Positions 1 to 32,255 of a stretch of DNA of 32,255 nucleotides are shown here, piece by piece. The notes under the pieces were generated by a model that saw only the letters and a list, made by a program, of their open reading frames with translations, ran no database searches and was not told the origin of the DNA. This stretch comes from Bacillota bacterium (GTDB lineage Bacteria; Bacillota; Sulfobacillia; JAJZIM01), in the NCBI GenBank assembly GCA_021810565.1, contig JAJZIM010000031.1:1-32255 (forward strand), in the 5' to 3' direction. Within the stretch, counting starts at the first letter, position 1. The number at the start of each line of letters is the position of its first letter. A program made the position numbers and the translations under genes.

Positions 1-1296
1 TGCCCGGAGCCGTTCACCATACGCCTCAAGGACCGCACTCGGGAAGGCAGCACCCTGCAGCCGTTGCGGCTGAAACTGGATCCCGAATCGAAGGTCACGG
101 GGGTCGCGGTGCTGCGCTTCGTTTCCCAGGACCATGCGACGGCCGTCTTTCTGGGGGAGATCGCCCACAGGCAGGGGATCAAGAAGCGGCTGGACGTTCG
201 CCGTGGCGTCAGGAGAAGCCGGCTCAGCCGCAAGACGCGCCATCGGCCCGCCCGGTTAGACTGTCGCGCCCGGCGCAACGGCCGGCTGCCGCCGTCGCTC
301 GATGCCCGGGTCAAACAGACCATGCGCGTGGTGGGCAAGCTGACGAAGCTCTTGCCGATCACCCAAATTTCCGTTGAGAACGTCCGCTTTGACACGCAGT
401 TGCTGCAGAACCCGGAGATCAAGGGGATTGAGTACCAGCAGGGGACGCTGTTCGGCTATGAGGTCAGGCAGTACTTGCTGGAGAAGTTCCGCCACGAGTG
501 CGCCTACTGCGCCGGCCTGTCGAAGGACCCGGCGCTGGAGGTGGAGCACACGGTTCCGAAGGGCCGCGGTGGCACGAACCGGGTGTCGAACCTGGTCATC
601 GCCTGCCACGGGTGCAACGACGACAAGGACGACCGCACGCCCGCCGAGTGGGCGGCGGTCCTGGGGTCGTCCAAGCGGGAGATCGACCAGGTGCGGGCCG
701 CCAACTGCGCCGGGGTGGCGGCTAGGGCGAAGGCGCCCCTGAAGGACGCCGCGGCGGTGAACGCGACGCGCTGGGCCCTCTGGCGCCAGATGGGGACCCT
801 CGGTCTGCCCCTGGAAACGGGTACCGGCGGGCGAACGAAGTTCAACCGCACCAGGTTCGGCCTGCCGAAGGACCACTGTCTGGACGCCGCCTGCGTGGGG
901 GCGTCCACTCCCGAGCGGTTGGCCTTCGCCACGGACAAGGTGGTCGTGTTCAGGGCGCTGGGCCGCGGGCACCGGCGGATGGCGAACGTTGACCGGTTCG
1001 GCTTCCCCAAGGGGCACCGTCCGCGCTCGAAGTCGGTCCACGACTTTCGGACCGGGGACGCGGCAGTTGTCCGGGTGCCGTCCGGCCGATATGCGGGCAC
1101 TTGGCGCGGCACGGTGGCCGTGCGGTTTTCGGGATCCTTCGACCTGAAGGACGCCGCCGGGAAGCGCACGGCCCAGGGGATCTCCTGGCGGCACTTCCGG
1201 CTCCTGCCGCACAACAACGGATGGCAAATCGAGAGGAGGGAAGCGGCCATTCCTCCCACCCCTGAAGGGGTGGGCTTCCTGGCTGCGGTTTTGTGA
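1..1296 (+). CDS. iscB: IscB-type RNA-guided HNH/RuvC endonuclease (5' end cut by window)
   Basis: The frame is open from base 1, and the first visible residues (PFTIRLKDR) match the end of the IscB PLMP domain, so the real start lies upstream. Numbering residues from base 1: RuvC-I with its catalytic Asp in LDPESK at 27; an arginine-rich bridge helix at about 65-85; RuvC-II Glu in SVENVRF at 126; an inserted HNH domain with CAYC (167-170), the His of EVEH (183) and CHGC (202-205); RuvC-III His292 and Asp295 in DHCLDA; then a C-terminal domain like the TAM-interacting part of IscB (SGSF, GISWRH). All nuclease residues are present, so the protein looks active. IscB proteins are transposon-encoded, omega-RNA-guided DNA nucleases. 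The guide RNA normally lies upstream of the gene, here outside the window. No tnpA is visible. The tail IPPTPEGVGFL is encoded over a hairpin. A TTG at base 64 is not a sensible start because it would remove the PLMP residues. Confidence 0.9.
   Translation, partial: CPEPFTIRLKDRTREGSTLQPLRLKLDPESKVTGVAVLRFVSQDHATAVFLGEIAHRQGIKKRLDVRRGVRRSRLSRKTRHRPARLDCRARRNGRLPPSLDARVKQTMRVVGKLTKLLPITQISVENVRFDTQLLQNPEIKGIEYQQGTLFGYEVRQYLLEKFRHECAYCAGLSKDPALEVEHTVPKGRGGTNRVSNLVIACHGCNDDKDDRTPAEWAAVLGSSKREIDQVRAANCAGVAARAKAPLKDAAAVNATRWALWRQMGTLGLPLETGTGGRTKFNRTRFGLPKDHCLDAACVGASTPERLAFATDKVVVFRALGRGHRRMANVDRFGFPKGHRPRSKSVHDFRTGDAAVVRVPSGRYAGTWRGTVAVRFSGSFDLKDAAGKRTAQGISWRHFRLLPHNNGWQIERREAAIPPTPEGVGFLAAVL
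1255..1274. mobile_element. Hairpin resembling an IS200/IS605-type right end
   Basis: A perfect 8-bp inverted repeat (CCCACCCC, loop TGAA, GGGGTGGG) lies inside the last codons of iscB, flanked by TTCC/CTTCCT on both sides. Subterminal imperfect palindromes at the 3' end of the nuclease gene are typical of the IS200/IS605 elements that carry iscB or tnpB. The matching left end is outside the window, so the element boundary and cleavage site are inferred. Confidence 0.45.
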
Positions 1297-2348
1297 GGGC
1301 ATCGGCCACGCCGGGCAACTGGTTGCGCCGCGCCCAGCTCGAGGTGCGATTGGACGCAGACGCACGCTCCCACACGGCCCAGATCTTGGGAGTGCGGGAC
1401 CGGCACCTGGTGGTTAGCGTGCCCCGGGACCAGGGTCACGCCCTGTGGGTCAAGGCGGGCACGTCTTTGGAGATCGTCGCGGGGGACGGCGCGGTGAAGG
1501 CGCGGGTCCTGGGCCGGCACCTGAAGCCCACCCCGCTGTTGGTGCTGGAGCTGGAGGAGGATCTGCCCCTGCGGGACCTGGTGCGGCACCGGTCGAGCCG
1601 CATCGTGGCCGTCACCAGCGGCAAGGGAGGCACGGGGAAGACCTTCATGTGCGTGAACCTGGCCTTATCCCTGGCCACTCTGGGCCATCGGGTGGCCCTG
1701 GTGGACGCGGACCTGGGCACGGGAAACGTGGCGGTGCACCTGGGCCTGCGCGTCGACTACGATCTGGGCGACGTGGTGGAGGGGAAAAAACGCCTGGAGG
1801 AGGTGGCCCTGCCGGGTCCCCTGGGAGTGCTGGTGGTGCCGGGGGCGGTGGCGGATCCCGGGGCGGCGCATTTGACCGGCTGGCGGACGGGGCGGCTCCA
1901 CGAGGCCATCCACGAGCTGGCCCGAGGCCACGACTTCGTGCTGCTGGACGTGGGCGCGGGATTGGCCGACGGCGTGCAGGGGGCGCTATTGGCCGCCGAC
2001 GAGGTGGTCTTGGTCACCAGCGAGGATCCCGCGGCCATGTTGGACGCCTACGGGGTGCTGAAGATTCTGGCCCTGCAGGGGCGCCGACCACGGGTGCGGC
2101 TGATCTTCAACCGGGTGGAGGTGCCGCGCCTGGCTGCGGCGGGGGCGGCCCAGATCCGGTCCATGGCCCGCAAGTCCCTGGGGCTGGAGGTTTCCCTCCT
2201 GGGCATCGTGGAGGCCAACCCCCGGGTGTCCCGGGCCGCCCGACGTCAGACGGCCTACGCCCTGCTGCATCCGCACCATCCCCTGACCCAGCAATTGCGG
2301 GAGATGGCGGTGTGCCTGGCCGGACGGCGGGGGAGGGAGGGACGGTGA
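1293..2348 (+). CDS. MinD/FlhG-family P-loop ATPase with N-terminal PilZN/YcgR-like domain
   Basis: The deviant Walker A motif SGKGGTGKTF (about residue 110), the VDADLG motif and the LLDVGAG switch-like motif place this in the MinD/ParA/FlhG ATPase family, which binds membranes or positions cell structures. Residues about 12-100 form a beta-rich segment resembling the N-terminal half of YcgR/PilZ flagellar-brake proteins, which suggests a motility or envelope role. No flagellar gene is adjacent. The GTG start overlaps the iscB stop by 4 nt (GTGA). The gene may be translationally coupled to iscB, or its natural 5' end may have been replaced by the mobile element, in which case the first ten residues or so are not native. 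It ends in a TGATG overlap with the next gene. Confidence 0.75.
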   Translation: MRASATPGNWLRRAQLEVRLDADARSHTAQILGVRDRHLVVSVPRDQGHALWVKAGTSLEIVAGDGAVKARVLGRHLKPTPLLVLELEEDLPLRDLVRHRSSRIVAVTSGKGGTGKTFMCVNLALSLATLGHRVALVDADLGTGNVAVHLGLRVDYDLGDVVEGKKRLEEVALPGPLGVLVVPGAVADPGAAHLTGWRTGRLHEAIHELARGHDFVLLDVGAGLADGVQGALLAADEVVLVTSEDPAAMLDAYGVLKILALQGRRPRVRLIFNRVEVPRLAAAGAAQIRSMARKSLGLEVSLLGIVEANPRVSRAARRQTAYALLHPHHPLTQQLREMAVCLAGRRGREGR

Positions 2349-2848
2349 TGATCAGGGTGGGCGTGCTCACCGCCAGCGACCGGGGTGCCCGGGGAGAGCG
2401 GGACGAGGACCGCAGCGCCGCGGTGATCCGGGAACTGGTGTCCGGCATCGGCGGCGAGGTGCAAAGCTATGTGGTGGTGCCGGACGAGCAGGAGGCCATC
2501 GCGGCGGCCTTGCGGCGCATGGCGGACGAGGAGGGCATGGAGCTGGTGCTCACCACCGGCGGCACCGGGCTGGGGCCGCGGGACGTCACCCCCGAGGCCA
2601 CCATGGACGTGGCCCAGCGGCTGGTGCCGGGCATTCCCGAGGCCATGCGCCGGGAGGGGGCGGCGCACACCCCGCGGGCGATGTTGACCCGGGCCGTGGC
2701 GGTCGCCCGGGGCGGGTGCCTCATCGTGAACCTGCCCGGCAGCCCCCGGGGGGTGCGGGAGAACCTGGGGGCGGTGCTGGAGGCCCTGGGGCACGCCGTG
2801 GAACTGCTGCGCGGCGCGGTGCAGGACTGCGCTCGACCGGAGGATTGA
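2348..2848 (+). CDS. mogA: MogA/MoaB-family molybdopterin adenylyltransferase
   Basis: A 166-residue protein of the MoCF-binding fold. Visible hallmarks are GVLTASDRGARGERDED at the N-terminus, the TTGGTGLGPRDVTPEA loop (about residues 75-91) and [12 protein letters not shown] (about 126-137). The family adenylylates molybdopterin before Mo insertion, or is the MoaB form of unclear activity. It fits a neighbourhood that needs molybdenum metabolism, although FeMo-co itself does not use this pathway. The ATG overlaps the preceding TGA by one base and has a strong upstream GGGAGGGAGG. The last ~155 bp, including the stop, are duplicated about 1.27 kb downstream. Confidence 0.88.
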   Translation: MIRVGVLTASDRGARGERDEDRSAAVIRELVSGIGGEVQSYVVVPDEQEAIAAALRRMADEEGMELVLTTGGTGLGPRDVTPEATMDVAQRLVPGIPEAMRREGAAHTPRAMLTRAVAVARGGCLIVNLPGSPRGVRENLGAVLEALGHAVELLRGAVQDCARPED

Positions 2849-2855
2849 CGGAAGG
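2691..2855. repeat. Direct repeat, copy 1: 3' end of intact mogA
   Basis: These 165 bases recur at 3965-4134. By eye the copies differ by six substitutions and a 5-bp insertion in the second copy. This copy forms the functional 3' end of mogA plus seven bases after its stop. The two copies bracket the toxin-antitoxin-like pair. Confidence 0.9.
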
Positions 2856-2884
2856 AAACGGTCTCGCCTGGGAGAGGCCGTTTT
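2856..2884 (+). terminator. Probable rho-independent terminator after mogA
   Basis: A 10-bp stem (one G-T wobble) pairs AAACGGTCTC with GAGAGGCCGTTT around an 8-base loop and ends in a short T run (TTTT). It starts where the direct repeat ends, so it does not belong to the duplicated segment. Confidence 0.55.
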
Positions 2885-3087
2885 CGAAGGAGAAGGACGC
2901 CGGTTAAGGAGAGCACGCCGAGACCGGCGTCCCGGCCCAGGGAAGCAAGTGCGGGACGGGCAGGGTGCTGGCCCAGCAAGGCTTAGAACGATTGGGTATG
3001 CAAGAACGGCAGCGCCAGGAGGTCAACGCCAAACTCCGGCAGGGGGCGGTTTGGAGGCGGATGACGCCCTGGCGGGGGCAAGGATGA
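2885..3087. other. Intergenic segment without a recognisable gene
   Basis: About 200 bases between the mogA terminator and the promoter of the toxin-antitoxin-like pair. Short open frames exist (for example a 29-codon frame from ATG 2999), but none has a convincing ribosome binding site or a recognisable product. Together with the pair downstream it lies between the two mogA-end repeats, so it may be a remnant of the inserted DNA. Confidence 0.4.
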
Positions 3088-3116
3088 TTGCGCGAGGAAT
3101 GCGCTTGTGATATCCT
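3088..3116 (+). promoter_or_regulatory. Sigma-A type promoter for the toxin-antitoxin-like pair
   Basis: TTGCGC (3088-3093), a 17-bp spacer and TATCCT (3111-3116). Transcription would start near 3123, giving a leader of about 70 nt before the ATG at 3191. Confidence 0.5.
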
Positions 3117-3190
3117 AAGAGGCGTCAAGGCGGGGGTGAAGAGACCCTTGGGGAAGCGTAACGGAGAGAGTCTGAAAGAGGTGCGCTACG

Positions 3191-3430
3191 ATGGACCTCG
3201 CGTTCCAAAAAGAAGTCGCTGAAAGCTATGGGTATACCCTAGAAGAGTGGCTTAAGCTTACGGAGGATGAAATCCTCGAAATTGTAAATAAGGATATCCA
3301 TGCAGACAGACGGGAGCGGGAATTGGAAATGAAGGAGTTGGGCATAACCGACGAGCGTAAGTATTTCAGGCAGATGGGATATGACAAACCGCCATGTGAA
3401 AAGGATAAGGGAGTTGGACCAACAAGATAG
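3191..3430 (+). CDS. Small acidic protein, probable antitoxin partner of the PIN toxin
   Basis: A 79-residue charged, mostly helical protein (acidic stretch LTEDEILEIVNKDIHADRRE at about 27-46). I do not recognise its family. The assignment rests on position: it lies immediately upstream of a PIN-domain gene and overlaps it by 50 bases, as antitoxin genes usually do. A GAAAGAGGTG ribosome binding site precedes ATG 3191. Base composition here is clearly AT-richer than the surrounding DNA, which points to acquisition. Confidence 0.55.
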   Translation: MDLAFQKEVAESYGYTLEEWLKLTEDEILEIVNKDIHADRRERELEMKELGITDERKYFRQMGYDKPPCEKDKGVGPTR

Positions 3431-3926
3431 AACCTGGAGAAAACCTCTTCAGGTTCTTTGCGATACGAATATTGTTATCTCGATGTTCATCAATCGAGGT
3501 GATTGTCAGACAAATATTGGAGAAATAAGCCGGCAGGCCGAAAAAGGCATGGTGGCTTTGTTCTTAGCGAAGTATTCGTTGGAGGAGGGGAGAAGGAAGG
3601 TTAGCAGGAAATGGCAAGAATATATCGCCGATTTTGAAAAACTGGCTAGCCGCTTCGGAATAGTTGATGTGCCGTGGAATAGTGCGGTACTGCTTGAGGC
3701 GAAGCGGCTCATAGGCAATAGAGACAGCAAGGATGTTAATGTCTTGGCGACCGCGCTTCGTTTCGCGCCGGACTTTTTTTGTACGGGCGACAAGGACTTC
3801 GGGTTGTTGCCCGTCCGTGCCGCCCTCGCCCGTAAGGAATGTCGGCTTGTTACTCCACGGGAACTTGCGGAACGGCTACGCGAACTTCAGCGGGACCGAG
3901 GTGAGCCGGAGGAGAGCGGGCGATAG
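3381..3926 (+). CDS. PIN-domain protein, VapC-like toxin (putative RNase)
   Basis: A PIN fold is indicated by LCDTNIVIS with the first catalytic Asp near residue 28, a Glu in YSLEEGR near 66, [10 protein letters not shown] with Asp near 118, and [10 protein letters not shown] near 131-140 with the closing acidic residues. PIN toxins are Mg2+-dependent RNases, and the VapC group cleaves tRNA or rRNA. The ATG start overlaps the upstream gene by 50 bases. GTG 3396 or TTG 3414, the latter preceded by AAGGATAAGGGAG, are alternative starts. The last third becomes GC-richer, approaching the host composition. The segment lies between duplicated mogA ends. Confidence 0.72.
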
Positions 3927-3964
3927 GCTGCAACGGCGGAGGGAGGGCTGGCCCCGGAAGACCT

Positions 3965-4134
3965 GGGCCGTGGCGGTCGTCTGGGGCGGGTGCCTCATCG
4001 TGAACCTGCCCGGCAGCCCCCGGGGGGTGCGGGAGAACCTGGGGGCGGTGCTGGAGGCCCTGGGGCATGCCGTGGAGTTGCTGCGCGGCGCGGTGCGGTG
4101 CAGGACTGCGCTCGACCGGAGGATTGACGAAAGG
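3965..4134 (+). pseudogene. Direct repeat, copy 2: orphan 3' fragment of mogA
   Basis: This segment matches the end of mogA (2691-2855) at about 96%, but it has no start and no N-terminal two thirds. A 5-bp insertion (CGGTG duplicated near 4094) also shifts the frame before the old stop. It lies just downstream of the PIN gene and upstream of groES. It is best read as the severed original 3' end of mogA, or as the product of a segmental duplication. Confidence 0.85.
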
Positions 4135-4209
4135 TCCCGTCCCGGCTATCATATGGCTCGAAGACTGGGCACCGCCAACTGGCGGGAGCCAAAAAAGGGA
4201 GGGCCTGGG

Positions 4210-4494
4210 TTGCAGTTGAAGCCGATGGGGGACAAGGTGATCGTGCGGGTGTTGGAGCAGGAGGAGAAGACGGCGGGGGGCATCGTGCTGCCCGACACGG
4301 CCAAGGAGAAGCCGCAGCAGGGCGAGGTCCTGGCGGTGGGCAAGGGCCGGATCTCGGACAAGGGCAAGCTTTTGCCGCCGGAGGTGGCGGTGGGGGACCG
4401 GGTGGTCTTCGCCCGCTATGTGGGCAGCGAGGTCAAGGAGCAGGGGGAGAAGTATCTGATCCTGGAGGGCCGGGACCTGCTGGCCGTGCTGTAG
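4210..4494 (+). CDS. groES: Co-chaperonin GroES (Hsp10)
   Basis: A 94-residue protein of normal GroES length. It contains [19 protein letters not shown], the mobile loop [19 protein letters not shown] (about 17-35) that contacts Gro[11 protein letters not shown], and the C-terminal [15 protein letters not shown]. It caps the GroEL folding chamber. The TTG start gives the standard N-terminus and has GGGAGGG about 7 bases upstream. The frame is also open upstream through the mogA remnant, but that extension is unrelated to GroES. No groEL follows, and no CIRCE (TTAGCACTC-N9-GAGTGCTAA) was seen upstream, so the usual heat-shock operon arrangement is missing. Confidence 0.92.
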
Positions 4495-4533
4495 GCCGAC
4501 CGGGTACAATACGCCGCGACTTCGGTATGCACG

Positions 4534-4568
4534 GGCAACCTGCCGCACGGCAGATTGCCTTTTCTTTT
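4534..4568 (+). terminator. Rho-independent terminator after groES
   Basis: Stem GGCAA/TTGCC and CTGCC/GGCAG separated by one mismatch, loop GCAC, followed by TTTTCTTTT. It ends the groES transcript and shows that an in-frame ATG at 4527 is not the start of the next gene. Confidence 0.8.
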
Positions 4569-4631
4569 GCAGGAATGTCGGAGCGTGCCGTCGAAGTAAT
4601 GGCAGCAAATATCTGGGGAAGGAGGCGGCGC

Positions 4632-6167
4632 GTGGTGACGCAAGGTCCGGGAACGGCCGATGCGCAAGGTCGCCTGGTGGCGCTGGTGGACGGCTGGCTG
4701 GACGATCCGGCGACGGTGGAGACGGTGCGCCGTTCCCTGGAGGCAGGGGTGGTGCTCGACACCTGGATGGCGGGCCGGTCGGAGGAGAGCTTCGAGACGG
4801 AGGCGTTGAGCGTCATCGAAGCCGAGGTGACCGCTCTGACTCGGGAGGTCTGGGGGAAGGTCTTTTCGGGCTACCGCCTGTCCGAGCCGTATCTGGCCAC
4901 GGCCTTCCATGAGCTTTTGTCCTCCATGGCCATGTTTCAGGCGCACCGGGAGAAGGGCAACTTGCAGGTGGGGGAGCGGGAGGCCGCTCTCGCGGTCCGG
5001 CGGCTGCGCTCCTTTGCCGCCGCCGAGCCGGGGGGCCTGGGTGCCGTGCTGGGGCTGTACTGGCTCATCACCACCTACGAGAACTACGGGGCGCTGGTCC
5101 ACTACGGGCGGATCATGGAGGAGGACTTCCGCTTCGGCACCTTCCACCGGCCTTGGATCAGGAACACCCTGGACGAGGAGCTGTACCTGGCCGAGCTCTT
5201 GGGCCACGTGGAGGGGCGCCACCCGTGTCCCGAGGGCGCCTGCGTGCTGCTGACGCCGGAAGGACGGGCGGTGTATGCCCGGGTGCGCCGGGTCTTGGAG
5301 CGGGCGGGGGAGATCGCCTGGCGGATGCAGCAGCAGCACCTGGCCCTGTTCAACGAGTTTTCGGACTACGACGAGCTGTTCAACCGCGTGGGGCCCACCG
5401 CGGCGGCGGAGACGCAGCGTTTCCTGGACTGGGCGGGGCTTACCCCCGGCATGGCGGTGCTGGAGCTGGGCTGCGGCACCGGAAGGGTGACCATCAACTG
5501 CGGTCTGTACCGGCGGGTGCTGCCGGGGGGTACGGTGGTGGCCACCGATCCCTCGGCCGGCATGCTGGCCGAGGCGCAGGCCAAGGCCCGCCGCGCCGGT
5601 TTGCCCAACGTCAGCTTTTGCCGCGCGCCGGCGGAGGAACTGCCCTTTCACGATGCCGCCTTCGACGCCGTGGTGGGGATGGCCTTCCTGCATTTCACCG
5701 ATGCTTCCCGGGCGGTGCGGGAGATGGTCCGGGTGGTGCGTCCGGGGGGCACGGTGGCCCTGGGGGTGGGGCTGAAGTCGGAGGGGGCCATGATGCCGGT
5801 GCTGCCCCTCTGGTTCGAGCCGATCTTCCGGCTGGCCCGCAGCCGGGGGCTGTCCGCCGCGCCGGTGGGCAACCTGCCCGGGGAGGCCGAGGAGCTCCTG
5901 CGGGAGGCCGGGTTCGCCGAGGTGGAGACGATGCCCATGGAGTTCCCGCTGGTGGCGGCGGACGCGGTCTCCTTCGTGCGCTTGATGCTGCAGGGGCCCG
6001 GCGTCTTCCAGGAGGCGCTGGAACCGTTGCCCTACGCGGAGCGGGCGCGGCTGGTGGAGGAGCTGGAGGAGGCGGGAAGGGAGATCTGCGAGGGCACCGC
6101 CCTGGCGGAGCGGACCTGGTGGATGCGGGGGGAGTTCGTGCGGGCCCGGGTGCCGACGCCGGGGTAG
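4632..6167 (+). CDS. Class I SAM-dependent methyltransferase with long N-terminal extension
   Basis: The C-terminal ~235 residues carry a Rossmann methyltransferase domain: motif I VLELGCGTG (about 275-283), motif II VVATDPSAGML, and the motif IV region FDAVVGMAFLHF, as in UbiE/Methyltransf_11 proteins. The first ~250 residues are helical and unrecognised, with a short segment LLTPEGRAVYARVRRVL that looks like the end of a winged-helix or linker region. The substrate is unknown. GTG 4632 (or 4635) follows GGGAAGGAGG at good spacing. The in-frame ATG at 4527 lies inside the groES terminator and is rejected. The gene converges on the nif operon, with a shared terminator between them. Confidence 0.75.
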   Translation: MVTQGPGTADAQGRLVALVDGWLDDPATVETVRRSLEAGVVLDTWMAGRSEESFETEALSVIEAEVTALTREVWGKVFSGYRLSEPYLATAFHELLSSMAMFQAHREKGNLQVGEREAALAVRRLRSFAAAEPGGLGAVLGLYWLITTYENYGALVHYGRIMEEDFRFGTFHRPWIRNTLDEELYLAELLGHVEGRHPCPEGACVLLTPEGRAVYARVRRVLERAGEIAWRMQQQHLALFNEFSDYDELFNRVGPTAAAETQRFLDWAGLTPGMAVLELGCGTGRVTINCGLYRRVLPGGTVVATDPSAGMLAEAQAKARRAGLPNVSFCRAPAEELPFHDAAFDAVVGMAFLHFTDASRAVREMVRVVRPGGTVALGVGLKSEGAMMPVLPLWFEPIFRLARSRGLSAAPVGNLPGEAEELLREAGFAEVETMPMEFPLVAADAVSFVRLMLQGPGVFQEALEPLPYAERARLVEELEEAGREICEGTALAERTWWMRGEFVRARVPTPG

Positions 6168-6183
6168 GCGGCGGGGAAACGGC

Positions 6184-6224
6184 AAAGGCGGCCGACCCAG
6201 GGCCGACCGCCGATGGCCTTTCTT
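6184..6224. terminator. Bidirectional terminator between methyltransferase gene and nif operon
   Basis: Near-perfect hairpin at 6187-6211 (GGCGGCCG... paired with ...CCGACCGCC). It is flanked by an A run on its left and CCTTTCTTT on its right, so it can end transcription from both convergent operons. Confidence 0.55.
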
Positions 6225-6602
6225 TCAGAGGGCCTTGTCGCCCGTTTTGCCCGTGCGCACCGTGGTGGCGTCGTCGGTGGGCAACACGAAGATCTTGCCA
6301 TCGCCGATGTTGCCGGTCTGGTTGGTCTGGATGATGGTCTGCACCACCTTGGGCACCGCCTCGTCGGGCACCACCAAGGTGTACATCCGCTTCGGGATGA
6401 AGTCCATCTTGAACAGGTACTCCTCGGGGGACAGGAACTTCTGCATCTCCGGGTCGATCTCGCCCAGGATGCCGCCGATGCCGCCCTGCTTGCCGCGGCC
6501 GTGGACCGAGAGCAGGGTGCAGCCGGGATAGCCGATGTCGGCCAGGGCCTGCCGGGTGTCCGCCACCTTCTGCCGGCGGAGGATGGCCACCACCTCCTTC
6601 AC
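6225..6602 (-). CDS. nifI2: NifI2, nif-specific PII-family regulator
   Basis: A 125-residue PII protein: KEVVAILRRQKVADTRQAL at the N-terminus, a T-loop region with HGRGKQGG (about 40-47), and TGNIGDGKIFVLP with VRTGKTGDKAL at the C-terminus. The longer T-loop with a KFLSPEEYLFKMDFIPKRM insert is typical of NifI2 and not of GlnB/GlnK. In methanogens and clostridia NifI1 and NifI2 form a complex that inhibits the MoFe protein and is relieved by 2-oxoglutarate. The GTG start lies 2 nt after the nifI1 stop, with GGAGAGCGGGGG as ribosome binding region. It is the last gene of the operon, an unusual place for nifI2. Confidence 0.88.
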   Translation of the reverse strand: MKEVVAILRRQKVADTRQALADIGYPGCTLLSVHGRGKQGGIGGILGEIDPEMQKFLSPEEYLFKMDFIPKRMYTLVVPDEAVPKVVQTIIQTNQTGNIGDGKIFVLPTDDATTVRTGKTGDKAL

Positions 6603-6604
6603 GG

Positions 6605-6919
6605 CTATAGCCCCCGCTCTCCGGTGCGGATGGTGTAAACCTCGTCCACCGGCGAGACGAAGATCTTGCCGTCTCCCACGTGCCCGGTGCGGGCCGCCTC
6701 GGTGATGGCCCGGTTCAACTCGGCCACCTTGTCGTCCTCCACCACGGCCATGAGCAGCACCTTGGGGAACTCGTCGTAGACCAGGGGACCGAGCTGCACC
6801 ACCTGCTTGCCGCGGCCGAAGACGTGGATCTTGGTCAGGGCCACTTGGCCGGCTTTCTCCAGGGCCTCCTTCACGGCGGCTTCCTGCTCGGGGCGGATGA
6901 TGGCGCGGATCATCTTCAT
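6605..6919 (-). CDS. nifI1: NifI1, nif-specific PII-family regulator
   Basis: A 104-residue PII protein with MKMIRAIIRPE, FGRGKQ in place of the usual T-loop entry, YDEFPKVLLMAVVEDDKV, TGHVGDGKIFVSPV and YTIRTGERG at the C-terminus. The short T-loop without the uridylylated Tyr context of GlnB is characteristic of NifI1. It acts with NifI2 in ammonium and 2-oxoglutarate control of nitrogenase activity. AAAGGAGGAG precedes ATG 6919. nifI1 is usually found next to nifH, between H and D or just before H. Here it follows the ferredoxin gene after a 27-nt gap. Confidence 0.9.
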   Translation of the reverse strand: MKMIRAIIRPEQEAAVKEALEKAGQVALTKIHVFGRGKQVVQLGPLVYDEFPKVLLMAVVEDDKVAELNRAITEAARTGHVGDGKIFVSPVDEVYTIRTGERGL

Positions 6920-6946
6920 CGATGACTCCTCCTTTCGAATGCCGGC

Positions 6947-7219
6947 TCAGGCCGGCAGGGGCAGCGGCGCGTGGACCTGGCACTTGCGGGTGCACACCTT
7001 GGCGCACGACTCGCAGCCGATGCAGTTCTCCGGTTTGGCGAGCTGCATCACCATGCGCTCGGCCTCATCCTCGTCGGTGAGGGCAACCGGTTCCAGGACC
7101 TCCCGACCGCACACCTTGAAGCAGCGGCCGCAGCCGATGCACTTTTGCGCATCGATCTGCTGCAGAAATCGGGGCGTCCACGGTGCTCCGCCGCGGGTCG
7201 TGCCACGGATGAAGCTCAA
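6947..7219 (-). CDS. fdxB: Nif-associated 2[4Fe-4S] ferredoxin (FdxB/ferredoxin III type)
   Basis: A 90-residue protein with two cluster motifs, CIGCGRCFKVC (about 27-37) and CIGCESCAKVC (about 66-76), separated by a ~28-residue insert, plus a short basic Cys tail. This arrangement next to nifX matches the ferredoxin III nif family, thought to deliver electrons in FeMo-co assembly or to nitrogenase. TTG 7219 overlaps the nifX stop (TTGA), with AAGGGGGTGAT about 8 nt upstream. Confidence 0.85.
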   Translation of the reverse strand: MSFIRGTTRGGAPWTPRFLQQIDAQKCIGCGRCFKVCGREVLEPVALTDEDEAERMVMQLAKPENCIGCESCAKVCTRKCQVHAPLPLPA

Positions 7220-7605
7220 GGCCTCGCATCACCCCCTTCCGCGGTTTCCCGGAGCAGGATCTTGCGCAGCCAGGGCGGCGGATTGTTCTCCAGGGTGCGA
7301 CTCAGATGCTCCAGGATGACCTGGATCTCCTCGCCTTCCCGGGCGGCCAAGGGGTGGATCCCGGAGCGCACCAGCCGCGCGGCGGCCATGCCGCCGATGG
7401 CGGCCATGCACACCAGGTGGCAGTCGGCGACCGCCGCCAGGCGGGCGGCGATCTTGTCCGATTCCGCCGCGCCGCCTTCCGCCACCACCCGCGTCTCCCA
7501 CAGGTGGAAACCGCCGGGGCCGCCGCGATAGACCTGGAACAACTTGGCCCAGCCGAAGTGCTGATTGGGGTGGACGAAGTCGTCCGTGGCGAAGGCCACC
7601 TTCAT
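7216..7605 (-). CDS. nifX: NifX, FeMo-co precursor (NifB-co/VK-cluster) carrier
   Basis: A 129-residue NifX/NafY/NifB C-terminal-type domain: MKVAFATDD at the N-terminus, HFGWAKLFQVY (about 16-26), the CMAAIGGMAAARLVRSGI segment (about 64-81) and a loop ending in LRETAEGGD. NifX holds NifB-co or the NifEN-bound precursor during transfer. ATG 7605 overlaps the nifN stop (ATGA) and has GGAGGAGGTGA inside the end of nifN. Its place between nifN and a ferredoxin gene supports the name over other proteins of this fold. Confidence 0.88.
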   Translation of the reverse strand: MKVAFATDDFVHPNQHFGWAKLFQVYRGGPGGFHLWETRVVAEGGAAESDKIAARLAAVADCHLVCMAAIGGMAAARLVRSGIHPLAAREGEEIQVILEHLSRTLENNPPPWLRKILLRETAEGGDARP

Positions 7606-8939
7606 GCCGTCACCTCCTCCGGTTGCGGACGCAGGGGGGACCGATACGCGGCGGGCTCGACCGGGCGTTGCGCCAAGGCGTTGGCCGCCTCGAAAAGCAG
7701 ATCCAGGGTGCCGGCGTAGCCCACGTTAAGCCTGCGGGCCGCTCCCAGGCGATCCAGGACGGGGAAGCCCCAGCGCAGCAGGGGTTTGCCCAGCCGCTCG
7801 GCCAGGTCCGCGGCCTGGGAGCCGGCGATGAGCACATCCGCTTCGGCGGCGAGTTCCTCCAGATCCGCCAGGTCGCCCACCCGGATCCGGTCAACGCTCA
7901 CCTGATCCAGACCCGGGCCGGCGGTGGCGGCGACGCCGGCCACCCGCATCCCGAGCTCCGTCAGTAGGGAAGCCACCCCGACCAGCTGATCTGCCTCCAG
8001 GGCCACGGCGGCCCGCCGCCCGCCCAGGAAGAAGTGGGCGTCCAGCATGCCGTCCAGGAGGCGCCGCCGCTCGCGCCGCAGCCCGTCCGGCACCCGCCGG
8101 CCGGAGAGGGCGGCCAGGTGACCCAGGAACTCGTCCACGGCACCCAGGCCGCTCAGCCGGGGGAAGACCTGGTAGGGCACCCCGCAGGCGGCGGACAGGT
8201 GGGCGGCGGCCGTTTCCAGGCTCGGTCCCAGCACCAGGGTGGCCCCGGCCCGGCCCGCGTCGGCCAGGTCCTCCCAAGGGGTGCCTCCGGTGCTCCAGGG
8301 GGCAGGTTCGCAGTCCAGGTGCCCGTCGAGGGAGCGCGACAGGTCGGGGACCACCAGGGGGGTGAGCCCGAAGGCCTCCACCATGGCGCGGACCTCGTCC
8401 ACGTCGGCCGGGGTAAAGGCCGGTCCGGCCAGCACGTTGACCAGGGCGCTTTTCCGCTCCCCGGGCCGGGCGGCCTCCCGCAGGATGGCCTCCACCGCCG
8501 CGGCGTAGCCCTCCTGGAGGGAGCCCGCGAAGTCGGGGGTGGCGGCGGCGATCACGGGCAGGGCGGCCTGCTCGGGAAAGGCGGCGCGAAACTCCCGCAC
8601 CGTGGCGGCCAGGTCGTCCCCTTTCGTCTCCGTCAGGGCCGTGGACAACAGGCCGATGACGGCCGGGCCCTTGGCCGCCACCCGGCGCAGGGCCTCCAGG
8701 GCGGTCTCCCCTCCCCCCATGCAGGCGCCGAGATCCGTGAGGGCCGTGGAGGCCAGGGGGATGGGCTCCCGGAAGTGGCGGGTGAGCAGCACCTTGGCAA
8801 AGTTGGCGCAGCCCACCGAGCCGTGCAGCAGGGGGATGCAGCGGTCCAGGCCCAGAAAGGCCAGGGCGCCGCCCAGCGCCGGGCTGGTCTTCAGCGGGTC
8901 CACCGACAGGGCCTTGCGATGGTATTCTACGCGGGCCAC
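7602..8939 (-). CDS. nifN: NifN, FeMo-cofactor scaffold subunit
   Basis: A 445-residue nitrogenase-component-1-like protein. The N-terminus RKALSVDPLKTSPALGG, HGSVGCANFAKVLLTRHFRE with the single NifN Cys that ligates the scaffold [4Fe-4S] cluster, the TALTETKGDDL segment, NVLAGPAFTP and VPDLSRSLDGHL all align with NifN. With NifE it forms the tetramer on which the NifB product matures to FeMo-co. HGSVGC replaces the more common HGSQGC. GTG 8939 has GGGAGGGAGG 5' of it and overlaps nifE by 13 nt. A long upstream extension in the same frame is an artefact over nifE. Confidence 0.93.
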   Translation of the reverse strand: MARVEYHRKALSVDPLKTSPALGGALAFLGLDRCIPLLHGSVGCANFAKVLLTRHFREPIPLASTALTDLGACMGGGETALEALRRVAAKGPAVIGLLSTALTETKGDDLAATVREFRAAFPEQAALPVIAAATPDFAGSLQEGYAAAVEAILREAARPGERKSALVNVLAGPAFTPADVDEVRAMVEAFGLTPLVVPDLSRSLDGHLDCEPAPWSTGGTPWEDLADAGRAGATLVLGPSLETAAAHLSAACGVPYQVFPRLSGLGAVDEFLGHLAALSGRRVPDGLRRERRRLLDGMLDAHFFLGGRRAAVALEADQLVGVASLLTELGMRVAGVAATAGPGLDQVSVDRIRVGDLADLEELAAEADVLIAGSQAADLAERLGKPLLRWGFPVLDRLGAARRLNVGYAGTLDLLFEAANALAQRPVEPAAYRSPLRPQPEEVTA

Positions 8940-10279
8940 GGTTCCTCCCTCCCCACCTGTCCCCAAACGGGGTTTTCCAGAGCCAAGGTCAGCCGCTCGG
9001 CCAGGCGTATTAGCCCCGCATAGCCGGCGTAGGCCTCCTGGCGTTCCTGGTTCACGTCCAGGAAGGGTAGCCGCCCCTTCAGGGCCGTGTATTGGTTGCG
9101 GCCGCCGGCGATGAGGATGTCGGCTCCGGTGCGGCGGGCGGCCGCCAGCAGCGCCCCGGCGCCGGAGTCCTCCAGCAGACACTCGTCTTTGCCCACCAGG
9201 CGGCGGATGCGCTCTACGTCGTGCCGGCTGCTCTTGTTGGTGCCCACGGCCGTGAGCTCCAGGCCCAGGTCCTGCAGGGCGGACACCATGGCCCAGCTCT
9301 TGACGCCGCCGGTGTACAGCACCGCCCGGCGACCTGCGAGCACCCGGCGGTAGGGGGCGAGGGCCAGCCCGGCGGCGGCCTCCTCGCGGCGGACCAGCGC
9401 TTGGGCCCGCGCCCGCAGGGGGGCGCCGCCCAGGCGCTCCGCCAGGGCCTTCAGGGTGGCGTCCAGCTCCCGCAGCCCGTAGAAGGAGCCCTCCAGATAG
9501 GGGACGCCCCAGCGCTCCTCCATGCCCCGGGCGAGGTTGAGCAGGGCGCGACCGCACACCACCAGGTTCAGCCTGGCCCGGTGGGCGAAGGTGAGCTCCC
9601 GGTAGCGGGCGTCGCCTGACACCCGGGACAGCACCCGGACGCCCAGCTCGTCCAGCAGCGGGAGCACGTGCCACAGCTCGCCAGCGATGTTGTACTCGGC
9701 GATGAGGTTGATGTCCAGGGGCGTGGAGTCCGGGGGTTCCCCGGTGCCGATGACGTGCTCCAGCAGGGCCTGCCCGGCCAAGCGGTTGCCCAGGTTCTTC
9801 TTGCCCAGAAAGCCCGCGGCGTGCACCGGGATCACCGGCAGGGCCAGCGTCGCCTGCGCGTCGCGGCAGACCTGATCCAGGTCCTCTCCCGTGAGGGCGG
9901 TGACGCAGGTGGCGTAGACGAACACCGCCGCGGGGGACAGCCGGCGCACCGTCTCCCGAATGGCCTCCCGCAGCTTGCCCTCCCCGCCCATGATGATCTC
10001 CTGCTCGGTGAGGTCCGTGGTGAGGCCACGGCGGTAGAGGGCGGGGCCGCTGGAGCGGGTGCCGCGGTTGTTCCAGCTGTTGCCGGCGCAGGCGATGGGG
10101 CCGTGCACCAGGTGGGCGGCGTCGCCCACGGGCAAGAGCACGATCTGGGCGCCGTCGAAGGCGCAGCCTCCGGCGGCCTCCCCCGGCACGTTGCGGCGCG
10201 AGCAGCCCCGCCGGCCGACCTCGACCGAGGCGTGCTCGCAGGCGCTTTCCCGCAGCACATCGGCGACTCGCAAGGCCAT
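8927..10279 (-). CDS. nifE: NifE, FeMo-cofactor scaffold subunit
   Basis: A 450-residue partner of NifN. Visible signatures: GGCAFDGAQI (first cluster Cys), HGPIACAGNSWNNRGTRSS (second), VYATCVTALTGEDL (third), the LVVCGRALLNLARG Cys expected to hold the cofactor precursor, and LYTGGVKSW and LIAGGRNQYTALKGR near the C-terminus. All cluster-ligand cysteines known from NifE are present. ATG 10279 is preferred because GAAAGGGG lies about 9 nt upstream. The in-frame GTG 10288 is too close to that site. The gene starts 19 nt after the nifK stop and ends overlapping nifN. Confidence 0.94.
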   Translation of the reverse strand: MALRVADVLRESACEHASVEVGRRGCSRRNVPGEAAGGCAFDGAQIVLLPVGDAAHLVHGPIACAGNSWNNRGTRSSGPALYRRGLTTDLTEQEIIMGGEGKLREAIRETVRRLSPAAVFVYATCVTALTGEDLDQVCRDAQATLALPVIPVHAAGFLGKKNLGNRLAGQALLEHVIGTGEPPDSTPLDINLIAEYNIAGELWHVLPLLDELGVRVLSRVSGDARYRELTFAHRARLNLVVCGRALLNLARGMEERWGVPYLEGSFYGLRELDATLKALAERLGGAPLRARAQALVRREEAAAGLALAPYRRVLAGRRAVLYTGGVKSWAMVSALQDLGLELTAVGTNKSSRHDVERIRRLVGKDECLLEDSGAGALLAAARRTGADILIAGGRNQYTALKGRLPFLDVNQERQEAYAGYAGLIRLAERLTLALENPVWGQVGREEPWPA

Positions 10280-10298
10280 GGAGGGCACCCCTTTCAGA

Positions 10299-11804
10299 TC
10301 AGCGGATGAAGTCGAAGTTGCGTCCGTCGCTGGACCGGTCCAGCTCGTCCAGCACCGTGTTGACGATCCAGGTGGTCAGGTTCAAGGCTCCCTGATAGCC
10401 GACGATGGGGTAGCGGTGCAGATGGTGCCGGTCCATCAGGGGAAAGCCCACCCGCACCAGGGGGAGGCCGGCCTCCCGGGCGAGCCACTTGAGCTGGGAG
10501 CTGCCGATGAGCAGATCCACCGGATCGGTGAGCACCAGGGAGCGCAGGTGCCACAGGTCGCGGCCGGTGTGCACCGCGCCGGGGCCGGCGCCTGCCTCGG
10601 CCAGGAGCGCCTCGGCCTCCTGGGTGAAGGCGGCGTCGCCGTTGGTCGAGACCACGTGGACGACCTCGGCCCCCAGTTCCCGGAGGAGGGAGATGAGCCC
10701 CAGGACCAGGTCGGGATCCCCGGCCAGGGCCACCCGCCTGCCGTGGACATAGGGATGGGAGTCGGCCATGGCGTCCACCGCCCGCCCGCGCTCGGCCAGG
10801 ATCGCCGGCGGCACCGCCCTGCCCGTCAGGCGGCGCACCTCCTCCAGCAGGCGGTCGGTGTTGCGAATGCCCACCGGCATGGGCACCGTCACCACCTCCC
10901 GGCCGCGCTCCGCGGCCAGGAACTCGGCCGTCTTCTGGGTGGACCAGCGCTGCAGGCAGACGGCGGCCAGGGCATTGCCGCAGTCGGCCGCCTCCTCCAA
11001 GGGCGTGCCTCCCGGATACAGCTCGTAGCGCCCGGTGAGGGGCGAGTCGAGGCGATCGGCATAGTCGGGCACCAGGGTGTGGGGAACCTCCATAGCCGCC
11101 AGCAGCCGGCGCACCTCCCGCAGGTCTCCCACATGGCCGTCGAAGCCGGGCACCACATAGAGGCGCCCGTTGCCCGGGCCGCTCTCCCGCCCAGCGGACA
11201 GGTGGGAGAGGATGCCCCGCAGCATGTTGTCGTAGCCGGTGAGGTGGGAGCCCGCGAAGCTGGGGGTGTGGGCGAAGGGTACCGGGAAGTCCGCCGGGAT
11301 CACCCCCTTCTCCCGGGCGTTCTGGATGAAGGAGCTCAGGTCGTCGCCGATGACCTCGGCCATGCAGGTGGTGCACACGGCGATCATCTCCGGCCGATAG
11401 AGGGCGCGGGCGTTCTCCAGGCCCTCCAAGAGGTTGTTCAGGCCGCCGAAGACCGCCGCCTCCTCGGTCATGGAGTCGGACACGGCGGCGAAGGGCTCCT
11501 TGAAGTGGCGGTTGAAATGGCTGCGGAAGTAGGCGGCGCAGCCCTGGGAGCCGTGGGCGAAGGGCAGGGTGCCGGCAAACCCCGCCGCGGCCAGGAAGGC
11601 TCCGAGGGGTTGGCAGGCCTTGGCCGGATCCACTTTCAGGGCCTGCCGGGCGAAGTTCTTCTCCCGGTATTCCCCGCCGCGGGTCCACGCGGCCACCCGG
11701 TCCGCCTCGGCCGGATCGGCGGCGTCCTCGAAGGACCGCTTGGTTTCGAACAGCTCCCGGTACTCCGGCTCCGCGAAGAGGTGGTTGTGGTCCTTGACCC
11801 GCAT
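10299..11804 (-). CDS. nifK: Nitrogenase MoFe protein beta subunit NifK
   Basis: A 501-residue protein with all three P-cluster cysteines: KACQPLGA (Cys64), GSQGCAAYF (Cys89) and CTTCMAEVIGDD (Cys147). An N-terminal arm of about 55 residues (EYRELFETKRSFE) is typical of full-length beta subunits. It pairs with NifD as the alpha2beta2 MoFe protein. ATG 11804 follows the nifD stop with no gap, and GGAAGGAGGAAG lies in the end of nifD. Confidence 0.96.
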   Translation of the reverse strand: MRVKDHNHLFAEPEYRELFETKRSFEDAADPAEADRVAAWTRGGEYREKNFARQALKVDPAKACQPLGAFLAAAGFAGTLPFAHGSQGCAAYFRSHFNRHFKEPFAAVSDSMTEEAAVFGGLNNLLEGLENARALYRPEMIAVCTTCMAEVIGDDLSSFIQNAREKGVIPADFPVPFAHTPSFAGSHLTGYDNMLRGILSHLSAGRESGPGNGRLYVVPGFDGHVGDLREVRRLLAAMEVPHTLVPDYADRLDSPLTGRYELYPGGTPLEEAADCGNALAAVCLQRWSTQKTAEFLAAERGREVVTVPMPVGIRNTDRLLEEVRRLTGRAVPPAILAERGRAVDAMADSHPYVHGRRVALAGDPDLVLGLISLLRELGAEVVHVVSTNGDAAFTQEAEALLAEAGAGPGAVHTGRDLWHLRSLVLTDPVDLLIGSSQLKWLAREAGLPLVRVGFPLMDRHHLHRYPIVGYQGALNLTTWIVNTVLDELDRSSDGRNFDFIR

Positions 11805-13241
11805 CTAAGCTTCCTCCTTCCGGTCCCAGGGGGCGCGGATCAGGCTCCAGCTGGGGTTGTTGACGGTCATGTCCATGTCCCGGGCGAAGACGGGGAAGCC
11901 GTCGAAACCGTGGTAGGGGCCGGAGTAGTCCCAGGAGTGCATCTGCCGGAAGGGCAGCCCCATCTTGTGGAAGACGTATTTCTCCTTCACCCCGGAGGCC
12001 ACCAGGTCGGGAGCGAGGCGCTCCACGAACCGCTCGAACTCCCAGGCCGTGACGTCGTCGTACAGGATGACCCCCGCCGGCAGCTCGGGATAGGTGCGCT
12101 GGTAGTCGTCGGAGTGGCCGAACTCGTAGCCGGTGCCGATGACCTCCATCCCCAGGTCCTCGTAGGCCCCCACGAGGTGCCGGGGGCGCAGCCCGCCCAC
12201 GTAGAGCATAACCCGCTTGCCCTCCAGGCGGGGGCGGTACCGCTCGATGGTCTGGCGCATCAGGGGCTCGTACTTTTGGATCACCGCCTCGGAGCACTCC
12301 TGGATGCGCCCGTCGAAGAATTGGGCGATCTTGCGGATGCTCTCCTTGGTGCGGGTGGGGCCGAAGAAGTTGTACTCCATCCAGGGGATGCCGTACGTCT
12401 CCTCCATGTGGCGGCAGATGTAGTTCATGGAGCGGTAGCAGTGGATCAGGTTCAGTTTGGCGGCGGGGGTCTGGCCAAGCTCGTTCAGGGTGCCGTCCCC
12501 CGACCACTGGGCGATGACCCGAAGGCCCATCTCCTCCAGGATCCTGCGGCTGGCCCAGGCGTCGCCGCCGATGTTGTAGTCGCCGATGAGGGCCACGTCG
12601 TAGGGGCCGGGGTCGGGAAGCTGCCGGGTGCCCAGGACGTGGTCCCGGATGCTGTCGTTGGCGATGTGGTGGCCCAGGGACTGGCTCACGCCGCGGAAGC
12701 CCTCGCAGCGCACCGGCACCACGGGGATGCCGAGTTCTTCGGTCATCTGCTTGGCCACCGCCTCGATGTCGTCTCCGATGAGGCCGACGGGGCATTCCGA
12801 CTGGATGGTGATCCCTTTGGCCAGGGGAAAGAGTTCGCGCACCTCGCGGCACAACTGGGCCAGCTTCTTGTCGCCGCCGAAGACGATGTCCCGCTCCTGA
12901 AAGTCGCTGGTGATGTGGAAGGTGGTGAAGCTGTCCACGCCCCGCTCCCCGCCGGCGTAGTTGCGCCGGCCGGCCCAGCTGTACTGGCCGCAGCCCACGG
13001 GTCCGTGGCTCACGTGGACCATGTCCTTCACCGGCCCCCAGACCACGCCCTTGGAGCCGGCGTAGGCGCAGCCCCGGGCGGTCATGACGCCGGGACGGGA
13101 CTTCACGTTGGACTTGACGGGGCAGCCCCCGCCGGGGTCGTTGACCTGGAGGTGTTTGGCGCGCTCCTTCCGGGCCTTTTCCGGATAGACGGCCAGGGTC
13201 TCCTCGATCAGGGCCTGATTGCGCTCGGCCGGCTCGGACAA
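11805..13241 (-). CDS. nifD: Nitrogenase MoFe protein alpha subunit NifD
   Basis: A 478-residue alpha subunit. P-cluster cysteines are at RGCAYAGS (58), [10 protein letters not shown] (84) and [11 protein letters not shown] (150). FeMo-co ligands are Cys268 (NLIHCYRS) and His435 ([17 protein letters not shown]). Active-site Gln187 and His191 sit in [13 protein letters not shown]. Motif and length identify a molybdenum nitrogenase, not the Vnf or Anf forms. TTG 13241 is chosen because GAGGAGGAGAGG sits at ideal distance and the product then begins like other NifD proteins. GTG 13274, 7 nt after the nifH stop, would add 11 residues and cannot be excluded. Confidence 0.95.
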
Positions 13242-13281
13242 GGTCCTCTCCTCCTCGTTCGCGGGAAGGATCACCGCCGCC

Positions 13282-14287
<1,006 letters not shown>

Positions 14288-14292
14288 CCCCT

Positions 14293-14321
14293 ATATTAAC
14301 GGCGTAGGGAGCGGCTGTCAA
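14293..14321 (-). promoter_or_regulatory. Sigma-A promoter of the nifH operon
   Basis: On the minus strand: TTGACA (complement of 14316-14321), a 17-bp spacer and TAATAT (complement of 14293-14298). This is a near-consensus housekeeping promoter, consistent with sigma-A-driven nif genes in Gram-positive diazotrophs. No sigma-54 GG/GC signature was seen. Confidence 0.85.
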
Positions 14322-14332
14322 TAGGCCGGTTA

Positions 14333-14351
14333 AAGTTTTGGGAGGAAACTT
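14333..14351. promoter_or_regulatory. Inverted repeat midway between divergent nif promoters (candidate operator)
   Basis: AAGTTT (14333-14338), a 7-bp spacer and AAACTT (14346-14351). The axis at 14342 is equidistant from the nifH -35 (ending 14321) and the nifB -35 (starting 14364). An outer, slightly off-axis pair, GGTTA (14328-14332) and TAACC (14357-14361), flanks it. It does not fit the GlnR consensus TGTNAN7TNACA. A shared regulator site for both operons is inferred. Confidence 0.5.
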
Positions 14352-14363
14352 CACAATAACCTC

Positions 14364-14392
14364 TTGCCAAGGTCCATCCCGCCGGATATAAT
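14364..14392 (+). promoter_or_regulatory. Sigma-A promoter of the nifB operon
   Basis: TTGCCA (14364-14369), a 17-bp spacer and a perfect TATAAT (14387-14392). The predicted start near 14399 gives a leader of about 90 nt before nifB. Confidence 0.82.
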
Positions 14393-14407
14393 TCGGGACG
14401 AAGGTCG

Positions 14408-14453
14408 GCGCGAGGAAGCGCGGGCCCGTCCCCGAGCCGGCATCCTCGCCGGC
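14408..14453 (+). promoter_or_regulatory. Paired hexaloop hairpins in the nifB leader
   Basis: Hairpin 1: GCGC (14408-14411), loop GAGGAA, GCGC (14418-14421). Hairpin 2: GCCGGC (14436-14441), loop ATCCTC, GCCGGC (14448-14453). Five loop bases (GAGGA and UCCUC) are complementary, so a loop-loop contact is possible, and loop 2 could also pair with the GGAGGAGG ribosome binding site of nifB. Two adjacent six-base loops recall ANTAR targets, but the A1/G4 loop consensus is not met. Confidence 0.35.
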
Positions 14454-14488
14454 GGGCGGATCCGATCACGGGAGGAGGAGGCGGCGAG

Positions 14489-15322
14489 ATGGACACCCAT
14501 CCATGCTACAGCGCCCGGGCGGCCAAACGCTACGGACGGATCCACCTGAGTGTCGCGCCGCGCTGCAATCTGCGCTGCCGCTACTGCGACCGCCGTTTCG
14601 ACTGCGCCAACGAGTGCCGCCCCGGCGTGACCAGCCGCGTGCTGGCGCCCCAGGAGGCGGTGGAGGTCTTGGCGTCGGCCGTGCGGCGGGACCCGCGCCT
14701 GCGGGTGGTGGGTTTCGCGGGGCCGGGGGATCCCCTGGCCAATGAGGCCACCTTCCAGACCCTCGAGCTCTTGCGGGGGCGCTTCCCGCAACTGTCCAGG
14801 TGCCTGTCCACCAACGGCCTGCTGCTGAGGGAACGGCTGGCGGACCTGCGCCGCTCGGGCGTGGATTCGGTGACGGTGACCATGAATGCGGTGGCGGCCG
14901 GGGTGGGGGCGGCGATATACGCCGCGGTGCGCCTGAACGGCCGGGTGTACCGGGACGAGGAGGGGGCGGGCGTGCTCCTGGAGCGCCAGCTGGCGGGCAT
15001 CGCCGCTGCCGTGGCCGCCGGGATGCGGGTCAAGGTGAACGCCGTGCTGATCCCGGGAGTCAATGATACCCACCTGCCCCGGGTGGCCCGGGTGGCCAGG
15101 ACCCTGGGGGTGCGGCTGATGAACGTGATGCCCCTTTATCCCCTGGGGGAGTTCGCCGCCTTGCCCGAGCCCGCCGAGGAGGATCTGGATCAGGTGCGGG
15201 CGGAGTGTGCGGCGGATATGGAGCAGATGCGCCACTGTGCCCAGTGCCGGGCGGATGCCGCGGGCCTTTTGGGCGGGTGCCGCAAGCTGGCGCGGCGGGT
15301 TCCCGTGACGGCGGCGGTTTGA
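14489..15322 (+). CDS. nifB: NifB, radical SAM FeMo-cofactor core synthase
   Basis: A 277-residue radical SAM protein with HPCYSARAAKRYGRIHL at the start, the SAM-cluster motif CNLRCRYC (about 30-37), FDCANECRPGVTS, GFAGPGDPLAN, STNGLLL and a C-terminal CAQCRADAAG pair. NifB fuses two [4Fe-4S] units and inserts carbon and sulfur to make the 8Fe core of FeMo-co. This is the short form without the C-terminal NifX-like domain; a separate nifX lies in the facing operon. ATG 14489 follows GGAGGAGGAGG. First gene of the plus-strand nif operon. Confidence 0.95.
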   Translation: MDTHPCYSARAAKRYGRIHLSVAPRCNLRCRYCDRRFDCANECRPGVTSRVLAPQEAVEVLASAVRRDPRLRVVGFAGPGDPLANEATFQTLELLRGRFPQLSRCLSTNGLLLRERLADLRRSGVDSVTVTMNAVAAGVGAAIYAAVRLNGRVYRDEEGAGVLLERQLAGIAAAVAAGMRVKVNAVLIPGVNDTHLPRVARVARTLGVRLMNVMPLYPLGEFAALPEPAEEDLDQVRAECAADMEQMRHCAQCRADAAGLLGGCRKLARRVPVTAAV

Positions 15323-15336
15323 GGAGGTAGACCAAC

Positions 15337-16248
15337 ATGGGCAAGTTCGCGGCGATGGTGCAAGACAGCGCCTTCTGGCAACGGATCTGGGACGAGGCCA
15401 GCCGGCAGGGCTGCTGCGGCACGGGGGACGAGCACTCGGCCGTGGAGCGCTGGAACACCTTCGGTGCCTCCTATTTGCGGGACTTGGGAGAGGAGGACCA
15501 GACCAGGCGCTTCGACCTGACCATGGAGATGCTGGCGGCGGTTCCCCTGGGACCGGGGGCCCGGGTGCTGGACATCGGGGCCGGACCCGGCAACTACGCC
15601 GTGCCCCTGGCGCACCGCTCGGCCGAGGTGGTGGCGGTGGAGGCCGCCCACACCATGACCGGGCTGCTGCAGGCACGAGTGCGTCGGGAGGGCTGCCGCA
15701 ACGTGCGGGTGGTGACCGCGCCCTGGCAGGAGGTGGACCTGGACCGGGAGGGCTTCCGCGGCGGCTTCGACCTGGTTTTCGCGGCCCTGACGCCGGCGGT
15801 GGCCGGCCCCCGGGACTTTCTGCGGATGATGGAGGCCTCGCGGGGCTGGTGCTGCTACGCCGCCTACGCCGGCGGCTCGGGCTCCCGGGCCGTGACGGAG
15901 CTTTGGCCGCGGATCTTTCCGGACCAGGCGCCGCCCGCGCCGCCCAGCGCTGTGGCCTTCGCCTTCAACCTGCTGTGCTGCCTGGGCTACGCGCCGCAGG
16001 TGCGCTTCCTGGAGGTGCGCCGGGTAAAGGAGCGGCCGGTCCAGGAGGCGGTGCGCCGGCTGGAGTTGGTCTTCTCCCGCTACCTGAGCGTGGAGGGACG
16101 CGCGGCGCGACTGATTCGCGAGTACGTTCGGGAGCGTTCCCGGGGCGGCGTCTTCCGCCAGACGGTGACGGCGCGGGTGGGGATCCTCCTGTGGCAGGTG
16201 GTGCCCGAGGAGGAGTCTCGGCCTTGGCCGTTGGAAGCGGCGCGCTGA
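15337..16248 (+). CDS. Class I SAM-dependent methyltransferase in the nifB operon
   Basis: A 303-residue protein with motif I VLDIGAGPGNYAVPLA (about 70-85), the acidic motif II VVAVEAAHTM and a motif IV-like DLVFAALTPAV. The N-terminus FWQRIWDEASRQG and the Cys pairs at CCGTG and CCYAAYAGG are distinctive. The substrate is unknown. It starts 14 nt after the nifB stop behind GAGGAGGTAG and lies upstream of an ANTAR protein and nifV, so it is co-transcribed with FeMo-co genes. A role in nitrogenase maturation or regulation is only inferred from this. It is not obviously a close relative of the methyltransferase at 4632-6167. Confidence 0.78.
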   Translation: MGKFAAMVQDSAFWQRIWDEASRQGCCGTGDEHSAVERWNTFGASYLRDLGEEDQTRRFDLTMEMLAAVPLGPGARVLDIGAGPGNYAVPLAHRSAEVVAVEAAHTMTGLLQARVRREGCRNVRVVTAPWQEVDLDREGFRGGFDLVFAALTPAVAGPRDFLRMMEASRGWCCYAAYAGGSGSRAVTELWPRIFPDQAPPAPPSAVAFAFNLLCCLGYAPQVRFLEVRRVKERPVQEAVRRLELVFSRYLSVEGRAARLIREYVRERSRGGVFRQTVTARVGILLWQVVPEEESRPWPLEAAR

Positions 16249-16277
16249 AGGAGCCTTCCCGGTGAGAGGTGGAGGGC

Positions 16278-16757
16278 ATGGGAGGCAGGCGTTGGCTGGT
16301 GCTTTCCCGCATCGCGGCGGCCGAGTTGGAGGCGCAGCTGTCCGACCTGGGGGACTGCTTGGCGGGCAGCGTGCATGACCTGGCGACGGCGGCGGTGCTG
16401 TTGCGGGAGCTGCGGCCGGATTTGGCGGCCGTGGACGGTGATCTGCTCCTGTCGCTCCTGACGGAGCGGGAGAGCCTTCAGGCGCAGGTGCGGCGGCTGG
16501 AGGCCGAGCTGGCCGGACGCCGGGAGGTGGATCGGGCCAAGGTCTATCTGGCGCAGCATCTGGGACTGAAGGAGGCGGAGGCCTACCGGCTGATGCAGAA
16601 GGCCAGCATGGATCAGCGCCGGCCGCTGCGCCAGGTGGCGGCGGATGTGCTCGGATATTGCGAGCTGGAGGGGCGCTCGGGCAAGGGCGGTTCCAAGGGG
16701 GGAGGGGACGCGGTTGCGAAGGGTGTACCTGAACGACACCACCCTGCGGGACGGTGA
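16278..16757 (+). CDS. ANTAR-domain RNA-binding antiterminator with degenerate receiver-like N-terminus
   Basis: A 159-residue protein. Residues about 75-135 (coiled-coil LEAELAGRREVDRAKVYL, then LGLKEAEAYRLMQKASMDQR and RPLRQVAADVL) match the ANTAR three-helix domain, which binds paired hexaloop RNA hairpins and prevents termination, as in NasR, AmiR and EutV. The first ~55 residues (WLVLSRIAAAELEAQL... RPDLAAVDGDLL) look like a shortened pseudo-receiver without an intact phosphorylation pocket. The glycine-rich tail after residue 135 overlaps nifV by 44 nt. ATG 16278 sits behind GAGGTGGAGG; GTG 16269 is the alternative. Its position in the nifB operon suggests RNA-level control of nif or nitrogen genes (inference). 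Confidence 0.75.
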   Translation: MGGRRWLVLSRIAAAELEAQLSDLGDCLAGSVHDLATAAVLLRELRPDLAAVDGDLLLSLLTERESLQAQVRRLEAELAGRREVDRAKVYLAQHLGLKEAEAYRLMQKASMDQRRPLRQVAADVLGYCELEGRSGKGGSKGGGDAVAKGVPERHHPAGR

Positions 16758-17835
16758 GCAGACCCCCGGCGTGGCCTTCTCGGCCCAACGCAAGGTGCGC
16801 CTGGCGATGCTCCTGGACGAGGCCGGGGTGGACGGCATCGAGGTGGGCACGCCGGCCATGGGCGGGCAGGAGCGCGACGCGGTGGAGGCGGTGTGCGCTT
16901 TGGGACTGAAGGCCCGGGTGTCCACCTGGAACCGCTCCCTGGCCGCCGACGTGCGCGCTTCCCTGGACTGTGGCGCCAGGCAGGTGCACATCGCCCTGCC
17001 GGTGTCCGACCGGCAACTGGAGCGCAAGCTGGGCAAGAGCCGCAGTTGGGCCCTGGGGGCGTTCACCGAGGCGGCGCTTTGCGCCCGGGAGGGTGGGGCG
17101 GCCTTCACCGCTGGCGCCGAGGACGCCTCCCGGGCCGACGAGGCCTTCCTGCTGGAGTTCGCGCAATGCGCGGCCGTGCTGGGGGCCGAGCGGCTGCGCT
17201 ACGCCGACACGGTGGGAGTGCTGGAGCCGCTGGGGACCTGGCGGCGCATCCGGCGGCTTTGCCGAGGGCAGCCGCTGCCGGTGGAGATCCACACCCACAA
17301 CGACTTCGGCCTGGCCACCGCCAACTCCCTGGCGGCGGTGCGGGGCGGGGCCGCGTGGGTGAGCGTCACCGTCAACGGCCTGGGGGAGCGGGCGGGCAAC
17401 GCCGCCTTGGAGGAGGTGGCGCTCGCCCTGCGGCACCTGGGGCCGTATCGGACCGGGATGGACCTGCTCCTCTTGCGCTGCCTGGCGCGGGCCGTGGCGC
17501 GGGCCAGTCGCCGGGCGTTGCCCCCCGGCAAACCGGTGGTGGGGACCCAGGTCTTCACCCACGAGGCGGGCATCCATGTGGACGGCATCCTGCGGGATCC
17601 GGCCAACTACGAGCCCTTCGACCCGGCGGAGGTGGGCGGCACGCGGCGGCTGGTGCTGGGGAAGCACACCGGCAGCGCGGCCCTGGCCCACATCCTGGAT
17701 CAGGCGGGGATGAGCGTCAGCCGGGAGGAGGCCCGGGAGCTCTTGCCCTTGGTGCGCGAGGGGGCCATCCGCGCCGGCGGCAGCGTGGACCTGGCGCAGC
17801 TGCGCGCGCTCTTGTCGAGTGGTCGGCCCGGCTGA
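16714..17835 (+). CDS. nifV: Homocitrate synthase NifV
   Basis: A 373-residue DRE-TIM metallolyase: YLNDTTLRDGEQTPGVAFS (about 5-23) with the metal and substrate residues, EVGTPAMG, the ALPVSDRQLERKLGKS region, EIHTHNDFGLATANSLAA with the HxH metal site, NGLGERAGNAALEEV and THEAGIHVDGI. It condenses acetyl-CoA and 2-oxoglutarate to homocitrate, the organic ligand of FeMo-co. TTG 16714 is chosen because GGGGGGAGGGG lies ~7 nt upstream and it gives the usual NifV N-terminus. An in-frame ATG at 16645 adds 23 unrelated residues. Last gene of the operon. Confidence 0.93.
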   Translation: MRRVYLNDTTLRDGEQTPGVAFSAQRKVRLAMLLDEAGVDGIEVGTPAMGGQERDAVEAVCALGLKARVSTWNRSLAADVRASLDCGARQVHIALPVSDRQLERKLGKSRSWALGAFTEAALCAREGGAAFTAGAEDASRADEAFLLEFAQCAAVLGAERLRYADTVGVLEPLGTWRRIRRLCRGQPLPVEIHTHNDFGLATANSLAAVRGGAAWVSVTVNGLGERAGNAALEEVALALRHLGPYRTGMDLLLLRCLARAVARASRRALPPGKPVVGTQVFTHEAGIHVDGILRDPANYEPFDPAEVGGTRRLVLGKHTGSAALAHILDQAGMSVSREEARELLPLVREGAIRAGGSVDLAQLRALLSSGRPG

Positions 17836-17858
17836 GGGGGCTGGCTGGAGGCCCTCCC

Positions 17859-17887
17859 TTGTGCGCCGCCGCGCCGAGCGGTAGAAT
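17859..17887 (+). promoter_or_regulatory. Sigma-A type promoter for the mscS-like gene
   Basis: TTGTGC (17859-17864), a 17-bp spacer and TAGAAT (17882-17887). Transcription from about 17894 makes the ATG at 17886 untranscribed, which supports TTG 17919 as the start of the channel gene. Confidence 0.6.
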
Positions 17888-17918
17888 GGCGGCGGACGGG
17901 GGAAGGGAGGAAGCGGGT

Positions 17919-18737
17919 TTGGCGCCAGGGAGCAAGGGGCAGGGATTTCCCTGGGGTCGCGCGGCGGTAGTGCTGGCGCTGCTGCTGGTCTTGGCGATCC
18001 TGTTCAGCTACGGCGTGCAGTTGGTCGCGGCGGCATCCTGGGCAGCCCCCTACCGGCCGGGGCTGCGGTTGGCGGCGGGCGCGGTCTGGCTGCTCCTGGG
18101 CGTATTGCTGGTGGGCCGCGGGCGCGCGCTGGTTTCCCGGCTGGTGCGGGGCAGGGAGCGGGGCGTCTTCTGGAACGCCCTGGTCAGCGTGTTCTCCGCC
18201 GTCGCCTACCTGCTGGTGCTCTTCGAGGCCTTCTCGCTGTGGCGGGTCAACCCATCCAACCTGTTGGTGGGCGGGGCGGTGACCGGCGTGGTGGTGGGGT
18301 TGGCGGCCCAGACCACCTTGGGCAACCTATTCGCCGGGCTGGTGATCCTGGCCCTGCGGCCCTACGCCGTGGGGCAGCGGATCACCTGCCGCTCCTGGAT
18401 GTTCGGGGGCAGCGAGTACGCCGGACGGGTGGAGGAGGTCAACCTCTTCTACACCGTCCTGGAGGAGGACGGGACCCGGCGGGTCATCCCCAACGCGGCG
18501 GCGGTCATCGCCGCGGTGACCCACGAGCGCACCGACACGCAGCGCTTCGAGTTGGAGCTGCCTTACGCCGTGGGGCTGGAGGAGTTCCGGGAGGCGCTAC
18601 GGCGGGAGGGGGCCGAGGCCGAGGCGCGGATCAGCGGCTTCGGGGCGGACGGCTATCGGGTGCGGGTGACTCTGCCGACGGACACCTCCCCGGAGTTGGT
18701 CCGCAGGGCGCGCTGGCGGGTGGGTACCGCCGGCTGA
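17919..18737 (+). CDS. MscS-family small-conductance mechanosensitive channel
   Basis: A 272-residue membrane protein. Transmembrane helices lie at about 12-35, 50-68 and 82-105. The MscS pore helix follows, with Gly/Ala-rich GGAVTGVVVGLAAQTTLGN (about 113-131) leading into NLFAGLVILALRPYAVGQRI and the beta domain (GRVEEVNLFYTVLEEDGTRR, VIPNAAAV). MscS channels release solutes on hypo-osmotic shock. TTG 17919 has GGAAGGGAGGAAG upstream. The C-terminal domain is short. It has its own promoter and terminator, so it is an independent unit between nifV and amtB. Confidence 0.85.
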   Translation: MAPGSKGQGFPWGRAAVVLALLLVLAILFSYGVQLVAAASWAAPYRPGLRLAAGAVWLLLGVLLVGRGRALVSRLVRGRERGVFWNALVSVFSAVAYLLVLFEAFSLWRVNPSNLLVGGAVTGVVVGLAAQTTLGNLFAGLVILALRPYAVGQRITCRSWMFGGSEYAGRVEEVNLFYTVLEEDGTRRVIPNAAAVIAAVTHERTDTQRFELELPYAVGLEEFREALRREGAEAEARISGFGADGYRVRVTLPTDTSPELVRRARWRVGTAG

Positions 18738-18752
18738 GTCCGACTCCTTGCC

Positions 18753-18776
18753 GCCGGGGGCTATCCCGGCTTTTTT
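18753..18776 (+). terminator. Rho-independent terminator after the mscS-like gene
   Basis: Perfect GCCGGG/CCCGGC stem with loop GGCTAT, followed immediately by six T residues. Confidence 0.88.
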
Positions 18777-18840
18777 GGTGGTCCGGCAGGGTGTGGATAG
18801 GCTCGTGGAATCTTTGCGTAAATTTTTAAGGGCATACCCC

Positions 18841-18869
18841 TTGACGTCAACGCAAACCTGACATATAAT
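18841..18869 (+). promoter_or_regulatory. Sigma-A promoter of amtB with palindrome over the -35
   Basis: TTGACG (18841-18846), a 17-bp spacer and TATAAT (18864-18869). TTGACGTCAA (18841-18850) is a perfect 10-bp palindrome covering the -35, so a repressor or activator could sit there. Confidence 0.82.
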
Positions 18870-18875
18870 CCGGGA

Positions 18876-18989
18876 TAGCAAGGCCGCAGCATGGCCATAA
18901 GGGGGTGGTGTGCCGAAAACCTTACATTGACCTCACCAAAGAGACGACGACGTCTGGGAGCTTCGATCGGGAAAGGACGGTGACGCGCG
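18876..18989 (+). promoter_or_regulatory. amtB leader, ~114 nt
   Basis: An untranslated leader with a GGCC/GGCC hairpin (18882-18896) and an AGACG/CGTCT hairpin near 18941-18955. It begins with GCAAGGCCGC (18878-18887) and contains AACCTTAC (18918-18925). The nifH leader begins with GCAAGGGCCGC and contains AACCTTAC in the same order. No long open frame or known riboswitch was recognised. Confidence 0.35.
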
Positions 18990-20369
18990 ATGTTGGTTCC
19001 AGCGCCCTCATTCCTGAACGCGGGGGACACCTCCTGGCAGCTCACGGCCGCCACCTTCGTCGGCCTGCAGAGCGTACCGGGCCTGGCCATCCTCTACGGA
19101 GGGCTGGTCAAGAAAAAGTGGGCCATCAACTCGGCCATGATGGTGTTCTACGCCTTCGCGATGGTGCTCATGGCCTGGGTGCTCCTGGGATACAACGTGG
19201 GCTTCGGCCCGCCCCTGTTCGGCTCCAGCTTCCTGGGCACGCCCATGCCGGCCCTTAACCACATCATGGAGCAGGGGCAGGCCACGGTCCCCCTGGCGGC
19301 CGCCGGCATGCCGCCTATCCACTTCCCCATGTCCGCCATGATCTTCTTCCAGTTCGTGTTCGCGGCCATCACCCCCATCATCCTGGCGGGAGGCGTCCTG
19401 GGAAGGATGAACTTCAAGGCCTGGATGCTCTTCGTGCCGCTGTGGTCCGTCCTGGTATACAGCGTGGGCGCCTTCTGGCTGTGGGGCGGCGGTTGGCTGG
19501 CCCAGCTGGGGGCGGTGGACTTCTCGGGCGGCTACGTGATCCACGTGGCCGCGGGGATCTCTGGCTTCGTGGCCGCCGCGGTGATCGGGCCGCGCCTGGC
19601 CAAGGACCGCACCAACTTCACGCCCAACAACCTCTTGATGGCCATGGCCGGGGCGGGCATCCTGTGGCTCGGGTGGAACGGCTTCAACGGCGGCGATCCC
19701 TACTTCGCCAACGCCGACGCGGCGGCGGCGGTGCTCAACACCAACATCGCCACCGGGGCGGCCCTCTTGGCCTGGCTGTTCCTGGACACCTTCACCTACC
19801 AGAAGTCCTCCCTGGTGGGAGCGATCAACGGCATGATCTGCGGCCTGGTGGCCATCACGCCGGCCGCCGGCTACGTGAACGGCTGGGGCGCCCTGGCCAT
19901 CGGCGTGGCGGCGGGGATCATACCCTGGCTGACCATGAACAAGCTGTCCCAGGTGTGGCCCTTCAAGAAGGTGGACGACACCCTGGGCGTGGTCCACACC
20001 CACGCCATCGCCGGGGCCTTGGGGGGACTCATGACCGGGCTTCTGGCCGATCCACACATCCTGGAGTACGTGGGGACCGGCAAGAGCGCCCCCGGCGTGA
20101 ACGTGACCGGGTGGCTGTACGGCAACCCGCACCAGTTCGTGCTGCAATTGGAGGCACTCTTGGTCATCGTGGCCCTGAACGCGGTGATGACCTTCCTGAT
20201 CCTGAAACTCATCAGCCTGGTGGTGCCGCTTAGAATGTCCGAGGCGGACCTGCTCAAGGGCGACGCGGCCGTCCACGGCGAGGAGGCCTACGCCATCCAC
20301 GGCGACGGCGAGCGCTCTCCCGTGCCGCTGACGGCGGCGGAGGCGCTGATCGAGCGGGCCGAGGGATAA
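18990..20369 (+). CDS. amtB: Ammonium transporter AmtB
   Basis: A 459-residue Amt/Mep/Rh protein with about eleven transmembrane helices. FVGLQSVPGLAILYGGLVKKK lies at the first helix. The twin pore histidines are at GYVIHVAAG (His185) and VVHTHAIAGALGG (His338), and GWNGFNGG is present. It conducts ammonium/ammonia across the membrane and usually works with a PII protein. No glnK follows here; the only PII genes seen are nifI1 and nifI2 12 kb away. The extracytoplasmic loop around 80-110 (EQGQATVPLAAAGMPPIHF) is longer than in E. coli AmtB. ATG 18990 has GGAAAGGA about 11 nt upstream. Confidence 0.94.
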   Translation: MLVPAPSFLNAGDTSWQLTAATFVGLQSVPGLAILYGGLVKKKWAINSAMMVFYAFAMVLMAWVLLGYNVGFGPPLFGSSFLGTPMPALNHIMEQGQATVPLAAAGMPPIHFPMSAMIFFQFVFAAITPIILAGGVLGRMNFKAWMLFVPLWSVLVYSVGAFWLWGGGWLAQLGAVDFSGGYVIHVAAGISGFVAAAVIGPRLAKDRTNFTPNNLLMAMAGAGILWLGWNGFNGGDPYFANADAAAAVLNTNIATGAALLAWLFLDTFTYQKSSLVGAINGMICGLVAITPAAGYVNGWGALAIGVAAGIIPWLTMNKLSQVWPFKKVDDTLGVVHTHAIAGALGGLMTGLLADPHILEYVGTGKSAPGVNVTGWLYGNPHQFVLQLEALLVIVALNAVMTFLILKLISLVVPLRMSEADLLKGDAAVHGEEAYAIHGDGERSPVPLTAAEALIERAEG

Positions 20370-20383
20370 ACCATACGGGAGCG

Positions 20384-20415
20384 AAAAAGGCGGCGCCGGG
20401 CAACTTGCCCGGCGC
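20384..20415 (-). terminator. Terminator between amtB and the convergent zinc-ribbon gene
   Basis: Perfect 11-bp inverted repeat (GCGCCGGGCAA / TTGCCCGGCGC, one-base centre at 20404; 20393-20415). On the minus strand it is followed by GCC and TTTTT (20384-20388), so it terminates the leftward gene and may also slow amtB transcription. Confidence 0.75.
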
Positions 20416-20432
20416 TGTCCATTTGGGGGCCT

Positions 20433-20999
20433 TCAGGAGGCGGCGTAGCGGTCGGCGATGCCAGCCAAGACGGGCAGGCGCACGGTGCGCCCCTGGAAGG
20501 CCGTCACCACCAGCACCACCCACAGGATCAGGAAGGCCAGGCCCACCAGGCGCCACAGGTCCGTTAGGGCGATGGCTGCTACGGGAAAGGCCGTGGGGGT
20601 GAGGCTGAGGACGGCCGTGATCAGGGAGAACACCAGGGAGTAGGCCACGTCCAGGACCAGGTAGACCAGAAACACCCCGATGCTCTGCACCGCGGCGAAG
20701 CGCACCAAGGGGTTGCGCTCCGTCAGGAGGAACACGATGCCGCCCAGGAAGCTGAAGAGGTAGGCCAGGCCGGCCGCCACGTGAGGGTCCAGGCCGGTCT
20801 GTCCCGGCGGGGTGGCGCCGGGGGGCGGGGCGGTTCCTGGCCCGGGAACCTCCGGAGACGGGCCGCGCGGCTCCTGGGGGGGCGGGGTGGCGCCGGCAGG
20901 GGGGCCCGGCGGCTCGCTCGTCGCGGTCAAGGGCTGCCCACAGGTCGGGCAGCGCTCGGCGGTGGCCGGGACGAAGCTGTGGCAGTTGGGGCAGATCAT
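20433..20999 (-). CDS. Zinc-ribbon membrane protein with DUF4870/Tic20-like domain
   Basis: A 188-residue protein. N-terminal zinc ribbon CPNC...CPTC (3-20), a Pro/Gly-rich linker (25-70), then GLDPHVAAGLAYLFSFLGGI and LTERNPLVRFAAVQSIGVF followed by hydrophobic helices, as in DUF4870/Tic20-like membrane proteins of unknown function. Its N-terminus is closely similar to that of the next gene upstream (21072-22985), so the two share a duplicated ribbon module. ATG 20999 follows CGAGGAGG. The last gene of the minus-strand block ends at the palindromic terminator. Confidence 0.7.
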   Translation of the reverse strand: MICPNCHSFVPATAERCPTCGQPLTATSEPPGPPAGATPPPQEPRGPSPEVPGPGTAPPPGATPPGQTGLDPHVAAGLAYLFSFLGGIVFLLTERNPLVRFAAVQSIGVFLVYLVLDVAYSLVFSLITAVLSLTPTAFPVAAIALTDLWRLVGLAFLILWVVLVVTAFQGRTVRLPVLAGIADRYAAS

Positions 21000-21071
21000 C
21001 TACGAAAACCTCCTCGCGATGCAGCGGTCACGCGCCGGGGGCCCAGGCTTCCGAAGGGGCGCCGCGGCGGG

Positions 21072-22985
21072 TCAGGGCCGGCAGGCACTGCCCAAGGTGA
21101 TGGTGCGCAGCAGGTAGGCGGGCGGCGGGACCGAGCCGGTGGAGCGGATCACGATCTGATGGTAGATGTAGGCGCGCTGGGAGGTCATGGCGCCCGTGGT
21201 CGGGTTCACGAGCTGGATCTCGCAGGACTGGGGATCCGAGGCGAGCAGGTTCACCGGACGTTCGACCGACTGGCCGCTGGCGCAGTCGGGTTGGCACTCA
21301 TCCACATAGGCCACACCAGCGGCGTAGGCGGCGGCGCCGCCTTCCCCCCGCCACGCGAGGTGGCTGAAGCCGTCGTGGTTGTCCACGGCGAAGGTGGTGG
21401 GAAAGTGGGGAGCGGTGAATAGCTCACCGGGCATGGCCCCGGTGCTTAGGTAAAGCCTCACGGCGGGGGCCGCCGTGGGGCTCGGGCCGGTGGAGGTCGG
21501 CGGGGAGGCGGCGGTGCCCAGAGTCCCGATCAGGAGCACGCCGGAGAAGGGCACCGAGACCAGCAGCCGGCCGTCGCTTAAGGGATAGACCTCCCCGGCC
21601 CCGCCGCCGGGGGAGACGGCGGTGTCCACCCCCATACGCAGCTGGTGGCCGGCGAGAACTCCGGCCCCGGGGTAGCCGTGGCCCCCGCCCACCGCGGAGA
21701 AGCCGAAGGAAACGGTGCCGGAGGAGGAGGCGAAGATGCCGGTGGGCATGTTGGCCGTCGAGGGCAGGGCGAGGCCGGCGAACCGGTGCGTGGTCGGGTC
21801 CAACTCCAAGATGTGCACCGGATGGCCGGTGCCCGGGGCGTAGCCCATGATCCAGACCCGGCCGGGAGCCGCGGCCATTTGGCCCGGCTGCAGCCCGGAG
21901 GGCAGCGCCGCCTGGAAAGCTACCCGTCCGTCCGGGCGCACGGCGGCGAGGGTGCCGTCGGACAGGGCCAGGTAGGCGATGCCGTGGGTGGCGGCCATGC
22001 CGGCGACCTTGACCCCGGCGGATCCCAGGGTGGCCGCCGGCCGGGAGGGGGTGATGTCTAACTGGACGCCGAGCTTGCCCGCGGCGTCGCGATAGGCGAT
22101 CCAAAAGCCGCCGCCGGGGTTGGGGACGATGGCCTCGACCCGGACTACGGCGGCGGGCAGGCGGTAGCGGGCGATGCCGCCCTTCGGGCCCACAATGGCC
22201 AGCATCGGGCCGCTCGGCCCGGCGTAGGCGGCCATGGCGGCCCCGCCGGCGTTGGTGCCGACGGCTTGGACGGTGCCGGGCAGGCGCACCGGCCTGCCCA
22301 GAGTGCCGGCGGACGGATCGAAGCGTTGGACCAGGTCTGCGCCGAGGGAGGCTCGCGAGGATTCAAAGACCCAGAAGGCGCCCGGGCCCGCCGGCAGGAG
22401 TTCCGTGGGATCCTGGGCGGTGCGCACCTGCCGCAGGGCGGCCAGGGTGCCGCTTTGCACGGTGGCGGAGATGGTGCCCGGAGGGGAGACCGAGGGGGAG
22501 GTGGTGGGGTACGACGGGGCGGTGACGAGGGGGGCGGCGCCGGCTCCCGCCACCAGGAAGGCCAGGAGCGCCAGCACCAGCGCGCCGCCGGACTCCGCGG
22601 CGATCCAGCCGGGGGAGGTGCGGCCACCCCGGGAGATCAGGCTCCAGATCCAAAAGCCGCCCACCGCCACGGCCAGGAGCACCAGGACGGTCAAGGCGGC
22701 AGGCCAGGGGGCGTGCCCGCCGGTGGCCGCAAGCCAGCGGCCGAGTCCGTACAGGGCCGCCGCGCTCAGCACTCCCGCGGCTCCGGCCAGACCGGCGCCC
22801 CAGGGCCGGGGCGGCCGGGCGGGAGCGGGTGTGCTCCCAGGGGCCGGGAGGGTGCTGGGAGGTGCGCCGGCGCCCGGCGGGCTCGGCTGCGGGGTCGGGG
22901 CTCCCGGCGCGGTCAGGTCGTGGCCGCAGGATGGACAGGTGCGGGCACTGGCCGGGACCCAACTGCGGCATTGCGGACAATACAT
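21072..22985 (-). CDS. Zinc-ribbon, membrane-anchored protein with large beta-propeller-like C-terminal part
   Basis: A 637-residue protein. N-terminal CPQC...CPSC zinc ribbon (3-20), a Pro-rich linker, hydrophobic segments at about 62-85, 92-115 and 128-150, then ~480 residues of repeating short strands (AFWVFESSRASLG, GFWIAYRDAAGKLG, RVWIMGYAPGTGHP, GRLLVSVPFSGVLL) that suggest a propeller fold. The region ends in a segment with Cys pairs (DECQPDCASG). I do not recognise the family. An outward-facing domain anchored through the membrane with a cytoplasmic ribbon is the simplest reading. ATG 22985 is chosen for GGAAAGGGTGA upstream; the frame continues about 50 codons further with no better start. 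Confidence 0.65.
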   Translation of the reverse strand: MYCPQCRSWVPASARTCPSCGHDLTAPGAPTPQPSPPGAGAPPSTLPAPGSTPAPARPPRPWGAGLAGAAGVLSAAALYGLGRWLAATGGHAPWPAALTVLVLLAVAVGGFWIWSLISRGGRTSPGWIAAESGGALVLALLAFLVAGAGAAPLVTAPSYPTTSPSVSPPGTISATVQSGTLAALRQVRTAQDPTELLPAGPGAFWVFESSRASLGADLVQRFDPSAGTLGRPVRLPGTVQAVGTNAGGAAMAAYAGPSGPMLAIVGPKGGIARYRLPAAVVRVEAIVPNPGGGFWIAYRDAAGKLGVQLDITPSRPAATLGSAGVKVAGMAATHGIAYLALSDGTLAAVRPDGRVAFQAALPSGLQPGQMAAAPGRVWIMGYAPGTGHPVHILELDPTTHRFAGLALPSTANMPTGIFASSSGTVSFGFSAVGGGHGYPGAGVLAGHQLRMGVDTAVSPGGGAGEVYPLSDGRLLVSVPFSGVLLIGTLGTAASPPTSTGPSPTAAPAVRLYLSTGAMPGELFTAPHFPTTFAVDNHDGFSHLAWRGEGGAAAYAAGVAYVDECQPDCASGQSVERPVNLLASDPQSCEIQLVNPTTGAMTSQRAYIYHQIVIRSTGSVPPPAYLLRTITLGSACRP

Positions 22986-23163
22986 GGGCGTCACCCTTTC
23001 CGACGATCCTCGCATCGGCCGCCGCCGGCTTTCCGGTACCGCACCCTCCCGGCAGGCCGGGCCGGGGGCGGCGTCCCTGGTCCCCACACCAATAAGACGC
23101 GCTGGCTGCGGAAAATGATCCGCCACCCGTCGTCCGGGGACCACGAAGGGAGGATTCGGGGAT

Positions 23164-23751
23164 TCAGCGCTGGCGGCTTGCCTTTCCGGATCGGGAGCGG
23201 GCCAGCAACCGCTCGGCCTCCCGCTGCAGGCCGTCCGGCGGCAGGCCCAGGGCGGCGCGGGTTTCGGAGCGGCGCTCGGCCAGCTGTTCCGCCAGGCCGT
23301 CCCGGTCTTTGGTGCGCAGGGCCAGGGCCAGCCCGTCGGTCAGCCAGGCCAGCCCCCTGGCCTGATCACGGAACTTGAGGTAGTCCAGGGCGGCGGCGTT
23401 GTAGAGCCAGACGTCGTCCGGCGTGTCCGCCCGGATGGCGGCGTAAAGGGCGTGGGCTTCCTCCGGGCGCCCGGCTTGCAGCAGGAGGCCGGAGATGAGG
23501 TGCCGGGGGTCGGGCTGGGACTCCAAACCCTCCGCGATGGCCTGCTTCACGGCCGCGATGGCGTCGTCGTAGCGGCCGAGGCTGGCGCAGGCGTTGATGA
23601 ACTCCTCCAGCACCAGCGGGAGATGGAACCAGGAGGCCGCATCCGGGTGGGCCAGGAACTCCCGGCAGACCACCGCGATGCGTTCCTCGTCCCGCGGCTC
23701 GGCCGTGGTCGCTTCCCGGAAGCTCTTTTCAAGGTTCTCCAGGGTTTTCAC
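23164..23751 (-). CDS. TPR-like helical repeat protein of unknown function
   Basis: A 195-residue soluble, helix-rich protein. SLGRYDDAIAAVKQAIAEG, AGRPEEAHALYAAIRADTP and DVWLYNAAALDYLKFRDQARGL read as consecutive TPR-like helix pairs (about 70-150), followed by a charged C-terminal helix ending in basic residues. It has no signal peptide. Such proteins scaffold protein interactions; a partner is not evident. GTG 23751 has GAAAGGAGGGC upstream. The same frame is open to 24600 but only over pseudogene remnants. Confidence 0.65.
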   Translation of the reverse strand: MKTLENLEKSFREATTAEPRDEERIAVVCREFLAHPDAASWFHLPLVLEEFINACASLGRYDDAIAAVKQAIAEGLESQPDPRHLISGLLLQAGRPEEAHALYAAIRADTPDDVWLYNAAALDYLKFRDQARGLAWLTDGLALALRTKDRDGLAEQLAERRSETRAALGLPPDGLQREAERLLARSRSGKASRQR

Positions 23752-23882
23752 CGTTTGCCCTCCTTTCAAGAGCAGCTGCTCGGCGTCGGGGAGGATTTTC
23801 GGAAAGTATTGACCAGATCCCCTGCTTGTTTCGATCCGGGGACCGGTTTCTCCTGCCCTCCGGCCGGGAGCAGGCCGGGGTC

Positions 23883-24225
23883 TCAGCCGCAGCCTTGCAG
23901 CAGACGCAAGCGGTCCACTCCCGCTTGGGGTCGGGGAACGCCGCAGCGCGGGCAGGCCGGGCCGCCCGCCGGGACGTTGAAGCTGTAGCCGCGTACCAGG
24001 GTGCGGGTCGAGCGGCTGCGATGCGCTGCCCGCCGGGATTGGTGCTGATGCCGGCCAGGATGCGGGCACGGGGGTTGGCCCGGCGGACCTGGGTGGCCGC
24101 GGGTCAGGGCGGAGGCGGCGACGATCCAGGAGATGGGCCGTGGGGGAGCGGCGGGAGGCCGACCGCAGCGGCGGTGAAGAGCAACGAGAGGGCGAGCAAC
24201 GCCGCGCGCAGGCGGGGAAGGAGAC
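23883..24225 (-). pseudogene. Remnant of a secreted Cys-containing protein
   Basis: No single frame spans this segment, but three frames in succession give a signal-peptide-like stretch (LRAALLALSLLFTAAAVG), then NPRARILAGISTNPGGQRIA, then LVRGYSFNVPAGGPACPRCG, with a stop at 23883-23885. The pieces look like one secreted protein broken by at least two frameshifts. Family not identified. Confidence 0.35.
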
Positions 24226-24233
24226 GAGGCTGC

Positions 24234-25423
24234 CTAGTTTGGCGGCCCATAGCGCACCAGGATGCGTGAGCCGGTGTCGGCCGCCAGGCAATTTTGCGCG
24301 TCGGCGCAGCTCAAGAGGTTCAAGGGAGGCAGGCCGGGCAAGGAGCGGTCGGACCAGGTCCCGCCGCCGTTGCGGGAGAGGAGGACGAGGTCGCTGCCGC
24401 CCCGGGCAAGCTGCCGGTTGGGATCGCCGTTGGCGTCGGTGACGGCGTCTTTCCGGGATCCCACCGCCAGGCCTAAAGCGTCGCCCGGAAAGGCCGCCGC
24501 CGCGATGCTGAACAGCTTCACCGCAGAGGAGGGCGGAAAACGGCTCGGGCCGGTTGCCCCCAGATCCGCTTAGCCCGCCGGCAAGGAAACTTCTTGCCAA
24601 TGGCTGCCGGTCAAAGTCCCGCGGTAGGAGAAGAGGCCGTGGTCATACCGCGGGGCGGCCGAATTGCAGAAGCGGGCGCCCAGTGGTGGTAACCCGCCAC
24701 CACGGCGGGGTCGATGCACGGGCCTGGGGAGGTGTCCGTCCAGGTGGCCCCGGCGTCGGTGGTCACCCGCACCCGGATGACGGGCGAGGACCACTCCGCG
24801 CCGTAGCTGGCCGCCCACCGTTCGGGGGTGAGGACGAAGAGGGACACCGGCCAACCTTCAGGTTTGCGGTTTGGGGGACGGCGGCGCCAGGAGGATGAAA
24901 GCCGCATGGCCCGCCGTCCACGGCCTGCCTCGCACCGGCCCCGGAAGGGACGTGGAGGTCCAGGTGATCCCGCCGTCGGCGGAGCGCCAGGCACGGCGGT
25001 CGTCGACCCCGGCGGTCAGGAGGCCGCCGTCGGGCAGGGGGACCAAGCGGAGGATCCGTCCGCAGGGCTGCTTGGCCGGCTCGACCATCTGCGTCTGGGC
25101 GCAGTGGGTGTCGCCGACGCTTTGCCAGGTGCGTCCGCCGTCCGTGGAGCGCTAGAAGGCGCGGTGGCCCGCGGCCAGGGCCAACCGGTCGGAGAGCATG
25201 AGCAGCGCGGTGGGCCTTCCCGGCAACCGCTTCGGGCTGAACACCGGCGCCGCTTGGGTACTCGTGGTGGTTGCCGAGGGGGCGCGGAGGCCGTGGGGGA
25301 GTTGGTCGTCTTGGCCGGGGAACCGGCCGTCCTGGCGGGGGCGGGGCCGCAGGCGGGGAGGGCCCAAAGGGCCGCGAGGAGCAGGACCGAAGGCGGCGTC
25401 TCGCCGAGCAGCTCATGCACCAT
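24234..25423 (-). pseudogene. Degraded lipoprotein gene with BNR/Ycf48-like motifs
   Basis: It begins as a lipoprotein (ATG 25423, lipobox LPAC at about Cys25) with a Thr/Ser/Pro linker, then shows DGGRTW, DGGITW, DAGATW and NGGGTW motifs of the sialidase-like propeller type. Lesions visible by frame tracking: a frameshift at the G5 run 25278-25282, an in-frame TAG at 25152-25154, frameshifts near 24876 and near 24680, and an in-frame TAA at 24570-24572. The reading resumes after each one and finally stops at 24234. The gene starts 2 nt after the stop of its intact upstream relative. Confidence 0.7.
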
Positions 25424-25425
25424 CC

Positions 25426-27183
25426 TCACCTCGGGGATTCCGAAACGCTGCGGCCGACGACCGGGGTGCGGCCGATGACCAGGCAGTGGACGGCGTCGGC
25501 GCAGGCGAAGGCGGCGAGCCCGGGCAGGCCGGGGGTCTTCAACCGGCGCCAGGTCCGCCCGCCGTCGGTGGTCTGGGCGACGAAGGCGTGGTTCGTGGAA
25601 GCGGCGCAGTAGCCTCCTGAACACGGGAAGCGGGGGCCCAGGGTGGTCCCGACCGCCAAGCCGTGCGAGGCGTCGGAGAAGGACACTCCCGCAAGGGAAA
25701 CTCGATCCGCGTTCACCGTCCGGGCCCCGACGGCGTGCCAGGTGGCGCCGGCGTCCGCGGTCGCGAACAGCAGGGGAACGGGCGCGACATTGCAGCCCGC
25801 TTCGCCGACGACGATCCAGTGAGCCGAGGTCAGGATCGCCAAGGGGAGCGTTCCGGTGAAGGGCTGGGGGATGCGGAGCACCTTGCGCCAGGTCCCGCCG
25901 CCGTCACGACTCACGGCCAGCAGGTGGTGCACTCCCTGCCCGGCGCAGCTGACGTCGCGATGGGCCACCCACAGACCGGGGCTGGCCACCTGCACGTCGT
26001 ACAAAGCAGAGGTCGGAGGGGGGAGGAAAGATCCGCCCACCGCACGCCAATGCCTTCCCCGGTCGGTGCTGGACCAAACCTGCCAGGCAGCTGGACCCGG
26101 CCCGCTCGGTTCCTTGCGCGTGACCACGTAGACCTGCGAGCCGAAGATCCACGGTCCCCCCCCGGAGAATTCCGAGAACACCGTTCGCCAGGTGTTGCCG
26201 CCGTCGGCGGTGCGGAGAAGGTCGTGGTCCGCCACCGCCAGACCCACGCGCGCGTCGAAGAAGGCCAGGCGCGTGATCGGACCCGGCAGGCGGCGCGGCA
26301 GCCGGGACCAGGTGCGGCCTGCGTCCTCGGTCCGCCACAACTCGCCGCCCGCGCCGCCCACGAAGGCCGTGCGCGCCGAGGGCATGGACACCGCGGTGAG
26401 GGAGGGGGGTACCGGCGTCAGGCTGGAGGCGGTCCGAAAGGCGGCGCGAAGGGACCCCGGGACCCAGACGCTGTAGCCGCACCGGCTGCGGGCGGCCAGA
26501 TGGAAGTGCACGCTGGTGAAGGGATGGCCTGCGGTGCCCGAGATGGACACCGATCCGGCGACCACCTTCCGGCCGTCGAACTCTTGGATCGGAGGGCCGA
26601 AGGCGGCCGCCGCCGCGGCGGCGCGCCGGCCGAGGGCCGTGAGGTCTGGGCTGCCCGGGACGATGGACCCGCTGACCTGGTATCGCCACCGGCCGGTCTT
26701 CCAGTACAGCACGGCGTTTCCCATTCCGGCGAAGAGGCTTTGGGCCACGATGCCGCTGCCCAGGTCCACGGGGGTGGACTCTCCCCCGGGGGGCACTCCC
26801 ACGTGACGCGTGCTGCCCCAGCTGACGCGCAGGGGGGTGGAGCCGGTGCCGACTCCGGGATATACGTCCACTGCCCGCTCCAGGCCGAGACGCCGGGTGC
26901 GCAGGTCGTTCCAGGCCTGGGGGCCGGAATAGGCGGGGGGCAGCCAGGCGGGGAGGCCCACCCGCAGCGTGCAGCCGCCGACGGTGTCGAGGAGGGGCAC
27001 GCCTGCAGAGCCGGAGTGGGAGAACGCTGCTGCCGGGGGCGGATACGACCCCAGGCTGACCCCTTGAAAGCCGGTGATGGAAGCGGGTGCCGCAGCCTGC
27101 GGTACGATCACGGCCGGCTTTGCCGGGCCGCAGCCGGCGGCCAGGAGTGCCAGGGTCAGGACGACGGCGGCCAAGGGTCGCAT
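25426..27183 (-). CDS. Lipoprotein with BNR/Ycf48-like beta-propeller repeats
   Basis: A 585-residue lipoprotein: signal LAAVVLTLALLAAGC with the lipidated Cys at 18. An N-terminal domain of about 220 residues of unknown type is followed by a propeller with repeated Asp-box-like motifs: EDAGRTWSRL, ADGGNTWRTV, TDRGRHWRAV, RDGGGTWRKV, ADAGATWHAV and TDGGRTWRRL. These repeats occur in sialidases and in the Ycf48/HCF136 assembly factors; catalytic sialidase residues are not evident. It is probably anchored on the outer face of the membrane. ATG 27183 follows GGAGGTGA. It is the only intact member of a group of three adjacent related lipoprotein genes. Confidence 0.75.
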   Translation of the reverse strand: MRPLAAVVLTLALLAAGCGPAKPAVIVPQAAAPASITGFQGVSLGSYPPPAAAFSHSGSAGVPLLDTVGGCTLRVGLPAWLPPAYSGPQAWNDLRTRRLGLERAVDVYPGVGTGSTPLRVSWGSTRHVGVPPGGESTPVDLGSGIVAQSLFAGMGNAVLYWKTGRWRYQVSGSIVPGSPDLTALGRRAAAAAAAFGPPIQEFDGRKVVAGSVSISGTAGHPFTSVHFHLAARSRCGYSVWVPGSLRAAFRTASSLTPVPPSLTAVSMPSARTAFVGGAGGELWRTEDAGRTWSRLPRRLPGPITRLAFFDARVGLAVADHDLLRTADGGNTWRTVFSEFSGGGPWIFGSQVYVVTRKEPSGPGPAAWQVWSSTDRGRHWRAVGGSFLPPPTSALYDVQVASPGLWVAHRDVSCAGQGVHHLLAVSRDGGGTWRKVLRIPQPFTGTLPLAILTSAHWIVVGEAGCNVAPVPLLFATADAGATWHAVGARTVNADRVSLAGVSFSDASHGLAVGTTLGPRFPCSGGYCAASTNHAFVAQTTDGGRTWRRLKTPGLPGLAAFACADAVHCLVIGRTPVVGRSVSESPR

Positions 27184-27208
27184 GGTGTCACCTCCGCATT
27201 GCCGGGCC

Positions 27209-27695
27209 TCAGGAGCCGGCCGAGGGTCGAAGAAAATAAACGCCTTGGAGGGAAGCCTTGGCCGCCGAGCCGGGGACGCTTTGTGCCCGCCAGGTGCGGC
27301 CTGCATCGGTGGTCGTCAGGACGATGCTGGCGTCGGCGGTTTCGTCGGTGCCGAGGATCCAGCCGTTTTGACGGTTGACGAACAGTACCTGATGGAACGT
27401 CGCCTTGCCAAGGCCGGAGGGCTCCAGGCTCCAGACCTTGCCGTTATGGGCGTGGAGCACCACCGGGGTGTCGATGCACCCGACGCAGCCATGGGTGGCA
27501 AACCCGACCGCCCAGCCGTGCAGAGCCTGCGCCGGGGAGGGTGGCGCGGTGTGGGGAGGCGCGGAAGGGCTTCCGGGCTCTCCCGGGACGGAGGAGGGGG
27601 GGGCTGGCGGTTTGGGGGAGGAGGCTGCAGCCTCCGGTCAGGAGCAGGAGGGCCAGGACCGACAGCACGAACCACGGAAGGTGTTGGCGCCGCAA
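27209..27695 (-). pseudogene. Short BNR-motif lipoprotein gene, frameshifted at a C8 homopolymer
   Basis: TTG 27695, behind GGAGGTGA, opens a lipoprotein signal (FVLSVLALLLLTGGCS, Cys at 23). The frame is lost at a run of eight C on the coding strand (G8 at 27596-27603). Removing one C joins it to a frame that reads a Pro-rich linker, GWAVGFATHGCVGC, NGWILGTDETADASIVLTTT and DAGRTW and stops at 27209, giving about 162 residues. It could be a real pseudogene, a phase-variable gene or an assembly error. It lies directly upstream of the intact relative at 25426-27183. Confidence 0.6.
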
Positions 27696-27699
27696 GAGA

Positions 27700-28869
27700 T
27701 CACCTCCGGTTGGGGGAAGGGGGGCAGCGAGACCAGAACCCAAAGAAGGCGCGCCGGGAGCGGTCTCTCCTCCATGGGATCGCGGCGGCATCGCTCCCGC
27801 CCGCCAGGCTGGGCCTCCAGGGGGCCCGCACGGGCGGCCCCGCCGGGATGATGACGGGCGCCTCGGAGACCGGCCCCGCGGAGCTTGATCGAATGCCAGG
27901 CTTCCACTCCTCGAGGGGTGGGCCAAGTGGCTCTTTCGTGGGTGGCGCCGGGAAGCGTTCCGCCGTCATTTCCGGGTTCCGCGGCCCCAGGGTTGACGGC
28001 GCCGAGCTGGGCAGGGCCGACCCGCACCGGCTCAACCGCCGGAGCCACCCGCCTGCCGCAGACGCCGGCCACCGGCCAGCCCGCGAGGGCGAAAAGGAAG
28101 AGCCTGACGAGGTTGACGAGGGGCACGAACCCGATCAGGACCCACCAACCGGAGTACCCGGCTTTGGCCAGGATGCGCACCCAGGCGACGATGCTCAACA
28201 CCGACAGCAGCAACATCAGCACCAGCCCGGCTAGGCCCGAACCGGCAAGAAGGGCGCCGGGGACGGACGGGGGAGCATAAGGTGTGGAAGGCGGGTACGG
28301 GGAGGTGACGATCGGAGAACCACCGGAACCGGACGGGCCGGTGGTCGCCGAAGGCCCCGGGAACGCGTTCTGGGCCAGGGACAAGGTGCTGCCCGTACCC
28401 GTGGTGCCGCCGGAGTAGGTGACGTTCGCGTTCACCGAGGGGGATTCGCAGCAGGAGAGGCAGCCACCTCGGACGGGGCCGTGGCGACGGCCGTCACCTG
28501 GCCGGCCGCGTCGGTGGCGCCCCCCGGGGCGCTGAGGGGAACCCTTTGTCCCTGGAAGGTGACCGTCTCACCCGCCACCGGTGGAGAGCAGGCATTGGCG
28601 ACCGTGGTCGTCAGGTGCCGGGTCGCCGGAGTGCCGGATGCCGTTTTGTGGGAGGATCCCGCCAGCGTGACATTCATAGGGGACTGGCAACTGGACGCCG
28701 CGGCGGGCAGCGCCGCCCTTGGGCCAGGAGCAGCGGAAGCGCCGCCGCAATCAGCAGCGACTTGCACCGCGCCGCCCGCAGCCACCGTGGTCGCGAAGTC
28801 CCTGCGGGACCGGGTCGTCCGGTGGGCTTTCCCGGAGCCCTGCCGGGAGCGGTGTGCCGTTTCCCTCAT
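27700..28869 (-). pseudogene. Broken gene: secreted Ig-like domain joined to two-helix membrane segment
   Basis: Pieces in different frames make sense together. A signal-peptide-like stretch (SLLIAAALPLLLAQG) lies near 28770-28720. A Big_1-type Ig-like segment follows (VTLAGSS...LTTTVANACSPPVAGETVTF...DAAGQVTAVATAP), ending in a stop at 28432. In a shifted frame come VNANVTYSGGTTGTGS and a Pro-rich linker, then two hydrophobic helices (GLVLMLLLSVLSIVAWVRIL and YSGWWVLIGFVPLVNLVRLF, 28260-28069). The left part (27700-28068) holds only Pro/Arg-rich frames without a recognisable domain. It may be one gene with frameshifts or two fragments. Confidence 0.35.
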
Positions 28870-29022
28870 CGAAAAACCGGGGAAGCCTGTGGGCGGTGGA
28901 GAATGCCGGGGCGGCAGGAGCCGTCGGCGGCCCGGGGGGCCGGGTCGCCCGCGACCTGCTGCAGGCGGCAACCCCAGAAGGGAGGCGGACCTCAAGACGC
29001 GGCTGCCGGCATCGTCATGGGC

Positions 29023-29625
29023 TTAATGGACGTCCACCACGACGACCGTGGGGCTGCCGCCGGTGGGACCCCAACGAATGGCGGCCAACCGCCAGCCCCA
29101 AAGGTTGCTGTATCCTTCGATCACCCGGAAGTTGTACGGTTTTGCGTTGCCGTTCAAATAGGCCCGCAGGTTGACCACGGCGACGCAACCGCTGGTGGAA
29201 CTGCTGGCAGGATTGAAACTGGGGAAACTGACGGCTACCTGGGTGGAACCGGGGTGCATCCGGCCCGGGAAACCGGTCAGCGCGGCGGCCTGGGCGGCGG
29301 TGGGCTGGTGTTCGAAGAGGTTTTTCAGGGCACCTACTCGGCCCTGCGCCAGGGCGGAGACGGCCCATTGGCCGGTTCGGATGGCACTGCCGCCGTTCTT
29401 CCATTTGCCGGAGCCGAAGCTGCCGTACCAATTGCTCCAGTGGCCGTAGGTGTTAGGGGGAGGCACCAGGGAGTAGTTGGCTGCCGGTTCGGTGGGGGGT
29501 GTCCCGGTGCAAGTGCTGTCGGCCGCGTACTTGCTGGTTGATACCGTGCAGCCGGCCAGGACGAGGCCGGCCAGCAAGGGGAGAAGGGCTGCGGCGAGGA
29601 CCTTGCCCGGGGGAACGCGGTTCAT
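29023..29625 (-). CDS. Lipoprotein of unknown function
   Basis: A 200-residue protein with signal KVLAAALLPLLAGLVLAGC (lipid-bearing Cys at 26), a Pro/Thr spacer, then a compact domain with YGHWSNWYGSFGSGKW, RVGALKNLFEHQPTAAQ, SGCVAVVNLRAYLNG and VIEGYSNLWGWRLAAI. The pattern of a conserved Cys followed by strand-rich sequence suggests a small extracellular fold; no family was recognised. ATG 29625 has GAGAGGAGG upstream. The frame is intact, unlike most of its neighbours. Confidence 0.7.
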   Translation of the reverse strand: MNRVPPGKVLAAALLPLLAGLVLAGCTVSTSKYAADSTCTGTPPTEPAANYSLVPPPNTYGHWSNWYGSFGSGKWKNGGSAIRTGQWAVSALAQGRVGALKNLFEHQPTAAQAAALTGFPGRMHPGSTQVAVSFPSFNPASSSTSGCVAVVNLRAYLNGNAKPYNFRVIEGYSNLWGWRLAAIRWGPTGGSPTVVVVDVH

Positions 29626-29773
29626 GGCCTGATACCTCCTCTCGATGGGCGAAGCCGCGATTCATCTTGAAGCAAGAACAAGACGCGACAGAGGGAACTT
29701 TTCTTCCCGTGGCGGGCGGTCAAACTTCCCAAGATGATGAAACGCGGCGGGAAAGGGCGTGGGGGCCGGGGCC

Positions 29774-30123
29774 TCAGCAGGCGACGCCCACCAGGTGGTG
29801 AGCAATCCCGGTGTGCTGCACCGTCCAGGTCTTGCCGCCGTCGGCGGTGGTGACCACGTAGTCCGCCTCCCCCGCCCCGCAGCCGCGGGGCGGGGGAGGC
29901 GAAGGATATCCCGCGCGTGCGCTCGGGCACCGGGGTGAAATCCTGCCGGGTCCAGTGCCGTCCGCCGTCGGAGCTTGAAACCACATCTTGGTAGCTCACC
30001 GTCCAAAGGTGGCCGATCTGCGCGGGGGGCGGCCGAGGGCGCAGCGGTCCCGCCGCCGGCCGGCAGCGCCGCCGCGCAGAGGGCCAGGGCCGTGCGCGGT
30101 CCGCCGAGTCTTATTTTGGGCAT
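29774..30123 (-). pseudogene. Remnant of a small secreted BNR-motif protein
   Basis: ATG 30123, behind AAAGGGGG, opens a signal peptide (RTALALCAAALPAGG). The frame then shifts at a C-rich run near 30030 to read WTVSYQDVVSSSDGGRHWTR and TPVPERTRGISF, and shifts again in the GC-rich stretch 29876-29898 to ADYVVTTADGGKTWTVQHTG, stopping at 29774. Two DGGxxW motifs mark the same family as the lipoproteins at 24234-27695. Confidence 0.55.
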
Positions 30124-30273
30124 CCCCCTTTGGCGTGGAATATGAGAAGCGGTCGCGGCGGAAGTGGCGGAAGGAGCGGGTGGAACCCGCCCCTTCCCTA
30201 TCCGTTTTCCGGCGGCCCACCGCCGGAGGCGAGAGTCATCGCATGGCTGCAGACGGTGCGGATCAGCCCTGCT

Positions 30274-32255
30274 TTAGCAGTTGGTCGGGTTTCCACCACA
30301 GGGGGGAGGCGGGGGGGGCGGGGGTTCTGTGATGCCCTCCGGAGCGCCCGACTTGTTGGTGGTCACCGGGGCGGTGGGGGACGAGCCCGTGGGCGACAGG
30401 ATGATCACCTGCCGGGTTTGGGCGTTCCAGCCCACCTGCCCCCCCAGGGCCTCGCTGATGAAGCGGATGGGCACCACGGTGTAGCCCGGGGGTACGATGG
30501 TGGGAGCCACATCCATGGTTTCAGCGGTTCCGTCCAGGGTGAAGGAGGTGCTGCCCACGGTCATGATGATGGTGTGGCCCTCGAGGCCGATTACGATTTG
30601 CCGTTTGGACCCGTCCCAGTGGACGGTGGCGCCCAGGGCCTGGCCCACGAAGCGGATGGGGACCATGGTGCGGCCGTTCATGATCAGGGGCGCGATGGGG
30701 GTGGTCACCGACGCGCCGTCCAGATACTCATGGGGATCGCCGATGGTCATCACCACGCCGTGCAGCAACAGCGGCTGCGGGTGGGGCACGAAGGCCGCCG
30801 GCGGCACGGGGACGTAGGGCGACCACTTCAGGATGGATGCGATGACGTACAGCGGGCAGATCTTGGTCGTGCAGGGCGGCGGGCCGACCAGACGGCCCTG
30901 GGACCAGTACAGGATGTCCCCGGCGCCGCCGAGGCCGTCATACTCCGTCTGCTGCACATCGACGGTGTAGGTGCCCGGGGACAGCCTCACCGCGACGCCG
31001 TGGTTGTTGCCCTGCTGCCAGGAGGAGGTGGGGATGGTCACCGAACTCACCGGCTTGCCGGTGGACAGCAGGGTGATGGTCCCGGTCCCGGCGGTGAGCT
31101 GAGCCCAGCCGTTGTCGTCGGCGACGTTGCGGAAGCGGTAGATGTGCTGGGGCAGCGGGAAGCCCGGCGGCCAGATGGGCAGCGGCGAGGGGATGTAGAT
31201 GGTGCCCGTCCACTGGGCGCTGTAGGGCGTTCCCACCCCCTGGGGCCAGTAGCCGCCCAGGTTGGAGGAGGTCAGCACGCCGTTGTTGTAGTCCAGGAAC
31301 TGGATGTTGGCCGGGTGGATGCTCTGGGTGGGCGTGCCGCTGAAGCTGCCGGGAGTCATGGTGTTGGAGTAGATGCCGAGCTGGAGGTTGCTGGCCGGCG
31401 TGCCCACGGTGACGGATCCCGAGGTGCCGGTGCTGCCGCTTTGGTCTTGGGCTTCGATGGTCATCGATTCAGGCACCATGTCCACGGCCACCACGGTGGC
31501 GGAGCCGTTTCTAAGATTGATGGTCTGGGAGGTGGGACCGGTCTTGCTGAACTTGCTGTTCAGGAAGAGCACGTCGTTGGTGCTGGAGGACAGGTATACC
31601 GGGTTGGTGGCACAGATCACAGGATTGCCGCTTTGGTCCAGGGCCTGGATGCGCACGCCGAACCGCACGCCGGCCGTCACGCCGGACGGAGCCGTGACGC
31701 TATAGCTCGCCACGGTGCACGCCGCGGGCGGGGTGAAGGTCCAGGTGCCGTAGACGCTCTGGGTGCCCATGTCGCCGTTGTGGACGACGTCGACGCCCGG
31801 GAACTCGGAGGGAGCGGTCCAGGTGTTGATGTTCTCGCCGTTCAGGGCCGAGTAGTAGGGATCGTTGGTCTGGAAGTTGTCGCAGGTGCCGATGTTGGTG
31901 GCGTCGGAGAGGCCCTCCACGGTGACGTTGGTGACCTTGGTGAGGGTCTCCGAGGTGCCGTTGAAGGTGCAGGTGTAGGTGTAGGCCGCGGCGGGCGGGG
32001 TGAAGGTCCAGGTGCCGTAGACGCTCTGGGTGCCCATGTCGCCGTTGTGGACGACGTCGACGCCCGGGAACTCGGAGGGAGCGGTCCAGGTGTTGATGTT
32101 CTCGCCGTTCAGGGCCGAGTAGTAGGGATCGTTGGTCTGGAAGTTGTCGCAGGTGCCGATGTTGGTGGCGTCGGAGAGGCCCTCCACGGTGACGTTGGTG
32201 ACCTTGGTGAGGGTCTCCGAGGTGCCGTTGAAGGTGCAGGTGTAGGTGTAGGCCG
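30274..32255 (-). CDS. Large surface protein with tandem repeats and copper-amine-oxidase N-terminal (stalk) domains, 5' end cut by window
   Basis: The frame is open through the right edge, so the N-terminus and signal peptide lie outside. From the visible N-terminal side: two 89-residue repeats (GLSDATNIGTCDNFQTNDPY, YSALNGENINTW, GTWTFTPPAA), an Ig-like domain (YSVTAPSGVTAGVRFGVRIQ, DQSGNPV), a unique middle region, then paired stalk-domain repeats (NGRTMVPIRFVGQALGATV / WDGSKRQIVI and YTVVPIRFISEALGGQVGW / RQVIIL) typical of Gram-positive cell-surface proteins. It ends in a Pro-rich stretch and CGGNPTNC. It is probably attached to or part of the cell envelope. No clear terminator follows. 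Confidence 0.8.
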   Translation of the reverse strand, partial: AYTYTCTFNGTSETLTKVTNVTVEGLSDATNIGTCDNFQTNDPYYSALNGENINTWTAPSEFPGVDVVHNGDMGTQSVYGTWTFTPPAAAYTYTCTFNGTSETLTKVTNVTVEGLSDATNIGTCDNFQTNDPYYSALNGENINTWTAPSEFPGVDVVHNGDMGTQSVYGTWTFTPPAACTVASYSVTAPSGVTAGVRFGVRIQALDQSGNPVICATNPVYLSSSTNDVLFLNSKFSKTGPTSQTINLRNGSATVVAVDMVPESMTIEAQDQSGSTGTSGSVTVGTPASNLQLGIYSNTMTPGSFSGTPTQSIHPANIQFLDYNNGVLTSSNLGGYWPQGVGTPYSAQWTGTIYIPSPLPIWPPGFPLPQHIYRFRNVADDNGWAQLTAGTGTITLLSTGKPVSSVTIPTSSWQQGNNHGVAVRLSPGTYTVDVQQTEYDGLGGAGDILYWSQGRLVGPPPCTTKICPLYVIASILKWSPYVPVPPAAFVPHPQPLLLHGVVMTIGDPHEYLDGASVTTPIAPLIMNGRTMVPIRFVGQALGATVHWDGSKRQIVIGLEGHTIIMTVGSTSFTLDGTAETMDVAPTIVPPGYTVVPIRFISEALGGQVGWNAQTRQVIILSPTGSSPTAPVTTNKSGAPEGITEPPPPPPPPCGGNPTNC
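31724..32255. repeat. Two tandem 267-bp repeats, apparently DNA-identical
   Basis: The unit at 31724-31990 recurs from 31991 to the window end, which cuts the second copy two bases short. I found no mismatch by eye. The unit is exactly 89 codons, so copy number can change without frame loss. More copies probably lie beyond the edge. Confidence 0.92.

Follow-up and report, generated by a model that had tools for sequence, protein, structure and literature searches.

Back-to-back sigma-A promoters between nifH and nifB in a Sulfobacillia nif cluster: a probably incidental palindrome and an ANTAR gene as a lead for nif control

In Paenibacillus, the nifBHDKENX operon is transcribed from a sigma-70-type promoter under the control of GlnR; the GlnR/TnrA consensus is TGTNAN7TNACA, and a looser TnrA motif is NGNNAN7TNACN (PMC6191146). 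A different mode of control is provided by ANTAR proteins, whose targets are paired hairpins, each with a loop of six bases in which A is the first and G the fourth, usually overlapping a terminator. An ANTAR regulon that includes nitrogenase has been predicted for Pelobacter carbinolicus, with targets upstream of the nitrogenase genes (PMC3369931), and the linker between the two hairpins of an ANTAR target is reported to measure 2–25 nt (PMC8164766). Here we describe the nif cluster carried by the window, that is, the whole 32,255-nt stretch of DNA analysed (contig C30 of a Sulfobacillia genome). Like Paenibacillus nif, it belongs to a Gram-positive-type diazotroph, has a sigma-A-type promoter and lacks a NifA upstream activating site. 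Unlike Paenibacillus nif, it is organised in two divergent units, offers only a 7/8 match to the GlnR box, includes an ANTAR gene and comes from a genome in which no GlnR was found. The linkage of the ANTAR gene to nitrogen genes recalls EutV/eut, NasR/nas and AmiR/ami as well as the prediction for P. carbinolicus. Finally, two sigma-A promoters with a palindrome at their midpoint are reminiscent of divergent promoters that share an operator, but the palindrome of the window is neither conserved nor repeated and has no known cognate regulator. The locus bears on the question of how uncultured relatives of Bacillota that lack both NifA and GlnR switch their nitrogenase.

Profile matches agree with the assignment of both nif units in the preliminary description of this DNA. 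On the minus strand, nifH (13282–14142; TIGR01287, 467 bits) is the first gene of nifHDKENX-fdx-nifI1I2, a unit that ends with the PII-type genes nifI1-nifI2 (6225–6919, minus strand). On the plus strand, nifB (14489–15322; TIGR01290, 299 bits) is followed by a methyltransferase gene, the ANTAR gene and nifV, which encodes homocitrate synthase (16645–17835, plus strand; TIGR02660, 476 bits). Scores of nifH, nifD, nifK, nifV and the ammonium transporter all exceed the NCBIfam cut-offs. NifB scores below its cut-off of 344 bits and covers positions 11–281 of the 441 in the profile, being a short form that has the SAM domain only, without the NifX-like C terminus.

Between nifH and nifB, two near-consensus sigma-A-type promoters face away from each other (14293–14392), as had been proposed. 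The promoter of the nifH unit (14293–14321, minus strand) reads TTGACA-17-TAATAT, with the -35 box at 14321–14316 and the -10 box at 14298–14293, separated by a 17 bp spacer, and matches at 10 of 12 positions. The promoter of the nifB-methyltransferase-ANTAR-nifV unit (14364–14392, plus strand) reads TTGCCA-17-TATAAT, with boxes at 14364–14369 and 14387–14392 and the same 17 bp spacer, and matches at 11 of 12. The two -35 boxes are separated by 42 bp (14322–14363). Three promoter-like sites were present in 901 bp, against 0.1 expected; the third is a weaker, overlapping site (9/12). The promoter region has a GC content of 45%, compared with about 70% for the window as a whole. A sigma-A-type nifH promoter with a perfect TTGACA is present in all three sequences compared, namely, the window, G001 (a genome of the same order; TTGACA/TACAAT) and G398 (TTGACA-18-TATACT, 11/12). 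We infer that both predicted promoters of the window are in use and serve two nif transcription units.

Same-order comparison was confined to one genome, G001. The class comparison included 154 genomes, four of which were found to contain nifD. In G001 the nif genes run in one direction, with nifH-D-K-E at a contig end and nifE-N-X-fdx-nifI1-nifI2-nifB-ANTAR-nifV on a second contig. There, nifB follows nifI1-nifI2 on the same strand and thus lies in the direction of the nifH operon, so that no shared nifH/nifB promoter region exists. A group II intron (Rfam RF02005, 65 bits) lies upstream of the G001 nif genes (L113, 3384–3486). G398 has a divergent arrangement, in which nifHDKENX faces away from thiS/thiF-type, ANTAR, second thiF-type, nifB and nifV genes; the thiS/thiF-type genes come first, and about 300 bp separate the nifH -35 box from the first plus-strand gene. 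The divergence of nifH and nifB in the window is best explained as a local rearrangement of a cluster that is one-directional in its order-mate. Another nif-bearing genome of the class, G412, was left out of the comparison of nifH upstream regions, as nifH is truncated at either end of its contig; these ends (L211, 1–153 and 11354–11506) suggest two near-identical nifH copies.

The reading that we favour, with moderate confidence, is that 14293–14392 constitutes a compact bidirectional promoter region composed of two back-to-back sigma-A promoters, one per nif unit, and that the palindrome between them is incidental rather than a shared operator. Control of nif would be exerted after initiation, by the ANTAR protein of the cluster acting on the leader RNAs and by NifI1/NifI2, whose likely function is to act on the nitrogenase enzyme itself. 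If sigma-A promoters and an ANTAR protein suffice, control of nif across the class would be post-initiation, a simple and portable design.

The main competing explanation, which takes up the single shared regulator of the preliminary description, is that a dimeric repressor or activator bound at the palindrome controls both nif units. The palindrome AAGTTT-N7-AAACTT (14333–14351), that is, AAGTTT-TGGGAGG-AAACTT or AAGTTTTGGGAGGAAACTT, is indeed exact, and its centre (14342.0) lies only 0.5 bp from the midpoint between the promoters (14342.5). Its 6-bp arms match perfectly, and a 7-nt spacer is found in the sites of several dimeric regulators. The GGTTA and TAACC pentamers said to frame it are complementary to each other but are placed differently: GGTTA (14328–14332) abuts the left arm, whereas TAACC (14357–14361) starts 5 bp past the right arm. 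The two pentamers have a dyad of their own at 14344.5, off the palindrome centre, and consequently do not extend the palindrome. An extended dyad including them was rejected because the two centres are 2.5 bp apart.

The exact 19-mer would be expected 0.03 times by chance in the window, but this is not a fair test, since the motif was picked from the site itself. As a fairer test, we asked how often the 42-mer would contain an inverted repeat of any sequence, given a minimum arm length of 6 bp and a spacer of at most 12 nt. A repeat with 6-bp arms was present somewhere in 7.4% of mononucleotide shuffles, 12.8% of dinucleotide shuffles and 8.0% of AT-rich 42-mers from the same genome. When the repeat had to be centred within 1 bp, the corresponding values dropped to 0.7%, 1.3% and 0.8%. 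With P of 0.07–0.13 for its existence and about 0.01 for its centred position, the palindrome is suggestive through its centring only, and as judged from these frequencies it would be weak evidence for an operator.

Recurrence and conservation speak against a shared operator. In the 3.18-Mb genome (115 contigs), the scan for the palindrome that the preliminary description had recommended recovered no second exact copy and one site that differs at a single position. When up to three mismatches were allowed, 142 sites were counted genome-wide, compared with 192 for a reversed-pattern control. In the absence of both another exact copy and enrichment, there is no sign of a palindrome regulon, even with relaxed matching. 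At amtB, no match was better than in shuffled sequences, and no nitrogen genes were recognisable at the low-mismatch sites viewed in their ORF context; judged by that context, two of the 2-mismatch sites viewed appear to lie inside likely genes. The preliminary description had named a lack of conservation in orthologous intergenic regions as evidence against its reading, and, as far as two relatives can show, the palindrome does lack it. Neither G001 nor G398, the two comparable relatives, has the palindrome upstream of nifH, where the best matches have 4 mismatches and do not surpass those in shuffles. Alignment of the G001 nifH upstream region to the window was likewise no better than with shuffles, and no copy of the palindrome was present in 80 cyanobacterial and proteobacterial nifH loci. 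A palindrome unique in its genome would be compatible with a dedicated nif regulator, but apart from the ANTAR gene no regulator gene was recognised in the window. Considering in addition that such a repeat arises somewhere in 42 bp with a chance of 7–13%, we regard a shared operator as unlikely and the palindrome as probably incidental. By itself, the palindrome adds little unless it turns out to be conserved in closer relatives.

Control after initiation, the course that we prefer, appears more likely for nif than control at the palindrome, and the ANTAR gene of the cluster is the stronger lead. This gene, which does not figure in the preliminary description, is part of the nifB unit, lies between the methyltransferase gene and nifV (16269–16757, plus strand) and encodes a protein of 162 aa (PF03861, E = 6e−17). 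ANTAR genes are found in the nif clusters of all three genomes, including G001 (PF03861, 1.8e−17) and G398 (3e−20); those of the relatives are located at L165, about 5170–5410, and L210, 15052–15738.

The nifH leader of G001 (L113, 5605–5711) looks like an ANTAR target as judged from its predicted hairpins. It contains CCGGC-AACGTG-GCCGG followed by TGGC-AAGGAA-GCCA, both with the A1/G4 hexaloops typical of ANTAR systems, and the second hairpin overlaps an intrinsic terminator, GCCACCCCCC...GGGGTGGCTTTGTTTTTT. The AAGGAA loop agrees with AGCAANGRRGCUY, the EutV target, and the fold of the leader has a z-score of -4.3. When the nif regions of the window, G001, G398 and G412 were scanned (about 86 kb in total), dual AnnGnn hexaloops with a T-run after them were found only in this leader; the G398 nifH leader has no dual hexaloop motif. 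The two perfect G001 hexaloops are joined by a linker of 48 nt, which exceeds the reported range of 2–25 nt (PMC8164766). A further hairpin located between them, CGGAC-GGCGCG-GTCCG, would give a linker of 6 nt.

The leaders of the window are more ambiguous. The predicted nifH 5' leader (14143–14287, minus strand) is about 145 nt long. One hairpin, CCCCGGC-AAGGGC-GCCGGGG (14249–14268, minus strand), carries in its hexaloop the A1 and G4 of ANTAR targets, while a second, GCGC-AAGGGCC-GCGC (14273–14287, minus strand), has the same two bases in a seven-base loop. The two hairpins are 7 nt apart, an arrangement with P = 0.006 that includes the admission of 7-nt loops after inspection. The second hairpin and a long-range 13-bp stem (14277–14289 paired with 14176–14188, minus strand; P about 0.01) are mutually exclusive. 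The predicted nifB leader (14399–14488, plus strand) has two hexaloop hairpins, at 14408–14421 (loop GAGGAA) and 14436–14453 (loop ATCCTC), and each of these loops departs from the A1/G4 rule at one position. Unlike known ANTAR targets, the nifH leader region of the window contains no intrinsic terminator and one of its loops has seven bases; furthermore, its overall fold is ordinary (z = -0.8) and the nifB loops deviate from the rule. These leaders are therefore a lead as ANTAR targets rather than a demonstration. No Rfam families were found in the window or its intergenic region. The ANTAR protein may bind these leaders; a specific mechanism by which it would switch both units, with the long-range fold competing against the two hairpins downstream of constitutive sigma-A promoters and in the absence of a terminator, seems to us improbable.

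Another way to account for the symmetry of the promoter region is that the palindrome arms are two mirrored A-tracts providing UP-element-like contacts for the alpha subunits of RNA polymerase. The distance from the end of AAACTT to the -35 box downstream of it is 12 nt for nifB and 11 nt for nifH, and the drop in GC content relative to the window would suit such contacts. Yet both G001 and G398 lack the AAACTT hexamer at the corresponding place, and we consider the explanation rather doubtful.

A further candidate for a functional DNA element, in place of the palindrome, is CCCAAAA (14336–14342, minus strand), the only 7-mer shared by the nifH upstream regions of the window, G001 and G398. 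The box lies 21, 31 and 33 nt, respectively, from the nifH -35 box, distances roughly one helical turn apart. In the search, which covered the 100 nt that precede the nifH -35 box, sharing of a 7-mer had P = 0.012 and that of 6-mers P = 0.002; the 7-mer value is post hoc, and the comparison rests on three sequences and a motif of low complexity. We find a role for CCCAAAA very unlikely. In the window, the box overlaps the palindrome.

Least probable is control, as in Paenibacillus, by a MerR-type regulator of the GlnR/TnrA kind at TGGGAGGAAACTTCACA (14339–14355, plus strand), which matches 7 of the 8 specified bases of TGTNAN7TNACA and fully agrees with the looser NGNNAN7TNACN (PMC6191146), but for which the genome appears to supply neither a regulator nor a regulon. 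No GlnR or TnrA was recognised among 11 MerR_1 matches in the genome; four of these were scored against NCBIfam, and the other seven, judged by sequence, resemble fusions or transposon-type proteins. No glnR is present between the putative ynbB homologue, a methionine gamma-lyase-family gene, and glnA. The two exact GlnR boxes in the genome are both away from nitrogen genes. The best GlnR-like candidate, a MerR protein of 84 aa encoded directly upstream of dnaK, resembled GlnR in a PDB search but scores best as HspR. HspR operators carry a CCTTGA-N10-TCAAGG-type repeat, and CCTTGA-N10-TCAAGG is found in the promoter of this gene. As to the locus in which glnA directly follows the methionine gamma-lyase-family gene (L166, 5342–8156), TTCGACA repeats resembling Spo0A boxes are located upstream.

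According to the preliminary description, the intergenic site corresponds to neither a GlnR nor a sigma-54 enhancer consensus. The second part stands, as the intergenic region contains no sigma-54 GG-N10-GC promoter and no NifA TGT-N10-ACA site with up to three mismatches; the first part overlooked the 7/8 GlnR-type box overlapping the palindrome. A scan of the intergenic region for sites of the Rex, HspR, Fnr, NtcA, NrpR and NifA types likewise produced no match of good quality. The genome does encode sigma-54 (rpoN), and its two true sigma-54 activators, on C32, resemble PAS-AAA-Fis proteins, with no linkage to nif. The rpoN gene adjoins a gene for a MerR-type protein with apparent GAF domains, possibly a sensor regulator (L182, C52:8000-17000).

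Two features lie elsewhere in the window. The last part of a MogA/MoaB-like gene encodes a 37-letter protein stretch that has a second copy about 1.3 kb downstream (approximately 2700–2820 and 3960–4080), beyond a PIN-domain gene; the repeat looks like a duplication or an insertion scar. The ORF at 64–1296 carries an HNH-like motif (CAYC...HTVPKGRGGTNRVSNLVIAC) and, on sequence grounds, looks like a relative of IscB/HNH-type RNA-guided nucleases.
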